The position numbers and the translations under genes were made by a program. 64,000 bases of DNA from Halomarina salina (GTDB taxonomy: Archaea; Halobacteriota; Halobacteria; Halobacteriales; Haloarculaceae): NCBI RefSeq assembly GCF_023074835.1, contig NZ_JALLGW010000001.1, forward strand, positions 1 to 64,000, read 5' to 3'. Below are positions 1 to 64,000 of the stretch, in pieces. Position 1 is the first letter of the stretch, and the number at the start of each line of letters is the position of its first letter. The notes beneath the pieces are model-generated. The model was not told the origin of the DNA, made no database searches, and saw only the letters and a list, made by a program, of their open reading frames with translations.

Positions 1-486
1 GATGACGCTCGCGGTCTCCCGGACGTTCTCGGGGAGGCCGAGGGCGCTCGCCATGCGGTCGATCTCGCCGAGCGCCTGCTTGAGGTTGCGCTCCTTGGAG
101 TCGCGGGTGCGGAACCGCTCGTTCCACTTCCGGAGGCGCTGCATCTTCGCGCGCTGGCGACTCCCGAGCGAGTTGCCGTACGCGTCCTTGTCGCGCCAGT
201 CGATGTTGGTCGAGAGCCCCTTGTCGTGCATCATGTTCGTCGTCGGCGCGCCGACGCGGGACTTCTGGTCTTTCTCCGCGGAGTCGAACGCGCGCCACTC
301 GGGGCCGCGGTCGACGGCGTCCTCCTCGACGACGAGACCGCAGTCCTGACAGACCGTCTCGCCGTGCTCGCTGTCGTCGATTAGCTGACCGCCGCACTCG
401 GGACAGTCGAGTCCCTCTCGCTCGTCGGTCTGCTCGCTCTCCGCCTCGGTCGTTCTCTCTCGGGTTCGTGTGTTCGAATCACTCAT
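1..486 (-). CDS. tfb: Transcription initiation factor TFB, C-terminal part beyond window
   Basis: Archaeal TFIIB homologue that bridges TBP/TATA DNA and RNA polymerase. The ATG is at 486 and 162 codons lie in the window; the rest runs off the left edge. Near residues 28-50 there is a zinc ribbon (CPECG ... CQDCG), then the B-reader/linker with RVGAPTT and the conserved WRDKDAYGNSL stretch, then the start of the first cyclin repeat ([19 protein letters not shown]). A complete second TFB lies at 33094-34050 and the two align over this whole stretch. Multiple TFBs are normal in haloarchaea. A T-rich candidate box (GGTTTTGGG on the minus strand, near 568-576) is about 80 nt upstream, so this gene may have a leader. 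Identification is secure; which numbered paralogue it is cannot be told. Confidence 0.95.
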   Translation of the reverse strand, partial: MSDSNTRTRERTTEAESEQTDEREGLDCPECGGQLIDDSEHGETVCQDCGLVVEEDAVDRGPEWRAFDSAEKDQKSRVGAPTTNMMHDKGLSTNIDWRDKDAYGNSLGSRQRAKMQRLRKWNERFRTRDSKERNLKQALGEIDRMASALGLPENVRETASVI

Positions 487-656
487 TGGTCGAGGGCGCA
501 CGCTATCCGGGCAGGTATCCCCCGAAAATCCCGGACAACTGGTTAGTACAGTAGCTTCGCCCAAAACCTTCTTAACCATTCCGATACTCCGACGTAGGGA
601 AACCAGTCTCGTCGGCACTGTCCCTCCGGGGCGAAAATACAACTGAGAGACACTTC

Positions 657-674
657 AGTTCGCAAGAGCGAACT
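657..674. promoter_or_regulatory. 18-bp palindrome before the XTPase gene
   Basis: AGTTCGC, a 4-nt AAGA centre, then GCGAACT form a perfect 7-bp inverted repeat. It ends 23 nt before the ATG at 698, about where a leaderless gene would have its TATA box, and lies in the divergent spacer between tfb and this gene. It could be an operator or a short RNA hairpin; the sequence does not tell which. Confidence 0.4.
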
Positions 675-697
675 TCTCCTCGCGCGCACCGTCACTC

Positions 698-1234
698 ATG
701 CACGTCGCAGTCGGGAGTGCGAACCCGGTGAAACGCCGGGCCGTCGCCTCGGTCGTCGCGGGGGAGTGGACCGTCGAGAGCGTCGCCGTCCCCTCGGACG
801 TCGCCGAACAGCCACGGGGTCACGTCGAGACGCGGACCGGCGCGGAGAACCGGGCGCGAGCGGCGTTCGACGCGACGGCAGAGACGTCGCCGTCGTCGCC
901 GAGGCTGGGTGTCGGTATCGAGGGCGGCGTCGCAGACGTCGAGGGCTGTGACGCGCTGTTCCTCGTCAACTGGGCGGCCGCTACCGACGGAGAGCGCCTC
1001 ACCCGTGCGACCGGTCCGTCGTTTCCCCTCCCCGACCACGTCGCCCGTCGCATCCGCGACGGCGAGGAGCTCGGCCCGGTGATGGACGACGAACTCGGCG
1101 AGTCGGACGTGAAGAAGAGGCAGGGCGCGGCGGGCGTGTTCACCGCCGGGATGGTCGACCGCGAGGCGAGTCTCGCGACCGGTGTGGCCGCGGCGCTCGG
1201 CCCGTTCGTCTCCGAGCAGTACGAGTCGCGCTGA
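698..1234 (+). CDS. Inosine/xanthosine triphosphatase (DUF84/YjjX family)
   Basis: Predicted to hydrolyse non-canonical ITP/XTP and so keep deaminated purines out of nucleic acids. The 178-residue length is normal for the family. It opens with the phosphate-binding GSANPVKRRAV motif (NPxK), has ARAAFD near residue 50, the acidic GVGIEGGV near 70 and a C-terminal DDELG ... KKRQGAAGVFT block, all in the family order. It stands alone, divergent from tfb and convergent with the glycosyltransferase, whose stop is 27 bp away. An 18-bp palindrome lies just upstream. Substrate is inferred from the family. Confidence 0.85.
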   Translation: MHVAVGSANPVKRRAVASVVAGEWTVESVAVPSDVAEQPRGHVETRTGAENRARAAFDATAETSPSSPRLGVGIEGGVADVEGCDALFLVNWAAATDGERLTRATGPSFPLPDHVARRIRDGEELGPVMDDELGESDVKKRQGAAGVFTAGMVDREASLATGVAAALGPFVSEQYESR

Positions 1235-1260
1235 GGGAGTCGCCGTCGTTTCCGAATCGC

Positions 1261-3066
1261 TCAGTCGTTGGTCTTCGCGGCGTCGGGCGAGACGTCGCGG
1301 GACTCCTCGACGGCCGTCGTCAGCGAGACGTTCAGCAGGAGCGTCGAGGCGACGCCGCCGACGAGGGTGACGACGTTCTTCACCGCGTGGTCGACGACGG
1401 CCGCGCCGATGACCACCGTCGACGGGACGGGCGTGAACGCGACGACGATGAGCGTGAACGCCCCCTCGTAGAGGCCGACGCCGCCCGGCGTCAGCGGTAG
1501 CACCTTCGCCAGGTTCCCGACGCTCACCGCGAAGAAGCCGACCGAGACGAGGACGACCGGCGAGAGGCCGACGTCGAACGCGGCGAACACGAGGAGCGCG
1601 GTCACCACGTCGAGCGTCCAGATGGCGACGCTCGACGTGCCGACTCGGACGAACGCCGCCCGGTTCCCGGCGACCGTCTGGACGTCGCCCACGAAGCGTT
1701 CGATGACGCCCGCGACGTAGTCGGCGTAGGAGTCAGAACTCAGCCGTCGGACGCCGCGCCGGACGAGGTTCGTCTCGGCGCGTGCGCTGGCGAGGATGAG
1801 CGACACCGCGCAGAGCGTGGCGACGCCGACGAACGCGGCGACGTACAGCGCCGTCTGTCCGCTGTCGGCGTACTGGTCCGGTGCGGCCCCGAGACCCGAC
1901 GGGTCGGCCAACCCCGACACGGCCAGTCCGACGAGCACCGTCCCGGCGAGCACCGTGATGGTGAGCAGGTCGAACACGCGCTCGACGGCCAGCGACGCGA
2001 ACCCCGACGGGTAGGGGATGTTCCGGCGTGCCTTCACGATGTACGCCCGGACGGCGTCGCCGGCCCGTGCGGGGAACACGAGGTTCCCGGTCTGGGAGAT
2101 GAACACCGCGCCGGTGAGGAACTTCACGTTCTCGTGGTAGCCGAGTTCCGCGAGGATGTCGCGGTAGCGCGCCCCGCGGAGCGGCCACGAGAGGAGGTAG
2201 ACGACGGCCGCACCCGCGACGTACCGCGGGTCGGCCGTCGCCATCTCGTCGAGGACCTGCCCGAAGTCGATGTAGAACGTCATCAGCAGCACCGCGACGG
2301 CGACCAGGAGGGACCCGGCCGCCATCGTCGCCCGCGGCGTCGCCCGCGGTTTGACGGAGAACTCGTACCAGCACCGCAGAATCTGGCTCCCCATCCCGAA
2401 CACGTCGCGGACGAGGTCCACCTTCGTGTCGCCCTTCGGCGTCCAGCGTACGGGGAACTCGTTGATGCGGTAGCCCTGGCGCTGGGCGCGGACGAGCACC
2501 TCGGTGTCCCAGAACCAGTGCTGGTCGGCCACGTCGTCGAGCAGGTCGAACAGCGCCTCGCGGTCGAACGCCTTGAACCCGCACTGGTGGTCGCGCAGGT
2601 CGGAGCCGAGCATCGTCCGCGTCAGCGTGTTGAACCCGCGGGAGGGGACGCCGCGCTTGCGGGGGCGTTCGGCCACCTCGCCGGGGATCCAGCGCGAGCC
2701 GGTGGCGACGTCGTACTCGCCCGAGCGCACCGACTCGACCAGTTCTTCGAGGTGGCCCATGTCGGTGGCGAGGTCGGTGTCGAAGTAGACGAGGGTCTCG
2801 CCGTCGGCCTCCCGGAACGCCCGGACGAGCGCACCGCCCCGCCCCAGTCGCTCGTCGGAGTGGACGTGTCTGACTCGCGGGTCCCGCCCGGCGAACCGCG
2901 CGGCTATCTCCGGGGTCCGGTCGTCACAGCCGTCCTCGGCGACGATGACTTCGAACGAGTCCTCGGGGAGGAACGAACCGAGCGTGTCGAGGGTCGTCTC
3001 GATGGTGCCCTCGATGGTCGCCTCCTCGTTGTACGCGGGGAGGACGACGCTCACCTCGACGGTCAT
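1261..3066 (-). CDS. AglD-like membrane glycosyltransferase: GT2 domain plus flippase-type (UPF0104) domain
   Basis: A 601-residue two-domain protein. Residues about 4-240 are a GT-A family 2 glycosyltransferase of the dolichyl-phosphate sugar synthase kind: VSVVLPAYNEE at the start, the DTD metal site at 96-98, and a C-terminal IPFPV-like block (INEFPVRW). Residues about 255-590 form a polytopic membrane domain of the lysylphosphatidylglycerol-synthase/UPF0104 type (FPARAGDAVRAY, ASLAVERVFDLL). The same architecture is known for Haloferax AglD, the dolichol-phosphate mannose synthase of S-layer N-glycosylation, so a lipid-linked sugar role at the cytoplasmic membrane is likely. A start at 3084 is possible, but a box TTGATAC (minus strand, 3091-3097) sits 28 nt before the ATG at 3066, favouring 3066. 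It ends convergently with the XTPase. Confidence 0.85.
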   Translation of the reverse strand: MTVEVSVVLPAYNEEATIEGTIETTLDTLGSFLPEDSFEVIVAEDGCDDRTPEIAARFAGRDPRVRHVHSDERLGRGGALVRAFREADGETLVYFDTDLATDMGHLEELVESVRSGEYDVATGSRWIPGEVAERPRKRGVPSRGFNTLTRTMLGSDLRDHQCGFKAFDREALFDLLDDVADQHWFWDTEVLVRAQRQGYRINEFPVRWTPKGDTKVDLVRDVFGMGSQILRCWYEFSVKPRATPRATMAAGSLLVAVAVLLMTFYIDFGQVLDEMATADPRYVAGAAVVYLLSWPLRGARYRDILAELGYHENVKFLTGAVFISQTGNLVFPARAGDAVRAYIVKARRNIPYPSGFASLAVERVFDLLTITVLAGTVLVGLAVSGLADPSGLGAAPDQYADSGQTALYVAAFVGVATLCAVSLILASARAETNLVRRGVRRLSSDSYADYVAGVIERFVGDVQTVAGNRAAFVRVGTSSVAIWTLDVVTALLVFAAFDVGLSPVVLVSVGFFAVSVGNLAKVLPLTPGGVGLYEGAFTLIVVAFTPVPSTVVIGAAVVDHAVKNVVTLVGGVASTLLLNVSLTTAVEESRDVSPDAAKTND

Positions 3067-3090
3067 TGCGCCGGAGTTGCGCACTGTGAC

Positions 3091-3097
3091 GTATCAA
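3091..3097 (-). promoter_or_regulatory. TATA-like box of the AglD-like gene
   Basis: Minus-strand AGGTTGATACG, centred 28 nt upstream of the ATG at 3066, is the expected position for a leaderless transcript. The same string GGTTGATACG recurs before nreA (34163-34172). Confidence 0.5.
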
Positions 3098-3117
3098 CCT
3101 TCTGGGTGCGTAGCGTG

Positions 3118-3627
3118 TCACGTTCGAATCGCTGTCCCGTCGACGCGCCGTATCGCCTCCGTGCTGACGAAGTACGTGGCTTCGGCGGTGAGGTCTGCGT
3201 TGGACTGCTCGGCGACCTGCGTCCCGTCGACCGTCGACCGAACCGTCCGGGTCCACGAGTAGCCACGTCGCACCCGGACGTAGACCCCGCCGTCCGCACG
3301 GTCGAGGACGGTCGTCTCAGCACCGAAGACGCCGCCGAGGCCGTAGCTGTCGACGTCGCTCGCCGCGAGCGCGTTCAGGACGAACGTCTCCTCGTACTGC
3401 AGTGCCGCCTGCGTCGCGGACTGGTTCGTCAGGGTCGAGGGCGGGTCCGGGTAGCCGTTCGGACCGGCCTGTTCGGTCCAGCGTGCGGTCGGGGGGGTGG
3501 GGTCCGGGCGTGTGGTCTCGACCGTCGTCTCGTCCGTGGCGCTCGGCGGAGCGCCAGAACTCCCACCGAGACAGCCGGCAGTGAGGAGGACCGCGACGAG
3601 GAGCAGTGAGTGGATGCGGAGGGCCAT
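3118..3627 (-). CDS. Secreted lipoprotein, unknown function
   Basis: 169 residues. The N terminus is a short signal peptide (positive MALRIH, a hydrophobic stretch, then lipobox LTAGC with Cys about residue 19) followed by a Ser/Thr/Pro-rich linker, so it should be lipid-anchored outside the membrane. The rest is a single alpha/beta-looking domain of about 120 residues with no motif I recognise; such proteins in haloarchaea are often annotated only as lipoproteins. A TATA-like ATACTTATC lies about 26 nt before the ATG (minus strand, 3650-3658). It is transcribed towards the AglD-like gene, 51 bp away. Confidence 0.75.
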   Translation of the reverse strand: MALRIHSLLLVAVLLTAGCLGGSSGAPPSATDETTVETTRPDPTPPTARWTEQAGPNGYPDPPSTLTNQSATQAALQYEETFVLNALAASDVDSYGLGGVFGAETTVLDRADGGVYVRVRRGYSWTRTVRSTVDGTQVAEQSNADLTAEATYFVSTEAIRRVDGTAIRT

Positions 3628-3649
3628 ACCGGGGGTAGTCCCATCAACC

Positions 3650-3658
3650 GATAAGTAT
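3650..3658 (-). promoter_or_regulatory. TATA-like box of the lipoprotein gene
   Basis: Minus-strand ATACTTATC, centred about 26 nt upstream of the ATG at 3627; an A/T island in GC-rich surroundings. Confidence 0.5.
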
Positions 3659-4047
3659 CTTCAGGTGGAACGTTCCCGCTGTTCAGCTGTCCGACACGAC
3701 GCCGTCGGGTTGCTTTCGACAGCCAGCAACCGAACGCAACGAACGGAGCGGTGTCGCCGACCCGTCTCGTCGAGCGAGGTGTTCGACCGGGCACGAGAGC
3801 GTCGTCACCTGGTGGAGCGGCGTCGGTCCGGCGAACCGCCGCCACGACCAGCGAACTATCGACGGCAGTCACCGACGCGACGGTGCCATGCACTGGCAAC
3901 CCACACATCTACTCGACTCACGCTGGTAGCGCCGGACGAGTTGCCGACCGGGGCGAAGGCCGGTCCGGGCGGTCCACCCCGATTCGTGCGTCGCGCGCGA
4001 CGGCCTTCGGTACTGGCGTGACCGGTCGACAACGGCGGGTCAACACC
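3659..4047. other. Gene-free spacer
   Basis: About 390 bp between divergent genes. It holds an open frame in phase with the downstream transporter (from 3751), but the codon use is unlike the neighbours and the translation resembles nothing; I take it as non-coding. No clear TATA box is visible at the usual distance from the ATG at 4048, so the transporter may have a longer leader. Confidence 0.5.
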
Positions 4048-4659
4048 ATGCCTAAGGAAACCAAACTCGCGAATCCGGCACCGCTCGGCCTCATGGGTTT
4101 CGCACTGACGACGATGATCCTGAGCCTCATCAACGCCGGGCTGTTGCCGGACGAAGGCGGTATCGCCGTCGTCATCCCCCTCGCGATGGCCTACGGGGGG
4201 ACGATGCAGATAGTCGCCGGTATCCTCGCGTTCCGGAAGGGCGACACGTTCGAGACGATGGCGTTCAACACCTACGGCGCGTTCTGGTGGTGGTTCGGAC
4301 TGGCCGAACTGTTCGCCGTGAACGGTCTCCTCTCGCCGAGCACGACGGCCATCGGCGTCACCCTCGTCGGGTTCGGCGTCATCACCACCATCCTGCTCGT
4401 CGGGACGCTGAGACTCAACTGGGCGCTGTTCGCCGTGTTCGCGACGCTGGCGGCGACGTTCTACCTCGTCGGCGTCGGCGACTGGCTGGGCATCGACGTC
4501 CTGGTCACCGCCGGGGGCTACGTCGGCATGGTGACGGCCGTGCTCGCCGCGTACACCGCCGCTGCCGAGGTGCTCAACTGGACATTCGGCGAGGACCGCA
4601 TCCCGCTCGGAGGCAGTCCGACGAGCGGCCGGCGAACCACCGCGCAGACCGCGGACTGA
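4048..4659 (+). CDS. Acetate uptake transporter family protein (GPR1/FUN34/YaaH)
   Basis: 203-residue membrane protein with six predicted helices. The family signature is clear near the N terminus (NPAPLGLMGFALTT) followed by the conserved AYGGTMQIVAGILAF block and the YGAFWW stretch. Members form hexameric channels for acetate or succinate uptake; the substrate here is inferred. I chose the ATG at 4048 (MPKETKLANPAPLG) because the family starts just before the NPAPLG motif; the open frame extends upstream to 3751 but that part is not protein-like. It is monocistronic, convergent with the radical SAM gene. Confidence 0.9.
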   Translation: MPKETKLANPAPLGLMGFALTTMILSLINAGLLPDEGGIAVVIPLAMAYGGTMQIVAGILAFRKGDTFETMAFNTYGAFWWWFGLAELFAVNGLLSPSTTAIGVTLVGFGVITTILLVGTLRLNWALFAVFATLAATFYLVGVGDWLGIDVLVTAGGYVGMVTAVLAAYTAAAEVLNWTFGEDRIPLGGSPTSGRRTTAQTAD

Positions 4660-4721
4660 CGGGTCGCTGTCGACCCGAGGTTCCGCTTTCCGGAGAACTG
4701 CGACCGTCCCGAGCGCCTCGC

Positions 4722-6449
4722 TCAGTCGGCTCCCTCGGGCGACCGGACCTCAGCGAAGTCGGCCAGCGCCACCTCGACGCGCTCCTCGGCGTCCGAGAGC
4801 GACGCGAACGGCCGGTCGACGACGAGGTTGCCCGCCCGCTGCTTCCCGAGGCCCGGAATCGCGGTGAGTTCGTCCATCGACGCCGCGTTCACGTCGAGGG
4901 GGTACGGGACGCCCGACACGGACCGGAACCCGTGGTCCGTGACCGCGACGTCGACCGTCCGACCGAGTTCGAGTTCGCCGGGAATCCCCACCAGCAGCGG
5001 GTAGGTCCCCAGCTGTCGGCCGAACGTCTTCCCGTCCTGGTGGTACTCCAGGTGGACGTCCGGCAGGCGCGTCCCGGCGGGCGCGACCCGTCGGAGCATC
5101 GGCCGGTCGATCTCCTCCCGAACGCGCGTCTTGTACTGCTTGAACAGCTTCTTGTGGTCCTTCGCTATCTGCGACCCCGTCTCGGACATCTCGGTGCCGT
5201 CGAACGCCATCACCTGCCGGATGTTGACCCGTCGGAGCATCAGGCCCGCGTCGTACACCCGGTGGAGGAACTGCTCGTTCAGGTCGTACGTCTCGCGGGT
5301 CTCGCCCTTCAGTCCGTGGAGCAGGTTGATGCCCGGCAGGAGTTTCGGGAGGCGATTCACCGCCTCGTCGCCGTGGGTCGGTGCCGTCGAAGAGTCCTCG
5401 CCGGGTCGCCACCCGGCCGCCTCGTTGACGATGCGGACCGCCTCGAAACACTCGTCGGCGGTGACGTTGAGGTTGTTCTCCTCCTGGACGACGGGGTCCG
5501 CGCTCTCCAGACCGAACGCCGCGGTGTCGCCGGGCGTGTTGTGCTTCGCGATGACCTCGATGCCCTCCCGCGAGCGCTCGGGGTACTCGACGACGGTGAT
5601 GGGGTTCATGTTGTCGAGGTGGAGCGTCCCGAGGTCCGGGGCCACCTCGCGGATACCGCCGTAGAGGTCTCGCAGCGCGTCGGGGTTGGGGGCCTCGCCG
5701 TCGCCGCCGTAGGCGAGGATGTCGGCCTGCCGGCCGAGCCGGAAGTGCCGGACGCCGCGTTCGTACAGCGCCTCGACCTCGGCGACGACGGTCTCTGGCG
5801 GTCTGAACGTCGGGTTGCCGTACAGCGGTTCCGTGCAGAACGAGCAGCGGTACGGACAGCCCCGTCCAGTTTCGAGTTCGGCGATGAGGTAGTCCGGGTG
5901 GTTCGGGTGGTTCTCGACGACGAACGCGCCCTTGCGCGCCCAGCGCGTCACCTCTTCGACGTCGCGCATCCGGTTGTTGAACCCCTCCAGCCCGCTCTCG
6001 ACGAGGTCGTAGGCGGCGGCCTCGACATCGCCCTTGGCGACGAAGTCGTAGTCGAGGTCCTTGCGCTCCATGTCGCTCGCGCCCTCGTTCTGGTCGCCGA
6101 CGCCGAAGCGGACGGGACCGCCCATCAGCGTCGTGCCGTCGGCGGTCCACGCCATTCGACGCACCTCGTCGGGTTCGGCGGGCGTCCCTCCGACGTACTT
6201 GCCGGGGACGGTCATGCCGCCGATGTATATCAGCAGGTCCGCCTCCTCCACGTCCTGCCACTTCGCGGGCGTCTCCCGCAGGGCGTCGATGGTGTGGTAC
6301 GTGATTCGTTCGTCGGGGACCCCGGCGTCGACGAGCGCACCGGCGGTGTACCGGGGGTACGTCGAGACGTACGGCGGCACCCCGAAGTGGGCGGGCTCGT
6401 CGACGTAGCCGTCCACGAGGGTGACGTCGAGCGTCGCCGGGTCGGTCAT
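4722..6449 (-). CDS. Radical SAM protein with C-terminal helix-hairpin-helix
   Basis: 575 residues. An N-terminal domain of about 180 residues resembles the cobalamin-binding-like region that precedes many radical SAM domains, without an evident B12 histidine motif. The radical SAM core carries the 4Fe-4S cluster motif CPYRCSFC (C-x3-C-x2-C) near residue 200 in the context ELETGRGCPYRCSFCTEP. The last 50 residues hold a helix-hairpin-helix motif (ELTAIPGLGKQRAGNL), which suggests contact with DNA or RNA. The family is widespread in haloarchaea; no substrate is established as far as I know. The ATG at 6449 is chosen over an upstream in-frame start (6677) because a TATA-like GATTTACC (minus, 6473-6480) lies about 27 nt before it. 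Divergent from the Tat lipoprotein gene. Confidence 0.85.
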   Translation of the reverse strand: MTDPATLDVTLVDGYVDEPAHFGVPPYVSTYPRYTAGALVDAGVPDERITYHTIDALRETPAKWQDVEEADLLIYIGGMTVPGKYVGGTPAEPDEVRRMAWTADGTTLMGGPVRFGVGDQNEGASDMERKDLDYDFVAKGDVEAAAYDLVESGLEGFNNRMRDVEEVTRWARKGAFVVENHPNHPDYLIAELETGRGCPYRCSFCTEPLYGNPTFRPPETVVAEVEALYERGVRHFRLGRQADILAYGGDGEAPNPDALRDLYGGIREVAPDLGTLHLDNMNPITVVEYPERSREGIEVIAKHNTPGDTAAFGLESADPVVQEENNLNVTADECFEAVRIVNEAAGWRPGEDSSTAPTHGDEAVNRLPKLLPGINLLHGLKGETRETYDLNEQFLHRVYDAGLMLRRVNIRQVMAFDGTEMSETGSQIAKDHKKLFKQYKTRVREEIDRPMLRRVAPAGTRLPDVHLEYHQDGKTFGRQLGTYPLLVGIPGELELGRTVDVAVTDHGFRSVSGVPYPLDVNAASMDELTAIPGLGKQRAGNLVVDRPFASLSDAEERVEVALADFAEVRSPEGAD

Positions 6450-6576
6450 GGCCGTTCCTACCGGTCGGACGGGTAAATCGGTGACGACACGCCGGGTCGA
6501 GGCCGAACGGGCCGTGTCACCGTCGTCCACGAGGCCGCAAGATACACGGTCGGACGGCGTACAGTGTCCACTCGCA

Positions 6577-7473
6577 ATGCCCTCCCGACGAGCCGTCCTC
6601 GGTGGCTGTGCTGGCCTCCTCGCCTCCCTGGCCGGCTGCAGCCTCCCCGCCCTCCCCGGCGAGGAGCCACACCCCACACGCGAGTGGCTCTACGCCCCCG
6701 GCCGCTTCGCCGACGACTGGCGGCGGTATCGCGTCGTCAACCGGACGCCCGTGCTGTGGGACGACCACCGCGAGTGGCTGGACGACCAGCGGGTCGCAGA
6801 CGCCATCGGTACGCACCGGCCGTACTACGGGCCGTTCGGCGTCGAGACGCGCGACGTCGACTGGCAACTGCGCGTCGGGGGCGTCGACCGGTCGCTCCCA
6901 CGGCTCTGCGTCTCCGCCGCCGCGTTCAACCGAGGACGCCTCGAAGACGCCATGAACGCCACGACCGAGGAACGCGTCGACGACTACCAGACGATGGCGA
7001 TGTACCGGACCCCCGACCACGACAGGGCGTTCGCCGCTGGCGGGGACTACCTCGTCGACTGCCAGTACGACGGTCCCGACGACCCGGCCACCGCGCTCCG
7101 GACGTGCATCGACACGCAGACCGGGTCGGTGGACCGCTTCACCACCACGAGCGAGCACTGTCGGCTCCTCGCCGACGCGCTGGCCGACGACGCCGAGTTC
7201 GCCTTCGACGTGTTCGACGCCCCCTCGAACGGTGTCGTCGGCCGCGGCTGGCGACGGCTGTTCGACGAGGAGACGACCCACCTCACGGCCGTCGTGCTGT
7301 TCGCTGACGAGGCGAGCGCCGCCGAGGCGAGCGTCCGCGACTCCGTCTCGCTGCCCTCGTGGCGACCCGACAGGGAGACGTCGGTCGACGTGGACGGGCG
7401 ACTCGGCGTCGTCATCGCCAGCAGGCCGACCGAGACGGTCCGACTCGACGCGCCACCGTTCCAGTTCGCCTAG
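6577..7473 (+). CDS. Tat-type lipoprotein, unknown function
   Basis: 298 residues. The N terminus MPSRRAVLGGCAGLLASLAGC combines a twin-arginine signal with a lipobox (LAGC), the usual way haloarchaeal lipoproteins are exported folded. The mature part is rich in Tyr, Trp and acidic residues and has no motif I recognise. Divergent from the radical SAM gene and convergent with the FAD oxidoreductase, whose stop codon is 10 bp away. An upstream in-frame extension to 6421 is rejected because the signal peptide must be N-terminal. Confidence 0.75.
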   Translation: MPSRRAVLGGCAGLLASLAGCSLPALPGEEPHPTREWLYAPGRFADDWRRYRVVNRTPVLWDDHREWLDDQRVADAIGTHRPYYGPFGVETRDVDWQLRVGGVDRSLPRLCVSAAAFNRGRLEDAMNATTEERVDDYQTMAMYRTPDHDRAFAAGGDYLVDCQYDGPDDPATALRTCIDTQTGSVDRFTTTSEHCRLLADALADDAEFAFDVFDAPSNGVVGRGWRRLFDEETTHLTAVVLFADEASAAEASVRDSVSLPSWRPDRETSVDVDGRLGVVIASRPTETVRLDAPPFQFA

Positions 7474-7483
7474 TGTAGTCCGA

Positions 7484-8668
7484 CTAGTCCAGTTCCATCC
7501 CCTCGACGACGGCGAACTCCTCGTCGCCATCGAAGCGCTGCGGGTCGAACGCGTCGATACCGGGGCCGGCCCCGACCACCTGCGCCGCGAGTCGTTCCGC
7601 CAGCGCCGGGGCGCGCATGAACCCGTGGCCCTGCCAGCCGGTGGCGACGAACACGCCCGGCGCGCGTTCGCCACAGAGCGGGTGGCCGTCGGGCGTCGCC
7701 GTGCAGAGGCCCGCCCACGCGCGAGCGACGGGGTAGGACCGCCCGAGCGTGGTCTCCTGGTAGCCGGCACAGTCGGCGAGGAACCAGTCGTCGGCCTCCC
7801 GGTTCCAGTCGTCCGGGTCGCGCTCGACCGGTTCGGTCCCGTCACCGACGAGCAGACCACCGTCCCGCGGTCTGAGGTAGTACCCGCCGGTCGCGTCGAA
7901 GCACATCGGCACGCGGTCCGTGACCGGGTCGGGGTCGGTCACGAGCGCCTGTACCCGATAGGGTTTCAGCGGTATCGGTAGCCCCGCCTCGGCCAGTACC
8001 CGTCCCGAGTGCGCACCAGCGGCGACGACGACGGCGTCGTACACCTCGCTCCCGTCTTCGGTATCGACGACCGGGTCGTCCTCGCCGTCGTCCCGGTGCA
8101 GACCGACGGGCGTCTCCTCTCGAATCTCCACGCCCTCCGAGCGCGCAGCGTCGGCCATCGCGGCGGTGTACGCGCCGGGGTCGGCGTACCCGGCGTTGCG
8201 CGCGACGGCCGCGAGAGCGACGTCGTCGGTCCGGAGGGACGGGAACTCCCCGGCGAGTTCGGCGGGGGCGACCAGCGACACGTCCCGGTCGTGGTCGCGC
8301 ATCCGACCGACGCCCTCGCGGATGGCGTCGGCGCGGCGCTCGTCCCCCTCGCGGACGAGGATAACGTACGGACAGTCGGTGAACTCGAAGCCGCCGGTCC
8401 CGGAGAACTCGCGGAACCGCGCCATCGCGCGGTCGCCGAGTTCGGCGTCGATTCGGTCCGCGTAGGCGTCGTAGCAGACGCCCGCCGCGCGGCCGCTCGC
8501 GCCGTCCGCGACCGACCCGCGCTCGTACAGCGTCGCGTGGGCTCCGCGCTGGGCGAGGTCGTGAGCGGTCGTGACGCCGACCGCGCCGCCACCGACGACG
8601 GCCACCGTCGGGGCGCGGTCGGTGTCGGCCGACGCGACGCTCGTCGGGGTGTCCGCCGCTTCGCTCAT
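7484..8668 (-). CDS. FAD-dependent oxidoreductase (DAO family)
   Basis: 394 residues. The dinucleotide-binding motif GGGAVGVTTAHDLAQRGA (GxGxxG) is near residue 25, preceded by a 20-residue low-complexity start; a C-terminal motif of the DAO family (CTATPDGHPLCGE ... GFMRAPALAERLA) is present. Relatives include D-amino-acid dehydrogenase, glycine oxidase and sarcosine oxidase; the substrate cannot be read from sequence. Its ATG overlaps the stop codon of the creatininase-family gene by 4 bp (ATGA, 8665-8668), so the two are translationally coupled. That pairing suggests oxidation of an N-methyl or cyclic amide product made by the partner, but this is inference. Confidence 0.85.
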   Translation of the reverse strand: MSEAADTPTSVASADTDRAPTVAVVGGGAVGVTTAHDLAQRGAHATLYERGSVADGASGRAAGVCYDAYADRIDAELGDRAMARFREFSGTGGFEFTDCPYVILVREGDERRADAIREGVGRMRDHDRDVSLVAPAELAGEFPSLRTDDVALAAVARNAGYADPGAYTAAMADAARSEGVEIREETPVGLHRDDGEDDPVVDTEDGSEVYDAVVVAAGAHSGRVLAEAGLPIPLKPYRVQALVTDPDPVTDRVPMCFDATGGYYLRPRDGGLLVGDGTEPVERDPDDWNREADDWFLADCAGYQETTLGRSYPVARAWAGLCTATPDGHPLCGERAPGVFVATGWQGHGFMRAPALAERLAAQVVGAGPGIDAFDPQRFDGDEEFAVVEGMELD

Positions 8669-9399
8669 CGGTGCGGTTCGGCCAGCAGGTCCTCGAACGG
8701 GCGCTCGGTCAGCCAGTCGACGAACGCGTCGAGTTCCGCGACGCTCTCCTCCAGGAGGTCCTCCCCGAGCATCGCCGTCCCCTCTGTCGGGTGGCCGACC
8801 GCGCCGCTCTCGGAGAAGTCGGCCGTGTCGAAGCCGATGGACGCGCCGTGGACCGTCTTGCCCCAGGAGGTCGCCCCCTCCGCCTCCGCCTCTGCGGCGT
8901 GTTCCTCGTCGACCAGGTCCTCGGCGAGGTGGAGCACCAGACTCGTCTCGTGCTGGTCGGCGTGGCCGATGACGTAGTTGGCCGCGTCCCACCAGTGCCA
9001 CGGTGCGAGGAACGCCGTCTCCTCGGCGCGGAGCGTGCGGGCCGCTCGCTCCAGCGCCCCGATGTTCCCTCCATGCCCGTTGACGACGACGACCTTCCGG
9101 ACGCCGTGGTCCGCGAGGCTCTCGACCGTCTCGCGGACGAACCGCTCGAACGTCTCCTCGCTCACCGACAGCGTCCCGTGGAACTGGCGGTGGTGGCCGC
9201 TGACGCCGATAGCGAGCGTCGGCAGGACGGTGGCGGCGTCGTGGTCGAGGTCGGCGGCGACGGCCTCGGCGACGAGGTGGTCGGTCGAGAGGGGGAGATG
9301 CGGGCCGTGCTGCTCGGTCGAACCGACCGGCAGGACGCCCACCTCCACGTCGTCCAGTGCGGCGGCGAACGACCGCGTGGTGTGGTCCGCGAGGTGCAT
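8665..9399 (-). CDS. Creatininase family amidohydrolase
   Basis: 244 residues, first gene of a two-gene operon. Metal-binding motifs of the family are visible: VGSTEQHGPHLPLSTD near residue 27 (Glu, His, Asp ligands), and NGHGGN near residue 110. Members hydrolyse cyclic amides (creatinine, FAPy in riboflavin/F420 pathways, or peptides in mycofactocin MftE). ArfB-type enzymes of F420/riboflavin synthesis are also in this family, so creatinine itself need not be the substrate. A TATA-like GAGTTAAG lies about 28 nt upstream (minus, 9424-9431). It overlaps the downstream FAD oxidoreductase by 4 bp. Confidence 0.85.
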   Translation of the reverse strand: MHLADHTTRSFAAALDDVEVGVLPVGSTEQHGPHLPLSTDHLVAEAVAADLDHDAATVLPTLAIGVSGHHRQFHGTLSVSEETFERFVRETVESLADHGVRKVVVVNGHGGNIGALERAARTLRAEETAFLAPWHWWDAANYVIGHADQHETSLVLHLAEDLVDEEHAAEAEAEGATSWGKTVHGASIGFDTADFSESGAVGHPTEGTAMLGEDLLEESVAELDAFVDWLTERPFEDLLAEPHR

Positions 9400-9486
9400 A
9401 CGGTCTTGCTGACCGCCGAGGGGCTTAACTCTCGGCGGACGGCGACCGCTGGCCCAGTCCGCCGACAGTCGGCAGCGCTTCCCGTC

Positions 9487-10317
9487 TCAGACGTAGATGT
9501 AGCCCTCGGCGGGGTGGAACTCCCGGTCGGTGGCGAACCCCTCCCGGACCGCCCGGTACGTGGCGTAGGCCGCCAGCACCGCGTCGAGGGCGTCCCCGCC
9601 GGTGTCGTCGAGCGCCGCCGTCCGGACCGACGGGGTCAGCGTGCAGTCGTCGGGTATCCCCGCGACGATGCGCTCGCGACGCTCGGCGTACGCCTCGCGG
9701 TCGGCCGCGTCGGCGCCCTTGTAGCGCTCGTCGGGCAGGTCCAGCGAGCGGAGCGTCGCGGCGGGGTAGACTTCACAGAGCGTCGGCCGGTCGTCGGCGT
9801 CGCTCTCGCGCTCCTGCATCGGCGCGACGGTGACCGCGCCGTCGGTCACCAGCGGTCCGAGGACGTCGCGGACGCCGTAGAACGTCTGGTGAGCGACCAG
9901 CCAGTGGTACGGCGAGGACGCACCCACCTGCTCGTCGGTCGCTCGGCCGACGTACGACCGTTCGCCGTCGGTGCGGTACTCGACGCGCTCTCGACAGCGC
10001 GCCCGCAGGTCATCGGGGCCGTCGAACTCGCCGGGGAACCAGCGCAGGAACTCCGGCCACGAGTCGCAGTCGTGGACCCCGAACGGCAGCCCGAACGAGA
10101 AGTCCAGTCCCGCGGCCGTCGGTTCCTGCAGGCGCTCGCGGAGTTCGGCGAGTGCTGGGGCGCGGTCGGCGGTACCCGCGAGGTCGGTCAGCGAGCGAAC
10201 GGTCTCGACGCGGAGGTGGCCGTCGCCCTGCTCTGTGCCCTCGACCGTGGCTGACGCGAGCCACGTCGTCCGGCCCGCGTCGGCCGCGCCGCTGAAGTCG
10301 ACGCCGTAGACGTCCAT
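9487..10317 (-). CDS. DUF429 family protein (RNase H-like fold)
   Basis: 276 residues, starting MDVYGVDFSGAADAG, the conserved first strand with its acidic residue (GVDFSGA) found in DUF429. The family is predicted to be RNase H-like nucleases, but no activity is established. Further conserved points are DFSFGLPFG near residue 75 and CEVYPAA near 180. It shares an A/T promoter island with the divergent zinc micro-protein gene at 10374. Confidence 0.8.
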   Translation of the reverse strand: MDVYGVDFSGAADAGRTTWLASATVEGTEQGDGHLRVETVRSLTDLAGTADRAPALAELRERLQEPTAAGLDFSFGLPFGVHDCDSWPEFLRWFPGEFDGPDDLRARCRERVEYRTDGERSYVGRATDEQVGASSPYHWLVAHQTFYGVRDVLGPLVTDGAVTVAPMQERESDADDRPTLCEVYPAATLRSLDLPDERYKGADAADREAYAERRERIVAGIPDDCTLTPSVRTAALDDTGGDALDAVLAAYATYRAVREGFATDREFHPAEGYIYV

Positions 10318-10340
10318 ACCCTTCCCACGGGGTCGCCGTC

Positions 10341-10352
10341 GAATTGATTAAC
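10341..10352. promoter_or_regulatory. Shared bidirectional TATA island
   Basis: GAATTGATTAAC reads as a TATA-like box on both strands. Its centre is 27 nt before the plus-strand ATG at 10374 and 30 nt before the minus-strand ATG at 10317, both right for leaderless starts. It is the only A/T-rich stretch in the 56-bp spacer. Confidence 0.65.
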
Positions 10353-10373
10353 GGGCGCGGCGTACGTCGGTTC

Positions 10374-10532
10374 ATGCCGAAGACGATGGAGGTCAAGTGT
10401 ACCGAGTCGGACTGCGAACTCGACATGTTCGAACTCCACTACACATACGACATGCCAGACGAGACCGGTGTCGAGGACTTCAGCTGCCCGTACTGCGGCA
10501 CGGGGGACGGCCTCGAAGAGATAGTGCTGTGA
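10374..10532 (+). CDS. Zinc-binding micro-protein (DUF7559-like)
   Basis: 52 residues with four cysteines in two pairs, CTESDC near residue 8 and CPYCG near 39, typical of a small zinc finger. I believe this matches a haloarchaea-only family (DUF7559). Function unknown; haloarchaea carry many such one-domain zinc proteins, some affecting biofilm or stress traits. The ATG at 10374 fits the TATA island 27 nt upstream; an earlier in-frame start at 10344 would lie inside the promoter. Confidence 0.8.
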   Translation: MPKTMEVKCTESDCELDMFELHYTYDMPDETGVEDFSCPYCGTGDGLEEIVL

Positions 10533-10565
10533 GTCCCGTGCACACCGCGGGGAACGACTAAGACC

Positions 10566-11246
10566 ATGACGAGCGAATCCACGAACATGTTCAAGGAGTT
10601 GGGCGAGCGCGTCGAGAGCGCCGTTCTCGAAGGCATCGGGCGCTCGTCGGCCCGCTGGCAGGAGAAGACGCCGCTGAAGGTCGACCTGCTGGAGAGCGAG
10701 GACGCCTTCCTCGCCGTCTTCGACGCCCCCGGCGTCCACCGCGAGGACGTCGAGGTCAGGTTCGACGAGAACACCGTCTTCGTCCGCATCGACCGCTTCC
10801 GTGACTTCCACGACGAGTTCGACATGCGCCTGCCCGGTCGCGGCCTCTCGCTCGACGGGTCCGTCGACCTCCCGGCCGACGCCGAGGTGGACGCCCGCGA
10901 GGCCGACGCCACCGTCACGCAGAACGGCACGCTCCGCGTCCACGTCCCGAAGACGGAGTCGGGGCGCTCCGTGACCGTCGGCGACGAACCGGGCGACGGC
11001 CCCCTCGACGGGGGCGCACCGGGCAGCGGCGGTGACGCGACCGGCGCGGACGACGGACCCGTCGAGGTCTCCACCGGCGACGCCGGGGTCGACACCGACG
11101 AGTCGGACGACACGGACCTCGGCAGCGACAGTACCGACCTCGGCAGCGACGACGCCGACCCCGAGACCGGGCTGAGCGAGGACGAGGTCCCCGACGGACC
11201 CGAGGACGACGAGTTCGACGGCCTCGACGGCGACGACGAGAAGTGA
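10566..11246 (+). CDS. Hsp20/alpha-crystallin family protein with acidic tail
   Basis: 226 residues. Residues about 35-135 form an alpha-crystallin domain (LKVDLLESEDAFLAVFDAPG, then VRFDENTVFVRI and the terminal NGTLRVHVPK), the holdase fold of small heat-shock proteins. The remaining 90 residues are a low-complexity Asp/Gly/Ser/Glu tail that includes a direct TDLGSDSTDLGSDD repeat, far more acidic than usual, probably keeping the oligomer soluble in high salt. Domain and tail also resemble GvpH-like proteins, but no gas-vesicle genes are near. It starts 33 bp after the zinc micro-protein gene and may be cotranscribed with it. Confidence 0.8.
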   Translation: MTSESTNMFKELGERVESAVLEGIGRSSARWQEKTPLKVDLLESEDAFLAVFDAPGVHREDVEVRFDENTVFVRIDRFRDFHDEFDMRLPGRGLSLDGSVDLPADAEVDAREADATVTQNGTLRVHVPKTESGRSVTVGDEPGDGPLDGGAPGSGGDATGADDGPVEVSTGDAGVDTDESDDTDLGSDSTDLGSDDADPETGLSEDEVPDGPEDDEFDGLDGDDEK

Positions 11247-11312
11247 GGTAACTGGTCGCCGAGGAGCGACCGTCGACGCGACGGGTCGCCGAAGCACGAC
11301 GTTCCGGCGACG

Positions 11313-12131
11313 CTATCGGAACGCGTCGAGACCGCGAGCGGGGTAGCCGACGACGGTGTCGACGCCCGCCTCGTGGAGCGACGCGACCTGTTCTCCGACC
11401 GCCTCCGGCGTCCCGGCGAGCGCGTAGTCGCGACACGCCGCCACCAGCACCTCGCGGGCGCGACCCGTCGCTCCGCCGTCCGTAGCCGCCCCGTCGGGCA
11501 GTGCCGCCCGGACCGGCCCCCGTCGGGCGACGTAGCCACCCAGCGCGTCCAGTAGCACGTCCTCGTCGTCGGTGAGGAGCGTCGGCGCGTAGACGGCGAC
11601 GTCGCCCTCGTACCCCATCCGGCGCATCGCGCGGACCTCGCCCGCCGTGGAGCGGTCGAGCAGGTCGTACTGGACCGCGTCGTCGCCCGCCGCCAGCGCG
11701 ACGCGTTCGATGCTCTCGGTGCCGACCCACGGTTTCGTCGCCGGCGTCCGGTCGGCGTCCGCCGAGCGCTCGGCGTGCCAGTCCAGCGCGGCCCGGAGGC
11801 GCGGTGCGATGGCTCGCGCGCGCTCCTCGGCCGTGAGGTACGCGCCGTGACCCGCGACGAACGTCAGGCCCACCTCGGCCGGCACCTCGCGGAGCAGGCC
11901 GTCGTCCCCCAGCGGGTCGAACCCGTCGGCGCGGACCGGCGCGGTGAGCAGGAGCGTCCGGTCGGCCGCGAGCGCCCGGAGCGTCTCCTCGCCCGGGAGC
12001 GCCTCGCGGCCCTCGTAGTCGAGCGCGAGCACGTCGACATCGAGCGCGGCCGCCGCGTCGAGGTCGTGCTCCGTCGGTTTCAGCGCGAGCGCGTCCAGTC
12101 CGGTTCGGGCGTAGGTGTCACTCGTCAACAT
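11313..12131 (-). CDS. Haloarchaeal protein of unknown function (DUF7388-like)
   Basis: 272 residues from the ATG at 12131; a GTG at 12140 is an alternative, but GGTGG lies 5-9 nt before the ATG as a ribosome site. Alternating hydrophobic strands (LDVDVLALDYEG, VGLTFVAGHG, GYEGDVAVYAP, AGVDTVVGYPARG) suggest a TIM barrel, and the end resembles F420-dependent luciferase-like proteins (LAGTPEAVGEQV). I recall the family only as DUF7388. Convergent with the Hsp20 gene; the 630 bp upstream is hairpin-rich and gene-free. Confidence 0.6.
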   Translation of the reverse strand: MLTSDTYARTGLDALALKPTEHDLDAAAALDVDVLALDYEGREALPGEETLRALAADRTLLLTAPVRADGFDPLGDDGLLREVPAEVGLTFVAGHGAYLTAEERARAIAPRLRAALDWHAERSADADRTPATKPWVGTESIERVALAAGDDAVQYDLLDRSTAGEVRAMRRMGYEGDVAVYAPTLLTDDEDVLLDALGGYVARRGPVRAALPDGAATDGGATGRAREVLVAACRDYALAGTPEAVGEQVASLHEAGVDTVVGYPARGLDAFR

Positions 12132-12764
12132 AGATTCCACCGGGTCGAGAAAGCGTGGCTAGTGACCGCGCGGAACGCGACCAGCCGCGTGTGCGACCAT
12201 GGATTTCGTGGGTGGCGGGACGGTAAGTGCGTGTCGATGACCGTCAGAAATTGCCCTCGGTGACGGAAACGTGTGGCGAGCCACACTCGCACCGAGCTTT
12301 GAGAACCGTTCTGAAGCCCTCGCGCTACACCCTACGCTGAACTCGCTGCTTCACCGGCGACTCCGTCGCCGGTTTCCCAGCGGGACCTTCGGTTCCGCGC
12401 GGCTCGTTCAGCGAGTTCCCGTTCGCTCCGCTCACGGGAACCCCAGGACCGCGACCGCATCGCACCTACCTTTCCCGTCGGCCGCGCACGAGCGCGCGGC
12501 CAGCCGTCGCGGTCGGTGGTCGATTTCGGTGCAGTGGCCGGGAGCGCGTGTCGCCCCAGCGACCGCGCGACTCGGGGAAGGGCAGGGCGGCTGTCGCGGT
12601 CCTGGTGGGTGAAGGGCGAGGGTGCTACGGGAAGCACGAGGACGCAAGCACCGCAGGCGAAGCCGAGGAGCGCAGCGACTCGGGCGAGCGTAGCGCCCGA
12701 GGGCTTCGGCGGTCACGGCGGTAGCTATCTCGACGGTAAAGCCAACCAACCACGACCCACCAGA
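12132..12764. other. Long gene-free spacer rich in perfect hairpins
   Basis: This 633-bp spacer between two minus-strand genes has no convincing coding frame. It contains several perfect or near-perfect inverted repeats: 12353-12373 (9-bp stem, loop TCC), 12380-12398 (8-bp stem, loop TTC), an enclosing 10-bp pair 12339-12348/12409-12418, 12415-12441 (8-bp stem, 11-nt loop), 12480-12501 (8-bp stem), and 12679-12701 (8-bp stem) enclosed by a 7-bp pair 12658-12664/12702-12708. A structured RNA or stack of terminator-like elements is possible; it does not resemble RNase P or 7S RNA to me. Confidence 0.6.
12339..12441. repeat. Multi-hairpin element A
   Basis: An outer stem GAACTCGCTG/CAGCGAGTTC encloses two hairpins with 3-nt loops (12353-12373 and 12380-12398). 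A competing hairpin, GTTCCCGT (12415-12422) with ACGGGAAC (12434-12441) and loop TCGCTCCGCTC, shares bases with the right arm, so two folds are mutually exclusive. The last hairpin is related to two in element B (36204-36224 and 36345-36365). Confidence 0.6.
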
Positions 12765-13364
12765 TCAAACTGGAAAATCAGCGTCGGGGTCCACGACCCG
12801 GTCCGGTTCCGAGGGCATCCGCCAGTCGGTCGCGAGTTCGAGGAACTGGACGAGCATCTGGCCCGTCGCCCCCCAGACGGTGTAGCCGTCGACGCGGAAG
12901 TAGTGGATGCGGAACGAGCCGCGCCGGGGGTCGTCGCGGCGCTCGGACTCGTAGTTGGCCGGGTCGGTCAGGTCGGCGATAGAGAGCACGGCCACCTCGG
13001 CGACCTCGCGTTCGTCCGGGACGAACTCGGCGTCGGGGACGCGCGCGACGAACGGCCTGACGGAGTAGTCGGTGATGGTCGGGATGTCGTCGAGGCGACC
13101 GACCACCTCGACCGTCGAGGGGTCGAGCGACACCTCCTCCTGGGCCTCGCGGAGCGCGGTCGCCAGCAGGTCCTCGTCCTCCGGTTCGCGGCCGCCACCG
13201 GGGAACGCCATCTGCCCGGCGTGTTCGCCGAGGTGGTCCGCGCGCTTGACGAACACGACCGCGGGACCGTCGCCGCGGTCGACGACGGAGACCAGCACCG
13301 CCGCCTCGCGGCTCTGACCGGTCACTGCGACCGGGTCGTGGGCGGCGAGACGGCTCAGGTCCAT
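12765..13364 (-). CDS. Nudix hydrolase, CoA pyrophosphatase type
   Basis: 199 residues. The Nudix box is complete: GGGREPEDEDLLATALREAQ then EEV (G-x5-E-x7-REx2EE). Just before it is the CoA-pyrophosphatase signature region (KRADHLGEHAGQMAFPGG), as in NudL/YeaB, so it probably splits CoA or acyl-CoA into 4-phosphopantetheine and 3,5-ADP. A TATA-like GACGTAAATC (minus, about 13385-13394) is 25 nt upstream and a 6-bp perfect hairpin (13368-13382) lies between it and the ATG. The following 630 bp are non-coding. Confidence 0.9.
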   Translation of the reverse strand: MDLSRLAAHDPVAVTGQSREAAVLVSVVDRGDGPAVVFVKRADHLGEHAGQMAFPGGGREPEDEDLLATALREAQEEVSLDPSTVEVVGRLDDIPTITDYSVRPFVARVPDAEFVPDEREVAEVAVLSIADLTDPANYESERRDDPRRGSFRIHYFRVDGYTVWGATGQMLVQFLELATDWRMPSEPDRVVDPDADFPV

Positions 13365-13367
13365 ACA

Positions 13368-13382
13368 CCCCGCACGGCGGGG
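13368..13382. promoter_or_regulatory. Hairpin in the Nudix promoter
   Basis: CCCCGC, loop ACG, GCGGGG: perfect 6-bp inverted repeat, 3 nt from the ATG at 13364 and just downstream of the box. It would sit at the transcription start of a leaderless mRNA. Confidence 0.35.
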
Positions 13383-13460
13383 GACGATTTACGTCCTACG
13401 ACGCACGTGTGTGCCATTCGCACGCAATCGTCGACCGTTCCGCTGTCCGACCCACCGTCC

Positions 13461-14003
13461 TCACCCCTCGGTCGCGTCTGTCGAGTCCGTCAGGTCCGAC
13501 TCGGCCGCGACCAGACGCTCGCGCACCTCGCCGACGTCGACCGGTCCCCACGCTTCGAGGTCGTAGCTCACGTCGACGAGTCGCTCGACGGCGGACGGGT
13601 CGGGCGACTCCCGCTCCAGCGTCCGTCCCGCCTCCTCCCGAAACCGGCGTTCTGCCGTCTGCGCGACGGCGTCGGTGGCCGGAGCCTCGCGGTCGACATC
13701 GAGGATGTGGGGCAGGTCGGCGGCCCCCTCGGGGAGCGTCGGGAACGCTGCGGGGCCGACGACGAGGAGGCCGTCGTGCTCGACGAGGTGGTAGGAGGCG
13801 ACGGCGTCGTCGACGAGCGAATCTGGAGGCTCCGGGACGTCGCGCTTGAACGCGAGTTCGCCGAGCGCCTTCCGGAGCTCTGCGGCGGTGAGCGCACCGA
13901 ACAGGTCCACGACCCCCGCCAGGTCGTCGGCGTCGACGGCGAGCGTGTCGTCGTCGCTCGCCTCGTCGCTGCTGCTATCGTCGGGGCCGCCACCGTCGCT
14001 CAT
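13461..14003 (-). CDS. Haloarchaeal protein of unknown function (DUF7109-like)
   Basis: 180 acidic residues from the ATG at 14003. After a 25-residue disordered acidic start come ADDLAGVVDLFGALTAAELR and LAFKRD, then LLVVGPAAFPTLPEGAADLP, a pattern I associate with a haloarchaea-only family (DUF7109). Function unknown. It overlaps the stop codon of the GpgS-like glycosyltransferase by 4 bp (14000-14003), so the two genes are coupled and may work together. Confidence 0.65.
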   Translation of the reverse strand: MSDGGGPDDSSSDEASDDDTLAVDADDLAGVVDLFGALTAAELRKALGELAFKRDVPEPPDSLVDDAVASYHLVEHDGLLVVGPAAFPTLPEGAADLPHILDVDREAPATDAVAQTAERRFREEAGRTLERESPDPSAVERLVDVSYDLEAWGPVDVGEVRERLVAAESDLTDSTDATEG

Positions 14004-15097
14004 CGCGCGTCCTCCACGTCGGCCGCGGCCGTCTCGCGGACCGTCTCGGGTGCGACGGGCGCGTCGTCCCACGCCGGGAGTCGGTCGTCCGTCGCGGGCG
14101 GGCGCACCGACGCGGCGTACTCGTCGACCTGCTCGCGCTCGGCGAGCGGGTCGGCGTCGAACCCGTTGAACGCGGCGTCGGTCGCGTACTGGCGGACGAG
14201 CGCGTCGGCCGCCTCGCGGTAGGCGTCGGGGAGCGTCTCGAAGTCGAGCGCGAGGCCGGCGTCGGCGAGCGCGTGGAACAGCGCGTCGCCCACTTCCTCG
14301 CTCATCGTGCCGAGGCCGCTCGGCCCGGAGACGGCGCGGTGGTCGTGTTCGTGGAACCCGAGGTCCACCTGCGCGGTCCCCTCGAAGCCGGCGTACTCGA
14401 ACGCGTCGCCGAGCGTCCCGACTTCGAGGCCCCACCCGCGCTGGACGCGAAGGGTCGCCGCGAGGTCACGCGTCGCGGCGAACTCCCCGGCCAGCGCGTA
14501 GCGAAAGGCGTCGAGGTAGTCGAGGAGCGGCGCGTCGTGACGCGCGTCGAGCGCCCGGACGAGCGGCGCGTAGAACAGCCGGAAGAGGCGGCCGTACAGT
14601 CGCTCGTCCTCGACGCGGGCGTAGTAGCCCTTCGCGAACTGGTGGTCGTGGGCGAGCGGGAACAGGAGCCGAGTGACGTGTCGCTCGCTGTAGTTCGTCG
14701 TATCCGCGTCGTGGACGACGACGTACTCGGTGTCGTTCGCCAGGGCCGCGCCGAGCGCCAGCCAGACGTCCCGGCCCTTCCCGCGCTGGCCGTCGAGACC
14801 GGCAGTGGCGAGCAGGTCCGCGACGCGCGGGCCGTCACACCAGACGAGGTCCGTGTCGAGGTCGAACCCGGCCAGCCAGTCCGCGGCGTCCGCGACCCGG
14901 TCGGCGTCCGCCCGCAACGCGACGACGACGCGGGCGGGGGCGAGCGATTCGAGCGTGGACAGGACGCCCTCGGCGGCCAGGCTGGCGTACTCGCGTTCGG
15001 TCATCGGGACGACGACGCTCGCGCGGTCGACCGGCGCGTCGGGGACCGGGTCGGCGAAGTCGTGGAGCGTCGTGACCCGCTCCTGAACGTACTCCAT
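14000..15097 (-). CDS. Glucosyl-3-phosphoglycerate synthase-like glycosyltransferase
   Basis: 365 residues, GT-A fold. SVVVPMTEREY opens the sugar-nucleotide domain at about residue 27; GKGRDVWLALGAAL and the metal site HDADTTNY near residue 150 match the GpgS/mannosylglycerate synthase type rather than ordinary GT2 enzymes; HEHDH near 245 is a likely second metal ligand. GpgS enzymes make glucosyl-3-phosphoglycerate for compatible solutes or lipoglycans, but in haloarchaea the acceptor is unproven. A TATA-like GACTTTTCC (minus, about 15121-15129) lies 28 nt before the ATG. First gene of a two-gene operon with the DUF7109-like gene. Confidence 0.8.
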   Translation of the reverse strand: MEYVQERVTTLHDFADPVPDAPVDRASVVVPMTEREYASLAAEGVLSTLESLAPARVVVALRADADRVADAADWLAGFDLDTDLVWCDGPRVADLLATAGLDGQRGKGRDVWLALGAALANDTEYVVVHDADTTNYSERHVTRLLFPLAHDHQFAKGYYARVEDERLYGRLFRLFYAPLVRALDARHDAPLLDYLDAFRYALAGEFAATRDLAATLRVQRGWGLEVGTLGDAFEYAGFEGTAQVDLGFHEHDHRAVSGPSGLGTMSEEVGDALFHALADAGLALDFETLPDAYREAADALVRQYATDAAFNGFDADPLAEREQVDEYAASVRPPATDDRLPAWDDAPVAPETVRETAAADVEDAR

Positions 15098-15166
15098 CGG
15101 GTGTCCGTGCGGGCGGCGACGGGAAAAGTCCGCGCGAATCGAGTCGGTCGCCGTCAGTCCGTCTCG

Positions 15167-16438
15167 TCAGTCGTCGTTACAGACCGGGTCGGCGGCCATC
15201 GACGACCGCGCCGGCGAGGGGTCGGGCCGCACCGCGCGCTCGGGGAGGAGACCGAACTGGTAGCAGGCGAACAGGACGCCCATGACGGCGAGGACGGTGA
15301 CCGCCGCCCCCGACACGAGCGACTCCCACGCGAACCCCGCGTCGAGGAGCGCACCGAACGCGACCGACCCGACCGCCTGCGGGAGCATCATCGTCCCGCT
15401 GAACACCGCGTAGGTGCTCGCGCGCTGGTGGTCAGGAGTGGACGAGAGCATGTAGGTGTCCGCCGCGGGGAACAGCATGTGGATGACGAACCCGACGACG
15501 ACGCTGAGGGCGGCGATGGCGACGAACCCCGACACCGCCGACAGCGCGAGCAGCGAGACGGCGAACGTCGTCGAGATACCGATGAGCAGCGGCACCTTCG
15601 GCAGGCGCTCGACGAGGTCACCGCCGACGACGAACGCGGGGATGCCCGCCGCGAACAGCACCGTCAGCAGGGTGTTCGCCGCGGGGTCCGACAGCGACTT
15701 CGCCTCGATGAGGTACTTGACGTAGAAGTTGAACACCCCGTTCCAGACGAGTCCCGTGACCGCGACGAACGCGATACCGGCGACGATGAGTCGCCACTGG
15801 GTCCGGGCCGCACTGAGAAGGTCGCGGTCGGGGGTCCCGCTCGTCGTCTCCAGCGTCCGACCGACCAGGTACGTGACGACCGTCACCAGCGCCGAGACGG
15901 CCGCCAGCAGGTAGAACGTCGTCCGCCAGTCCGCGACCGCGAGGACGGCGACGACGATGGGCGCGGCCCCGACGGCGGCGAACTGGCTCGCCGCGCCGTG
16001 GACGCCCATCACCCGACCGACCCGCGAGGGGAACAGTTCGCTCAGCAGCGGGTTCGCCGAGAGGAAGTACCCCCCGCTGGCCGTGCCGAGGAAGAACGCG
16101 CCGAGCATCAGCGACCCGACGGGCGTGAGCGTGAGCGTCTGCCCCGCGAGGTCGACCGAGAACGACGGCGCGAGCGCGGTGTACACCGCCGAGGCGGTGA
16201 GGACGACGCCCGACAGCAACACGACCGTCTCGCGCGAGACCTTCGTCAGCAGGTAGCCGACCGGGAACCGGGGGATGGCCGACCCGAACCACGTCAGCCC
16301 GGTGATGATACCGAGGGTCGAGGCCGTCACCCCGAACTCCTGTTCGAGGGGGACGACGAGGGGGGCGAACACGATACGCGCGAGGTTGACGAGGAACACC
16401 ATCGCGCAGAGGGAACCGAACACCTGACGACGAGACAC
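15167..16438 (-). CDS. MFS transporter
   Basis: 423 residues, about 12 predicted helices split six and six by a short cytoplasmic loop (GRTLETTSGTPDRDLL near residue 200). The first loop has RFPVGYLLTKVSRE, a variant of the MFS motif A, and the start RRQVFGSLCAMVFLVN is a typical first helix. No residue points to a substrate; relatives are nitrate/nitrite, oxalate/formate or drug carriers. The start is GTG at 16438, with a TATA-like AAGCTTTGAC about 30 nt upstream. Confidence 0.85.
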   Translation of the reverse strand: MSRRQVFGSLCAMVFLVNLARIVFAPLVVPLEQEFGVTASTLGIITGLTWFGSAIPRFPVGYLLTKVSRETVVLLSGVVLTASAVYTALAPSFSVDLAGQTLTLTPVGSLMLGAFFLGTASGGYFLSANPLLSELFPSRVGRVMGVHGAASQFAAVGAAPIVVAVLAVADWRTTFYLLAAVSALVTVVTYLVGRTLETTSGTPDRDLLSAARTQWRLIVAGIAFVAVTGLVWNGVFNFYVKYLIEAKSLSDPAANTLLTVLFAAGIPAFVVGGDLVERLPKVPLLIGISTTFAVSLLALSAVSGFVAIAALSVVVGFVIHMLFPAADTYMLSSTPDHQRASTYAVFSGTMMLPQAVGSVAFGALLDAGFAWESLVSGAAVTVLAVMGVLFACYQFGLLPERAVRPDPSPARSSMAADPVCNDD

Positions 16439-16592
16439 GGAGGGAGTATCGACCGGGTGGGGTCAAAGCTTGCGGAACAGACACTCTCTGTCGTGGGTCG
16501 GGGTGACGCACGGACCACCGATAGCGACGCGAACGGGAGCCTCACGGTCCGGAATCGGACCGTGCGAGCGCGTCGCGCACGCGGACGGCGCC

Positions 16593-16599
16593 TTTTTTA
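16593..16599 (+). promoter_or_regulatory. TATA-like box TTTTTTA
   Basis: Centred 27 nt before the ATG at 16623 in otherwise GC-rich sequence; fits a leaderless transcript of the zinc-finger micro-protein. Confidence 0.6.
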
Positions 16600-16622
16600 C
16601 CACCCTTCCCCCAAGGCAGGCT

Positions 16623-16793
16623 ATGGAATCCGTTCGGAAGGGCCTCCGGGCCGGCGACATCGAGAAGGACACCTACGAGCGACTGGTCTGTGCGACCTGC
16701 GAGGAGCCGCTCGACACGAAGTCGGACCCCGACGAGGTCGGCAAGCTCCGGACCTGCTCCGAGTGTGGCACCGAGTGGCGACAGCTCGGCTGA
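16623..16793 (+). CDS. Zinc-finger micro-protein, HVO_0758 type
   Basis: 56 residues: MESVRKGLRAGDIEKDTYER is a strongly conserved start, followed by two cysteine pairs, CATC near residue 23 and CSEC near 46. This is the HVO_0758 family of small zinc proteins in haloarchaea. Its molecular partner is unknown to me. The ATG at 16623 is fixed by the TTTTTTA box 27 nt upstream; an open frame begins earlier (16470) but crosses the promoter. Convergent with the aldo/keto reductase gene. Confidence 0.9.
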   Translation: MESVRKGLRAGDIEKDTYERLVCATCEEPLDTKSDPDEVGKLRTCSECGTEWRQLG

Positions 16794-16805
16794 ACCGGGC
16801 GCTCC

Positions 16806-17897
16806 TCACTCGAACGTCTCGTCGAACGCGTTCGCCCCCATCGGTTCGAACGTCCCCGCAGCGAGATTCTCGTCCAGATGGTCGACCGAACTCGCCCCGA
16901 CGAGCGAGCAGGTCACCCCCGGTGCCGAGCGCGCGAAGTTGATGGCTCGCTGCGCGGGCGTGTCGCCCGCCAACCGTTCGTCGACGGCGTCCGGAATCGC
17001 CCCCTCCTGCGCGAGCTCTCCCTGTCCGATGGACGCGCTCGTGAACGCACTCAGCCCCGACTCGTGGGCGAATCGGAGCGCGCTCTGTGGCCCCTCGACC
17101 GAGTCGTGGGCCGCCACGGTGAACGCGTCGGCCATGTGGACGTTGAACGGCAACTGCACGGCACGGAAGTGCGTCGCCTCCGTCCCCGCCGCGTCGCTGG
17201 CCGACCGCGCCCGGTCGACCAGCTCCGACAGCGAGAGGTGCTGGTCGTGGTCCGGCGCGACCCGGAGCGCCTGCCACGTCGCCACGCCGTAGTGACGGAT
17301 GTCGCCCGCCGCCGCGCGCTCTTCGAGGCGCGTGAACGTCGCCTCTAGCTGGTCGTAGACGTCCTCGCGCGAGTTCGTCTCCAGTTGCGTCTCCGGGTTG
17401 TGGACGTAGTAGAGGTCGACGCAGTCGAGGGCCAGGTTCTCCAGCGAGCGGTCCAGCTGGTCGTCGATGTAGTCGGGCGCGATGCAGTGGACGTTGCGGG
17501 CGAACGCCGAGGACTCCGCGATGCCGCTGTCGACGTACTCCTCGCGGATGTAGGCCCCTGGGTCGTCGGGTCGTTCTCCGTCGAACGGGACGAAACCGCC
17601 CTTCGTCGCGACCATGACGGCCTCGCGGTCGGTACGTGCGGCCTCCAGCGCTCGCCCGACCGCGCGCTCCGACCGCTGGTGGCGGTAGTTGATGGCCGTA
17701 TCGACGACGTTGATGCCGTGTTCGACCGCGCGACGGACCGTCTCCTCGTAGCGCTCGTCGACGGCGTCGGTCGGGTCGCCGAGGTAGGTGCCGAGACCGA
17801 CGCTCGACACGACGCCCTCGCCGAACCGCCGGAAGTACGTCCGCGCGAACTCGGGGAACTCGTTGCGGTACGCCCACGTCGCCTCCTTCGTGACCAT
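16806..17897 (-). CDS. Aldo/keto reductase
   Basis: 363 residues. The catalytic tetrad of the family is visible: Asp in NVVDTAINY (with Tyr at the same motif), Lys in MVATKGG and His in LYYVHNP. GVTCSLVGASSVDHL near the C terminus is the NADP(H) phosphate-binding end of the barrel. It is longer than the usual 280-330 residues, mainly through extra sequence after the first strand. Substrate unknown. Start ATG at 17897 (MVTKEATW); an in-frame extension to 17969 is unlike the family. No clear TATA; it follows an SDR gene by 72 bp and may share its transcript. Confidence 0.9.
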   Translation of the reverse strand: MVTKEATWAYRNEFPEFARTYFRRFGEGVVSSVGLGTYLGDPTDAVDERYEETVRRAVEHGINVVDTAINYRHQRSERAVGRALEAARTDREAVMVATKGGFVPFDGERPDDPGAYIREEYVDSGIAESSAFARNVHCIAPDYIDDQLDRSLENLALDCVDLYYVHNPETQLETNSREDVYDQLEATFTRLEERAAAGDIRHYGVATWQALRVAPDHDQHLSLSELVDRARSASDAAGTEATHFRAVQLPFNVHMADAFTVAAHDSVEGPQSALRFAHESGLSAFTSASIGQGELAQEGAIPDAVDERLAGDTPAQRAINFARSAPGVTCSLVGASSVDHLDENLAAGTFEPMGANAFDETFE

Positions 17898-17969
17898 ACC
17901 CGTCGTTCTCGCTCGGCGTGCTTCAGTCGTCCGCGACGGTGACTCGTCGTGTCGGTGGCACGGGGGCAC

Positions 17970-18869
17970 TTACTCCGCGAGGTCGATGTCGGCGCGGTAC
18001 GCCTCGATAGCCGCTCGGTACCCCGCTCGATACGTCGGGTACTCGAACCCGTAGCCCAGTTCGTGGAGGCGGTCGTTCGAGCAGCGCTTGCTCGTCTGCA
18101 GGCGGCGACGGGCGGCGTCGGAGAGGTCGTCCTCGTCGAGTCGTTCCTCTGTAGTGCGTTTCTCGGGGGGTTCGACGCCGCACTCGTCGGCCAGCCAGTC
18201 GGCCAGCGACCAGCGGTCGACCGGTTCGTCGTCGACCGCCAGCAGCACCTCGTCGTCCGGGTCGGTGTCGACGACGAACCGGAGGACGCCCGCCGCGTCG
18301 TCGCGGTGGAGCATGTTCAGGTACCCTTCCGTCACCGGCCCCTCGACGTACCGCTCCAGTCGGTAGCGGTCGGGACCGTACAACCCAGCGAACCGCACGA
18401 CGGTGCCGTCGATACCGTGCTCCGGAGCCTCCTCGCGCGCGACGCGCTCCGCCTCGACCAGCACCTCCGTCTTCTCGGTCTGCGGGTCGAGGGGCGTCTC
18501 CTCGTCGACCCACTCGCCGCCGTGGTCGCCGTAGACGCTCGTCGAGGAAGTGTAGACGAGTCGCTCCGGTGGCGACGGCCGGGCCGCGAAGTGCTCGGTC
18601 ACCGTGCGGAGCCCGTCGACGTACACCTCGCGGGCGGCCTCGGCTCCACGGCCTCCCGACGACGCGGCGAACACCAGCACGTCGCAGTCCGGGACGACCG
18701 ACAGTTCGGTGTCGTCGGTGACGTCCGCCCGGACCGCGCTCGCGCCGGTGGCCTCGACGGCCGCGATGCCCTCGTCCGAGCGCCTGACGCCGGTCACGTC
18801 GTGGTCGGTCGCGAGTCGGCGACACAGTTCGAGGCCGACGTAGCCCGCGCCGAGGACGACGACCCTCAT
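17970..18869 (-). CDS. NAD-dependent epimerase/dehydratase (extended SDR)
   Basis: 299 residues. The Rossmann motif GAGYVGLEL is at residue 7 and the catalytic YTSSTSVYG stretch near residue 110 has Tyr but lacks the usual YxxxK spacing, like YeeZ/atypical SDR proteins. The C terminus (ELGYGFEYPTYRAGY) matches the sugar-epimerase end. The ATG overlaps the stop of the upstream DUF5791 gene by 4 bp (18866-18869). Substrate unknown; nucleoside-sugar or redox sensor roles are both possible. Confidence 0.85.
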   Translation of the reverse strand: MRVVVLGAGYVGLELCRRLATDHDVTGVRRSDEGIAAVEATGASAVRADVTDDTELSVVPDCDVLVFAASSGGRGAEAAREVYVDGLRTVTEHFAARPSPPERLVYTSSTSVYGDHGGEWVDEETPLDPQTEKTEVLVEAERVAREEAPEHGIDGTVVRFAGLYGPDRYRLERYVEGPVTEGYLNMLHRDDAAGVLRFVVDTDPDDEVLLAVDDEPVDRWSLADWLADECGVEPPEKRTTEERLDEDDLSDAARRRLQTSKRCSNDRLHELGYGFEYPTYRAGYRAAIEAYRADIDLAE

Positions 18870-19294
18870 GGCTTGCGCGACTCGATGGCGTGGTGGATGC
18901 GGGCGTACTCCGCCAGCGTCACCGGGAAGCGCCCCTCGATCATCTGCTGGATCTCCTTGGGCTCTATCTGCGCGTCGATGTGGCTCGACAGCGTCTCGAC
19001 GTCGAGGACGGCCATCGACATCCCCATCATCAGCGCGTCGAGCGCCTCGGCCTCGATGGCGTCCGCGGGCGGCGTCTCGGGTTCCGTCCCGAGGATGGCG
19101 GCCGCCTCCTCCAGCGTCACCTCGACGTCCTCCCCCTCGGCTATCGCGTCGACCGTCGACCGGGCGACGCCCGCCTCGTCGGCGACGGTACTCGCCCCCA
19201 CGGTGTCGATGGTCTCGCGGAGTCGGTCCTCGTAACTCGCGCGGAGTTCGTCGACGGAGAGCGAGGCCGGGTCCGCGACTATGTCCTGAATCAT
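18866..19294 (-). CDS. DUF5791 family protein
   Basis: 142 residues, helical. SVDELRASYEDRLRETI and an HTH-like stretch (VGASTVADEAGVARSTVDAI, about residues 37-56) suggest a DNA-binding or adaptor protein, followed by a Met-rich helix and IEGRFPVTLAEYARIHHA. I recognise the family as haloarchaea-specific DUF5791. Translationally coupled to the SDR gene. No regulator target can be read from the sequence. Confidence 0.8.
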   Translation of the reverse strand: MIQDIVADPASLSVDELRASYEDRLRETIDTVGASTVADEAGVARSTVDAIAEGEDVEVTLEEAAAILGTEPETPPADAIEAEALDALMMGMSMAVLDVETLSSHIDAQIEPKEIQQMIEGRFPVTLAEYARIHHAIESRKP

Positions 19295-19398
19295 ACCACC
19301 CGTAGCGGGGGCGCGTTGAAGTGCGTTTACGTGTCGAGTGCGCCGTCGTCGAGGGCGTCGACCGGGACGAGGAGCAGCGTTCCGTGTCGCGGTCCGGT

Positions 19399-22344
19399 TC
19401 AGTCGTAGCCCGGCGAGCGCTCGTCTCGCGTCCCGTCGACGTCAGCGACGCCGCGGTTCCCTGCCGGGACGACGACCACGACGGTCGTCGACGCCTCGAA
19501 CGACACCCTCGGAGCGACGCCCAGTCGCTCCCGCTCGCCGTTTCCGTCCACGTCGATTGCGACCGCCGACCCGTCGCGGACGTAGGTCGTGTCGCGCGCG
19601 CCGCGCCTGGAGCGGACCGTCAGTCGCTCGTAGGTGCCCCGCACCGACACCGACCAGCCGTTGAGCGTCGCGTACCAGTAGCCGGGCACCGGCGCGACGG
19701 GGAGACCGAGCGGAACGTCGTCGAGCGTCCGGTTCAACACGCGCTGGAGGACGCGGTTCGTCGCCTCCTCGCCCGCGTCCGTGGCGACCTGTCTCGCCGC
19801 GCCCCGAAGCGCTGCACGGTTTCCCTCGGAGACGGGCGAGACGGACGACTCGGTGGGGCGCGCGCCGTCCTCACGGAGCGCCTCGCGGGTCGTCGTCCGG
19901 AGCGTCGCAGCGAGGCGCTCCTCGCCGCCCGACACCGACGCGGCCGCGGTGACCCGCTCGGCCGCGGAGCCGTTGGCGAGCGCCAGCGCTCGGGCGGCGG
20001 GCGTCTCCCAGCGCCCGAGTCCCGCGGTGACGACGCCGCGACAGTCGGACGTGGTACCACAGACGCCCTCGTCGGCGAGCGTGCGAGCGAGGCGGCCCCG
20101 GACGAACGCGACGCCGTCGCGCACCTCGCCGCGGAGTGCCTCGCGGTCGGTCGCCGACGAGTTCGAGAACCGACCGCTCGCACGGAGCGTCCCGGCGGCC
20201 GAGCGCAGCGAGACGCGCTCCGGCCCGGCGAGCAGTCGGGCGAACCAGCCCGCGCCGTCGCCGTAGGGCACCGTCACCCAGTTCAGGTTGCGCGCGTCGA
20301 GCGGCGTGACGCTCCCCGCACCGTCGCCGAATCGCTCGCGTGCGACCGGGTCGAGCGTGAGGTACGACGGCGCGGTGTCGACGGTGACGCCGAGCGGTCC
20401 GCCGAGACCGTCGGTCGAACCGACCGGGCCGGGGTCGGTCGAGTCGTCGGTCGCCACGTCCAGCGAGCGCCGCACGTCGGCGAGCGAACTCCCGCGCTCT
20501 CCGAGCGACTCGTCCAGGTCCGAGCGCGTCTCCCGGCGCTCCTCGGCACGGGCGTCGAGACTGTCGAGCAGCGAGTCGAGGTACGCGCGCCGGACGGCAA
20601 CGCGGGTCCTGTCGGCCATCCCGTCGTAGGTGGCTGGTGCGTCGATCAGGTCGCCGCGCTTGGCGCGGATTCGCGCCGCGAGTCGGGCAGGCGGCGAGAC
20701 GGCGTACGTTCCCACGTCGACCTGCGGGAGCGTCACCGAGACGTTCCGGACGCGCCGGTCGAGGGCGGCGATGTCCTCGTCGAGCCGGGAGCGAAGGCCG
20801 GCCGGACGGTCGCCGAGGACCCGAACCGCGTCGCCGTCGAGCGTCCCCCCGACGGCGCGACGGGCGAGCGCGTCGGCTCCGCCGCGGTCGGTCACGACTC
20901 GGTCGACGGCAGCCGACGGCACTCCCTGTAGGTTCGGACCGCCGAGCGCGCCGCGCTCCTCGTACACCCCGTCCACGCCGCGCCGAGCGACGCGGCTCTC
21001 TGGGGAGTGCCGCCCGACGACGGCCAGCGAGACGCGGTGCTCGCTGGCTCGGACCGAGGTGGTAGTCGTGGTCTCATCGCCGCGCCGCCAGCGCGTCGTC
21101 GTGACCTCACGGACGGTCACGCGACGGTCGTAGCGGCGGAAGGTCCGCCAGTCCGTCGGGACGTTCGCGGTCGGGGTGTCGGCGCTCGACGCGCCAGCGA
21201 CGGTCCGCTCGGTCCGGGTCGCCGCGTCGACGCGGGTCCAGTTCGGGCCGGGTCGGGAGTCGCCGTCGGTGGTGACCCCCGACGACGAGACGGCGCTGAC
21301 GACCCGCGTGTCGACGGCGTAGCTACGCCGGACGATGCGGTCGAGCGTCGTCTCGTTCGACGCCGCGAGCGCGCGGTCGGCCGCGGCCGTCGGCGACACG
21401 TCGACCGTCTCGTTCCGCACGCTCCCGTCGAGACGACCGACCCCGCGTTCGGCCTCGTCGAGCGTCTCCTCGACGACCGGCCCCGGAATCGACCCGGGCG
21501 CGAGGTCCGTGGCGAGCGCCCGTGCCCAGGCGGCCGCGAGCGCCTCGTCGCTCCGCGAGTCGGTGTCGCCGAGCGTCGCGCGCTGGACGCCCAGCACGGC
21601 GTCGTTCGCCGCGAGCGCGACGTGCTGGTTCCCGACGACGGAGGCGACCGGTGCGCCGCGGTACTGGGCCGCGCCGCGGACCCACGCCAGCGCGTACATC
21701 CCGGCGGTGAAGCGCTGTCCGAAGCCCGGCGACGTGACGCCGGCGTCGAGGCGCTCTTCGAAGCGCTCGACCCGGTCGTGGAGTTCGAGGACGGGCGACG
21801 CGACGGTGACCGTCGGCGCGACGTGCTTCTCACCGACCATTCGCTCCGCGCGACTCGCCCGAACCTGCACCCCCTCGATTCGCACCCGGAGCGCGGTGCC
21901 GTTCGGTCCCGCCCGCGAGACGTGGACCCGGCGTTTGGCCGCCCGGAGGTCGGCGGGAGAGTCGACACCAGGGAGCGCCGGATCAGCCGTGACGGGGCCT
22001 GCAGTGGCCGACACCGCCCCGAGGTGCTCCCGCGCAGCGAGGTAGATACGGACGCGGAGCGCGTCCTCGAACGTCTCCGAGTCGTTCAGTACGCGGCCGT
22101 ACGCCGTCGGCGCACGCTGGGTGACCGGATTCCGTGCGGCGTCGCGGGCGGCATCTGCCACCGCCTCGCGGAGTGCGGTCTGGGTGGTGGCCGTCGCCTC
22201 GCGCATCGCGCGGTCGACCGCCAGGTCCTGGGTCGCGGTCGGTCCCCCGAACTGCGTCGTCGCCACCGTCGCGCTGGTGACGAGGAGGACGACGCCGAGC
22301 AGGGCGAACGGGACGCGACCGCGGGTGTCGTCGGCCAGCCTCAT
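19399..22344 (-). CDS. Large N-anchored protein of the secretion locus (DUF7286-like)
   Basis: 981 residues, last gene of the eight-gene Tad-like locus. A single hydrophobic segment lies at residues about 10-30 (RGRVPFALLGVVLLVTSATV) right after a positively charged start, like a prepilin or TadE/TadG-type anchor; the rest should be outside the cell and is unusually Arg-rich for a halophile. Near residue 980 a second short hydrophobic strand precedes a charged tail. I recall it only as DUF7286. It overlaps the previous gene by 4 bp. By size and topology it is a candidate for a TadG-like assembly component, which is inference. Confidence 0.75.
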   Translation of the reverse strand: MRLADDTRGRVPFALLGVVLLVTSATVATTQFGGPTATQDLAVDRAMREATATTQTALREAVADAARDAARNPVTQRAPTAYGRVLNDSETFEDALRVRIYLAAREHLGAVSATAGPVTADPALPGVDSPADLRAAKRRVHVSRAGPNGTALRVRIEGVQVRASRAERMVGEKHVAPTVTVASPVLELHDRVERFEERLDAGVTSPGFGQRFTAGMYALAWVRGAAQYRGAPVASVVGNQHVALAANDAVLGVQRATLGDTDSRSDEALAAAWARALATDLAPGSIPGPVVEETLDEAERGVGRLDGSVRNETVDVSPTAAADRALAASNETTLDRIVRRSYAVDTRVVSAVSSSGVTTDGDSRPGPNWTRVDAATRTERTVAGASSADTPTANVPTDWRTFRRYDRRVTVREVTTTRWRRGDETTTTTSVRASEHRVSLAVVGRHSPESRVARRGVDGVYEERGALGGPNLQGVPSAAVDRVVTDRGGADALARRAVGGTLDGDAVRVLGDRPAGLRSRLDEDIAALDRRVRNVSVTLPQVDVGTYAVSPPARLAARIRAKRGDLIDAPATYDGMADRTRVAVRRAYLDSLLDSLDARAEERRETRSDLDESLGERGSSLADVRRSLDVATDDSTDPGPVGSTDGLGGPLGVTVDTAPSYLTLDPVARERFGDGAGSVTPLDARNLNWVTVPYGDGAGWFARLLAGPERVSLRSAAGTLRASGRFSNSSATDREALRGEVRDGVAFVRGRLARTLADEGVCGTTSDCRGVVTAGLGRWETPAARALALANGSAAERVTAAASVSGGEERLAATLRTTTREALREDGARPTESSVSPVSEGNRAALRGAARQVATDAGEEATNRVLQRVLNRTLDDVPLGLPVAPVPGYWYATLNGWSVSVRGTYERLTVRSRRGARDTTYVRDGSAVAIDVDGNGERERLGVAPRVSFEASTTVVVVVPAGNRGVADVDGTRDERSPGYD

Positions 22345-23150
22345 CGCCAGCGCACCACCGCGAGTCTGACCGTATCGAGCGTCAGCGCCGCGGCGGCCCG
22401 CCGTGGCGACTCGAACCGACGACGCATGTCGGTCGTCAGTCGGGCCGCGAGCGCGTCCGCGAGACGGTCGCGAGCAGTCGTCGCGGACCGGTTCGCCAGA
22501 GGGCCGCGCACTTCGGCACCGACGACCGCCGCGAACCGTCGATACCGTGGAGCGGTCCGCGCGCGGGCAGCATCCGTGCCGAGGTTCGACCGACCCGCAC
22601 CGGGTGGGAACAGTCGCGCGACGAACCGCTCCGCGACTGTTCGCGCGAGCGGACGGAATCCGTCGTCGGCCGCCGCCCGTGCTCGGTCCGTGTCGAGTGC
22701 GATTCCGCTCGGGACGGTCACGACGGCCACGTCGGTGACGGCGTCGCGTGGTGCGGGTGACCCGGCGGCGACGCGACCCGAGAGCGAAGCTCCGGGATAG
22801 GGCCGCCAGCGAGCGACGACCCGGACGTTCGCGACGGGACGCGCGTCGTGGACGGCCAGGGCGACCCGTCGCGGGAACGACCCTGGAAGGAGTCGGCGAC
22901 CGTCGAGCGTGGCGTTCGCGAGCGCGGCCCGCCCGAGCAACCCCGCAGGCGTGCCGCTGGCGGTCCGCTGGTGGTCTGTCCCGTCGGTGGCCTGGAGCGG
23001 GACCGACAGCGTCGTCGTGGCGAGCGTCTCCGCGGTCGGGTCGGCACGCGGCGGCGTGGGCGCAGAGGGCGAGACGACGAGCGTCGCGACGGCCGCCGAG
23101 ACCAGCAGCAGGAAGACGAGCGTGTCCGCGACGGTGCTGACTGCTCTCAC
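22341..23150 (-). CDS. N-anchored pseudopilin-like protein (DUF7284-like)
   Basis: 269 residues from a GTG at 23150, which overlaps the stop of the upstream gene as GTGA. One N-terminal helix (about residues 8-28, VADTLVFLLLVSAAVATLVV) is followed by an Arg/Ala-rich extracellular domain that I do not recognise. The tail RAAAALTLDTVRLAVVRW is amphipathic. Its own stop overlaps the ATG of the 981-residue gene (ATGA, 22341-22344). Position in the operon and topology suggest a minor structural subunit of the same machine. Confidence 0.7.
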   Translation of the reverse strand: MRAVSTVADTLVFLLLVSAAVATLVVSPSAPTPPRADPTAETLATTTLSVPLQATDGTDHQRTASGTPAGLLGRAALANATLDGRRLLPGSFPRRVALAVHDARPVANVRVVARWRPYPGASLSGRVAAGSPAPRDAVTDVAVVTVPSGIALDTDRARAAADDGFRPLARTVAERFVARLFPPGAGRSNLGTDAARARTAPRYRRFAAVVGAEVRGPLANRSATTARDRLADALAARLTTDMRRRFESPRRAAAALTLDTVRLAVVRWR

Positions 23151-23566
23151 GACCAGACCACCACCGCGAGTCGGCAGGGCCGCACCCGACCGGGGGCGAC
23201 GCGGACGCTCACGGGTACGACCGCCCGCTCGGCCGTCGATGGCGGTGCGGGACCGACGGTCCACTCGCCCCCCGTACCGGCCCCCGCATCGCGGCACGCG
23301 AGCGTCGCGTTGAGTCGGTAGCCGTCGGGAGCAGTTCCCGGAACGCCGTCGAGGCGGTCGGGGTCGGCGACGCCAGCGGGCGTGAGGTGGCCACGAGCGC
23401 GGTCGGCGACCGACTCGGCGGTCGGGTCGGAGGAGGAACCACCGGTGACCGCCAGCGTATCGCCGAGGACCCCCGCGTACAGCGAGAGCGCGGCGCAGAC
23501 CACCGCGAGGGCGACGAGGGCGGCCACCGGTTCGACCTGCCCCCTACGCGCCGACGAGCGTGACAT
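23147..23566 (-). CDS. Pseudopilin-like protein with class III-type N terminus (DUF7285-like)
   Basis: 139 residues. The start MSRSSARRGQVEPVAALVAL, with basic residues then GQVEP directly before a hydrophobic helix (about 14-33), resembles archaeal class III (prepilin) signals, where PibD would cut after the Gly and the glutamate at +5-like positions guides assembly; exact match is not perfect. The mature domain is short and contains two cysteines. The ATG at 23566 gives a 23-bp overlap with the preceding gene. An upstream GTG (23572) is possible. Confidence 0.7.
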   Translation of the reverse strand: MSRSSARRGQVEPVAALVALAVVCAALSLYAGVLGDTLAVTGGSSSDPTAESVADRARGHLTPAGVADPDRLDGVPGTAPDGYRLNATLACRDAGAGTGGEWTVGPAPPSTAERAVVPVSVRVAPGRVRPCRLAVVVWS

Positions 23567-24017
23567 CGACACCTCCCCACGTGACGCGGCGTGCGTGCAG
23601 TCGAGTCGCGTCCGGGACGACCACGCTTTCCCCATCGCGGGCGTCGCGGGCGGCCCGCTGGAACGACGCGGGCGAGTCGAACACCTGCTCGGGAGCGGTC
23701 CCGCGCAGCACCGCCGAGAGCGATGACTCGCCCGACACGGGCGTGACGGGACCGAACGCGAACGTGGCGTGAGCGCAGGCGTCGTCGCGACAGCGGTCGA
23801 GACCGTGGGGGCCGAGTTCGAGGCGCGAGCGCGTCTCGAAGGTGGCGGTCGCCGTCGCGTCGAACGACGACGCGGCGACGCGGTCGACGGTCGCTGCGGG
23901 GCGGTCGGCGTCGGGTGCGCCCGTCGGCAGGCCGAGAGCGACGCCGAGCAACGCGACGCTGGCGAGGGCGAGGCCGACCCACACGGGAACCGCGTCGGCC
24001 GGGAGGTGCCTGTCCAT
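23544..24017 (-). CDS. N-anchored small protein of the secretion locus (DUF7283-like)
   Basis: 157 residues. A short N-terminal cytoplasmic stretch (MDRHLPADAVPVW) leads to one helix at about residues 13-31, then an extracellular domain with two cysteines close together (DRCRDDACAH), possibly a disulfide. No function known. It has its own GTTCAAGT element 23 nt upstream of the ATG (24041-24048), so a transcript can start here, downstream of the ATPase/TadC genes. It overlaps the next gene by 23 bp. Confidence 0.7.
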   Translation of the reverse strand: MDRHLPADAVPVWVGLALASVALLGVALGLPTGAPDADRPAATVDRVAASSFDATATATFETRSRLELGPHGLDRCRDDACAHATFAFGPVTPVSGESSLSAVLRGTAPEQVFDSPASFQRAARDARDGESVVVPDATRLHARRVTWGGVDVTLVGA

Positions 24018-24040
24018 GGGCGCGCTGGCCCGGTGTTCCT

Positions 24041-24048
24041 ACTTGAAC
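24041..24048 (-). promoter_or_regulatory. GTTCAAGT element, copy 1
   Basis: Minus-strand CCGAGGTTCAAGTAGGA; the box ends 23 nt before the ATG at 24017. The same 8-mer precedes the genes starting at 27791 and 28716 at 24 nt. It sits where a TATA box is expected but is not A/T-rich. Confidence 0.6.
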
Positions 24049-24087
24049 CTCGGGACCGACCGGTCGAATCGTATCGTGACCGTGAAC

Positions 24088-25902
24088 TCAGGTCAACAGC
24101 CCCGCTGCGAGGAACGCCGTGACGTAGAGCGCCGTCGCCGCCGGGAGCGCGAGTCCGACCCGGTAGCCGACGCGCGCCCGGTCGGCACCGTGTTCGAGGC
24201 CGGTCGCGAGGGCCGTCAGCAACGCCGCGAGCAACAGGACGTACGCACCGACGGCCAGCGCGAGCCCTGGGGTGGGGAGTGGCGCGGCGCTAGCAGTCCC
24301 TGTCGCCGTCGCACTGCTGGAGGCGACGCCCGACGAGACCGCCTCCTCCGTTCCGGTCCCGACAGCATCCGGTGAGAGCGACCGGCCACCCATCGAGTCG
24401 GCGAGTGCGACGGTGACGCCTGCGACGAGCGGTCCGAACACGGCGGCGGTGTTGGCGAGCGTCGTCGTCACGCGCCGGAGGTCACGACGGGCCTCCCGCT
24501 CGACCGACCGGAGTCGCTCGACGTGGTCGGCGACGAGGACGAGTGCGTCGCCCGCGGGAGCGCCCTCGCGCGCGGCGACGACGAGCAACCGGAGCGTGCT
24601 GTGGACGCGCGTGCTCGGCACGGACGCCAGCGCACCGTACTCGCCGTAGAGCGCCTCGCCGACGCCGACCCGGAGCGTCCGCTGACGGCGTGCGGCGTCG
24701 GCCAGCACGGCACCGACCGGTCCCGTCACCTCCTCGGCCGCCGAGTCGATGGCCGTCTCGACCGCACGACCCTCACAGACCCGCCGACCGACCAGGTACA
24801 GCGCGTCCGGCAGTCCCTCCTCGACGGCGCGCGTCCGTTTCCGGACGACGACTGCGGGCCGGAACCAGCCGACGAGCGCCACGCCGAGGCCGCCCCCGAG
24901 CGCGACGAGCGGGCCGGACCACGCCGGGAGGAGTCGAGGGACGACGACCCACGCGACGACGGCGACGACGGCTGCTCCCGCGAGCGACGGCCAGCGGTGC
25001 GCGGGCAGGTCCGGGTGGTCGGCAGGCACCGGCGTCGCCGGGAACGTCGCGGGTCGGCGCAGGAGGAGCCACCCGCTGGCGCACGCGAGGGCGAGCGGCA
25101 GCGCGAGGTCGTACAGGGCGACGACGACGGGGAGCGTGACGCCGACGCCGGCCGCCCGCGCGGCTGGCAGGACGGCGACAAGCGCCAGCGGCAGGAGGAC
25201 GCCGAACGCGTAGAGTGCGGTCACCGGTCCCTGGAGCGCGGCGGCGGCGCTCGCCGTCCGCTCGCGGGTACCGTCGAGGATGGCTCGCGTCGCCCGGTCG
25301 AGGCTCCGGCCACGTTCGCTCGCGGGGGCGCGGCCCGCCGCCTCGACGAGCGACGTGGCGCGGCGGAGTGCGGGGAAGCGGTCACCCCACTGCTCGCCCC
25401 ACGCGCCGAGACCGGACGCTGGCGTCCCGCGGGCGCGCCGGACGTGGTCGGCGAGCGACCGGGCGAGCAGGCCGTCGTCCGCTTCGGCGGCGAACTCGGC
25501 CGCGCGCTCGACGGTCGGCTCCAGCCGCATCCGGAGCACGGCGTGGGAGACGACGACCGGCGCGGCCCCGATAGCCGCCGACTCGCGGGCGGTCGCCAGC
25601 GCGTTCGGGAGGCGGCGGAGACCGTACCAGAGACCGCCCGCCAGGACCACGACGAGCGGTGTGGCCCGCGGGGCGACGGCCGCCGTCGGGAGTGCGAGAC
25701 AGAGGCCGAGGAGTGCGGCGGTGTCGGCCGTACGACGGACGGTAGCGGCCTCGGTGGACCACTCCAGCAGGGCGAGCGACTCGGCGAGCGTGTCGGTGTC
25801 CTCGGCGGTCGTGGCACTGTCACTCTCGCAACCTCTCACTATACCGGCGACGTACGCGACGAAGGCGGTGAGCCGACCTGTCTCCGCGTCGTCCGTCAGC
25901 AT
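24088..25902 (-). CDS. TadC/type II secretion F-like membrane platform protein
   Basis: 604 residues. Two GspF/TadC-type modules are suggested by paired helices at about residues 75-115, 225-270, 305-350 and near the C terminus (about 560-600), with cytoplasmic regions between. The second T2SSF domain is clearest: EGLPDALYLVGRRVCEGRAV near 385 matches archaeal FlaJ/TadC proteins. This is the inner-membrane partner of the ATPase, whose stop codon lies inside the ATG region of this gene (7-bp overlap, 25896-25902). A Gly/Ser/Thr-rich loop near residue 540 is unusual. It is part of a pilus- or secretion-type machine. Confidence 0.8.
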   Translation of the reverse strand: MLTDDAETGRLTAFVAYVAGIVRGCESDSATTAEDTDTLAESLALLEWSTEAATVRRTADTAALLGLCLALPTAAVAPRATPLVVVLAGGLWYGLRRLPNALATARESAAIGAAPVVVSHAVLRMRLEPTVERAAEFAAEADDGLLARSLADHVRRARGTPASGLGAWGEQWGDRFPALRRATSLVEAAGRAPASERGRSLDRATRAILDGTRERTASAAAALQGPVTALYAFGVLLPLALVAVLPAARAAGVGVTLPVVVALYDLALPLALACASGWLLLRRPATFPATPVPADHPDLPAHRWPSLAGAAVVAVVAWVVVPRLLPAWSGPLVALGGGLGVALVGWFRPAVVVRKRTRAVEEGLPDALYLVGRRVCEGRAVETAIDSAAEEVTGPVGAVLADAARRQRTLRVGVGEALYGEYGALASVPSTRVHSTLRLLVVAAREGAPAGDALVLVADHVERLRSVEREARRDLRRVTTTLANTAAVFGPLVAGVTVALADSMGGRSLSPDAVGTGTEEAVSSGVASSSATATGTASAAPLPTPGLALAVGAYVLLLAALLTALATGLEHGADRARVGYRVGLALPAATALYVTAFLAAGLLT

Positions 25903-27791
25903 CGTTCGCGCCGTCGTGCGTGGGCGGCGACGACGTGGTCGGGGGCGAGGTCGCCCCCTTCGACGGTTCGCCCCAGCCACTCGGTACGGTCGGCGAGCGC
26001 ACCCCGTACGTCGGCGTAGGACTCGTCGGGGTGGGCGAGGGCAGCGACGAGCCGGCTGTTCCCCCGGTCGACGCGGCCGGTCGCGGTCAGTCCGGAGCGG
26101 TCGCGGTCGAACAGCGTCGCGAACCCGCCGTCGCGGGTGACCTCCTCGATGCGGGCGACGCGTCTCCCGTCGGCCGTCCGCTCGCAGGTCACCAGCAGGT
26201 CGGTCGCGGCGAACGCGTCGTCGTCGACGCCGTGGTCGCGGAGGCGGGCGCGGACGCCCGACGCCCCCTCGCCGTGGACCGTTCCGAGGACAGCCCCGTC
26301 GTTCGACCCGACGCGCATCGCCTCGAACAGCGCCGGGGCCTCGCTCCCCCGCACCTCGCCGACGAGGAGTGCGCCTTCGCCGAGTCGGAGTGCGGTCCGG
26401 AGGGCCTCGCTCGGCCCGAGTCCGTCGTCGGTGTCGACGTGGAGTCGCTGGACGTCGTGGCCGACTCGCTGGAGCGTCTCGACCGGGAGTTCGGCCGTGT
26501 CCTCGATGGCGACGGTGCGCACGGCGGCGGGGAGTTCGAACGTGAGCGCACCGAGGAGCGTCGTCTTCCCCGCCCCGCGGCCACCGGCGACGAGGGCGGC
26601 GGCACCGCGCTCGACCGCCAGCGAGCAGAGCGCTGCCGCGTCCGCCGGGAGCGTGCCGCCGTCGACCAGTCCGGGGAGGGTCCACGTCCCCCGGTCGCGT
26701 GCGCGGAACGCGAACGCCACGCCGTCGCTGACGGGGTCGGTGACGCCCGCGACGCGAACCCGGCGGTCGCCCGCCTCCGTCGTCGCGTCGAGCGTCGGCG
26801 ACGCCCTGGAGAACGCGCGACCGCTCGCCCGCCGAAACCGGGAGGCGAGCGTCTCCACGCCCCGCTCCGTGAGACCGACGTTCGTCCGCATCGGCCGCCC
26901 GTCGACGTGGACCCGGAGCGTCCCCTCGTCGGCGGGAGCGGTCACGAACACGTCCGAGCAGGCCGGGTCGGCGAACAGGTCCTCCAGCACGCCGTTGCCG
27001 CGGGTGTGTTTGCGGAGGACGCGCCGCACCGTCTCGACCGGTAGCTCGGACCCGTCGCCGAGAGCAGTCGTCTCCGACTCGACGGCCGCCCGGACCGCAC
27101 GCGCCGGGGCGCGTTCGCCACGGTCACCGCCAGGGACGGTCCCCGAGGCCAGGTGGTCGGCCGCGGCGGCGAGCGTGGCGAGCGCCGAGGCGTCCAGTTC
27201 GAGTTCGACCGGGACGAGGTGGTACGTCGGCAGGTCGTCGCCGGGACGCTCGTAGATGCGCACCACCGCACCCGTCGAGAGGTCCCGCCGGTCGACGAGC
27301 GTCGCCGCCTCCGGGAGCCGGCGGGCGACGCGTGACCGGGCGACCGTCGGGCCGACGGACGGTCGGAGCGCCTCGCGTTCGCTCGCGGCGCGGGCGGCCA
27401 GTTCCGCGAGGCCGGTCTCGGCCGCGACGTCGGCGACGGGGCCGGCGCGACCCGACGCCTGTCGGGCGACGTCGAGCGGGTCGCGACCGACCCGACCGGC
27501 GAGCGTCTCGTCGTGGAACGCCGCGAGGTCGGCGAACCGACCGGCGGCGAGCAGCAACGCGGCCGCCTCGTCCTCGTAGGCGCGTTCGACCCCGTTGGCA
27601 CTGGTCACGACGCACTCGGCGTCCCGGTCGGTCAGCGCGCCGACGACCGTCGTACGGCAGGCCGGTTCGGTCGCGAGACGACCCGCACCGGGACAGTCGG
27701 CCGCGTCGACGACGAGTCGGTCACCGTCGAACGAGGTGGCGCAGCGACAGTCCGCGTCGGTCTCGTCGCGGAAGCGGTCGAGCAAGGTCAC
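25896..27791 (-). CDS. Type II/IV secretion ATPase (TadA/VirB11-like) with Cys-rich N terminus
   Basis: 631 residues from a GTG at 27791. The motor domain is complete: Walker A GGRGAGKTTLLGAL near residue 405, the Asp box (TVAIEDTAELP) and Walker B/His box GALLVGEVRGSEAPALFEAM with GTVHGEGASGV. Residues 15-62 hold five cysteines (DCRC, DCP, ACR, ECV), perhaps a zinc site, and a long alpha-helical middle region (65-290) separates it from the motor. It powers assembly or secretion with TadC next door. The start is fixed by a GTTCAAGT element at 27816-27823; it overlaps the upstream gene by 71 bp, which is much more than elsewhere here. Confidence 0.85.
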   Translation of the reverse strand: MTLLDRFRDETDADCRCATSFDGDRLVVDAADCPGAGRLATEPACRTTVVGALTDRDAECVVTSANGVERAYEDEAAALLLAAGRFADLAAFHDETLAGRVGRDPLDVARQASGRAGPVADVAAETGLAELAARAASEREALRPSVGPTVARSRVARRLPEAATLVDRRDLSTGAVVRIYERPGDDLPTYHLVPVELELDASALATLAAAADHLASGTVPGGDRGERAPARAVRAAVESETTALGDGSELPVETVRRVLRKHTRGNGVLEDLFADPACSDVFVTAPADEGTLRVHVDGRPMRTNVGLTERGVETLASRFRRASGRAFSRASPTLDATTEAGDRRVRVAGVTDPVSDGVAFAFRARDRGTWTLPGLVDGGTLPADAAALCSLAVERGAAALVAGGRGAGKTTLLGALTFELPAAVRTVAIEDTAELPVETLQRVGHDVQRLHVDTDDGLGPSEALRTALRLGEGALLVGEVRGSEAPALFEAMRVGSNDGAVLGTVHGEGASGVRARLRDHGVDDDAFAATDLLVTCERTADGRRVARIEEVTRDGGFATLFDRDRSGLTATGRVDRGNSRLVAALAHPDESYADVRGALADRTEWLGRTVEGGDLAPDHVVAAHARRRERC

Positions 27792-28239
27792 GGGCGGCGG
27801 TGGTCGCGTTCTCCGACTTGAACCCTCGCCGGACGACGACGACCGACCGACCGGCACGGTGTCGGTGGGAGAGAACCAGTCGCGCTCGCCCGACGACGAC
27901 GAGCGGTCCGTCCGGGACGACCAGCGACGGAAGCCGGTCGACGTGCCACTGGCCGTCGCCGACCCGCCACGCCACGCGCCCGTCGCGGAGTCGGAGTCGC
28001 CCACTACGTGCGCCCCAGCCACGAGTCGGCAGGTCGAGGCGGAGGCTGTGGCGGGCGGCCGTCTCGCCCAGTGCTGGGTCGCTGGTTGCGGCCAGTCGCT
28101 CGCCGGTGGCTCGAACCCGCTCGCTCGCGTCGTCGAGGGCCGTCGCGGCCCTGGTGCTGCGGGCGTCGTCGACGGCGGGCAGGGACACGGCGAGTAGCGC
28201 GAGGGTGAGCAGGACTGCGAGGACGACGCGGAGGGCCAC
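27721..28239 (-). CDS. N-anchored accessory protein of the secretion locus (DUF7311-like)
   Basis: 172 residues from a GTG at 28239, which begins 3 bp after the stop of the coiled-coil gene. One helix at about residues 3-22 (LRVVLAVLLTLALLAVSLPA) is followed by an Arg-rich domain. The last 24 codons overlap the ATPase gene in another frame, so the C terminus may be less constrained. Family I recall as DUF7311; function unknown. The stretch encoding RRGFKSEN contains the promoter-like GTTCAAGT box of the ATPase gene. Confidence 0.65.
   Translation of the reverse strand: MALRVVLAVLLTLALLAVSLPAVDDARSTRAATALDDASERVRATGERLAATSDPALGETAARHSLRLDLPTRGWGARSGRLRLRDGRVAWRVGDGQWHVDRLPSLVVPDGPLVVVGRARLVLSHRHRAGRSVVVVRRGFKSENATTAARDLARPLPRRDRRGLSLRHLVRR
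27816..27823 (-). promoter_or_regulatory. GTTCAAGT element, copy 2
   Basis: Minus-strand GCGAGGGTTCAAGTCGGAG inside the end of the DUF7311-like gene; the box ends 24 nt before the GTG at 27791. Because it lies in coding sequence yet keeps the spacing seen in the two intergenic copies, it supports an internal promoter for the ATPase. Confidence 0.55.
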
Positions 28240-28242
28240 GGC

Positions 28243-28716
28243 TCAGAACGCGTCGCCGACGCGGGCGAGGAGACCGCTGTCCGCCTCCTCCTCGTCGGTG
28301 GTCTCCGACTCCTCGGTCGTGTCCCACGCCGACGCGTCGACAGGGGTCGAGAGCTCCCGGCCCGTCGGTGCGTGGAGCGGGCCGTGAGCCTCGTCGAACC
28401 GCTCGTCGTTCGCGGTCGAATCGCCGTCGGTCGCTCGGGTCACTGGTGGGTCGGAAGCGGGTGCGTCCGACGCTGCCGCGTGTGTCTCGGAAACTCGCTG
28501 CTCGATGTCGCCGACGACCGCACGAAGCGACTCGACGGAGGCCCGGAGGTCGGCGACGTCGGCTTCCAGCGTCTCGACGCGGTCGGGGTCGACGCTCGTC
28601 GTCGGTGGGAGCGTCGTATCGCCGGCAGTGGCGTCGTCGGACCCGTCGGTCAGCGCGCGTTCGAGTGCGTCGACGCGGTCGGCGAGCGAGGAGTCGGTAG
28701 TTGGGGTGTCGGTCAT
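28243..28716 (-). CDS. Coiled-coil accessory protein of the secretion locus (DUF7310-like)
   Basis: 157 acidic residues with no membrane segment, first gene of the locus. Residues about 10-25 and 45-75 form heptad-rich helices (LADRVDALERALTDG; VETLEADVADLRASVESLRA then VVGDIEQRV), a clear coiled coil, followed by a disordered acidic linker and a short C-terminal helix (SGLLARVGDAF). Probably a cytoplasmic adaptor of the ATPase. Family recalled as DUF7310. It has the first GTTCAAGT element 24 nt upstream and a 3-bp gap to the next gene. Confidence 0.75.
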   Translation of the reverse strand: MTDTPTTDSSLADRVDALERALTDGSDDATAGDTTLPPTTSVDPDRVETLEADVADLRASVESLRAVVGDIEQRVSETHAAASDAPASDPPVTRATDGDSTANDERFDEAHGPLHAPTGRELSTPVDASAWDTTEESETTDEEEADSGLLARVGDAF

Positions 28717-28740
28717 GGACGACGCTGGTCTCGGCCTGCT

Positions 28741-28748
28741 ACTTGAAC
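28741..28748 (-). promoter_or_regulatory. GTTCAAGT element, copy 3 (locus promoter)
   Basis: Minus-strand CCGAGCGTTCAAGTAGCAGG; the box ends 24 nt before the ATG at 28716 and is the best candidate for the main promoter of the eight-gene locus. Confidence 0.6.
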
Positions 28749-28847
28749 GCTCGGAGAGCGATGCTGCGGGTTTCAGAGCAACGAGGCGGGTCAGGAACGA
28801 GACGAGACAGGGACGAAGCGAGCGTTCGGTCGGACGGGAGAACCGGT

Positions 28848-30197
28848 TCAGGCGCGGGTGAGACTGGAGCCGTCGAACGCGGTGCGGTCGTACTCCAGGT
28901 CCATCAGGTCGAGGAGCGTCGGGGCGATGTCGAGCAGGTCGGCGTCGCCGATGTGGACGTTCTCGTCGTCGACGAACAGGCAGGCGTTGTCGAAGCTGTG
29001 CATGCCGTTCCGCGGGCCGCTGGTGTACACCTCGCCGCCGTCCTTGAACCCGGCTTTGAGGTCGTAGCCGTGGTTCGGGATGACGACGAGGTCCGGCGCG
29101 ATGTCGTCGTGTGCGCCGCGGAACGCGTCCTCCTTCGTGACGACGCGCTCGGCGACCTTCGAGCCGTCCGGCCCCTCCATCGCTTCGAGGTCGGCCTTCA
29201 GTTCGTCGCGCACGTCCTCGTACTCGTCTTCGGGGACGCTCCCGCGCGGTTCGCGGCCTTCGAGGTTGATGTAGAACCGGCCGGGGATGAGCGCGTAGGC
29301 GCGGGTGTCGTCGGAGATGTCGGCCAGCGAGTCGTGGTCCTCGCCGTCGAAGTCCAGCCAGCCGTTCTGGCGGAGCCAGGTGTTGTAGTGGACCTCGTGG
29401 TTCAGGCTGGTGAACCCGTGGTCGCTCGCGACGACCATCGTGACGTCCTCGGGGAGCATCTCGCGGAGCTTCCCGAGGTACTCGTCGACGCGCTTGTAGA
29501 ACTCCATGAACAGCTCCTTGTCGTCGGTGTCGTCCTCGTAGTCCTTGAACAGGAAGTGGTTGACCCGGTCGGTGGTCATGAAGACGCCGAAGAAGAGGTC
29601 CCAGTCGTCCTCCTCGATGTAGTGGCTGAACGCCTCGAAGCGGGCGTCGAGCGTCTCGAACGCGTCGTCGATGAACTCCGACTTGTCCTCCTGGTGGCCG
29701 AGTTTGGAGTTCATGTCGATGCGGTAGCCGACCGATTCGAGCGTCTCGCGGAGGTCGTCGGGGTACGCCGCCTTCTCGACGCTCGGCGACAGGAAGCCGC
29801 TGACCATGCGCTGGACGTTGCGCTGTGGCGGGAACGTGACGGGGACGTTCATCACCGTCGCCTCGCGGCCCGCGTCGGTCACGCGATCCCAGAGCCGCGT
29901 CGCCTGCACGTCCCGACCCATGGGGACGTACGTGTCGTACGAGCCGTTCTCGCGGTCCTGGAAGCCGTAGACACCCGTCTCGCCGGGGTTGACACCGGTG
30001 GTGAGCGAGGGCCAGCAGGCGCTGGACTCGGGCGGGACGATGCTGTCGATAGCGCCAGCCGTGCCGTCGCGCGCCATCGCGGAGAGGTTCGGGAACTCGT
30101 CGGGGTTGTCGCTGACGAGGCTGTAGGGGACGCCGTCGATACCGAAGAAGGCGACGCGGGGGCCGTCACCGCCACGAAGCCGGTCGAACAATCCCAT
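28848..30197 (-). CDS. Alkaline-phosphatase-superfamily phosphodiesterase/nucleotide pyrophosphatase
   Basis: 449 residues. The metal and nucleophile sites of the type I phosphodiesterase fold are visible: FFGIDGVPYSLV near residue 18, the Ser/Thr nucleophile region PPESSACWPSLTTGVNPG near 60, MVVASDHGFTS near 255 and the C-terminal IAPTLLDLMDLE. In haloarchaea such proteins are annotated as nucleotide pyrophosphatase or sulfatase-like; the natural substrate is unknown. ATG at 30197 is chosen because TTGTATCC (minus, about 30217-30224) lies about 25 nt upstream. Not part of the secretion operon: the intervening 130 bp carries that operon's promoter. Confidence 0.85.
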   Translation of the reverse strand: MGLFDRLRGGDGPRVAFFGIDGVPYSLVSDNPDEFPNLSAMARDGTAGAIDSIVPPESSACWPSLTTGVNPGETGVYGFQDRENGSYDTYVPMGRDVQATRLWDRVTDAGREATVMNVPVTFPPQRNVQRMVSGFLSPSVEKAAYPDDLRETLESVGYRIDMNSKLGHQEDKSEFIDDAFETLDARFEAFSHYIEEDDWDLFFGVFMTTDRVNHFLFKDYEDDTDDKELFMEFYKRVDEYLGKLREMLPEDVTMVVASDHGFTSLNHEVHYNTWLRQNGWLDFDGEDHDSLADISDDTRAYALIPGRFYINLEGREPRGSVPEDEYEDVRDELKADLEAMEGPDGSKVAERVVTKEDAFRGAHDDIAPDLVVIPNHGYDLKAGFKDGGEVYTSGPRNGMHSFDNACLFVDDENVHIGDADLLDIAPTLLDLMDLEYDRTAFDGSSLTRA

Positions 30198-30304
30198 GGT
30201 AGGCCTACCACGACTAGGATACAAGAAGCTACCCCTCTCACACGCTGCCTACGGCTGGTACGCGACGGATAGACAGCGGCAGTCCGAGGGGGCTATCGCC
30301 GACG

Positions 30305-30430
30305 CTACTCCGTCTCCGCGTCGAGCGGGTCCGCCGACTCCGCCTCCAGTTCCTCGGCGGTCCGCGGCGGTCGCTCGAAGTTCTCCGGGACGACGGTCCG
30401 GTGGTGCATGCCGAACTGACGGGCGCTCAT
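30305..30430 (-). CDS. Putative 41-residue protein
   Basis: A short open frame with high GC3: MSARQFGMHHRTVVPENFER followed by PPRTAEELEAESADPLDAETE. The acidic C terminus and codon use match genes here. A TATA-like TAATTATTAG (minus, 30458-30467) is about 32 nt upstream of the ATG. No cysteine, helix or motif suggests a function. It lies alone between the phosphodiesterase gene and ppa, both on the same strand. Confidence 0.6.
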   Translation of the reverse strand: MSARQFGMHHRTVVPENFERPPRTAEELEAESADPLDAETE

Positions 30431-30588
30431 TACGGTAAACGCTACCGCATCTACGGACTAATAATTACCCATAATCATAACACATGTCGCTCGTGTGCCG
30501 ACATTACCGGCAGGAATCTCCGGACCGGACAGGCGACGCTGGTCGGCGTATCGGGGAGAACTGTCGAGAAGAAACCGCCCTCGCCTGA

Positions 30589-31122
30589 CTACCCGAAGTG
30601 CTCCTCGTAGAGGTCCTGTGCGTGCTCGATGGCGTCGTGGGCGGCCTGCTTGTCCTCCCAGCCGAGCGTCTCGACCTCCTTGCCCTTCTCCAGATTCTTG
30701 TACGTCGTGAAGAACTCGTCTATCTCGTCGAGGGTCTGCTGCTGGATGTCGTCGAGGTCGTCGATGTGGTCGTAGCGCGGGTCCTCCTCCGGCACCGCGA
30801 TGACCTTGTCGTCCTGTTCGCCGTCGTCGTCCATCTTCATCAGGGCGACCGGGCGCGCCTCGATGACGCAGCCGGGGAACGTCTGGTCCTCGACGAGGAC
30901 GAGCACGTCGAAGGGGTCCTCGTCGTCGTAGTAGCTCCGCGGGATGAACCCGTAGTCCGACGGGTAGTGGACGTTCGAGTGCAGCACGCGGTCGAGGACG
31001 ACGCCGGGGATGTCCTTGTCGTACTCGTACTTGTTGCGCTCGCCTTTCAGGCACTCCACGACGGCGTAGATGGTCTCGGGCGCGTTCGGCCCCGTTTCCA
31101 GGTCTTCCCAGAGATTCGTCAT
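30589..31122 (-). CDS. ppa: Inorganic pyrophosphatase, family I
   Basis: 177 residues, the standard size of the archaeal soluble family I enzyme, which removes PPi from biosynthetic reactions. The signature is intact: ECLKGERNKYEYDKD near residue 25 (Lys, Glu, Lys), then SDYGFIPRSYYDDEDPFDVL with the metal-binding Asp residues and DKVIAVPEEDPRY. ATG at 31122 (MTNLWEDL) is chosen; an earlier start at 31140 adds six residues absent from homologues. A TATA-like TACTTTTTGG (minus, about 31145-31154) is about 28 nt upstream. A long A/T-rich region separates it from the divergent PadR-like regulator. Confidence 0.95.
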   Translation of the reverse strand: MTNLWEDLETGPNAPETIYAVVECLKGERNKYEYDKDIPGVVLDRVLHSNVHYPSDYGFIPRSYYDDEDPFDVLVLVEDQTFPGCVIEARPVALMKMDDDGEQDDKVIAVPEEDPRYDHIDDLDDIQQQTLDEIDEFFTTYKNLEKGKEVETLGWEDKQAAHDAIEHAQDLYEEHFG

Positions 31123-31207
31123 CGTCGGATGTGCGCGCAACGGCCAAAAAGTACTTTCGGCACGGTCGTCACTATACTAACACGATATCTATCCATTCCG
31201 TAGTGTC

Positions 31208-31217
31208 TATAAATAGC
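31208..31217 (+). promoter_or_regulatory. Distal TATA box before the RosR/PadR-like gene
   Basis: CTATAAATAG lies about 24 nt before a 12-codon open frame (ATG 31236, stop 31272) and about 115 nt before the regulator ATG. It may be an alternative promoter giving a long leader with that short frame, or serve only the micro-ORF. Low certainty. Confidence 0.35.
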
Positions 31218-31294
31218 GATTGTCTCTGCATAATTATGAATGGAAAACCCTTCGCAGTAAGGCGATATTGCTGACGAACACGTTATTGGTTGAG

Positions 31295-31307
31295 AAGTTT
31301 TAAATAG
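31295..31307 (+). promoter_or_regulatory. Promoter box of the PadR-like gene
   Basis: AAGTTTTAAATAG, centred about 27 nt before the ATG at 31329, with purine-rich GAGAAG before it as BRE. The same 13-mer precedes tfb at 33055-33067. Confidence 0.75.
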
Positions 31308-31328
31308 CGGCGTATCCTCCCCTCACTC

Positions 31329-31691
31329 ATGTCAGAGGCACAGTCAGTAGCTGGCGACCCGGGCATCAGCCGCGAATTGACAGCGTTCCAACAGAATATC
31401 CTCGTCATCCTCGCCGAGGAGCCCCGATACGGGCTCGCTATCAAGCGAGAGCTCGAGGAGTACTACAACTCCGAAGTGAACCACGGGCGACTCTACCCCA
31501 ACCTGGACGACCTCGTGGAGCTCGACCTCGTCGAGAAGAGTGAACTCGACAAGCGGACGAACCAGTACGCGCTGACCGAGGACGGCAAGCAGGCAGTCCT
31601 CGACCAGCTTCGCTGGGTGTTCTCGCGCTACGTCGTCGACGACTCGCGTGCGAGCGACCTGCGCGAACTCATCGACACCGTCGAGCAGTAG
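31329..31691 (+). CDS. PadR-family winged-helix regulator, RosR-like
   Basis: 120 residues, a single winged helix: LTAFQQNILVILAEEPRYGL (helix 1-2), the recognition segment HGRLYPNLDDLVELDLVEK, then the wing KRTNQYALTEDG and a C-terminal dimerisation helix. The GRLYPNLDDLVE core and overall length closely resemble haloarchaeal RosR, the oxidative-stress regulator, though I cannot prove orthology without search. Transcription is leaderless from the TTTTAAATA box. The 185-bp upstream spacer has an imperfect dyad near 31250-31280 (TTCGCAG ... CTGACGAA) that could be its own operator. Convergent with the RNase HI operon. Confidence 0.9.
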   Translation: MSEAQSVAGDPGISRELTAFQQNILVILAEEPRYGLAIKRELEEYYNSEVNHGRLYPNLDDLVELDLVEKSELDKRTNQYALTEDGKQAVLDQLRWVFSRYVVDDSRASDLRELIDTVEQ

Positions 31692-31709
31692 AGACCGACA
31701 GCGATTCCG

Positions 31710-31716
31710 TTTTTAT
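31710..31716 (+). terminator. T-rich terminator after the PadR-like gene
   Basis: TTTTTAT about 19 nt after the stop codon, between convergent genes; the usual archaeal T-stretch signal. Confidence 0.5.
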
Positions 31717-31724
31717 CGCGCGCT

Positions 31725-32348
31725 TCACTCCCGAGCGACGGCCATCGTCTTCTCGACGGACTCCTCGACGACCGCCCGCTGGTCGTCGCTCGGCCACGCG
31801 TTGCGCGGGAAGTACTCCGCGAGGAACTCCGCGCGCATTCGGTCGGTCGCCTCCTCGATGGGTTTCAGGTAGTGGTTGCCCATGAAGTCCGCGAACGCCG
31901 CGGCGTTGTCGCCGTGGACGTCGCCGTGGCGCTCTCGGACCGCCGCGACGACGGACTGGTTGTGCGCGTCGACCGACTCCCAGTCGGCGTCGTCGGCCGG
32001 TTCTTCGAGCGGAACCTCGACCGCGCGCTCGGTGTCGTCGATACGCTCGACTCGCACCGACCCGTCCGCGACCCACTCGGCCGGGTGAAGGACCAGCACG
32101 TCGTCGTCACGTTCCCGCGCGACGAACGCGTAGTCGTCGAGGAGGTCGCTGCGCCTTTCGCGAGCGGCCGTCGCCTCGTCGGGGTCGACGGCGTCACGCG
32201 CGAGGCGCGTCAGGCGCTCCGCCTCCTCGACCACCGACTCCGGGAGTTCTGCCGAGTCGGCGGTCCCGTCGGACTCGTCGGCGTCTTCCGCGCCGTACTC
32301 GTCGTCTCGGTCGGTGCCTGCTGCCGTAGAGCGGTCGTCGTCAGTCAT
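31725..32348 (-). CDS. rnhA-operon protein (DUF7108-like), unknown function
   Basis: 207 very acidic residues. A 40-residue Asp/Glu/Gly disordered start is followed by a helical region (ELPESVVEEAERLTRLARDA) and a beta-rich part with YAFVARERDDDVLVLHPAEW, then HNQSVVAAVRERHGDVHGDN and NHYLKPIEEATDRM. I recall this as the conserved partner of haloarchaeal RNase HI. It starts inside the end of rnhA (8-bp overlap), which argues for coupled production. Confidence 0.7.
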   Translation of the reverse strand: MTDDDRSTAAGTDRDDEYGAEDADESDGTADSAELPESVVEEAERLTRLARDAVDPDEATAARERRSDLLDDYAFVARERDDDVLVLHPAEWVADGSVRVERIDDTERAVEVPLEEPADDADWESVDAHNQSVVAAVRERHGDVHGDNAAAFADFMGNHYLKPIEEATDRMRAEFLAEYFPRNAWPSDDQRAVVEESVEKTMAVARE

Positions 32349-32931
32349 CGAGTGCGTCGTTGGCTAGTTCGTCGGCGCGGTCGTTTATCTCGCGCGGTAC
32401 GTGTTCGAGCGACCAGTCGTCGAACTCGCGGAGCAGTTCGCGCACCCGGACGCGCTTCTCGCGGAGTTCGGGGTCGTTCGTGTTCCACGCGCCCTTCACC
32501 TGCTTGACGACGAGCTGGGAGTCGCCGCGGATCTGGAGGCTGTCGAACCCGAGGTCGGCCGCCGCCTCGAGGGCACGGGTGAGCGCCGCGTACTCCGCCT
32601 GGTTGTTCGTCGCCCGACCGATGGTCTCGCCCCCCTCGGCGGCGATACCGTCGCCCGTGACGATGACCCACCCGACGGCGGCGGGACCGGGGTTGCCCCG
32701 CGACGCCCCGTCGAAGTAGACGTGGGCACGGCCGCCACCGCCCTGGAGGACGCCGACGAGACGGGTCGGGTTCCCCCCCTGGACGACGACCTTGTCGTCG
32801 TAGGCGACGGCCGTCGCGCCCTCGTGGTCGGCCCGCCAGCGTTCGTGGTCGGTGTTGCCCTCGCGGACGGTCACGCCCGCGTCGACCAGTCGCGTTCGAG
32901 CCTCGTCTGGGTCGCACTCGATAACCGGCAT
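32341..32931 (-). CDS. rnhA: Ribonuclease HI with N-terminal extension
   Basis: 196 residues. The RNase H core (about residues 68-196) has the catalytic acids in YFDGASRGNPGPAAVGWV, NNQAEYAAL, IRGDSQLV and DRADELAN. Before it lie about 65 residues (VIECDPDEARTRLVDAG ... VVVQGGNPTRLVGVL) that are not the eukaryotic hybrid-binding domain but look like a small separate fold found in haloarchaeal enzymes. It degrades RNA in RNA/DNA hybrids (Okazaki primers, R-loops). Start ATG at 32931; no clear TATA upstream. Overlaps the DUF7108-like gene. Confidence 0.92.
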   Translation of the reverse strand: MPVIECDPDEARTRLVDAGVTVREGNTDHERWRADHEGATAVAYDDKVVVQGGNPTRLVGVLQGGGGRAHVYFDGASRGNPGPAAVGWVIVTGDGIAAEGGETIGRATNNQAEYAALTRALEAAADLGFDSLQIRGDSQLVVKQVKGAWNTNDPELREKRVRVRELLREFDDWSLEHVPREINDRADELANDALDD

Positions 32932-33054
32932 ACCCCGCGGTCTCGTGGGTGGAATGAAGTGGGTTGCGGTCGGCGGTGAAACCGCGGGTAAACTCCCCGT
33001 CATCGGCGCTCAGTGCCCCGATTCCGACCAGACCCTCGACACCCAACCGATGCA

Positions 33055-33067
33055 AAGTTTTAAATAG
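33055..33067 (+). promoter_or_regulatory. tfb promoter box
   Basis: AAGTTTTAAATAG, identical over 13 nt to the box at 31295-31307. Its centre is about 32 nt before the ATG, giving a leader of roughly 4 nt. A second A/T run (TATAAAAA, 33082-33089) is too close to the ATG to be the TATA box. Confidence 0.7.
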
Positions 33068-33093
33068 AGCTCCCGTAATACTATAAAAACGCG

Positions 33094-34050
33094 ATGACAC
33101 GGCCCACCCGTACTCGGGAGCGTGAGCAGGAGTCCGAATCGGAGCAGGAACAAACACGTGTGTGTCCGGAGTGTGGGTCGGACCACCTCGTGAAGTCGAC
33201 TGACAGGGGGGAGCTGGTCTGTGACGACTGTGGCCTCGTGGTCGAAGAGGACAAGATCGACCCCGGTCCGGAGTGGCGGGCGTTCAACCACTCGGAGCGT
33301 CAGAACAAGTCGCGCGTGGGCGCTCCCACGACGCAGACGATGCACGATAAGGGGCTGACGACGACCATCGACTGGAAGGACAAGGACGCCTACGGTCGCT
33401 CTATCTCCTCGAAGAAGCGCAGTCAGATGCACCGCCTGCGCAAGTGGCAGGAGCGCATCCGCACGAAGGACGCCGGCGAACGCAACCTCCAGTTCGCGCT
33501 CAGCGAGATCGACCGCATGGCCAGCGCACTCGGCGTACCACGGTCGGTACGAGAGGTGGCGTCGGTCATCTACCGTCGCGCGCTGAGCGAGGACCTCATC
33601 CGCGGGCGCTCCATCGAGGGCGTCGCCACCTCGGCCCTCTACGCGGCGTGCCGCAAGGAGGGCATCCCGCGCTCGCTCGAGGAGATCTCGGAGGTATCGC
33701 GGGTCGAGCGCAAGGAGATCGGCCGCACCTATCGCTACATCTCCCAGGAACTCTCCCTGGAGATGGAACCGGTCGACCCCAAGAAGTACGTCCCCCGATT
33801 CTGTTCTGAACTCGAACTCTCCGAGGAGGTCCAGTCGAAGGCCAACGAGATCATCACGAAGACGGCGGAGGACGGCCTGCTGTCGGGCAAGTCCCCGACG
33901 GGCTACGCCGCCGCCGCCATCTACGCCGCCTCACTGCTCTGCAACGAGAAGAAGACCCAGCGCGAGGTCGCGGACGTCGCGCAGGTGACCGAGGTCACCA
34001 TCCGCAACCGCTACCAGGAGCAGATCGAAGCGATGGGCATCCACTCGTAG
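33094..34050 (+). CDS. tfb: Transcription initiation factor TFB
   Basis: 318 residues, complete. N-terminal zinc ribbon CPECG ... CDDCG (residues about 24-50), the B-reader with [14 protein letters not shown], then two cyclin repeats ([38 protein letters not shown]) ending with the TVRNRYQEQ-like [15 protein letters not shown] helix that contacts BRE. It recruits polymerase to TBP-bound promoters. Paralogue of the gene at 1-486, with [12 protein letters not shown] versus the other AVDRGPEWRAFD. It is monocistronic. Confidence 0.97.
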
Positions 34051-34196
34051 CCGTCCAGTTCCGTTCCCGAGCGGTTTTCCAGGGTCACAGTTCCCGAGCG
34101 GCGGCACTCCGCGCCGTCGGTGAGGCGAGCGTCCTGCGTTCACTTTCACCGTGCTGGCGAGAGGTTGATACGCCGGTGGCTCCAGATACGAACCGA

Positions 34197-35468
34197 ATGG
34201 ACCTCGGCGAGTACTTCACGGAACTGGAGGAGGGGGAGGCGGCCCGCAAGCGCCGCCTGGCCCGCGAGAAGTCCTACGAGATAACGGAGTACCTCGCCGA
34301 CGTCGAACAGCAGTTCGACGAGGCCGTACAGGGTGACTCGCTGTTCGGGTCGACGTCCCCATCCATCTTCGTCGGGCGGTCGTCGTACCCGGACGTGTCG
34401 GCGGGCGTGCTCGCACCCGTCGCCGACCCGGAGCACGCGGCGAACTACGAGACCAGTTCCGACTGGTACCGTTCGGGGTACACCATCTCGGACGTGTTCC
34501 AGGCGCGGACGAACCTGCTGAACTCCAACCAGCGGACGAACGTCCACGTCGCCGACGAGTGGGACGGGTTCACCGGCGTCCAGCGGGAGGTGGCCATCGC
34601 CGACCGACCGGTCGACGTGGAGGTCGGACTCGACGGACCGGTCGACATCGACCTCGACGTGACGCTGGAGGACATCTCCACGCCGACCGGCCCGCGCGCG
34701 ACGGCCAAATCGGCGGAACTCACCGAGAACCCCCACGTCCCCCGCGCCGTCGAGAAGACGCTCTCGGACGACGACTGGCGCGCCGAGGGCGCGATGAACT
34801 ACCTCTACAACCGCGGGTTCGACGTCTACGATATCAACACCATCCTCTCGGCGGGCGCGCTGGGAGAGACCCGCCAGCGGAAACTCGTCCCGACGCGGTG
34901 GTCCATCACCGCCGTCGACGACACCGTCGGGAAGTTCCTCCGTGGCTCCATCCGCAACGCCCCCAGCGTCGACGAGACGAAGGTATGGTACAACGAGTAC
35001 CTGGGGAACCACTTCTGGGTGATACTCTCGCCGGGCGACTGGGAGTTCGAACTGGTCGAGATGAAGGCACCGGGGAGCATCTGGAACTGGAAGGACGGCG
35101 ACTACCTCGTCGGGTCGGACTACGAGAACAACCAGGGTCGCAGCGCCTACGTCGAGGAGACGGCGGGCGCGTACTACGCCAGCAGACTGGGCGCGCTGGA
35201 GTATCTCGCCGACGAGGGACGGCAGGCGAAGGTGCTCGTCCTCCGCCACGTCTCGGAGGACTACTGGGGACCGGTCGGCGTCTGGCAGATTCGCGAGTCG
35301 GTCCGCAACGCTTTCTCCGAGGGCGAACCCGGCGTCGCCGAGACGTTCTCCGACGCCGTGACCGAGATCGCCCCGCGGCTCCCCATCTCGATGGACCGAC
35401 TCCGGCGCACCTCCGAGATGGCCGCCGGACTCCAGTCGAGTCTCGACGACTGGGGAGCGGGCGGATGA
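34197..35468 (+). CDS. nreA: DNA repair protein NreA
   Basis: 423 residues of the archaeal Nre family. Family hallmarks are the N-terminal GEYFTELEEGE, SPSIFVGRSSYPDVSAGVLAP near residue 60, YNRGFDVYDINTILSAGALG near 208 and NHFWVILSPGDWEFELVEM near 275. The last residues QSSLDDWGAGG form a PIP-like motif (QxxLxxW) for binding PCNA, as described for haloarchaeal NreA. Nre proteins act in repair of alkylation/crosslink damage. ATG at 34197 (MDLGEYF); GTG 34176 is less likely as a TATA-like TTGATAC (34165-34171) sits 30 nt before 34197. The stop overlaps the next ATG. Confidence 0.92.
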   Translation: MDLGEYFTELEEGEAARKRRLAREKSYEITEYLADVEQQFDEAVQGDSLFGSTSPSIFVGRSSYPDVSAGVLAPVADPEHAANYETSSDWYRSGYTISDVFQARTNLLNSNQRTNVHVADEWDGFTGVQREVAIADRPVDVEVGLDGPVDIDLDVTLEDISTPTGPRATAKSAELTENPHVPRAVEKTLSDDDWRAEGAMNYLYNRGFDVYDINTILSAGALGETRQRKLVPTRWSITAVDDTVGKFLRGSIRNAPSVDETKVWYNEYLGNHFWVILSPGDWEFELVEMKAPGSIWNWKDGDYLVGSDYENNQGRSAYVEETAGAYYASRLGALEYLADEGRQAKVLVLRHVSEDYWGPVGVWQIRESVRNAFSEGEPGVAETFSDAVTEIAPRLPISMDRLRRTSEMAAGLQSSLDDWGAGG

Positions 35469-35617
35469 GCACCGTGATGGCGGGGGTCTGGAACGCGGTG
35501 ACGCCCCTGCTCGTCACCGGCACGGACCTGATGATCGTCGCCCTGCTCGCGTTCGCGTGCTTCGGCCTGCCGGGCATCGTGCTCATGCTCTACTTCCAGC
35601 ACCGCTCGGACGACTGA
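35465..35617 (+). CDS. Single-helix micro-membrane protein coupled to nreA
   Basis: 50 residues: a short polar start, one long hydrophobic helix (LMIVALLAFACFGLPGIVLM, about residues 23-42) and the basic/acidic end YFQHRSDD. Its ATG overlaps the nreA stop by 4 bp (ATGA), so ribosomes finishing nreA can re-start here. Function unknown; the coupling to a DNA-repair gene is the only clue and might reflect only operon packing. Confidence 0.75.
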   Translation: MSTVMAGVWNAVTPLLVTGTDLMIVALLAFACFGLPGIVLMLYFQHRSDD

Positions 35618-35718
35618 CCTGCTCCCGAGTCCCGTTCGTCGACGGGTCAGGAGTGAGCGCGACAGAACCGACTATTCCGGAGAGCGTCGAGACGACCGGG
35701 ACGACTGAATCTGAGTCG

Positions 35719-36162
35719 TCAGGCGGTGTCGAGTCCGGCGAACGCCTCGTCGACCATCGCGCCCGTGTCGCTCACGAGGTCGGCCCACTCCTCGGAGTCC
35801 GGCGCGATACCGACGAGCCGCCCGACGCGCATGATGGAGAGGTGGTACACCTGCTGGACGCCCGGTTCCTCCTCCCAGACGACGACGTTGCACGGCATCA
35901 ACCCGCCGAGTTCCATGCTCATGTCGAGCGCCCGGTCGGCCATCTTCGGGTTGCACGCACCGAGCACATAGTACGGGTCGCGGTCCGCGTCGACCTTCTC
36001 GTTCAGGAGTTCGGACGGCGAGAACTCGACGGGGACGCCGAACCCGGCGTCGGTGAACACCTCGCGGACGTGTTCGACGGCGTCGGCGTGGTCCATGTGG
36101 AGCGTCGCACGTTTCTCGCCGATGTCCGCGGCGTCGACGTCGCTCGGGTCGATAGGTAACAC
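35719..36162 (-). CDS. DUF302 family protein
   Basis: 147 residues. The fold's conserved points are present: AVEHVREVFTDAGFGVPVEF near residue 30, VLGACNPKMADRAL near 67 and MPCNVVVWEEEPG near 90 (the usual CNP and LPCN motifs). DUF302 proteins may handle small ligands or redox; no activity is established. Start is GTG at 36162. The hairpin array 36204-36379 lies just upstream, and a TATA-like GAGTAAACG (minus, about 36191-36199) is about 33 nt before the GTG. Confidence 0.85.
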   Translation of the reverse strand: MLPIDPSDVDAADIGEKRATLHMDHADAVEHVREVFTDAGFGVPVEFSPSELLNEKVDADRDPYYVLGACNPKMADRALDMSMELGGLMPCNVVVWEEEPGVQQVYHLSIMRVGRLVGIAPDSEEWADLVSDTGAMVDEAFAGLDTA

Positions 36163-36203
36163 GGTCTCGGATGTGGGTGGGAGAGAGAAGGCGTTTACTC
36201 CTC

Positions 36204-36379
36204 ACGGGTCGCTTCGCTCCCCGTTCGGTTCTCGGAGATTCTCACTCGCTATGCGTGGCGACAGAGTCGCCACGACATCCGGTTGCGGGCCGCTGGCCCG
36301 CAACCCGCTCGCTCCGGAAGACTCGCTAGCGAGTCTTCCGTGCTCCCGCTCGTTTCACTCGCGGGAACTCCGAATCTCC
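36204..36379. repeat. Multi-hairpin element B (cloverleaf-like array)
   Basis: Perfect inverted repeats in a row: 36204-36224 (ACGGG/CCCGT, loop TCGCTTCGCTC), 36254-36274 (9-bp stem, loop AGA), 36281-36305 (11-bp stem, loop GCT), 36315-36340 (26-bp perfect palindrome) and 36344-36366 (TCCCGC/GCGGGA, loop TCGTTTCACTC). An outer 8-bp stem GGAGATTC (36234-36241) with GAATCTCC (36372-36379) encloses the last four and ends exactly at the stop codon of the gene at 36380. Not a coding region. Confidence 0.75.
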
Positions 36380-36787
36380 CTACTCCTCGGAGTCGTCGAC
36401 GGCCGCGTCGGTGTTCTCGCCGTCCGTGGTCACGCCCTCGGCGTCGGCGGCACCGTCCGGAGCCTCGGTCTCGTCCTCGGCATCGGTGTCACTGTCCTCG
36501 CGCTCGTGCGTCGGCACCGGGCCGGTTCCGACGATTCCCTCGACTGTATCCCGGAGGTCCTCGGAGGCGGAGAAGTACGTCTCGTCGGTCTCACCGAGCA
36601 CCGACTCCATCGTCCGGGGACCGTCCGGCGTCCGGATTTCTTCGTCCCCGACGCGGCGGAGGACCTCCGACTTCGGGATGCCGAAGTGGAGACGCGAACT
36701 GATGCGTGCGAGCGGTGCCCCGTCGACCGCGGGTCCGTCGCCGAGTTCCACGACGGGCCCCTCCGCTTCTTCCTCGTCGTCAGCCAT
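36380..36787 (-). CDS. DUF5789 family protein
   Basis: 135 acidic residues. The conserved core is AVDGAPLARISSRLHFGIPK SEVLRRVGDEEIRTPDGPRT (written here as two parts), followed by SVLGETDETYFSASEDLRD; the last 50 residues are a disordered Asp/Glu tail. I recognise the core as haloarchaeal DUF5789; function unknown. A TATA-like AGGCATACC (minus, about 36808-36816) is 25 nt upstream. Its stop codon abuts the outer stem of element B. Divergent from the polX operon. Confidence 0.8.
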   Translation of the reverse strand: MADDEEEAEGPVVELGDGPAVDGAPLARISSRLHFGIPKSEVLRRVGDEEIRTPDGPRTMESVLGETDETYFSASEDLRDTVEGIVGTGPVPTHEREDSDTDAEDETEAPDGAADAEGVTTDGENTDAAVDDSEE

Positions 36788-36859
36788 GTCGGAAGGTGCG
36801 ACAGGCCTCGGGGTATGCCTTTCGTTTGGGCTTTTGTCCTCGCGCCCCGAACGACGCGT

Positions 36860-37297
36860 ATGAAGGAGTTCGAGCGAAAGGGACTGCTCGAACGCGTCGA
36901 CCGCGAGGGGGCCACGGTCGGCGCGTCCATCCCCGAGACCATCGAGGTCCAGGGCGAGGAGATAGCGCTACGCGAGTTCGTCTTCGAGATTCAACGCCGG
37001 GAGACGGTCCCCGCGGGCGAACGCGAACGGGTCGACCGGGCGAAGAAGAACCTCCGGCGCGAGCGTCTCCAGCGCCGCCAGCGACTCGAAGAGGCCGACA
37101 TCAGCTACGAGGAGGGCGAGGAGATAGTCGGGTCCATCGTCGGCATCGAGCGCGCGCTCTCGGCGCTGGAGAACCTCGGGGCGACCGACATCGAGCGCGA
37201 GGCGAAGGCGAGCGAGGCAGCCGACAAGAAACGCTGGATGAAGTTCCTCCAGCAGGCGCTCGGCCGCGACGGGTCGAGTTCGCGAGGTGGCCGATGA
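36860..37297 (+). CDS. DUF5788 family protein
   Basis: 145 residues, mostly helical and charged: MKEFERKGLLERVDREGATV, then VQGEEIALREFVFEIQRRE and long Arg/Glu helices (RAKKNLRRERLQRRQRLEEA). Haloarchaeal DUF5788, function unknown. It is the first gene of an operon with polX (4-bp overlap 37294-37297) and the Mut7-C-type gene, which hints at a link to DNA metabolism. A box GGGCTTTTGTC lies about 27 nt before the ATG. Confidence 0.8.
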   Translation: MKEFERKGLLERVDREGATVGASIPETIEVQGEEIALREFVFEIQRRETVPAGERERVDRAKKNLRRERLQRRQRLEEADISYEEGEEIVGSIVGIERALSALENLGATDIEREAKASEAADKKRWMKFLQQALGRDGSSSRGGR

Positions 37298-39069
37298 GCG
37301 ACCGTAGCGGCGGCAGCGACCGCAGCGTCCGCAACGACGAGCTCGCCGGACTGTTCGAGGAGTTCGCCGACCTGCTGGAGGCCCGCGACGTCGAGTACAA
37401 ACCCCGCGCGTACCGCCTCGCCGCCGAGAACATCCGCGACCACCCCGAGAACGTCGCCGAGATGGCGCGCCAGGGCGGCGAGGAGCGCGTCGGCGAGATA
37501 GACCGCGTCGGCGACGCCATCGCCGCGAAGGTCGTCGAGTACGTCGAGACGGGCACAGTCGAGGAACTGGAAGAGGCTCGTGCGGACCTCCCCGTCGACA
37601 TGGCCGGCCTGACGAGCGTCGAGGGGGTCGGCCCGAAGTCCGTCGCCAGCCTCTACGAGGCGCTCGGGGTCGAGGACCTCGACGACCTGGAGACCGCCGC
37701 GCGCGAGGGGCGCATCCAGGAGGTGTCGGGGTTCGGGCCGAAGACCGAGGAGAACATCCTCGACAACGTCGACTTCGCGCGACAGACCCAGCAGCGCCAG
37801 TTGCTCGCCGACGCCCGCCCGCTCGCGGAGGACGTGCTCGCCCACGTCGAGACCATCGACGCCGCGAACCGCTGGGAGGTCGCGGGGTCGCTCCGGCGCT
37901 GGCGGGCGACCATCGGCGACGTGGACGTGCTGGTCGCCAGCGAGGACAGCGAGGCGGTCGTCGACGGGTTCACCGACTGGCCCGAGGCGGACAGCATCAT
38001 CGAGGCCGGAACGAACAAGGCGAGCGTCCGCTCGCGGGGCATCCGCGTCGACCTGCGCGTCACCGACCCCGAGGAGTTCGGCGCGGCGCTCCAGTACTTC
38101 ACCGGGAGCAAGGCCCACAACATCCGCGTCCGTGACCGCGCCATCGACCGCGAGCTGAAGGTCAACGAGTACGGCGTGTTCGACGTGAGCGACGTTGAAG
38201 ACCCCGATTCGGGGCAGCGCGTCGGTGAGAAGGTGGCGGGCCACACCGAGGAGGAGATGTACGAAGCCCTCGACCTGCCCCTGATTCCGCCCGAACTCCG
38301 GGAGGACCGCGGCGAGGTGCAGGCCGCCGCCGACGGCGACCTGCCGGACCTCCTGACCACCGAGGAGATTCGCGGCGACCTGCACTGCCACACGGAGTGG
38401 TCGGACGGGCGCAACACCGTCGCCGAGATGGTCGCCGGCGCGGAGGAACGCGGCTACGACTACGTCGCCATCACCGACCACGCGACGGGACCGGGGATGG
38501 TCGGCGGCGTCGGCGTCGAGGACGACGATCTGGAGGACCAACTGGCCGAGATACGCGAGGTCGACGACGGTTCGGACATCCGCGTGTTCGCCGGCGTCGA
38601 AGCGAATATCGACAGCGAGGGCGAGATATCGGTCCGCGACTCGCTGCTCGAACGGCTGGACTGCGTGGTCGCCTCGCCGCACTCCTCGCTCGACGGCGAC
38701 GGAACCGACCGCCTGGTTCGCGCCGCCGAACACCCCGACGTGAACGTCGTCGGCCACCCGACCGGCCGCCAGTTGAACCAGCGCCCCGGCCTCGACCTGG
38801 ACGTGGGCGAACTCGCACGCGCCGCCGCCGACGCGGGGACCGCTCTCGAAGTGAACGCCAACCCGAACCGCCTCGACCTGCGCGGCGGTGCAGTCAAGGC
38901 GGCCATCGACGCGGGCGCGACCATCGCCATCGACACCGACGCCCACCGCCCCGAGCGCTTCGACCTGATTCGGTACGGCGTCCACACCGCCCGCCGTGGC
39001 TGGGCCGAACGCGACGACGTACTCAACGCGTGGTCGCTCGACGATGTGGAGTCGTTCCTCGGTCTGTAG
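37294..39069 (+). CDS. polX: DNA polymerase/3'-5' exonuclease PolX
   Basis: 591 residues. An N-terminal Pol-beta-like half has HhH motifs (SVEGVGPKSVASLYEALG; VSGFGPKTEENIL), the nucleotidyl-transfer site GDVDVLVA with a further Asp in IRVDLRV, and a C-terminal PHP phosphoesterase (DLHCHTEWSDG, ITDHA, EVNANPNRLDL, DTDAHRPERFD) that supplies 3'-5' exonuclease or AP-type activity. It fills short gaps in base excision repair. The ATG overlaps the stop of the DUF5788 gene; the next gene starts 3 bp after its stop. Confidence 0.93.
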   Translation: MSDRSGGSDRSVRNDELAGLFEEFADLLEARDVEYKPRAYRLAAENIRDHPENVAEMARQGGEERVGEIDRVGDAIAAKVVEYVETGTVEELEEARADLPVDMAGLTSVEGVGPKSVASLYEALGVEDLDDLETAAREGRIQEVSGFGPKTEENILDNVDFARQTQQRQLLADARPLAEDVLAHVETIDAANRWEVAGSLRRWRATIGDVDVLVASEDSEAVVDGFTDWPEADSIIEAGTNKASVRSRGIRVDLRVTDPEEFGAALQYFTGSKAHNIRVRDRAIDRELKVNEYGVFDVSDVEDPDSGQRVGEKVAGHTEEEMYEALDLPLIPPELREDRGEVQAAADGDLPDLLTTEEIRGDLHCHTEWSDGRNTVAEMVAGAEERGYDYVAITDHATGPGMVGGVGVEDDDLEDQLAEIREVDDGSDIRVFAGVEANIDSEGEISVRDSLLERLDCVVASPHSSLDGDGTDRLVRAAEHPDVNVVGHPTGRQLNQRPGLDLDVGELARAAADAGTALEVNANPNRLDLRGGAVKAAIDAGATIAIDTDAHRPERFDLIRYGVHTARRGWAERDDVLNAWSLDDVESFLGL

Positions 39070-39072
39070 TCC

Positions 39073-39585
39073 GTGCGCCTCCTGCTCGACGTGATGTGTG
39101 GCGGGCTGCGGAGCTACCTGCGGATGTGCGGCCACGACACCGTCTACGCGCTGGACCGTGACGACGAGCGCGAGGCCGCTGCCTCGGAGTGCGAGGCCGC
39201 CGCCTCGAAGCGCGAGGCCGCCGCCTCGAACAACGACGCGCTCCTGGAACGCTCCGAGGGGGAGGACCGCACGCTCGTCACGCGGAACGTCCAGTTGGCG
39301 GGGCGGGCGAGCGCGTCGATGCTCCTGCGCGAGCGAGACGTCGTCCACCAGCTGGGCGAGCTCCACGAGGCAGGCGTCGACCTGACGCTCGACGAGACGC
39401 CGACGTACTGCGGTAGCTGCAATGGTCTACTGGAACGCGTCGCTCCCGAGGAACCGACCGCCGAGTACGCACCGGACCCACGCGACGAGCGCGTCTGGCG
39501 CTGTGTGGACTGCGGCCAGCAGTTCTGGAGGGGCAGCCACTGGGACAGCGTGCGCGAGACGCTCGACGTCGTTCGCGCGTCGTAA
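39073..39585 (+). CDS. Mut7-C RNAse domain protein with repeat insertion
   Basis: 170 residues from a GTG 3 bp after polX. The PIN-like Mut7-C core is clear: LLDVMCGGLRSYLRMCGHDT at the start, then TLVTRNVQLAGRA, and a C-terminal zinc ribbon (CGSCNG ... CVDCGQ). Between strand 2 and the next helix (residues about 31-56) sit three near-identical heptads EAAASEC, EAAASKR, EAAASNN encoded by three 21-bp repeats (39170-39232), which homologues do not usually have. Probably an RNase acting on structured RNA; operon with polX. Confidence 0.85.
   Translation: MRLLLDVMCGGLRSYLRMCGHDTVYALDRDDEREAAASECEAAASKREAAASNNDALLERSEGEDRTLVTRNVQLAGRASASMLLRERDVVHQLGELHEAGVDLTLDETPTYCGSCNGLLERVAPEEPTAEYAPDPRDERVWRCVDCGQQFWRGSHWDSVRETLDVVRAS
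39170..39232 (+). repeat. Three tandem 21-bp repeats in the Mut7-C gene
   Basis: Units 39170-39190, 39191-39211 and 39212-39232, each starting GCGAGGCCGC[CT]GCCTCG, keep the frame and encode the EAAASxx heptads. Copy number would be prone to slippage changes. Confidence 0.8.
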
Positions 39586-39645
39586 CATCGGAGAGAATCG
39601 GAGCGTCCGAAAACGGCCAGGACAGTATGGAGCGGAGCGGCTGCG

Positions 39646-40548
39646 TCAGTTGTTCCGTTCCCACTGCGGGCACGGCTCCATGTCGTCCATCAGCTCCTCG
39701 TGTGCGCCGCAGTACGGCTGGAGGCCGTCGGCGGTGCGGACGTAGCGGAAGTGGGTGCACGACCCGCAGTAGCGGTCGGTGGCTTCGGGGCCGGCGTCGC
39801 CACCTGCCACGGGCGTCCGCGAATCGGGCGGCGACTCGCCCGACGAACGACCTGACTGCTCGGAAGACGGCGTCGACACCGAGGGGGATGCGGTGGTGCC
39901 GCCGTCCGAGCGCGCGTTCGAGCGCTGCGGGGCGGTCTGGGTCTCGACGTTGCCGTCGGGGTCCTTGCCCAGGAGACCGACGCCACCCATTCCACCGATG
40001 GAGCCGAGGCCGCCCAGCGAGGAGAGTTCGGAGCGGTCGACCTCGACGACGCGCGTCTCGCCCTCCTGCGTGATCTCGAGTTTGACGGTGCCGCCGGGGT
40101 CGTTGCGCGTTTTGAAGTTCGCGACGCCGGTGAACAGACACCAGAACGTGACGACGACGCCGACGACGTAGACGGCGATGGTCTGGAACATGTAATCGAG
40201 GTCGTCCATCAGCCAGTTGTTCGGGTAGCCAGCGCGGAACATGAGGACGGCGACGACGGTGATAGCGGCCCCGGCCGCCGCTGCGACCTTGACGAAGCGA
40301 CTGGACGGCAACACGGCGAGGATACCGAGGAACACCGCCGGGACGCCGAGGCCAGCGAGCGTGAGACCGAGTTCTCGCGCACCCTGCCAGTCGAGTCCGA
40401 ACACCGTCTCCCCCGACCCGGTCGTCCCGAGCACCATCCCGCCCAGGACGAACGCCACGCCGACGACGAACAGCGCGACCCCGAGGTACAGCCGCCGGAG
40501 GTTCGCCCCGCCAGCGCCCCCGTTGTATACCTCCGTGAGGCTGGTCAT
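39646..40548 (-). CDS. Membrane protein with C-terminal zinc-finger-like domain (DUF7139-like)
   Basis: 300 residues. After a short start (MTSLTEVYNGG) there are four predicted helices (about 20-45, 55-80, 85-105, 120-145), then a soluble part with TVKLEITQEGETRVVEVDRS, a Gly-rich stretch (GGLGSIGGMGGVG), a long disordered Ser/Gly/Glu linker, and near the end a cysteine-rich piece (RYCGSCTHFRYVR ... CGAHEELMDDMEPCPQW) resembling a zinc ribbon. I recall DUF7139. Start ATG at 40548; a box GAGCTTTGTG (about 40570-40579) is 26 nt upstream. Function unknown. Confidence 0.75.
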   Translation of the reverse strand: MTSLTEVYNGGAGGANLRRLYLGVALFVVGVAFVLGGMVLGTTGSGETVFGLDWQGARELGLTLAGLGVPAVFLGILAVLPSSRFVKVAAAAGAAITVVAVLMFRAGYPNNWLMDDLDYMFQTIAVYVVGVVVTFWCLFTGVANFKTRNDPGGTVKLEITQEGETRVVEVDRSELSSLGGLGSIGGMGGVGLLGKDPDGNVETQTAPQRSNARSDGGTTASPSVSTPSSEQSGRSSGESPPDSRTPVAGGDAGPEATDRYCGSCTHFRYVRTADGLQPYCGAHEELMDDMEPCPQWERNN

Positions 40549-40629
40549 GCCGGGCCTTGTCACTCTGCACACAAAGCTCTGCGTCAGACGGCCGTCCGAC
40601 GAAGCCGTCGGCGACTGACCGGCAGTGGC

Positions 40630-41640
40630 TCAGTGCCACTCGACGCCGAAGTAGCCCCCGAGGACGAACTCCAGCGCGTTGACGAGGTAGTGGGCGACGA
40701 CGACGGCGAGCAGGCTGTTCGTGAGGACGAACGTCACCGCGAGAACGAACCCGAGGACGCCGGTGACGAGGACGCCCATCCGTCCCTGCGCGCCGTGGCC
40801 GACGGCGAACGCGGCCGAGGACGCCACCGCGAGCAGCCACGGCGAGAGGCCGTAGGCAGCGCCGAGGACGCCGACGAGCGCGCTGCGGAACAGCAGTTCC
40901 TCGAACCCCGCGATGAGCGGGAGCACGGCGACGAGCAACACGCCCCACCCGCCGCGGGAGGCCGGCGTGAGCATCTCGCGCAGTGACTCGTCGTACTCGA
41001 AGCCAGCGGCGGCCGACGCCGCCGCGCCCGCCGCGTTGGCGGCGTAGAGCGCGAGACCGACGCCGACGCCGACGCCCAGCGCCGGGAGACCGGTCGAGAG
41101 CGGGTCGCCGAGGTCGATACCGAGCGCGGGCAGCGGGATGCTCGTGTAGAACGCGCCGAAGACGAGCAGCGCGCCGAGCACGCCCTGCGACAGCGCGACG
41201 TTGACGAGCAACGCCGCGGTCGGCAACTGGTCGGAGCCGTCGAGTCCCCGGAGCGTCCGCTCCGCGGGTGAGGGACCGTCGGGGTATCGCCCGACCTCCA
41301 GCGGCGCGAACTGCGCGTCGTGGTCGACCGTCGCCGTGGTGTCGAGCGCCGACGGCTCCGCACCCGGTTCGTCCGGTCGCTCTCCGCGCTCGATACGCTC
41401 TCGGGGGGTGGCAGCGTCGTCACCCCAGGCGTCGGTGTGACCGTACCGTCGCTCGTCGCGAGGGTCGCTGGATGCGTCGCTCTCGGGGACGGTCGGTTCG
41501 TCGCTCGCAGGAACGTCGGTCGGGTCGGAGGGTGGGTCGCCGGACGGCCCGCCGACGGCGCTCTGTGAGAGTCGTGCGAGCGAGAGGAGGAGAAACAGGA
41601 CGACGGCCGTCAGACCGACGAACGTCGCCCAGTCGGGCAT
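40630..41640 (-). CDS. CPBP-family intramembrane glutamic protease
   Basis: 336 residues, about 8 predicted helices in the C-terminal 230 after an acidic, Ser-rich linker. The CPBP/ABI active-site motif EELLFRS near residue 250 and the later helix with VVAHYLVNALEF are present. Such enzymes cut membrane proteins or process prenylated peptides. It starts 7 bp after the lonB stop on the same strand, so the two membrane-linked proteases are likely cotranscribed. Confidence 0.85.
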   Translation of the reverse strand: MPDWATFVGLTAVVLFLLLSLARLSQSAVGGPSGDPPSDPTDVPASDEPTVPESDASSDPRDERRYGHTDAWGDDAATPRERIERGERPDEPGAEPSALDTTATVDHDAQFAPLEVGRYPDGPSPAERTLRGLDGSDQLPTAALLVNVALSQGVLGALLVFGAFYTSIPLPALGIDLGDPLSTGLPALGVGVGVGLALYAANAAGAAASAAAGFEYDESLREMLTPASRGGWGVLLVAVLPLIAGFEELLFRSALVGVLGAAYGLSPWLLAVASSAAFAVGHGAQGRMGVLVTGVLGFVLAVTFVLTNSLLAVVVAHYLVNALEFVLGGYFGVEWH

Positions 41641-41647
41641 CGAGGGG

Positions 41648-43678
41648 TTACTGCGGGCTCGGGCTGCCGCGGCCCGGCGAGCCGGAGCCGGATTCGAGCG
41701 CCTGTCCGGTGATGTTCTTCAGGCGGTCGACCAGCGAGTCCTTCTCGGGTTCGCCCGCCAGCGCCACGTCCAGCACCTCGCTGATGTGGCTGACCGGGAT
41801 GATCTCGATCTGGTCCTTGTACTCGTCCTCGATCATCACGTCCTGCTGGTTGGCGGCGGGGATGATTACCCGGTCCATCCCGGCCTTCGCGGCGGCTTCG
41901 ATCTTGTACGTGACTCCACCGACGGGGAGCACGTCGCCACGGACCGACAGCGAACCGGTCATCGCGACCGACTGGTCGACCGGGATGTTCTCCAGTGCGC
42001 TGATGACGGCGGTCGCCATGGTGACGCTCGCGGAGTCACCGTCGACACCCTGCTGCCCGGCCTGCACGTACTGGATGTGGATGTCCTTCTTGGTGATGTC
42101 CTCGTCGGAGAACTTCTTCAGGATGGCCGAGACGTTCATCACCGCCTCCTGGGCCATCTCCTTCAGCTTCCCGGTGGCGATGACCTCGCCGGGACCCTGC
42201 GAGGGAGCGACCTCGGCCATGACGGGCATCACGACGCCCGAGTCCTGGCCCATGACGGCGAGACCGTTGACCCGACCGACCACGTCGCCCTCTGCGACGG
42301 TCATATCGTAGTCCTTGCGGCGCTCGATGTACTCGTCGGCCAGCTGCTGCTCGATGGAGCGGCTGCGGCGCTTGGCGCGGAGCACGTGGTCGCGCGTCGT
42401 GAACTCGGCGTCCTCGGCACGGGCGATGTCACCCGCGACGCGGACGAGGCCACCGAGGTTGCGCATCTCCAGCGTGAGGTGGCCCTTCCGGCCCGCGCGG
42501 CGCTGTGCCTCGAGGATGAGCTCCTCGACGGCCTCGCGGTCGAAGTGGGGCAGGCGGCCGTCCTTCTCGACCTCCTGAGCGATGAACCGGGCGTACTTCC
42601 GGCGCATCTCGGGCGTGTCCTCGATGGTGTCGTCCATGTACACCTCGTACCCGTACCCCTTGATACGGGAACGGAGTGCGGGGTGCATGTTCTCCATCGC
42701 GTCCATGTTCCCGGCCGCGACCATGACGAAGTCCGTCGGGACGGGTTCGGTCTGGACCATCGCGCCCGAGGAGCGCTCGGACTGGCCCGTGATGGAGAAC
42801 TCGCCCTCCTGGATGGCCGTCATCAGCTTCTGCTGGGAGCGGATGTCGAGCGTGTTGATCTCGTCGACGAATAGCACGCCCTTGTTGGACTTGTGGATGG
42901 CACCGGCCTCGACGCGGTCGTGGCTCGGCGTCTCCATCCCACCCGACTGGAACGGGTCGTGGCGGACGTCGCCGAGCAGCGCCCCGGCGTGTGCGCCCGT
43001 CGCGTCCTCGAAGGGCGCGGTCTGGTGGTCCGCGTTGTTGACCAGCAGGTTGGGAATCATCGCGTCGCTACCCCGCGAGGAGTAGCGGAACGCGAGGTAG
43101 ATGACACCCGCGGCGAGGATGCCCAGGAGAACCGTCTGCTCGATGAGCAGCGCGTAGCCGAGGACGATGGCGATGATGATCCACATGAGGAAGCTGCGCA
43201 TCTGGTTGCGCTTCCGGGCCTCCTCCTTGTGGGCCTCGACTATCTGTTCACCCTTGCCCGCGGGGACGGTGCGAATCTTCGGCTCGTTGCCGTCGTCGGG
43301 GTTGTGGTAGACGAGGACGTCCTGCAGCTCCTCGCGGGGGAGGAGCTGACTCATCGCTTTCGCGAGCATCGACTTCCCCGTACCGGGGGAGCCGATCATC
43401 ATGACGTGGCGGCGCTGTTTGGCCGCCTTCAGGATGATGTCGCGTGCGTGGTCCTGCCCGATGACCTGATCGACGAGGCGGTCGGGGACCTCGATGTCGG
43501 CGGTGCTATCTATCTGTAGCCCCCCGAGGAGGTCGTCCGTCGAATCTTCGTCGACGACCATGTCGGCGGAGACGTCGCGCCCGAGATCAGGCTCGGTCCC
43601 CTCCGGTTGTTGCTGGTCGGCCGGGAGTTCGACCTCCCCATCCTCCGAGGGAACCTCGTCTGCGTTGTTGTCGCTCAT
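41648..43678 (-). CDS. lonB: Membrane-anchored ATP-dependent protease LonB
   Basis: 676 residues. An acidic start, then the AAA+ module with Walker A GSPGTGKSML near residue 100, a two-helix membrane anchor inserted after it (about 165-205, FLMWIIIAIVLGYALLI ... VLLGILAAGVIYLAF), Walker B GVLFVDEINTLD and the C-terminal Lon peptidase (Ser in GVDGDSASVTMA, Lys in YKIEAAAKAGM). It is the essential archaeal Lon, degrading phytoene synthase and misfolded proteins in Haloferax. A TATA-like GTATATC (minus, about 43717-43724) precedes the ATG at 43678 with a leader of about 15 nt carrying GGTGATAG as a ribosome site. Confidence 0.96.
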   Translation of the reverse strand: MSDNNADEVPSEDGEVELPADQQQPEGTEPDLGRDVSADMVVDEDSTDDLLGGLQIDSTADIEVPDRLVDQVIGQDHARDIILKAAKQRRHVMMIGSPGTGKSMLAKAMSQLLPREELQDVLVYHNPDDGNEPKIRTVPAGKGEQIVEAHKEEARKRNQMRSFLMWIIIAIVLGYALLIEQTVLLGILAAGVIYLAFRYSSRGSDAMIPNLLVNNADHQTAPFEDATGAHAGALLGDVRHDPFQSGGMETPSHDRVEAGAIHKSNKGVLFVDEINTLDIRSQQKLMTAIQEGEFSITGQSERSSGAMVQTEPVPTDFVMVAAGNMDAMENMHPALRSRIKGYGYEVYMDDTIEDTPEMRRKYARFIAQEVEKDGRLPHFDREAVEELILEAQRRAGRKGHLTLEMRNLGGLVRVAGDIARAEDAEFTTRDHVLRAKRRSRSIEQQLADEYIERRKDYDMTVAEGDVVGRVNGLAVMGQDSGVVMPVMAEVAPSQGPGEVIATGKLKEMAQEAVMNVSAILKKFSDEDITKKDIHIQYVQAGQQGVDGDSASVTMATAVISALENIPVDQSVAMTGSLSVRGDVLPVGGVTYKIEAAAKAGMDRVIIPAANQQDVMIEDEYKDQIEIIPVSHISEVLDVALAGEPEKDSLVDRLKNITGQALESGSGSPGRGSPSPQ

Positions 43679-43816
43679 AGAACCGTTGCTATCACCACAA
43701 CTGACGGGCTGTCGATTGATATACTTTCTCCCATCGGTACCCGTTGACACACCCACGAAACCGCACCACAGCGGTCGAATAGACCGACATCCATGGTGCC
43801 CGGGTGGGTTCGGAGT

Positions 43817-43826
43817 GCTTATTAAA
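43817..43826 (+). promoter_or_regulatory. TATA box of nadM
   Basis: GCTTATTAAA, centred about 25 nt before the ATG at 43847. Confidence 0.6.
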
Positions 43827-43846
43827 CGAGCGCGACTGGAGCGAGT

Positions 43847-44371
43847 ATGTTGCGGGGGTGCTACATCGGTCGCTTCCAGCCGTACCACGACGGCCACCAC
43901 CGCATGGTCGAGGAGATCGCCAGCGAGGTGGACGAACTCGTGCTCGGCATCGGGAGCGCCGACCAGTCACACACGACCCACGACCCGTTCACCGCCGGCG
44001 AGCGCATCATGATGATAACGAAGTCCGTCTCCGACCTCGACATCATCACCTACGCCGTCCCGCTGGAGGACCTGAACCGCAACGCCGTCTGGGTGAGTCA
44101 CGTCCAGAGCATGTCGCCGAAGTTCGACATCGCCTACTCCAACAACCCGCTGGTCATCCGCCTGTTCGAGGAGGCCGGTATCGAGGTCCGCTCCTCGCCG
44201 ATGTTCCGCCGCGAGGAACTGGAGGGCTCCGAGGTCCGCGAACGCATCCGCACCGACGGCGACTGGGAAGCCCTCGTCCCCGACGAGGTGGTCGACATCG
44301 TCGAGGAGATAGACGGCGTCGACCGACTGCGACAGGTCTCCCAGAGCGACTCGAACGGCCACGGCCTCTGA
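43847..44371 (+). CDS. nadM: Nicotinamide-nucleotide adenylyltransferase
   Basis: 174 residues, the archaeal NadM size. The nucleotidyltransferase motif YIGRFQPYHDGHHRMV (HxGH type) opens the protein; GIGSADQSHTTHDPFTAGER and FEEAGIEVRSSPMFRREEL follow. It joins NMN and ATP to NAD+ in the last step of NAD synthesis. Transcribed divergently from lonB from a TTATTAAA box, probably leaderless, and followed 79 bp later by the SAM hydrolase gene. Confidence 0.95.
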   Translation: MLRGCYIGRFQPYHDGHHRMVEEIASEVDELVLGIGSADQSHTTHDPFTAGERIMMITKSVSDLDIITYAVPLEDLNRNAVWVSHVQSMSPKFDIAYSNNPLVIRLFEEAGIEVRSSPMFRREELEGSEVRERIRTDGDWEALVPDEVVDIVEEIDGVDRLRQVSQSDSNGHGL

Positions 44372-44450
44372 GACGCACGGCGACGACAGCGCCACCGCTT
44401 CCGGGTCCCTTCCGATTCCGTTTTCCCCCCTCGCGTCAGCAGTGTCGAGC

Positions 44451-45254
44451 ATGATAACGCTCGCGTCGGACTTCCAGACGCCGTATCCCGCCGCGATGCG
44501 CGGCGTGATTCTCGACCGCTGTGACGCCCGCGTCGTCGACGTGGCCCACGACTTCCCCCGTCAGGACGTCCGCGCCAGCGCGTTCTGGTTGCGCGAGACC
44601 CTCCCGTGGTTCCCGCCGGCGGTGCACTGTGCCGTCGTCGATCCAGGGGTAGGCACCGACCGGGCAGCTATCGTCGTCCGCGTCGGCGACCACGCGCTCG
44701 TCGGCCCGGACAACGGCCTCCTCCTCCCGGCGGCACGGGAGCTAGCGGACAGGACCGACGCCGCCGTCGAACCGTTCCGCTGGCGCGTCGCGGACCCGGC
44801 GAGTTCGACGTTCCACGGCCGGGACGTGTTCGCGCCCGCCGCGGCCGCCGTCCACGAGGCGGGCGTCGAGCGCGTCGAGTCGCTCGACCGCGCGACGCCG
44901 ACCGAGGAGTTCGTCGACCTGCGGTTCCCCGACCCGGAGCTTGGCGACGGGACACGGGACGGCGACGGGACGGGTGCGACCGGCGAGGTGCTCGTCGTCG
45001 ACGGGTTCGGCAACGTCGTGACGAACCTCCCCGGCGACCTGCTGGACGGTCACGAGACGGTCCACGTCGAGGCGAGCGGGAGCGCCAGCCGTTCGGTACC
45101 AGTCGCGCCAGCCTACGCCCACGTCGAGGCGGGCGACGCGCTGGCGACGGTGGGGAGCCACGGGAACGTCGAACTCGCGGTCAATCGGGGCCGCGGCGAC
45201 GAGGCGTTCGAACTCGACGTGGGCGACGGCGTTCGACTCGCGTTCGAGGACTGA
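44451..45254 (+). CDS. SAM hydroxide adenosyltransferase (SAM hydrolase, DUF62)
   Basis: 267 residues. All hallmarks of this family are present: AVVDPGVGTDRAA near residue 65, GPDNGLLLPAAREL near 88, SSTFHGRDVFAPAAA near 122 and VVDGFGNVVTN near 180. The enzyme cleaves S-adenosylmethionine to adenosine and methionine with a bound hydroxide. ATG at 44451; an in-frame GTG 9 nt upstream is possible. CCGTTTTCC (44418-44426) is a weak TATA-like box at 29 nt. Ends convergently with the hydrolase gene, with a 12-bp inverted repeat between them. Confidence 0.93.
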   Translation: MITLASDFQTPYPAAMRGVILDRCDARVVDVAHDFPRQDVRASAFWLRETLPWFPPAVHCAVVDPGVGTDRAAIVVRVGDHALVGPDNGLLLPAARELADRTDAAVEPFRWRVADPASSTFHGRDVFAPAAAAVHEAGVERVESLDRATPTEEFVDLRFPDPELGDGTRDGDGTGATGEVLVVDGFGNVVTNLPGDLLDGHETVHVEASGSASRSVPVAPAYAHVEAGDALATVGSHGNVELAVNRGRGDEAFELDVGDGVRLAFED

Positions 45255-45305
45255 GTGCCGACGACGGGGTTCAGGGCGCGAGTTCGGTGTGATGTCGTCG
45301 GCACT
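45254..45305. terminator. Inverted repeat between convergent genes
   Basis: AGTGCCGACGAC (45254-45265) pairs perfectly with GTCGTCGGCACT (45294-45305), with a 28-nt spacer, starting inside the stop codon of the SAM hydrolase gene. It could form a hairpin on both transcripts. Confidence 0.45.
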
Positions 45306-45335
45306 GTCACGCTCTTCTCGCTGGTGGTTCCCCCT

Positions 45336-46127
45336 CTACACCGCCGAACGGGAAACGGTCGCGTTCGTGGTCAGGTCCCCGGTGCTATCATCCAGCCAGG
45401 ACGACACCGCTTCGGCGATTCGCTGGCGTGCTTCGGTGCTGGCTATCGTTCCAGGTCGGTCCACCTGCCCGCTGTAGACGCCGACCTGGGTGTGGTTCGC
45501 CCCCTCGACATCGACGAACTCGGCGTCGTCGGGGACGAGGTCCCGCGAGGCAGCGAGCGCGTTGCGGTTCACGATATCGTCCCGCGTCCCGACGACGGTC
45601 AGCACGTCGAGGTCGGTGTCGCGCACGTCCACGTCGCAGTACGCGCCGACCAGGACCAGGCCGTCGAGTCGGTCGGCGGCCCCCTCGGCGTACCGGCAGG
45701 CCATCGCGCCACCGAGCGAGTGGCCGCCGACGTACCAGCGGTCGACCTCCCTCTCACCAGCGAACACGCTGTCCGCCGCGTCCACGTCGAGGACGGCCAG
45801 GTTCAGCGGCACGTCGACGAGGAAGACGGCGAGACCGGTCTCGTTCGCGATAGCCCCGGCGAGCGGGACGTACGCTCGGGTCGGGACGAGCGCGCCGGGG
45901 TAGAACACAAGACCGTCGGTCGATTCCCCGTCGCTGGGGTGGACGGTGTATCCCGTATCGGTCTGCTCGACGGTGAGCGCCGGAGTCTCGCGGACGGCGT
46001 CGACGGCACGCTCGTCGACGGGATACGGCTGGACGAGGAAGAGGCCCACACTGGCGAGCACGACGAGCAGCGCCACGACCCAGACGACGAGTCGTTCCCC
46101 GTTGCGGGCGAACCACGCGCGAATCAC
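45336..46127 (-). CDS. Membrane-anchored alpha/beta hydrolase
   Basis: 263 residues from a GTG at 46127. One N-terminal helix (about 13-32, VVWVVALLVVLASVGLFLV) anchors it with the hydrolase outside. The nucleophile elbow GGHSLGGAMA near residue 140, Asp in VVGTRDDIV near 193 and His in EGANHTQVG near 223 complete the triad. Family with unknown substrate (esterase or dienelactone-hydrolase type). No clear TATA; hairpin element C and the thermosome gene lie upstream on the same strand. Confidence 0.85.
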   Translation of the reverse strand: MIRAWFARNGERLVVWVVALLVVLASVGLFLVQPYPVDERAVDAVRETPALTVEQTDTGYTVHPSDGESTDGLVFYPGALVPTRAYVPLAGAIANETGLAVFLVDVPLNLAVLDVDAADSVFAGEREVDRWYVGGHSLGGAMACRYAEGAADRLDGLVLVGAYCDVDVRDTDLDVLTVVGTRDDIVNRNALAASRDLVPDDAEFVDVEGANHTQVGVYSGQVDRPGTIASTEARQRIAEAVSSWLDDSTGDLTTNATVSRSAV

Positions 46128-46219
46128 ACCGTCGCTACTCGCGCGGGGAGCATGAAGGACGCGGCGCTACAGGCGATGGAAAAGGCGAGAATCGGGGGAG
46201 TCGACGCGCGACGGGCCTC

Positions 46220-46262
46220 GCGGCTTCGCCGCTCGACTCTCCGCGGTCGCTGCGCGACCGCG
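46220..46262. repeat. Hairpin pair, element C
   Basis: 46220-46232: GCGGC, loop TTC, GCCGC. 46242-46262: a 9-bp stem CGCGGTCGC/GCGACCGCG with loop TGC. Both lie within 50 bp of the thermosome stop (46269) on its downstream side, as with the other hairpin spacers in this window. Confidence 0.5.
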
Positions 46263-46268
46263 CTCTGC

Positions 46269-47840
46269 TCAGTTGGAGGCGATGACGTCGTCGATACGGA
46301 CGATCATCGTCGCGGCCTCGGTGGCGCTCTCGATGGCCTCGCGCTTGACGGCGGCGGGGTCGACGACGCCGGCCTCGATGGGGTCGCCGACCTCGCCGGT
46401 CTCGCCACGGGTGACGAGGCCAGCGCGGTGCTGGCTCTCGAACGTCGAGCGGAGTTCGACGAGCGCGTCGATGGGGTCCATGCCGGCGTTCGCGGCGAGC
46501 GTGCGCGGCAGGACGTCGAGCGCGTCGGCGAACGCCTCGACGGCGAGCTGTTTGCGGCCCGTGATGGAGGCGGCCTCGCTGCGGAGGCGGTCAGCGATGG
46601 CGATCTCGGTCGCGCCAGCGCCGGGGACGACGCCGCCCTTGTCGAGCGCCGCGGTGACGACGTCGAGCGCGTCGTTGAGCGCGCGTTCGAGTTCGTCGAC
46701 GACGTGCTCGGTGCCGCCGCGGGCGAACACGGTGACCGTCTCGGCCTCCGCGCCGCCCTCGACGAACGTCAGTTCGTCGTCGCCGTACTTCTCGACGCGG
46801 ACGAGGTCGGCGTGGCCGAAGTCCTCGCTGTCGATGTCGGAGAGGGTGCCGATGCGCTTGGCACCCGTCGCGCGGGCGATGGCCGTCGCGTCGTCGTCGT
46901 CGATGTCGTCGAACGCGAGGATGCCCTCGCTGGCGAGGAACGAGGCGACGCGGTCGTCGACGTCGCCCGTGACGAACGCGACGTCGACGCCGGACTCCTT
47001 GAGCGTGTCCGCGTAGCCGCGGAGTTCGCCCTCCTCGGCGTCGATAGCGGCCTCGAGCTGGTCGATGTCGGTGATGTTGTACTCGGCGTCGATCTCGCCC
47101 TCGCGCACTTCGAGGTCGAGGTTGAGGACGGCGATGTTGGCGTTCTGGACCCGGCGCGGCATGTTCTCGTGTGCGGGCTCCTCGTCGGCGACGACGCCCT
47201 CGACGAGGTCGGTCGCGCTGGAGCTAGAGCCGACGCGGGTGCGGACGGTGACGTTGTCGCGCTGGACCTTCTCGCCGTCGTGGACCTGACGGATGGCCTT
47301 CACGACCGTCTCGGCGAGCGGGCCGGCACCGACGTCGCCGGTGCCCTTCCCGGTCATCGAGGACCTGGCGACCTTCTGGAGCAGGTCGTCGTCGAGTTCG
47401 TCCTCGACGAGCTGGTCGTCGATAGCCTCCTGGGCGATCTGAGCGGCCTCGTGGTAGCCCTCGACGATAGCGGTCGGGTGGACGTCGTCCTCCAGCAGGT
47501 CCTCGGCACGGGCGAGGAGTTCGCCGGCGAGGACGGAGGCGGTCGTGGTGCCGTCGCCGACCTCCTCCTCCTGTGTCGTGGCGACCTCGACGATCATCTG
47601 GGCGGCGGGGTGCTCGATGTCCATCCGCTCCAGGATGGTCGCCCCGTCGTTCGTGATGGTGACGTCGCCGGAGTCCGAGACGAGCATCTTGTCCATCCCG
47701 CGCGGGCCGAGTGTCGTTCGTACCGCGTTGCTCACCGCCTTCCCGGCAGCGATGTTCGAGGACTGAGCGTCCTGCCCTCGGGTTCGCTCGGAGTCCTCCG
47801 AAAGGATGAACATCGGCTGACCGCGCATCTGTTGAGCCAT
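46269..47840 (-). CDS. Thermosome (group II chaperonin) subunit
   Basis: 523 residues. Group II chaperonin motifs: [12 protein letters not shown] near residue 46, [13 protein letters not shown], and the ATP site [14 protein letters not shown] near 85; [12 protein letters not shown] near 400. It folds proteins in a ring complex. I chose the ATG at 47840 ([10 protein letters not shown]) over one at 47855: a strong TATA box (minus TTTATATAG, 47867-47875) is about 31 nt from 47840 but only 16 nt from 47855, so the longer start would lie upstream of the transcript. It is one of usually two or three subunits in haloarchaea. Confidence 0.95.
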
Positions 47841-47866
47841 AATCAGTCGGGACATGGTTTGCGATT

Positions 47867-47875
47867 CTATATAAA
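47867..47875 (-). promoter_or_regulatory. Thermosome TATA box
   Basis: TTTATATAG on the minus strand. With the start about 27 nt downstream it sets a leader of roughly 4 nt for the ATG at 47840. Confidence 0.75.
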
Positions 47876-47995
47876 TGCATCGCAGTCGGTCGGGGAAACC
47901 GCGTGACGGCGCTTCGTGCCAACAATCGACACAGGTCCGAGGGTCACCTTATACTGACGGAGCAACCGACGGCGGCACCGGCGTCGGCTCCGGCC

Positions 47996-48970
47996 TCACT
48001 CCCGCCGGTCGTACATCGCCACGGCCCGGTCGCCCCGGTCGGAGAGGCCGCGGGGGTTCCGGACGGACGAGCGGTCTCGGAGGCGAGCGCCCGACCCGTC
48101 TTTCACGCCGGTCACCGCTCCCACGAGCACGTCCCGTCCGTTGGCCGCCCAGCCGGAGAACGAGGAGTCGCCGCGGACCACGTCGGTGAGCGCCCGCCCC
48201 GCGTCGCCGAGGGCGTGTCTGGTGACCCGCCAGCACGTCGAGGTGGTGCCGTAGTTCTTCGAGAGCCGGTAGGCGAGCGAGCGGTACCGCCAGTACCAGT
48301 CCTTCCGGTGTTCGCCGCCGTCGGCGGCCAGCGAGGGCTGGCGAATCTCCGCGTTCGCCTCCTCCCGGCAGACGCTCATCTCGGGGACCCACTCGACCTG
48401 CCGGTCCAGCGCCGCGAGCCGGTGGGCCGCGTCGCGCGCACCCCCGGTCAGGAGGTACTCGTCGAAGCCGTCGAGGGCGTCGAGCGCGTCGCTCGAGAAC
48501 GCGACGTTCCCCCCGGAGAAGTACGTCACCTGTCGACCGCCGATGCTCCGACGCTCTGCCGTCTCGGTCGTGACGCCACCGCGGAGCGACTGGTGGACGG
48601 GGCCGGTCACCACTGCGGGCAGGTCGGGCCCGTGGCCGCTGGCGCGGTGGCCGCCCGCGATGCCACCGAAGGCCTCGCGGATGGCGTCGGCCCACCCCGC
48701 TTCGACGGTGAACACGTAGTCGAGGAAGGCGACGGCGTCGCCGGTCGCCCGTTCGGCCCCCGCGTTCCGGGCGACGTTGACGTTCCGTTCGTCGATCTCG
48801 ACCAGTACGTCGACGTCCGCTCGGTCGCGGACCATCCCCGTCGTCCCGTCGACGCTGGGGCCGTTGACGACGATGGTCTCGACGTCGGGGGCGTGGTCGA
48901 CGAGCGAGTCGAGGCAGCGTTGCAGATGCTCTCGGCCGTTCAACGTCGGGACGACTACCGAGAGCTTCAT
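47996..48970 (-). CDS. Family 2 glycosyltransferase
   Basis: 324 residues, GT-A fold: LSVVVPTLNGREHLQRCLDS starts the sugar-nucleotide domain; the DxD-like acidic site is in FLDYVFTVE near residue 85; GGNVAFSSDALDAL and FDEYLLTGGARD near 165 are the acceptor side. No membrane helix except an amphipathic end. Likely transfers a sugar to a lipid or protein carrier; haloarchaeal N-glycosylation uses several such enzymes, but nothing ties it to one pathway. A TATA-like CTTTTATGG (minus, 48992-49000) is 27 nt before the ATG. The methyltransferase gene just upstream is on the same strand. Confidence 0.85.
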   Translation of the reverse strand: MKLSVVVPTLNGREHLQRCLDSLVDHAPDVETIVVNGPSVDGTTGMVRDRADVDVLVEIDERNVNVARNAGAERATGDAVAFLDYVFTVEAGWADAIREAFGGIAGGHRASGHGPDLPAVVTGPVHQSLRGGVTTETAERRSIGGRQVTYFSGGNVAFSSDALDALDGFDEYLLTGGARDAAHRLAALDRQVEWVPEMSVCREEANAEIRQPSLAADGGEHRKDWYWRYRSLAYRLSKNYGTTSTCWRVTRHALGDAGRALTDVVRGDSSFSGWAANGRDVLVGAVTGVKDGSGARLRDRSSVRNPRGLSDRGDRAVAMYDRRE

Positions 48971-49003
48971 ACTGCACCCACGCGCTCCGGAGCCATAAAA
49001 GAC

Positions 49004-49711
49004 CTACTCGACGCTCGCGTCCCAGTAGGAGACGGATGCGAGGCGCTGGCCGAGAGGAGTGTCGCCGACCGCGATGTCCGCCTCCCGGAACGGTTCGGCG
49101 ATGCGGTTGGGTATCGCGCGGTAGAACCCGTACGGGAGCAGGAAGTCGTGTTCCTCGTCGCGGAGGCGGAGGCTCGCGCCGTGGAGCAGGCGCAGCACCT
49201 CGCTCTCGGAGTAGAGCCGCGACCCCATCGGGAGCGCCCAGTTGTAGATGCTGCGCGTCGAGTAGCTGTTGAACGTGTCGAAGAACACCTGGTCGTTCGA
49301 GACGCGACACATCTCCGAGAGGAACGACGCCGGGGTGTCGGCGAGGTGGAAGAACCGCATCGCGAACACCGCGTCGAAGTAGTCATCGGGGAACGGCAGG
49401 CGCGCAGCGTCGCCGCGCATGAACTGCAGGTGGTCCGAGACGCCCGCCTGCTGGGCCTTCTTCCGGCCCTGCTGGAGCATCTCCGCAGAGATGTCCAGTC
49501 CGACGATGTCCGCGCCACGTTCTGCGAGCGTCACGGTGAACCTGCCTGTCCCGCAGGCTATCTCGAGGACACGCTTGCCGTCGAGGGGCGACAGTGCGTC
49601 GAGGACGGCACGCTGCTCCCGGTCGTCGATGAGACGTCCACCCTGGGAGAACCGCTTGGCGTCGTACTCCTCGGCCACCTCGTCGGCCTGATACCACTCC
49701 TGGCCCTTCAC
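49004..49711 (-). CDS. Class I SAM-dependent methyltransferase
   Basis: 235 residues from a GTG at 49711. SAM-binding motif I is EIACGTGRFTVTL near residue 51, then IVGLDISAEML and FDAVFAMRFFHLA (motifs post I and IV). The C-terminal part is probably a substrate lid. Substrate unknown; relatives are UbiE/Coq5-like. A TTG twelve nt earlier (49723) is in frame, but the box TTTTATGG (minus, 49734-49741) is 26 nt from the GTG, so the GTG start is preferred. Same strand as the glycosyltransferase, 33 bp before it; both promoters share TTTTATGG. Confidence 0.85.
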   Translation of the reverse strand: MKGQEWYQADEVAEEYDAKRFSQGGRLIDDREQRAVLDALSPLDGKRVLEIACGTGRFTVTLAERGADIVGLDISAEMLQQGRKKAQQAGVSDHLQFMRGDAARLPFPDDYFDAVFAMRFFHLADTPASFLSEMCRVSNDQVFFDTFNSYSTRSIYNWALPMGSRLYSESEVLRLLHGASLRLRDEEHDFLLPYGFYRAIPNRIAEPFREADIAVGDTPLGQRLASVSYWDASVE

Positions 49712-49733
49712 TACGTCAAACAACCTCGGCGGA

Positions 49734-49741
49734 CCATAAAA
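49734..49741 (-). promoter_or_regulatory. TATA-like box of the methyltransferase
   Basis: TTTTATGG on the minus strand, centred about 26 nt before the GTG at 49711, which selects this start. Confidence 0.6.
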
Positions 49742-49845
49742 CGATACTGGATTGCCGAGTCCACGTGACTGTCCTCGGGAGGTGGCGAGTCGCGAGAGCG
49801 CCAGCGAGGACGCGGCGAGTCACGAGAGGTCGAGCCCGCGGCGAC

Positions 49846-50244
49846 TCAGGAGGTGGCGACCTCGTCGGTCGAGATGTGGATGATGACCCGCGCGTTCTCC
49901 TCGTTCTCGCGGTTCGGGTACTCCTCGACGTCCATGTAGCGCTTCGCCAGGGCGTCGATGTGCTCGTCCGCTCCCTCCTCGGTCACCTCAACCACTTCGC
50001 CACGGACCGAGACGAACCGGTAGGGGTCGTCGGGGTCGACGAGGCTGACACCCACCTTCGGGTCCCGCTGGACGTTCTGCTCCTTGCGTCGTCCGCGTTC
50101 GGTGTTGACGAGCAGGTGCCCCGTCTCGGCGTCGTAGTCCACCCACACCGGCGTGACCTGCGGCGTCCCGTCCGGCATGTTGGTGGCGAAGTGTGCGAAC
50201 GTCCGCTTCTCGAAGAGGTCGTGGAACTGCTCGGGAACTGCCAT
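49846..50244 (-). CDS. PPOX-class F420-dependent oxidoreductase (split beta-barrel)
   Basis: 132 residues of the pyridoxamine-5-phosphate-oxidase-like fold: FAHFATNMPDGTPQVTPVWV near residue 16, LLVNTERGRRKEQNVQRDPK near 45 and VSVRGEVVEV near 78. Members with this layout in halo- and methanoarchaea bind F420 rather than FMN. The physiological substrate is unknown. Start ATG at 50244; no strong TATA is visible. The 270-bp upstream spacer is shared with the divergent winged-helix gene. Confidence 0.9.
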   Translation of the reverse strand: MAVPEQFHDLFEKRTFAHFATNMPDGTPQVTPVWVDYDAETGHLLVNTERGRRKEQNVQRDPKVGVSLVDPDDPYRFVSVRGEVVEVTEEGADEHIDALAKRYMDVEEYPNRENEENARVIIHISTDEVATS

Positions 50245-50420
50245 ATCTCCGCTCCGCGCCAGACGACGATAGCAGTTGTGTCGGCGAGGGAACTCGACGG
50301 GGAGCGAGGCCCGATGCGACGCCGCGAACGAATCTCCCGTACGTCGCGCGTTGCGGTGGAGAGGCGCTCCGAACGCCGCAGTGTCGGTGTGACACGAGGC
50401 GAGAGTCCTGTCCGGCAGCG

Positions 50421-50432
50421 ATTATATAAGGG
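50421..50432 (+). promoter_or_regulatory. Distal TATA box before the winged-helix gene
   Basis: ATTATATAAGGG is a strong archaeal box about 90 nt before the ATG at 50515. It could give a longer leader or serve an unseen transcript. Confidence 0.45.
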
Positions 50433-50447
50433 AGTATTGATACCTTA

Positions 50448-50468
50448 CAGAGTACGTATTGTACTGTG
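50448..50468. promoter_or_regulatory. Candidate operator dyad before the winged-helix gene
   Basis: AGTACGTATTGTACT has 5-bp arms (AGTAC/GTACT) around a 5-nt centre; two further pairs (CA/TG) extend it to a 21-bp imperfect dyad. It lies between the distal TATA box (50421-50432) and the proximal one (50481-50491), where a dimeric regulator could act. Confidence 0.45.
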
Positions 50469-50480
50469 CCCCCTATAGCG

Positions 50481-50491
50481 AAGGTTTACAC
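50481..50491 (+). promoter_or_regulatory. Proximal TATA-like box
   Basis: AAGGTTTACAC is centred about 28 nt before the ATG at 50515. Confidence 0.5.
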
Positions 50492-50514
50492 GGAAGATTG
50501 TCGCAAGCCGTGGT

Positions 50515-50802
50515 ATGAGCACGCAGGTCGAAGAGCAGGTTGCAGCCGAGGAGGAAGGGGAGAGTCCGTTCACGGACTCCGAGTTCAGGGAGCGCCTTCG
50601 CGAGCTCCCGCCGAGCGCGAAGCTGGTCGCCAAGGTGCTGGAGGGGGAGGCACCGCTGTCCCAGGGGGAACTCGCGGACGAGTCGCTGCTCCCAGACCGG
50701 ACCGTCCGGTACGCGCTGAACCGCCTCGCCGAGGAGGACCTCGTCGAGTCGCGCTACAGCTTCCGCGACGCGCGGAAGCAGGTGTACTTCCTCGCGACGT
50801 AA
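50515..50802 (+). CDS. Winged-helix (MarR-like) transcriptional regulator
   Basis: 95 residues: an acidic 20-residue start, then a winged helix (SPFTDSEFRERLRELPPSAK; LSQGELADESLLPDRTVRYA as helix-turn-helix; the wing SRYSFRDARKQVYFL). It is a one-domain DNA-binding protein typical of haloarchaeal MarR/TrmB-like small regulators, function unknown. A dyad about 50-65 nt upstream is a plausible autoregulatory site. The MBL-fold gene follows after 41 bp with its own T-rich box. Confidence 0.8.
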   Translation: MSTQVEEQVAAEEEGESPFTDSEFRERLRELPPSAKLVAKVLEGEAPLSQGELADESLLPDRTVRYALNRLAEEDLVESRYSFRDARKQVYFLAT

Positions 50803-50843
50803 CGCGAGCACCCTTTTTCACCCGTCCCGTCGCACGGTGAGTC

Positions 50844-51647
50844 GTGACTATCCGTAGCTACGGCATCGCCGAACTCGCCGTCGAGACCGCCGCCCCCGAC
50901 GGCACGACGAACTGCTACCACGTCGACGACGACGACGCGCTCGTCGTCGACCCGGCGACGCGCGGCGACGGCCTGGAGACCCTCGTGCTGGACTCCGCCG
51001 TCGACGTCGGACACGTCGCCGTCACCCACCACCACCCGGACCACGTCGGGGCGGTGCGATGGGTCGCCGAGACGGCCGACGCGACCGTCTGGTGTCGCGC
51101 CGGACGCGAACGCCAGTTCGAGGACGCGACCGGCGTCCCCCCCGACCGGACCTTCCGCGAGGGGACGACCATCGAGACGGGCAGCGGGAGCGTGACCGTC
51201 CTCGACACGCCCGGCCACGCCCCCGAACACGTCGCGTTCTCGTTCCAGCGCTCGAACGGCGAACACCTCGTGAGCGGCGACCTCGCCGTCGCCGAGGGGA
51301 GCGTCGTCGTCGGTGCGCCCGAGGGCGACCTCCGGGCGTACCTCGGGTCGCTCCGCCGACTCCGCGCCCGGCACCCCGCGAAACTGCTCCCCGGTCACGG
51401 CCCCGCTATCGAGGACCCGCGAGCGACGCTCGCTCGACTCCTCGACCACCGACTCGACCGGGAGCGCCGGGTGCTGGCTGCCGTCGAGGACGGCGCGACG
51501 GGCGTGAGCGACGTGACCGACGCCGCCTACGAGAAGGACGTCTCGCACGTCCGTCCGCTCGCGGAGGCGACGGTCCGGGCACACCTGGAGAAACTGGCCG
51601 TCGAGCGCCGCCTCCGGTTCGACGGCGACCGGGCGACACCCTGCTGA
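50844..51647 (+). CDS. MBL-fold metallohydrolase with C-terminal winged helix
   Basis: 267 residues from a GTG at 50844. The zinc motif THHHPDHVGAV (HxHxDH) is near residue 59, GHAPEHVAF near 118 and DLAVAEGS near 138 supply further ligands, with LLPGHGPAI near 190. The last 55 residues (VRPLAEATVRAHLEKLAVER) are a small winged helix, as in LACTB2-like enzymes, which suggests an endoribonuclease or thioesterase role; not decided. CCCTTTTTCACCC (50811-50823) is a TATA-like box about 28 nt upstream. Confidence 0.85.
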   Translation: MTIRSYGIAELAVETAAPDGTTNCYHVDDDDALVVDPATRGDGLETLVLDSAVDVGHVAVTHHHPDHVGAVRWVAETADATVWCRAGRERQFEDATGVPPDRTFREGTTIETGSGSVTVLDTPGHAPEHVAFSFQRSNGEHLVSGDLAVAEGSVVVGAPEGDLRAYLGSLRRLRARHPAKLLPGHGPAIEDPRATLARLLDHRLDRERRVLAAVEDGATGVSDVTDAAYEKDVSHVRPLAEATVRAHLEKLAVERRLRFDGDRATPC

Positions 51648-51729
51648 ATGCTGGGCCTCGCGACCCGAACTGTCGGCTGCGGACCGGTCGAACGCGGCGC
51701 TTTTCCCCGCCGCTCCCGGACGCCGGGAC

Positions 51730-52401
51730 ATGGAGTCACTCGAATCCGAACTCGACCGGGCGCGCGCCCTCTCGGTGAGCGACCTCGCGGACGCAATCGA
51801 GTCCATCGGCTTCGAGTGCACCCGCTGTGGCGCGTGCTGCAAGGGCTACGACGCCGACGGCGAGCGAGAACCCCACACCGCGACCGTGTTCCCCGACGAG
51901 GTGCGGACGCTCGACGACGCGACCGATACTGACTACGACTGGCGGGACATCGCCCGGCCGATGCCGTTCGGTCTGGAAGAGGGCGCGGACGGCCCCGAGG
52001 GTGAGACGTTCGAGTGGGCGCTCCAGACGGACTCCTGCGGTGACTGCACCTTCTACGCCGAGGACGACGACGGGCGCGGCGCGTGCACCGTCCACGAGGA
52101 CCGACCGCTCATCTGTCGAACCTACCCGTTCAGCGTCGCGCTGGCCGGCACGAGTCAGCCGATGGGCGAAGCAGTCGACTCCGAAGGATTGGTCCGGGCC
52201 CACGAGTGCGAGGGACTGGGCCGCGACATCTCGCGGGCGGAGGCCGAGGAGCTGGCCGCGGCGCTGCAGGAGCGCGCCGTCCGCGAACTGGAGGAGGCAA
52301 TCGCGGTCCGCGACGGGTACGACCCCGCCGACCCCGGACCGGGCGAGGTCGTCGTCCACGACTCCGAGGGGGCGAAACGCCCCGACGGGACACCGTGGTA
52401 A
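51730..52401 (+). CDS. YkgJ-family cysteine-cluster protein
   Basis: 223 residues. Cysteines follow the YkgJ pattern: CTRCGACCKG near residue 30, SCGDCTFY near 100, and CTVHEDRPLICRTYPF near 120. The clusters probably bind zinc or iron-sulfur; the family has no firm function. Its first 25 residues form a helix (LESELDRARALSVSDLADAI). A T-rich box (GCGCTTTTCCCC, about 51696-51707) lies 28 nt before the ATG. Confidence 0.85.
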   Translation: MESLESELDRARALSVSDLADAIESIGFECTRCGACCKGYDADGEREPHTATVFPDEVRTLDDATDTDYDWRDIARPMPFGLEEGADGPEGETFEWALQTDSCGDCTFYAEDDDGRGACTVHEDRPLICRTYPFSVALAGTSQPMGEAVDSEGLVRAHECEGLGRDISRAEAEELAAALQERAVRELEEAIAVRDGYDPADPGPGEVVVHDSEGAKRPDGTPW

Positions 52402-52441
52402 GCTCTTTAATCCCACACGGTGACGTGTTCCCCGAAGGTCT

Positions 52442-52837
52442 ATGGAAATCTCAGAGAAACTCCTGTGTCTGTTTAGTGCGGACGTCTCCTCGGAGGGCGA
52501 CCGCTATCTCGTCGAGGTACCGCGCCGCGAGATCGAAACCGGGTCGATAGAGTCGGGCCAGACCTACCGCGTCGCGCTCATCGCGACGGGCGAGGAGAGC
52601 GAGGCGGAGTCGACGACGTCGCAACCGGAGACCGCACCCGGCGAACCCCAGCCACCGGTCGAGAGCGGCGAGATTCGGTACGTCGAGGTCGAGGACCTGG
52701 GGAAACAGGGTGACGGCATCGCCCGTGTCGAACGGGGCTACGTCATCATCGTCCCCGACGCGGAGGTCGGCGAACGGGTGAAGATCGAAGTGACCGAAGT
52801 GAAGTCGAACTTCGCCGTCGGCGAGATCATCGACTAA
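52442..52837 (+). CDS. TRAM-domain RNA-binding protein
   Basis: 131 residues. Residues about 72-131 form a TRAM OB-fold (YVEVEDLGKQGDGIARVERG, YVIIVPDAEVGERVKIEV), preceded by another small beta domain (LVEVPRREIETGSIESGQTY) and an acidic linker. TRAM proteins bind RNA and are proposed RNA chaperones in archaea. A box GCTCTTTAATC (52403-52413) is about 31 nt upstream. It is followed directly by a stem-loop. Confidence 0.9.
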   Translation: MEISEKLLCLFSADVSSEGDRYLVEVPRREIETGSIESGQTYRVALIATGEESEAESTTSQPETAPGEPQPPVESGEIRYVEVEDLGKQGDGIARVERGYVIIVPDAEVGERVKIEVTEVKSNFAVGEIID

Positions 52838-52858
52838 CGCGACCGGGGGACGGTCGCG
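52838..52858 (+). terminator. Stem-loop right after the TRAM gene
   Basis: CGCGACCG, loop GGGGA, CGGTCGCG: a perfect 8-bp stem that begins on the base after the TAA stop. No T-run follows, so it may protect the 3' end rather than terminate. Confidence 0.5.
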
Positions 52859-53149
52859 CCTCGGCTGTTCGAGAGCCGGCACGGATACGTCGTGGGACGC
52901 CGTCGCGGTCGGCAGGGACAGCGGCGTCGTCGCCGCGAGCGGAAACCGGTCGTGAAAGGAGAGCCTATCCTATCGGCTCGACGACCAGTTCGAGGACAGC
53001 GTCACTCCACCTGTAGGATTTCCGTCCCGTACCATCCCGGAGGGTGAGGGGGGTCGTTACCGCCGAGAATCGGTCGGAAATCGCGTGACTGCGCGGCGTT
53101 AACCCACCGTACCAAACCCCCTTTACCGCGATAGTCCATCCGGTCGAGT
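52859..53149. other. Spacer with weak structure only
   Basis: About 290 bp without a credible gene. It contains a small hairpin (GAGCC at 52961-52965 with GGCTC at 52975-52979) and the promoter of the next gene (CCCTTTACCG, about 53119-53128). A 45-codon minus-strand frame (about 53002-53138) has poor GC3. Confidence 0.5.
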
Positions 53150-53386
53150 ATGAGTGCGAGCGCGGAGCCGACCACCACGATGAGCGAGAAACAGCGGCGC
53201 ATCGCGAGCTTCCTCGAGGAGAACGCGACCACACAGACGTACTTCAAGTCGCGACTCATCGGCGACGAACTCGGGATGAGCGCGAAGGAGGTCGGCGCGA
53301 ACATGCGCGCCGTCCGCGAGGCCAGCGCGCTCTCCATCGAGAAGTGGGGCTACTCCTCCGGGACGACGTGGAAGGTCACCGCGTAA
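53150..53386 (+). CDS. DUF7123-like small protein, winged-helix type
   Basis: 78 residues. MSEKQRRIASFLEENATTQT then YFKSRLIGDELGMSAKEVGA is a helix-turn-helix-like pattern, ending in the conserved EKWGYSSGTTWKVT. I recall this as a haloarchaea-only family (DUF7123). It is probably a small DNA-binding protein; no target is known. The ATG at 53150 lies about 26 nt after the CCTTTACC box, so it is leaderless. Another Met at residue 11 is a possible internal start. Confidence 0.8.
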   Translation: MSASAEPTTTMSEKQRRIASFLEENATTQTYFKSRLIGDELGMSAKEVGANMRAVREASALSIEKWGYSSGTTWKVTA

Positions 53387-53463
53387 CCCGCGAGAGGACC
53401 GGTCCACAGCGTCGAGAATGCCCCGTCCGAAACCCATCCGTTCGAGGCGCGCTCTGGCTACGA

Positions 53464-54078
53464 CTACGGGTCGTAGGTGAACAGCGACGCCGCGTCGTCG
53501 GCGAGTCGGGTCGCGTCGTCGCCGAACGAGTCCGCGTAGCGCACGAGTAGCGTGAGGACGATTTCGGGTCGTTCGACCGCGTAGCCGTCCTCCCGACTCA
53601 GCAGACCCGCCGTGTCGAGTTTCTTCGCGTACTTGCTCACCGTCGGTCGCGAGACGTCGAGCGCCGCGGCGAGGTCGCTGCCCGTCGCGTCCGGGTCGCG
53701 CAGGAGGGCGACGAGCATCCCGCGGGGCGTCTCCCGGCGGAGGTAGCCCAGCGCCCGCTTCTCGAACGTCGAGAAGCGGTTCGCCGGGACGTAGCGGCGG
53801 TACTCGCCGTCCTTGAACGACTCGACGGCACCGGCGTCGACCAGCCGTCGCAGGTGGTGCTGGGTCTCGCCGGTGCCGAGCGAGAGGTCGTCTCGTATCT
53901 TCGAGAAGTGTGCGCCGGGCGTCGTCGAGAGGTAGCCCGCGATGGCGTCGCGGGCGGGGCTCTCGTTGCCGGTGGCGTCCGAGAGGCGAGCGAGCGGCCC
54001 GGCCGCTCCGAGCGCCGCGAATCGTCTGAGGGTGGCGCGTTTCTCCTCGTCGACGCCACTACCCGACTCGCCAGTCAC
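53464..54078 (-). CDS. Double winged-helix transcriptional regulator
   Basis: 204 residues from a GTG at 54078. Two winged helices are visible: the first at about 45-100 (AHFSKIRDDLSLGTGETQHH, LRRLVDAGAVES) and the second at about 115-175 (DATGSDLAAALDVSRPTVSK, YAKKLDTAGLLSRED). The layout matches haloarchaeal MarR/ArsR-like two-domain regulators with a cytoplasmic N-terminal helix rather than a membrane anchor. A box GGTTTTACTC (minus, about 54102-54111) is 28 nt upstream of the GTG. Confidence 0.8.
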   Translation of the reverse strand: MTGESGSGVDEEKRATLRRFAALGAAGPLARLSDATGNESPARDAIAGYLSTTPGAHFSKIRDDLSLGTGETQHHLRRLVDAGAVESFKDGEYRRYVPANRFSTFEKRALGYLRRETPRGMLVALLRDPDATGSDLAAALDVSRPTVSKYAKKLDTAGLLSREDGYAVERPEIVLTLLVRYADSFGDDATRLADDAASLFTYDP

Positions 54079-54123
54079 GCCTGTACGTTGTGGAGACGAG
54101 AGTAAAACCGCTTCGACCCGAAA

Positions 54124-55380
54124 CTACTCCGACTCGGGTTCGGGTTCGCGCTCTGTGTCTTTCGATTCCGAGCCGCCGGACGAACCGGACTCGGTCGAGG
54201 CAGCGTCGGTACCAGCGGTGTTAGCCCCGGTGTCGTCGTCCGGCGTGTCCATCTCCGGTCCACCCATCTCCGCATCCATCTCGTCGATGACCTCGTTGGA
54301 GTCCTTGATGTCGGCGGTGTCGGCGCCGGACTTGATGGCCTGGGCCTCCTGTTCCATCTGCTCGACGTCCATCTCGGCGGCGTCGTCGATCTGCCCGAGA
54401 ATCTCCTCGATGTCGTCGAGACCGAGCATCTCGCGGGTCTCGCTGTCGAAGTCGAGGCTGTCGAGAGCGCTGCCGTTCGTCGCCGTCGCCACGTCGCTGC
54501 CCGAGAGGTGCTTGCCGTAGCGTCCGACGAGCGACGTGAGTTCCTGCGGGAGGACGAACGTCGTGGACTCGCTGGTCCCGATGTCCGAGAGCGTCTCCAT
54601 CCCCTTCTCGATGATGGCGCGTTCGCCCATCGATTCGGCGGACTTCGCGCGGAGGACGGTCGAGATGGCGTCACCCTGCGCTTCGAGGATCTGGCTCTGC
54701 TTCTCACCCTGCGCGCGGATGATGTTCGACTGCTTCTCACCCTCCGCGGACTCGACGGCGCTGCGACGTTCACCCTGCGCTTCGAGGATCATCGCACGGC
54801 GACGACGCTCGGCGGAGGTCTGCTGTTCCATCGCCTGCTGGACGTCGGCGCTCGGGTTGACCTCCCGGACCTCGACGGACTCGACGCGGACACCCCACTC
54901 GTCGGTGGGTTCGTCGAGTTCCTTCCGGATGCGGGCGTTGATCTCCTGGCGCTTGTTCAGCGTGTCGTCGAGTTCCATGTCGCCCAGCACGGCACGGAGG
55001 GTGGTCTGGGCGAGATTGGAGACGGCGCGCTTGTAGTCGTCGACCTCGAGGAACGCCTTCTTCGCGTCCATCACCTTGATGTAGACGACGGCGTCGGCGG
55101 TGACGGGCGAGTTGTCGCGCGTGATGGCCTCCTGTCGGGGCACGTCGAGCGTCTGGGTCCGCATGTCGAACGCGTACGTCCGGGAGACGAACGGCCAGAC
55201 GAAGTTGATACCCGGTTCGAGGAGGGTCTGGAACTCGCCGAATCGCGTGTAGGCGCGCTTCTCGTACGCCTGCACGATCTCGATGGCGCTGTACACCGCC
55301 GCGATGGCGATGAGCAACACCACGAGTCCGACGAAGGTGAGCACCACACTCGCGCCTTGTAGCGGCACTACGGGGGACAT
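54124..55380 (-). CDS. SPFH/Band 7 membrane protein (stomatin-like)
   Basis: 418 residues. An N-terminal anchor (about 8-36, ASVVLTFVGLVVLLIAIAAV) is followed by a Band 7 domain (EPGINFVWPFVSRTYAFDMR; DVPRQEAITRDNSPVTADAV) and a coiled-coil segment with three AQGE/AEGE(K/R)(Q/R)S repeats around residues 215-250. The long C-terminal tail is acidic and disordered. It scaffolds membrane microdomains together with NfeD, which is encoded on the same strand just upstream (73 bp). ATG at 55380 is supported by CGTTTTTGG (minus, about 55404-55412) 28 nt away. Confidence 0.9.
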   Translation of the reverse strand: MSPVVPLQGASVVLTFVGLVVLLIAIAAVYSAIEIVQAYEKRAYTRFGEFQTLLEPGINFVWPFVSRTYAFDMRTQTLDVPRQEAITRDNSPVTADAVVYIKVMDAKKAFLEVDDYKRAVSNLAQTTLRAVLGDMELDDTLNKRQEINARIRKELDEPTDEWGVRVESVEVREVNPSADVQQAMEQQTSAERRRRAMILEAQGERRSAVESAEGEKQSNIIRAQGEKQSQILEAQGDAISTVLRAKSAESMGERAIIEKGMETLSDIGTSESTTFVLPQELTSLVGRYGKHLSGSDVATATNGSALDSLDFDSETREMLGLDDIEEILGQIDDAAEMDVEQMEQEAQAIKSGADTADIKDSNEVIDEMDAEMGGPEMDTPDDDTGANTAGTDAASTESGSSGGSESKDTEREPEPESE

Positions 55381-55452
55381 AACTCGAACTTTGGTGAGCG
55401 CTACCAAAAACGTTCGCACTGTCACGTCGCATCGCAGTCAGGTCGGTCGCCG

Positions 55453-56061
55453 TCAGGCCATCTCGCGCTCGCCGTCCCGGTCGCGGTCCTCTCCGCTGCG
55501 GTCCGACGAGTGGTCACCGCCACTCGACTTGCGTTCCCGGTCGCGACGCAGTTCGCGGTCGATGGGGTCCTCGCCGATGGACTCGACCGGTTCGACGGTG
55601 ATGACGTTGCCACCGCCGGGGTCGACGACCATCACCTCGGTGCCGACCGGGATGTCGCTGTCCATCGCCCGAGCGCGGTAGTACGGGTTGAAGCCGCCCG
55701 CGTCGAGTTTCACCTCGCCGTCCGTCTTCGTGACGCGTTCGGTGACCCGACCCGTCGTCCCCTTCAGCGAGTCGGAGTCGCGGGTCCGACCGCTGCCGCC
55801 GCTCCCGTACACGTCGAACTCGCGGAACGCGAAGAACGTCGCCGCGCCCGCTATCATCAGCGTCAGCGTCATCACCAGCAGGCCGAACGCCGTCGTCCCG
55901 ACAACGAGGCCGACCAGACCGGCGAGGAGCAGTGCGATGCCGAGCACCACGAAGTGCGCACCCGGGAGCGCGGCCTCCGCGACGATGAGACCGGTCCCGG
56001 CGAGCAACAGCAACACCGGGACCGAGAGGCCGAATATCTCCCCGAGCTGGAGGACGTCCAT
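55453..56061 (-). CDS. NfeD family membrane protein
   Basis: 202 residues. Two to three N-terminal helices (about 13-60, VPVLLLLAGTGLIVAEAALP, FVVLGIALLLAGLVGLVVG) and one at about 60-85, then a C-terminal OB-fold (GRVTERVTKTDGEVKLDAGG, VGTEVMVVDPGGGNVITVEP) and a charged tail. NfeD proteins accompany SPFH proteins, and the gene order here (DUF7312-like, NfeD, SPFH, all minus strand) fits a membrane-organising unit. Start ATG at 56061. Confidence 0.9.
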   Translation of the reverse strand: MDVLQLGEIFGLSVPVLLLLAGTGLIVAEAALPGAHFVVLGIALLLAGLVGLVVGTTAFGLLVMTLTLMIAGAATFFAFREFDVYGSGGSGRTRDSDSLKGTTGRVTERVTKTDGEVKLDAGGFNPYYRARAMDSDIPVGTEVMVVDPGGGNVITVEPVESIGEDPIDRELRRDRERKSSGGDHSSDRSGEDRDRDGEREMA

Positions 56062-56111
56062 AGTTCAGCCTACGGCCGGTCGCCTATTACCGCTTCCCCC
56101 GAGCGCCGCAC

Positions 56112-56378
56112 TCAGACGACCAGGAGCGCGATGATGCCGACCATCGTCATCGCCCCGAGCACGACGAAGAAGACGTTCTCCGCGGCGACCGACTGCGGTT
56201 CCGGGTCCGCGAACTCGCCGTCGTTGCGCCCGAGGACGCCCTCGCCGGTCTGCCGTCGGTCGGCGTCAGCGTGACCGTCCACGGTGCGCTCGTCGGTGCG
56301 CTCGTCGGGCCTGTCGTCCTGCGTGGCCGTCTCGCCCACCTCGTCGGTAGCGAAGCGCCACTCGTCGTCGCTGCTCAT
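56112..56378 (-). CDS. Tail-anchored membrane protein (DUF7312-like)
   Basis: 88 residues. A disordered charged part (WRFATDEVGETATQDDRPDE) is followed by one C-terminal helix (about 68-88, NVFFVVLGAMTMVGIIALLV) ending directly at the stop, i.e. a tail anchor. I recall DUF7312. It lies 50 bp upstream of nfeD on the same strand. A box CGCTTTTCG (minus, about 56400-56408) is 27 nt upstream. Function unknown. Confidence 0.7.
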   Translation of the reverse strand: MSSDDEWRFATDEVGETATQDDRPDERTDERTVDGHADADRRQTGEGVLGRNDGEFADPEPQSVAAENVFFVVLGAMTMVGIIALLVV

Positions 56379-56461
56379 ACCCAGTAGTAGGAACCCACGT
56401 CGAAAAGCGTTGTCTGCCGAGCAGGGCCGACCGACTGGTCGGGGGCGCTCGTCGGGTCCGT

Positions 56462-58549
56462 CTACCGGACCTTCGTCCCGAGCGGCGAGTCGCCGTGGGT
56501 GGTCAGCAGGTCCGCCTCCTCGCCCGCCGCCAGCACCATCCCGTTGGACTCGACGCCGAACAGTTCCGCCTGCTCCATGTTGGCGACGAGGACGACGCGC
56601 GTCCCCGGCAGGGAGTCGACGTCGTGGAGCTGGCGGAGTCCCGCGACGACCTGCCGCGTCTCGACGCCGATGTCCACCGAGAGCTTCAGCAGTTTGTCCG
56701 CGCCCTCGACGGGTTCGGCGGAGACGATTTCACCGACGCGCAGGTCGAGCGCCTGGAAGTCGTCGAACGAGATGCGCTCCTCGGTCAGCGACTCGACGTC
56801 CTCGTGGACGTCCACCGTCTCGTCGGAGTTGGCCGTGTCGTCCGTCTCGTCGCGGCCCTCGGCCGCCTCCTCCTCGGCCGGTTCGACGCGCGATTCGAGC
56901 TTCTCGTTGAGTTCCTCGACGCGGTCGTCCTCTATCTTCTCGAACAGCTCCGTCGGTTCGCCGAACGACGCGGGCGGCGCGCGCAACGCGTCGTCGAGCG
57001 TCGCGTCGGCCACGGAGCCCTCTTCGTTCAACTGCGCCCAGACGCGGTCGGCCGCGCCGGGCGCGATCGGCTGGAACAGGACCGCGATGGCCTTGACGAC
57101 CTGCACGCAGTCGCGGATGACCTGTGCGGCCTCCTCGGGGTCCTCGTCGGTGAGCTTCCAGGGCTCGTTGCGCTGGATGTACTCGTTACCGAACCGCGCG
57201 AGGTCCGTGGCGGCGTCGCCGACCTTTCGGACGGAGTAGTCGTTGACGCCCGCCGCGAAGTCGTCGATGGCCGACTCGATGCGGTGGCGAACGTCGTCGC
57301 TCACGTCGACCTCCGGGGTGCCCTCGTAGTTGCGCTCGGCGAACAGCAGCGAGCGGTAGACGAAGTTGCCGACGGTGCCGACGAGGTCGCTGTTGACCTT
57401 CTCCTGGAACCGCTCCCACGAGAAGTCGAGGTCCTGCTGGAACCCGCTCTGGCTGGCGAGGTAGTACCGGAGCGCGTCCGGGTCGAGGCCCTCGTCGAGG
57501 TACTCCTGCGCCCAGACGGCGCGGTTGCGCGACGTGGAGAATCCCTTGTCGCCGAGCGTGACGAACCCGCTTGCCATGACGGCGCGCGGTTCGACGTAGT
57601 CCGCGCCGTGGAGCATCGCGGGCCAGAAGACGGTGTGGTGCTGGATGATGTCCGGGCCGATGACGTGGACGATCTCGCCCGACTCCTTCCACACCTGCTC
57701 CCAGTCGTACGTGTCGCGGCCGACCCGCTCCGAGTACTCCTTCGTCGAGGCGATGTACTCGATTGGCGCGTCGACCCAGACGTACAGCACGAGGTCGGTT
57801 CCCTCCTCCGGGTAGTCGATGCCCCAGTCGAGGTCGCGGGTGATACACCAGTCCTGTAACTCGCCCTCTATCCACTCGCGGGGCTGGTTGCGGGCGTTCG
57901 AGGTGCCTTCGAGGCGGTCGATGAACCCCTGGAGGTACTCCTGGAACGCCGACAGTTCGAAGAACTTGTGGGTGCGTTCGCGGTACTCCGCGGGGTTACC
58001 GGTGACCGTCGAGACGGGGTCTTCGACCTCGCCGGGTTCGAGGTGGCGACCACACCCCTCGTCGCACTCGTCGCCGCGGGCCTTCTCCCCGCAGTACGGG
58101 CAGGTCCCCTCGACGTAGCGGTCGGGCAGCGGTTGCTCCTCGATGGGGTCCCACGCGACGAGAATCTCCTTCTCGTAGACGTAGCCGCGGTCGTCGAGCG
58201 TCCGGACGATCTCCTGCGTGAGTTCGACGTTCGACGGTTCGCGGGTGTGGCCGTAGTTCTGGAAGTCGACGTTGAACCCGTCGAACGTCTCCTCGTACTG
58301 CTCGTGGTAGCGCAGGGCGAACGCCTCGGGGTCGACGCCCTCCTGCTCGGCGTTGACCGCGATGGGCGTGCCGTGCATGTCCGACCCGCAGACGTACGCC
58401 GTCTGCTGGCCGAGTCGTCGGAGCGCGCGGGCGTAGACGTCCGCGCCGATGTTACCTCGGAGGTGACCGATGTGGAGGTCGCCGTTGGCGTACGGCAGCC
58501 CGCAGGTGACGACGGCCGTCTCCTCCGTCGGGAATGCGTCGTGGCTCAT
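56462..58549 (-). CDS. metG: Methionine--tRNA ligase with C-terminal tRNA-binding domain
   Basis: 695 residues. Class I HIGH motif in NGDLHIGHLRGNIGADVYAR near residue 22, a zinc knuckle CPYCGEKARGDECDEGCG near 145, and the KMSKS-like KGFSTSRNRAVWA near 328. The last 120 residues are an EMAP/Trbp111 OB-fold (LDLRVGEIVSAEPVEGADKL, VLVANMEQAELFGVESNGMV), joined by an acidic linker. It charges both initiator and elongator tRNA-Met. The ATG at 58549 is preceded at 27 nt by a box inside a small palindrome (58568-58584), so the gene is probably leaderless and possibly controlled at that site. Confidence 0.97.
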   Translation of the reverse strand: MSHDAFPTEETAVVTCGLPYANGDLHIGHLRGNIGADVYARALRRLGQQTAYVCGSDMHGTPIAVNAEQEGVDPEAFALRYHEQYEETFDGFNVDFQNYGHTREPSNVELTQEIVRTLDDRGYVYEKEILVAWDPIEEQPLPDRYVEGTCPYCGEKARGDECDEGCGRHLEPGEVEDPVSTVTGNPAEYRERTHKFFELSAFQEYLQGFIDRLEGTSNARNQPREWIEGELQDWCITRDLDWGIDYPEEGTDLVLYVWVDAPIEYIASTKEYSERVGRDTYDWEQVWKESGEIVHVIGPDIIQHHTVFWPAMLHGADYVEPRAVMASGFVTLGDKGFSTSRNRAVWAQEYLDEGLDPDALRYYLASQSGFQQDLDFSWERFQEKVNSDLVGTVGNFVYRSLLFAERNYEGTPEVDVSDDVRHRIESAIDDFAAGVNDYSVRKVGDAATDLARFGNEYIQRNEPWKLTDEDPEEAAQVIRDCVQVVKAIAVLFQPIAPGAADRVWAQLNEEGSVADATLDDALRAPPASFGEPTELFEKIEDDRVEELNEKLESRVEPAEEEAAEGRDETDDTANSDETVDVHEDVESLTEERISFDDFQALDLRVGEIVSAEPVEGADKLLKLSVDIGVETRQVVAGLRQLHDVDSLPGTRVVLVANMEQAELFGVESNGMVLAAGEEADLLTTHGDSPLGTKVR

Positions 58550-58567
58550 ACGTGCGATGCCTCGTGC

Positions 58568-58584
58568 GCGGGCCTAAAGCCCGC
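58568..58584. promoter_or_regulatory. Palindromic promoter of metG
   Basis: GCGGGC (58568-58573) and GCCCGC (58579-58584) flank CTAAA, so the TATA-like TTTAG on the minus strand, about 27 nt before the ATG, sits at the centre of an inverted repeat. Confidence 0.5.
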
Positions 58585-58802
58585 CGATTTCGGTGGTTGG
58601 TGTGTCGTGAGTGCCATCGTTCTGGGCGATGTGCGAAGCGGTCGGCTCTCGGTGCAGAACAGCGACGACGGGTTCACGACACCGGACGACCGTATGAGGG
58701 TCCGCGGTGCCGATTCACCGGCGCAGCGACGGCTCCATCCGCATCGAACGCGTCCGCGGGAGCCGTGCTGCAGGCATGGACGAGGCTACAGCGTCGGCCT
58801 AC

Positions 58803-58807
58803 AAAAA
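58803..58807 (-). terminator. T-run after the LiaF-like gene
   Basis: TTTTT on the minus strand immediately follows the TGA stop at 58808-58810. Confidence 0.4.
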
Positions 58808-59485
58808 TCAGTCGCTGACGCTCACGCCACCGAAGGCGGCGAAGCCGGTGACGACGAGGTCGACCTCGTCGTGTTCCTCCGCGCGGCGCGGGCGGTCGTC
58901 CTCGGCCGCGCCGAAGACGGGCAGCACGTCCACCTCGACGCGCCAGTCGCGCGGGACGACGACGTCGACGCCACCGAACAGCGCCGTCGCGGTGACGCGA
59001 ACCGGCCGTTCGACCGGCGTCGCGTCCCGCAGGTCGAGTTCCGTCCCGCCGAACAGCGCGGTCAGGTTCGCGCCGGTGAACGCGTCGCCGGTCGCCCGGC
59101 GCTCGACGCCCCCGAACATGGCGAACGCGTCGACGTACGCGCCGTCGGACTCGGCGACGCGAGAGCGCATCCGGCCGGCGAGCACCGAGACGCCGAACAG
59201 CACCACCAGCAGCGGCCAGAACACCACGAGGTCGTCACCGGTGGCCCAGCCGAGGGCGACGACCTGCGCCGTCGCCGCGACGGCGACGACGAGAACCGGT
59301 CCGAACAGGTTCTGGAACCGACTTCGGACGAGCGCGTAGCCGCCGACGAGCACGAACAGCGAGGGAGTGTACAGGAGGAGGTCGCTCGTGTCGACCGTCC
59401 CCGTCGTGTCGGCCAGCAGGAGCAGTCCGAGGAGGATAATCGCGCCACCCAGTACAGTCTGCCCAGTTATACGTCGGACGTTCAT
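58808..59485 (-). CDS. LiaF-like membrane protein
   Basis: 225 residues. Four predicted helices lie in the first 105 residues (ITGQTVLGGAIILLGLLLLA, LLLYTPSLFVLVGGYALV, VLVVAVAATAQVVALGW, VVFWPLLVVLFGVSVLA), followed by a beta-helix-like C-terminal domain with the recurring phrase GG(V/T)E as in MFGGVERRATGDAF, LFGGTELDLRDATP and LFGGVDVVVPRDWR. This is the LiaI/LiaF layout; in bacteria LiaF inhibits the envelope-stress sensor LiaS, which is absent here, so only the fold should be inferred. A TATA-like GGGTATCC (minus, about 59510-59517) is 28 nt upstream. Confidence 0.8.
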   Translation of the reverse strand: MNVRRITGQTVLGGAIILLGLLLLADTTGTVDTSDLLLYTPSLFVLVGGYALVRSRFQNLFGPVLVVAVAATAQVVALGWATGDDLVVFWPLLVVLFGVSVLAGRMRSRVAESDGAYVDAFAMFGGVERRATGDAFTGANLTALFGGTELDLRDATPVERPVRVTATALFGGVDVVVPRDWRVEVDVLPVFGAAEDDRPRRAEEHDEVDLVVTGFAAFGGVSVSD

Positions 59486-59586
59486 GCTACGGATAGGACT
59501 GACGACAGGATACCCCTCTCGGCGATTCTCCGGGAGCGGGAATCGGCGACGCGCGACATCTCACGGGCCGTACAACCAATCGTGGG

Positions 59587-60174
59587 TTACTGCAGGAGAT
59601 CACCGCTCTCCGCCGCGATGTCGATACCGAGGCCGATCAGCGCCAGCGTGACGAGCAGTCGGCCGACGCTCCCGACGAACGTGGCGACGGCGAACTTCGG
59701 GTAGTCCTCTTCGAGGACGGTGAACGCGTAGATGGAGAGCGTGTCCGGGAAGAACGGGACGCAGAGCGCCAGCGCGAGGCCGACGTAGCCCCACTTGCGG
59801 GCGATCTCGACGGTCCGGCGTTCGGACCACGCCACCACGTCGAACCGCGAGCGCTGGAGCGCGCGGGTGATGGGACCGTACTCCTTCGCCTCGTTCCCGA
59901 TCTTCAGCGCGACGACGCTCCCGGCGGCCTTCCCGAGGCCACTGACGAGCATGATGATGCCGAGGGTCCCCCACTCCCCGAGCCCGAGGTTCAGCGGCGC
60001 GGCGAGGACGACCTCGCTCGGCAGCGGGAGGACGATGGCGATGAGGAACGAGTAGACGGCGATGATGACGAGCCCTGCTGGTCCGGTCGCGGTCTCGACG
60101 GCGACTTCGAGCGCCTCCAGCAGGCCGCTCTGGAGTACCTGGAAGATCGTCGTCAGCAGGGCCACGAGGTTCAC
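59587..60174 (-). CDS. VTT/DedA-like small membrane protein (YqaA type)
   Basis: 195 residues from a GTG at 60174. About five helices, with the VTT signature in LPSEVVLAAPLNLGLGEWG near residue 55 and GLGKAAGSVVALKIG near 80, and FFPDTLSIYAFTVL near 145. DedA/VTT proteins are linked to lipid flipping (polyprenyl phosphate or PE) and membrane stress; the archaeal role is untested. A TATA-like AAGGCTTACG (minus, about 60199-60208) with a hairpin at 60186-60199 precedes the GTG. Confidence 0.85.
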   Translation of the reverse strand: MNLVALLTTIFQVLQSGLLEALEVAVETATGPAGLVIIAVYSFLIAIVLPLPSEVVLAAPLNLGLGEWGTLGIIMLVSGLGKAAGSVVALKIGNEAKEYGPITRALQRSRFDVVAWSERRTVEIARKWGYVGLALALCVPFFPDTLSIYAFTVLEEDYPKFAVATFVGSVGRLLVTLALIGLGIDIAAESGDLLQ

Positions 60175-60252
60175 AGTCGCGTCTTCGGGCGTTCGCCCGT
60201 AAGCCTTGTGAGAAACAGTAGTAGCCGCGGGCGGTCGAGTCGGCTACGTGTG

Positions 60253-61314
60253 TTACCCGAGGCGGTCGAGGTCCGACAGGACCGACGAGAGCGCGTCTCG
60301 CGTGACGTGTGGCATGACGACGACGCGCGCCTCGCCGCTCCCCGTCTTCGACAGCCGCCACCCCGCCTCGCGCAGGGCGTCGATGGTCGACGGGGAGAGG
60401 TCGACGGCCACCAGCGGGAGGTGCGGGTCGACCACGTCGTACCCTCGCTCGCGGAGTTCCGCGGTGAACCAGTCGGCGAGCGACTGGGCGCGGTCGTACT
60501 CCGAGCGGTAGCCGTCCGGCCACAGCTCCTCCATCGCCGCGACGGCGCTGGCGACGCCCGCTCCCGAACGGGTCCCGGTGAGCGTCACCTGTCCCGTCGA
60601 TTCGAGGTACGGGGTGTCGACGGCCAGCGTGTCGAGCAGGTCGGGCGAGCGGGCGAGCAACCCGCCGGCGGGGACCACGGCCTGCCCGAGTTTGTGCGGG
60701 TCGACGGTCATCGTGTCCACGGCCGCGTCCGCGAAGTCCCACTCGTGGTCGGTGAACGGGAGCGCGAACCCGCCCCACGCGGCGTCGACGTGGAACAGGG
60801 CGTCCGCGTCGGCCGCGAGGTCGGCGAGGGCGGGGATGGGGTCGACGCGACCGTACTCGGTCGACCCGGCGACGCCGACGACGCCGACGGTGTCCTCGTC
60901 GACGAGCGCGGCCATCGCGTCGGTGTCGGCGCGATAGTCGTCGTCGAGCGGTGCTCGCCGGAGGTCGACGCTCAGCAGGTCCGCCGCCTTGGTGAACGAG
61001 AAGTGGGCGTGGTCGGGGACGACGACGTTCGGCCGGTCGACGTCGTCGCGCCTGCGGTTCCGGGCGATGCGGACCGCCTGGACGTTCGCCTCCGTCCCGC
61101 CGGAGGTGACGTAGCCGGCCGGGTCCGACAGGCGCGTAATCTCGCCGAGCAGGGCGACGGCCTCGCGTTCGAGGTCCGCGACGGCCTCGTACGTGCCGGG
61201 GTCGCCGGGGTTGGTCGCGAGGAAGCGCTCGGCCGCCGCACGCGCCGCTGGATGCGGTTCGGTGCACATCGACGACAGCACTCTCGCGAACTCCTGCGGT
61301 TCCGGCCGCTGCAT
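60253..61314 (-). CDS. mfnA: PLP-dependent amino acid decarboxylase MfnA
   Basis: 353 residues, group II decarboxylase fold. [17 protein letters not shown] near residue 70 (aminotransferase-type loop), [13 protein letters not shown] near 100 and the PLP lysine in [11 protein letters not shown] near 228. In haloarchaea MfnA is taken to decarboxylate aspartate to beta-alanine for coenzyme A, whereas methanogens use it for tyrosine (methanofuran); which applies is inferred. An inverted repeat CGGATA/TATCCG (61328-61347) covers the likely promoter region upstream of the ATG. Confidence 0.93.
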
Positions 61315-61327
61315 AGCCGTTCTTACC

Positions 61328-61347
61328 GGATACGTTCGTTTATCCGT
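61328..61347. promoter_or_regulatory. Inverted repeat over the mfnA promoter region
   Basis: CGGATA (61328-61333) and TATCCG (61342-61347), 8 nt apart, centred about 24 nt before the ATG at 61314; it may be an operator or a split TATA region. Confidence 0.35.
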
Positions 61348-61410
61348 TGCGTTGTCGGACCGTCACACACCGGTGCCGAATCGTGACGCACCCGTCGCGG
61401 TGCCGGCCCG

Positions 61411-62322
61411 TCACGCCGGCGTCCCCGTCGGGGCGGGCGTTCCGGTGCCGACGGGGTCGTCCGTCTCGGTCGCCGCTGCGAGCGCCCGCCGCGCCCACTC
61501 CGGTTGCTCGACGGTCACGGTCCCGAGTCGCAGCACCTCGAACGACACCGAGAGGTCGTGGCGCTCCCCACGCAGTTCGTAGGTCGCCGAGACGTCCAGC
61601 GCCCGCACGACGCCGTCCTCGTCGACGACGACGGTCGAACTGTAGTTCCGGTAGTTCGAGGAGCCGGCGACGAACAGGTCCGAGTCGTTCTCGACGGCCA
61701 GTTCGTCGGCTTCGAGCGTGACGAACGTCGTCCCGTTCACCGTCTCACTGCCCGCGACCGTGAAGTTCCCGGCCCGGAGGTACCCCGCGACGGTGTTCCG
61801 CGAGACGACGCCGGTGACCGGGTCCGGTTCGCCGACGCTAGGTGCACGGACCACCTCCTGACCCTGTAGGGCGCGGAACACGCGCGTCGAGTCGTTCCCC
61901 CACGCCTGGAGTTCGAACCCTACCGCGCTGTCGGACTGGCGGAACCGGTACGGGCGGGCCCCCTCCTCCGCGACGACCTGGACGAGGTTGGTCGTCCGCG
62001 TGACCTGCGACGTGTTCGGTCCCGTCGAGACCACCACGCTCGCGTTCTGGACGCGGCGCGTCTCGAAACTGCTGGCAGCGAGCGCCTGCCGGTGAGCGTC
62101 GGCCAGCGCCGCCGCGTCGACGACGCGGCCGTCCTCGACGCCCGCCAGCGAGACCGCCTCGGTCGTCGTGGTGGCCGGTCCGGCCGTCGTCGCCGTGTCT
62201 CCGTCCGTCGCCGTCCCGTTCGTCGGCGTCGAGTCACCGCCACCGAACGAACACCCGGCGGTGAGGAGCAGGAGTGCCACCGCGATGACCGGGAGGGCAC
62301 GCTGCACCTGTCGAGTACGCAT
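61411..62322 (-). CDS. Lipoprotein (DUF7537-like), unknown function
   Basis: 303 residues. The signal peptide (MRTRQVQRALPVIAVALLLL then lipobox TAGC) is followed by a Thr-rich linker and a beta-rich domain (HRQALAASSFETRRVQNASV, RPYRFRQSDSAVGFELQAWG). It resembles the LolA/LppX-like lipoprotein fold. The family name is from memory. Transcription starts from a T-run CCGTTTTTGC (minus, about 62347-62356), 28 nt upstream. Located between ppsA and mfnA on the same strand. Confidence 0.75.
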   Translation of the reverse strand: MRTRQVQRALPVIAVALLLLTAGCSFGGGDSTPTNGTATDGDTATTAGPATTTTEAVSLAGVEDGRVVDAAALADAHRQALAASSFETRRVQNASVVVSTGPNTSQVTRTTNLVQVVAEEGARPYRFRQSDSAVGFELQAWGNDSTRVFRALQGQEVVRAPSVGEPDPVTGVVSRNTVAGYLRAGNFTVAGSETVNGTTFVTLEADELAVENDSDLFVAGSSNYRNYSSTVVVDEDGVVRALDVSATYELRGERHDLSVSFEVLRLGTVTVEQPEWARRALAAATETDDPVGTGTPAPTGTPA

Positions 62323-62440
62323 GCCCCGTTCTGCGAGGTGCGCGCGCAAAAACGGAGGGGTTCGGTGCGATTCGACGACCCCGGCGGCGTCGCTCACAGT
62401 GGTGGGGGAAGCGCGACGGGCGTGAGTGCCGAGAACGTCG

Positions 62441-62480
62441 AATCGAACCGAGGCGAACCGAATCGAACCGAGGCGAACCG
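62441..62480. repeat. Two tandem copies of a 20-bp repeat
   Basis: The unit AATCGAACCGAGGCGAACCG occurs at 62441-62460 and again, identical, at 62461-62480. It lies 13 bp beyond the ppsA stop codon on its downstream side. Confidence 0.85.
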
Positions 62481-62492
62481 GGCTGAGTCGAG

Positions 62493-64000
62493 TTACCTGA
62501 CGGAGTCGAGCAGCAACTGCTGTTCGACGCGCTTGACCTCGTGTTGCACGTCGCGGACGGCGTCGATGTTGGCCGAGATGGAGGAGACGCCCTCGTTGAC
62601 GAGGTAGCGAATCATCTTCGGCTTCGACCCGGCCTGCCCACAGATGCTCGTGTTGACGCCGTGTTCGCGGCACGTCTCGATGGTCTCGCCGATGAGTTTG
62701 AGCACGCCGGGGTGGAGTTCGTCGAACCGGTCGGCGACGTTGCCGTTGTTCCGGTCGACGGCCAGCGTGTACTGGGTGAGGTCGTTCGTCCCGAACGAGG
62801 CGAAGTCGATGCCCGCCTCTGCCATCTCCTCGACGCAGAGGGCGCTGGCCGGCGTCTCTATCATCACACCCCACGAGCGCTTCTCGGGGTCGACGCCCGC
62901 CTCTTCGAGCAGGTTGCGGGCCTGCAGCACGTCCTCCGCGTCGTTGACGAGCGGGAACATGATCTCGACGTTGTCGTAGCCCATGTCGAACAGGCGGCGG
63001 AACGCCTCCAGTTCGTGGGCGAACACGTCCGGCGTGTCGAGCGAGCGGCGGATGCCGCGGTAGCCCAGCATCGGGTTGTGCTCCTTCGGTTCGTCCTCGC
63101 CGCCCTGCAGCTGGCGGAACTCGTCGGTCGGCGCGTCGAGCGTTCGCACGCGGACCGGCCGCGGGTAGAACTCGTCGGCGACCGTCTGGATGCCGTCGAC
63201 GATCTCCTCGATGTACTCGTCCGCGCCGTGGTCGCGGATGTACCGCTCGGGCGTCATGTTCGTCGAGAGGATCATGTGCTCGACGCGGAGCAGCCCGACG
63301 CCGTCCGCGCCCGTCACGGCGGCGCGGTGGGCGGCCTCGGGAATCGAGACGTTCACCTTCACCTCCGTCGCCGTCATCGGCTTGACGGGGTTCTGCGGGC
63401 GCACGTCGTCGAGCGGGTCGGTCTCCTCCTCCTGGGAGGCGACCTCGCCCTCGCGGATGGTGCCCTTGTCGCCGTCGAGCGTGACGACCTGACCGTCCTC
63501 CAGTTCGCGGGAGGCGCTCCCCGTCCCGACGACGGCCGGGACGCCGAGTTCCCGCGAGACGATGGCGGCGTGGGAGGTCATGCCCCCTTCGTCGGTGATG
63601 ATGCCCGCCGCGCGCTTCATCGCGGGCACCATGTCGGGCGTCGTCATCTCGGTGACGATGATGTCGCCCTCGCCGACCTTGTCGAGTTCGTCGAGTTTCC
63701 CGACGATGCGGACCGGACCGGAGGCGATGCCGGGACTCGCGCCGAGGCCCTTCATCAGCACCTCGTTGTCGTTCTTCGGCTGCGCCTCCTGCACGCCGCT
63801 GCCGTCCGTGGCGCTGGCGGCCTGCGACCCGGACGACTCGGAGATGGTCGTGATGGGCCGTGATTGGAGCATGTACACCTCGCCCTCGAAGATGGCCCAC
63901 TCGACGTCCTGGGGCGTCCCGTAGTGGTCCTCGACCTGCCGACCGAGTTCGACCAGGCGCTCTATCTCGCTCCCCGAGAGCACCTGCTCGTTGCGTTTCT
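62493..64000 (-). CDS. ppsA: Phosphoenolpyruvate synthase, C-terminal two thirds
   Basis: The gene enters at the right edge (N-terminal ATP-grasp part missing) and ends at 62493. Visible are the end of the ATP-binding region (VEWAIFEGEVYMLQSRPITT), the swivelling phosphohistidine domain (GGMTSHAAIVSRELGVPAVV) and the PEP/pyruvate barrel with GTNDLTQYTLAVDRNNG and the catalytic Cys in SICGQAGS. It makes PEP from pyruvate and ATP in gluconeogenesis. It reads away from the right edge without frame breaks. The tandem 20-bp repeat lies just downstream. Confidence 0.95.
   Translation of the reverse strand, partial: KRNEQVLSGSEIERLVELGRQVEDHYGTPQDVEWAIFEGEVYMLQSRPITTISESSGSQAASATDGSGVQEAQPKNDNEVLMKGLGASPGIASGPVRIVGKLDELDKVGEGDIIVTEMTTPDMVPAMKRAAGIITDEGGMTSHAAIVSRELGVPAVVGTGSASRELEDGQVVTLDGDKGTIREGEVASQEEETDPLDDVRPQNPVKPMTATEVKVNVSIPEAAHRAAVTGADGVGLLRVEHMILSTNMTPERYIRDHGADEYIEEIVDGIQTVADEFYPRPVRVRTLDAPTDEFRQLQGGEDEPKEHNPMLGYRGIRRSLDTPDVFAHELEAFRRLFDMGYDNVEIMFPLVNDAEDVLQARNLLEEAGVDPEKRSWGVMIETPASALCVEEMAEAGIDFASFGTNDLTQYTLAVDRNNGNVADRFDELHPGVLKLIGETIETCREHGVNTSICGQAGSKPKMIRYLVNEGVSSISANIDAVRDVQHEVKRVEQQLLLDSVR

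Follow-up and report, generated by a model that had tools for sequence, protein, structure and literature searches.

Three genes of a secretion locus appear to be transcribed from leaderless promoters that are built of two parts. The octamer GTTCAAGT, which an earlier note had found at a fixed distance before these genes, is very probably the TATA half of these promoters, and a GC-rich element, CGSGRCCA, lies between it and the start codon. Read from the sequence, this is a discrete promoter class that is defined by CGSGRCCA and not by GTTCAAGT. The same arrangement precedes a small set of genes for DNA-handling proteins as well as a multicopy family of structured RNAs, and we put the probability of a two-part promoter class common to these genes and RNAs at roughly 0.9.

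The octamer in the window and in the genome

In the window (the whole stretch of DNA analysed, 64,000 nt), GTTCAAGT occurs only at the three minus-strand positions listed in Table 1, which are those that the earlier note had given. This is above chance, as shuffled sequence is expected to contain 0.38 copies and none of 100 shuffles had three or more. The distances to the start codons are as had been described, and the CGAG flank was found either immediately upstream of GTTCAAGT or shifted one base further upstream. One copy had been said to lie inside another coding sequence, and it does so, in the DUF7311 open reading frame just beyond the end of the Pfam domain. This frame overlaps the ATPase gene by 71 nt (27721-27791, minus strand); thus, the predicted ATPase promoter is within the C-terminal extension of DUF7311. 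A gene for a PadR-like regulator is located about 2.6 kb upstream of the locus (31329-31691, plus strand), and no link between it and the class promoter was found.

Table 1. Positions of the predicted promoter parts and genes of the secretion locus (window coordinates) and of the RNA copies found elsewhere in the same genome (C1 and C2 coordinates)
Feature	Position	Strand	Basis or remark
GTTCAAGT, TATA half, DUF7310 promoter	28741..28748	-	24 nt before ATG 28716; matrix rank 2/1217
Downstream element CGAGACCA, DUF7310 promoter	28726..28733	-	pattern and matrix scan
BRE-like CCGAGC upstream of TATA half, DUF7310 promoter	28749..28754	-	read; general BRE position
GTTCAAGT, TATA half, secretion-ATPase promoter, within DUF7311 ORF	27816..27823	-	24 nt before GTG 27791; matrix rank 1/1217
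Downstream element CGCGACCA, ATPase promoter	27801..27808	-	pattern and matrix scan
BRE-like GCGAGG upstream of TATA half, ATPase promoter	27824..27829	-	read
GTTCAAGT, TATA half, DUF7283 promoter	24041..24048	-	23 nt before ATG 24017; matrix rank 3/1217
Downstream element CCGGGCCA, DUF7283 promoter	24026..24033	-	matrix scan; kept in 30/30 orthologues
BRE-like CCCGAG upstream of TATA half, DUF7283 promoter	24049..24054	-	read
DUF7310 coiled-coil gene	28243..28716	-	PF23991, E 1.5e-9, just under cut-off
DUF7311 gene, ATPase promoter in its 3' end	27721..28239	-	PF23993
Secretion/pilus ATPase gene (T2SSE; nearest to TadA-type)	25896..27791	-	PF00437; TIGR03819 124.7 bits, under its cut-off
T2SSF membrane platform gene	24088..25902	-	PF00482
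DUF7283 gene	23544..24017	-	PF23954
DUF7285 gene (start approximate)	23147..23563	-	PF23956
DUF7284 gene (start approximate)	22341..23150	-	PF23955
DUF7286 gene	19399..22344	-	PF23957, 1021 bits
RNA copy	C2:528803-528888	-	
RNA copy	C1:206949-207037	+	
RNA copy	C1:1349058-1349172	+	
RNA copy	C2:340738-340839	+	
RNA copy	C1:1364593-1364707	+	
RNA copy	C1:1839458-1839576	-	

Over-representation of the octamer in the genome as a whole can be ruled out, given 62 copies versus 54 of the reversed pattern, because G-TTC-AAG-T is a common Phe-Lys coding sequence. It is nevertheless locked in position, not equally common at random positions. This was judged from a sample of the genome made up of stretches totalling 1.26 Mb, together with every GTTCAAGT site, in which 1218 genes were called with a codon model (the gene starts are those of a home-made gene caller). 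Among the 19 copies in the 1.26 Mb, six are in-frame Phe-Lys codons, seven fall exactly 22-24 nt before called starts, and the other six precede tRNA-Gly, tRNA-Val, two pseudoknot RNAs and two short ORFs. Inside the 60 nt upstream of called starts, GTTCAAGT is confined to the TATA position, where it is the third most enriched octamer of the sample. Further octamers enriched at this position in the 1.26 Mb (GAACGCTT, GCTTTTGT, GAGTTAAC and AGGACTAT) are maybe other promoter variants.

The general promoter of the genome, derived from the called genes of the 1.26 Mb, is of the common haloarchaeal form: a BRE is followed by a box rich in T and A at -30 to -26, and -10 is occupied by A. Set against it, GTTCAAGT occupies the TATA position of leaderless genes, as had been suspected, and it can be taken as a promoter element there. 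However, it also occurs without the second element before tRNA-Gly, tRNA-Val and a gene that we take from its sequence to be mutS; the octamer alone therefore appears to be a TATA-box variant with no specificity of its own, an own-lineage spelling of an interchangeable TATA half. The second element had been missed in the earlier note.

The downstream element

The common pattern of the three window promoters is GTTCAAGT-N11-RCCA, with the end of RCCA 8 or 9 nt before the start codon. The complete second element, CGSGRCCA, spans about -17 to -9, and from the first T of the TATA half to the end of RCCA the distance is 22 nt. The generic -10 signal of this genome is AA, not RCCA. In the class promoters a TATA-type box about 27 nt before the start and a BRE upstream of it are present, the WW (AA) at -10 is absent, and RCCA stands in its place.

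TTCAAGTN11RCCA has nine matches in the whole genome versus two for the reversed control, and of 57 genomes from the family some have as many as 12-14 matches each, versus 1-3 reversed. With the spacer shortened by one base, three matches remained over 146 genomes, and the family had none. A score matrix trained solely on 95 RNA promoters of other genomes ranked the ATPase, DUF7310 and DUF7283 genes first, second and third of 1217 genes in this genome (34.6, 30.2 and 27.5), followed by a Cas4-like gene (27.2), after which the score drops to 12.8 at rank 5. When the same matrix was run over the 1.26 Mb without restriction, 15 places scored >14 bits. These comprise the three window genes, the Cas4-like gene, an RPA gene and the HerA-like and DUF7382 genes, which form a divergent pair; six further places are RNA copies, of which one was recognised solely by its RTG-NNN-TGA start, and two are weak.

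Protein genes with the class promoter are few in any one genome. The identity of the RPA gene is given by an NCBIfam match of 734 bits, and the HerA-like label in this genome rests on likeness to a protein of a relative (L162) that matches HerA. The gene at C1:1109762 scores 33.6 bits with TIGR00372 (Cas4) versus a cut-off of 65, and is termed Cas4-like only. In relatives, the genes that recur behind the promoter are those for DUF7310, DUF7283, the secretion ATPase, a NucS_N/zinc-ribbon protein and a Cas4-like protein, as well as DUF7382 pilin-like, ParA-like, HerA-like and TctA-like proteins. The NucS candidates (L157, L173) have only the NucS_N domain and a zinc ribbon, and score 32 bits in the NCBIfam NucS model versus 216. 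The DUF7382 pilin-like and HerA-like ATPase genes are divergent, and in this genome both have the class promoter (C1:183364 and C1:183421); the same divergent pair, likewise with the class promoter at both genes, is found in L006, at 18863-19354 (minus strand) and 19430-19999 (plus strand). For about half of the pattern occurrences in relatives, what follows is not a protein gene; a GC-rich intergenic sequence about 90 nt long stands there (see below).

Conservation at the secretion locus

The class promoter was found at all 30 DUF7283 orthologues fetched across the order, with scores of 9.8-36.1; the highest score among 1140 other windows at these loci was 0.8. At these orthologous promoters the TATA half varies (TTTAAGT, TTTATAT, TTTAAAC) and CGSGRC(C/G)A is mostly constant; likewise, in the RNA promoters of other families the TATA half reads TTTATAT, TTTAAAT and so on, and CGSGRCCA is kept. 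Retention of the element, its rigid spacing and its sharing can be read from the sequences directly.

In Halostella pelagica and in one Haloferacaceae MAG, the DUF7310, ATPase and DUF7283 genes all carry the promoter. Because the same three genes are so marked in relatives, the claim that the element marks the whole locus stands. The idea that it coordinates this locus needs amendment, as the promoter is present at the locus genes but is not private to them, being found also before genes for DNA-handling proteins and before an RNA family of many copies. At several of the Natrialbaceae loci, the class promoter also stands before a neighbouring HerA-like gene.

A family of pseudoknot RNAs behind the same promoter

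The intergenic, GC-rich stretches of about 90 nt begin with RTG-NNN-TGA, end with CCTGTTCGCC, and fold as an H-type pseudoknot. In 24 aligned copies covariation was 0.591, compared with 0.205 (sd 0.021) when shuffled and 0.03-0.14 with slid partners; in 85 copies fetched by a covariance model, almost all of them outside the training set, it was 0.580 versus 0.160. The compensatory changes in the helices thus exceed both the shuffled and the slid controls. The model was built without the promoter and without helix P2 (its E-values are rough), so that P2 had no part in collecting the copies. Helix P2 pairs in 99% of cells for the outer four pairs and in 77% for the inner four. No clear covariation was seen for a possible third helix that would join the loop GGCG to the tail CGCC.

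Covariance-model matches were found in 73 of 146 sampled Halobacteriales genomes (29 of 57 genera), with up to at least 29 copies per genome where no more than 29 candidates were scored in each, and every match in a wider sample of the phylum fell within the same order. Halostella pelagica (CP040678.1) has 10 copies, among them those at 1834551-1834635 and 919520-919605, plus the three-promoter locus. There is no copy in the window, and searches of five named haloarchaeal plasmids and of eight named or binned genomes (of those behind L091-L100) gave none on the plasmids and none in seven of the genomes. Within a genome, copies have mean identities of 0.77-0.79 and a maximum of 0.88, which rules out very recent duplication. 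The copies are not protein genes, given that their ORFs have two codons and no coding signal, and the lack of matches rules out tRNAs and known RNA families. No Rfam family was matched at its gathering score (the best sub-threshold match had 32.5 bits versus 50). The family is the largest class behind the promoter and may be of a new kind; nothing matching either it or the two-part promoter was found in the open-access literature searched.

Copies collected with the promoter-free model carry the promoter, and in 86 of 93 the first TATA T and the end of RCCA are 22 nt apart. The distance from RCCA to the start is 8 nt in 71 RNA copies and 9 nt in 31. It should be noted that this check pooled 114 copies, about 30 of which were first found via the promoter pattern and are thus not independent.

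The 5' ends of 113 copies point to an ORF of two codons. The first codon is GTG in 86, ATG in 24 and ATC in three, and the third triplet is TGA in 93, TAG in 12, TAA in eight and TGG in none, with a search expression that allowed TGG at this place. About 10 TGG triplets would be expected if the last two positions were independent (Fisher p 2.5e-11, calculated on copies that are related). What is required at the third triplet thus seems to be a stop codon rather than a fixed sequence. No amino acid is conserved at the second codon. The distance from the start to the pseudoknot is about 15-17 nt, which would put the latter roughly at the downstream edge of a ribosome placed on the start codon.

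All 113 copies with enough flank are intergenic. Could they be cis-acting leaders of the genes that follow, instead of free RNAs? In 34 of the 113, the next gene is indeed on the same strand, at a median distance of 68 nt. In the other 79, however, it is convergent (median distance 19 nt), and its stop codon often directly adjoins the RNA's 3' end. Nor was any gene family seen to recur downstream among the copies read. We therefore consider a leader function improbable and prefer to regard the copies as free RNAs.

Genes and RNAs tend to be found in the same genomes. Of the 146, 65 have both DUF7283 and the RNA, eight the RNA only, 22 DUF7283 only, and 51 neither (Fisher 1.8e-13, not corrected for phylogeny). 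Two of the 30 genomes with promoter-bearing DUF7283 orthologues have no RNA match, and the locus is present with no RNA match in Natrialba, Halopiger and Halobiforma. The promoter therefore does not require the RNA, and, as several Natrialbaceae keep it with no RNA match, the regulon is not constant.

A candidate regulon and its control

We infer that these elements act as promoters, that the RNA of the pseudoknot family starts at the RTG, and that a common factor acts via CGSGRCCA. In order, the core would comprise CGA(A/G), which is BRE-like, a TATA half (TTYAAGT or some other variant), and CGSGRCCA, whose end is 22 nt past the first T of that half. The start codon would come 8-9 nt further on, and transcripts are predicted to begin there. 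TBP and TFB would bind the interchangeable TATA half as usual, and the GC-rich downstream element would be read by a common factor, for which a TFB paralogue or an activator is a candidate. This factor would co-regulate a programme that includes the pilus/Tad-like machine, the HerA-like ATPase, RPA, the Cas4-like nuclease and the RNAs. That a single shared factor acts on the class is in our view somewhat better than an even bet. A factor reading the downstream element is the likeliest form of control. It might be a TFB paralogue acting on the start-codon side of TATA, or else an activator, or a repressor that covers the region to be melted.

In the last of these cases, the downstream element would be an operator, and a repressor bound at about -17 to -9, on DNA that has to melt, would give joint, SOS-like derepression. 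The location of the element suits this, since a protein sitting between TATA and start would stand in the way of RNA polymerase, and so does its presence at scattered genes and RNAs. However, the element is not clearly palindromic, a repressor site has no need of a base-exact distance to TATA (the 22 nt noted above), and no candidate repressor was found, so we consider an operator possible but rather unlikely.

It is far less probable that these are ordinary haloarchaeal core promoters under no special regulation, with GTTCAAGT as just one of the permitted TATA spellings and with copies that resemble one another owing to composition or local duplication. The octamer does occur without the second element before tRNA and mutS genes, and the TATA and BRE positions equal those of the general promoter. 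However, this leaves unexplained a downstream element that is absent from other promoters, the gap between ranks 4 and 5 of the matrix search, and the conservation at every orthologue. Haloarchaea have several TBP and TFB paralogues and GTTCAAGT dominates the class in its own genus, but recognition of the GTTCAAGT box itself by a particular TBP/TFB pair, as the earlier note had ventured, is just as improbable, given that the box drifts at orthologous promoters and the downstream element stays, which makes a special TBP unlikely, and that the octamer also precedes unrelated genes such as those for tRNAs.

Sharing of one promoter class suggests that the genes and RNAs are all switched on together. 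The most likely theme of such a programme is DNA exchange or DNA damage/recombination. DNA exchange in particular is a tentative suggestion to which we would give well under even odds, as it is based on gene identities some of which are weak (NucS and Cas4 are partial and below cut-off). More doubtful still is a full programme resembling those of alternative sigma factors, in which a pilus-like DNA-exchange machine and DNA-handling proteins would be made together with multicopy RNAs of a new class, which would trap a ribosome on a leaderless ORF of two codons just ahead of a pseudoknot.

For haloarchaea, the result is a discrete and searchable promoter class that joins scattered genes in one candidate regulon. 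It also brings to light a large family of structured RNAs described neither in Rfam nor in the open papers searched; if these engage ribosomes through their layout of start codon, stop codon and pseudoknot, this would be unusual for an RNA. Two questions become directly testable, for example in Halostella pelagica: which promoter classes archaea have apart from BRE/TATA, and how archaeal DNA exchange is controlled.

Comparison with known systems

The leaderless promoter of Haloferax volcanii, as defined by dRNA-seq, has a BRE (CGAAA), a TATA element (TTWT) and WW at -10 (PMC4983044). The class promoter resembles it in the positions of BRE and TATA and in the leaderless start. The difference is that here the GC-rich CGSGRCCA replaces the WW at -10 and is in fixed register with TATA.

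Among structured RNAs, the closest comparison is with those in Rfam 15, which include small H-type pseudoknots and share with the present family a compact structure and covarying helices. What sets this family apart is its own leaderless promoter, the two-codon 5' ORF, and diverse copies numbering up to at least 29 per genome.

As a regulatory arrangement, the nearest parallel is in Sulfolobus, where the UV-inducible ups promoters share a hexanucleotide (PMC5817253) and Ups/Ced constitute a DNA-exchange programme induced by DNA damage (PMC11868833). In both cases a short promoter element joins pilus-type and DNA-handling genes at scattered sites. However, the Sulfolobus motif is upstream of the core promoter elements (PMC5817253), whereas the haloarchaeal element is between TATA and the start. 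As tested, the two sets of genes are not orthologous, and the haloarchaeal set also includes the multicopy RNAs. The likeness in kind of the protein members to the Ups/Ced programme, as far as it can be drawn from sequence, is best read as one of analogy, not of membership.
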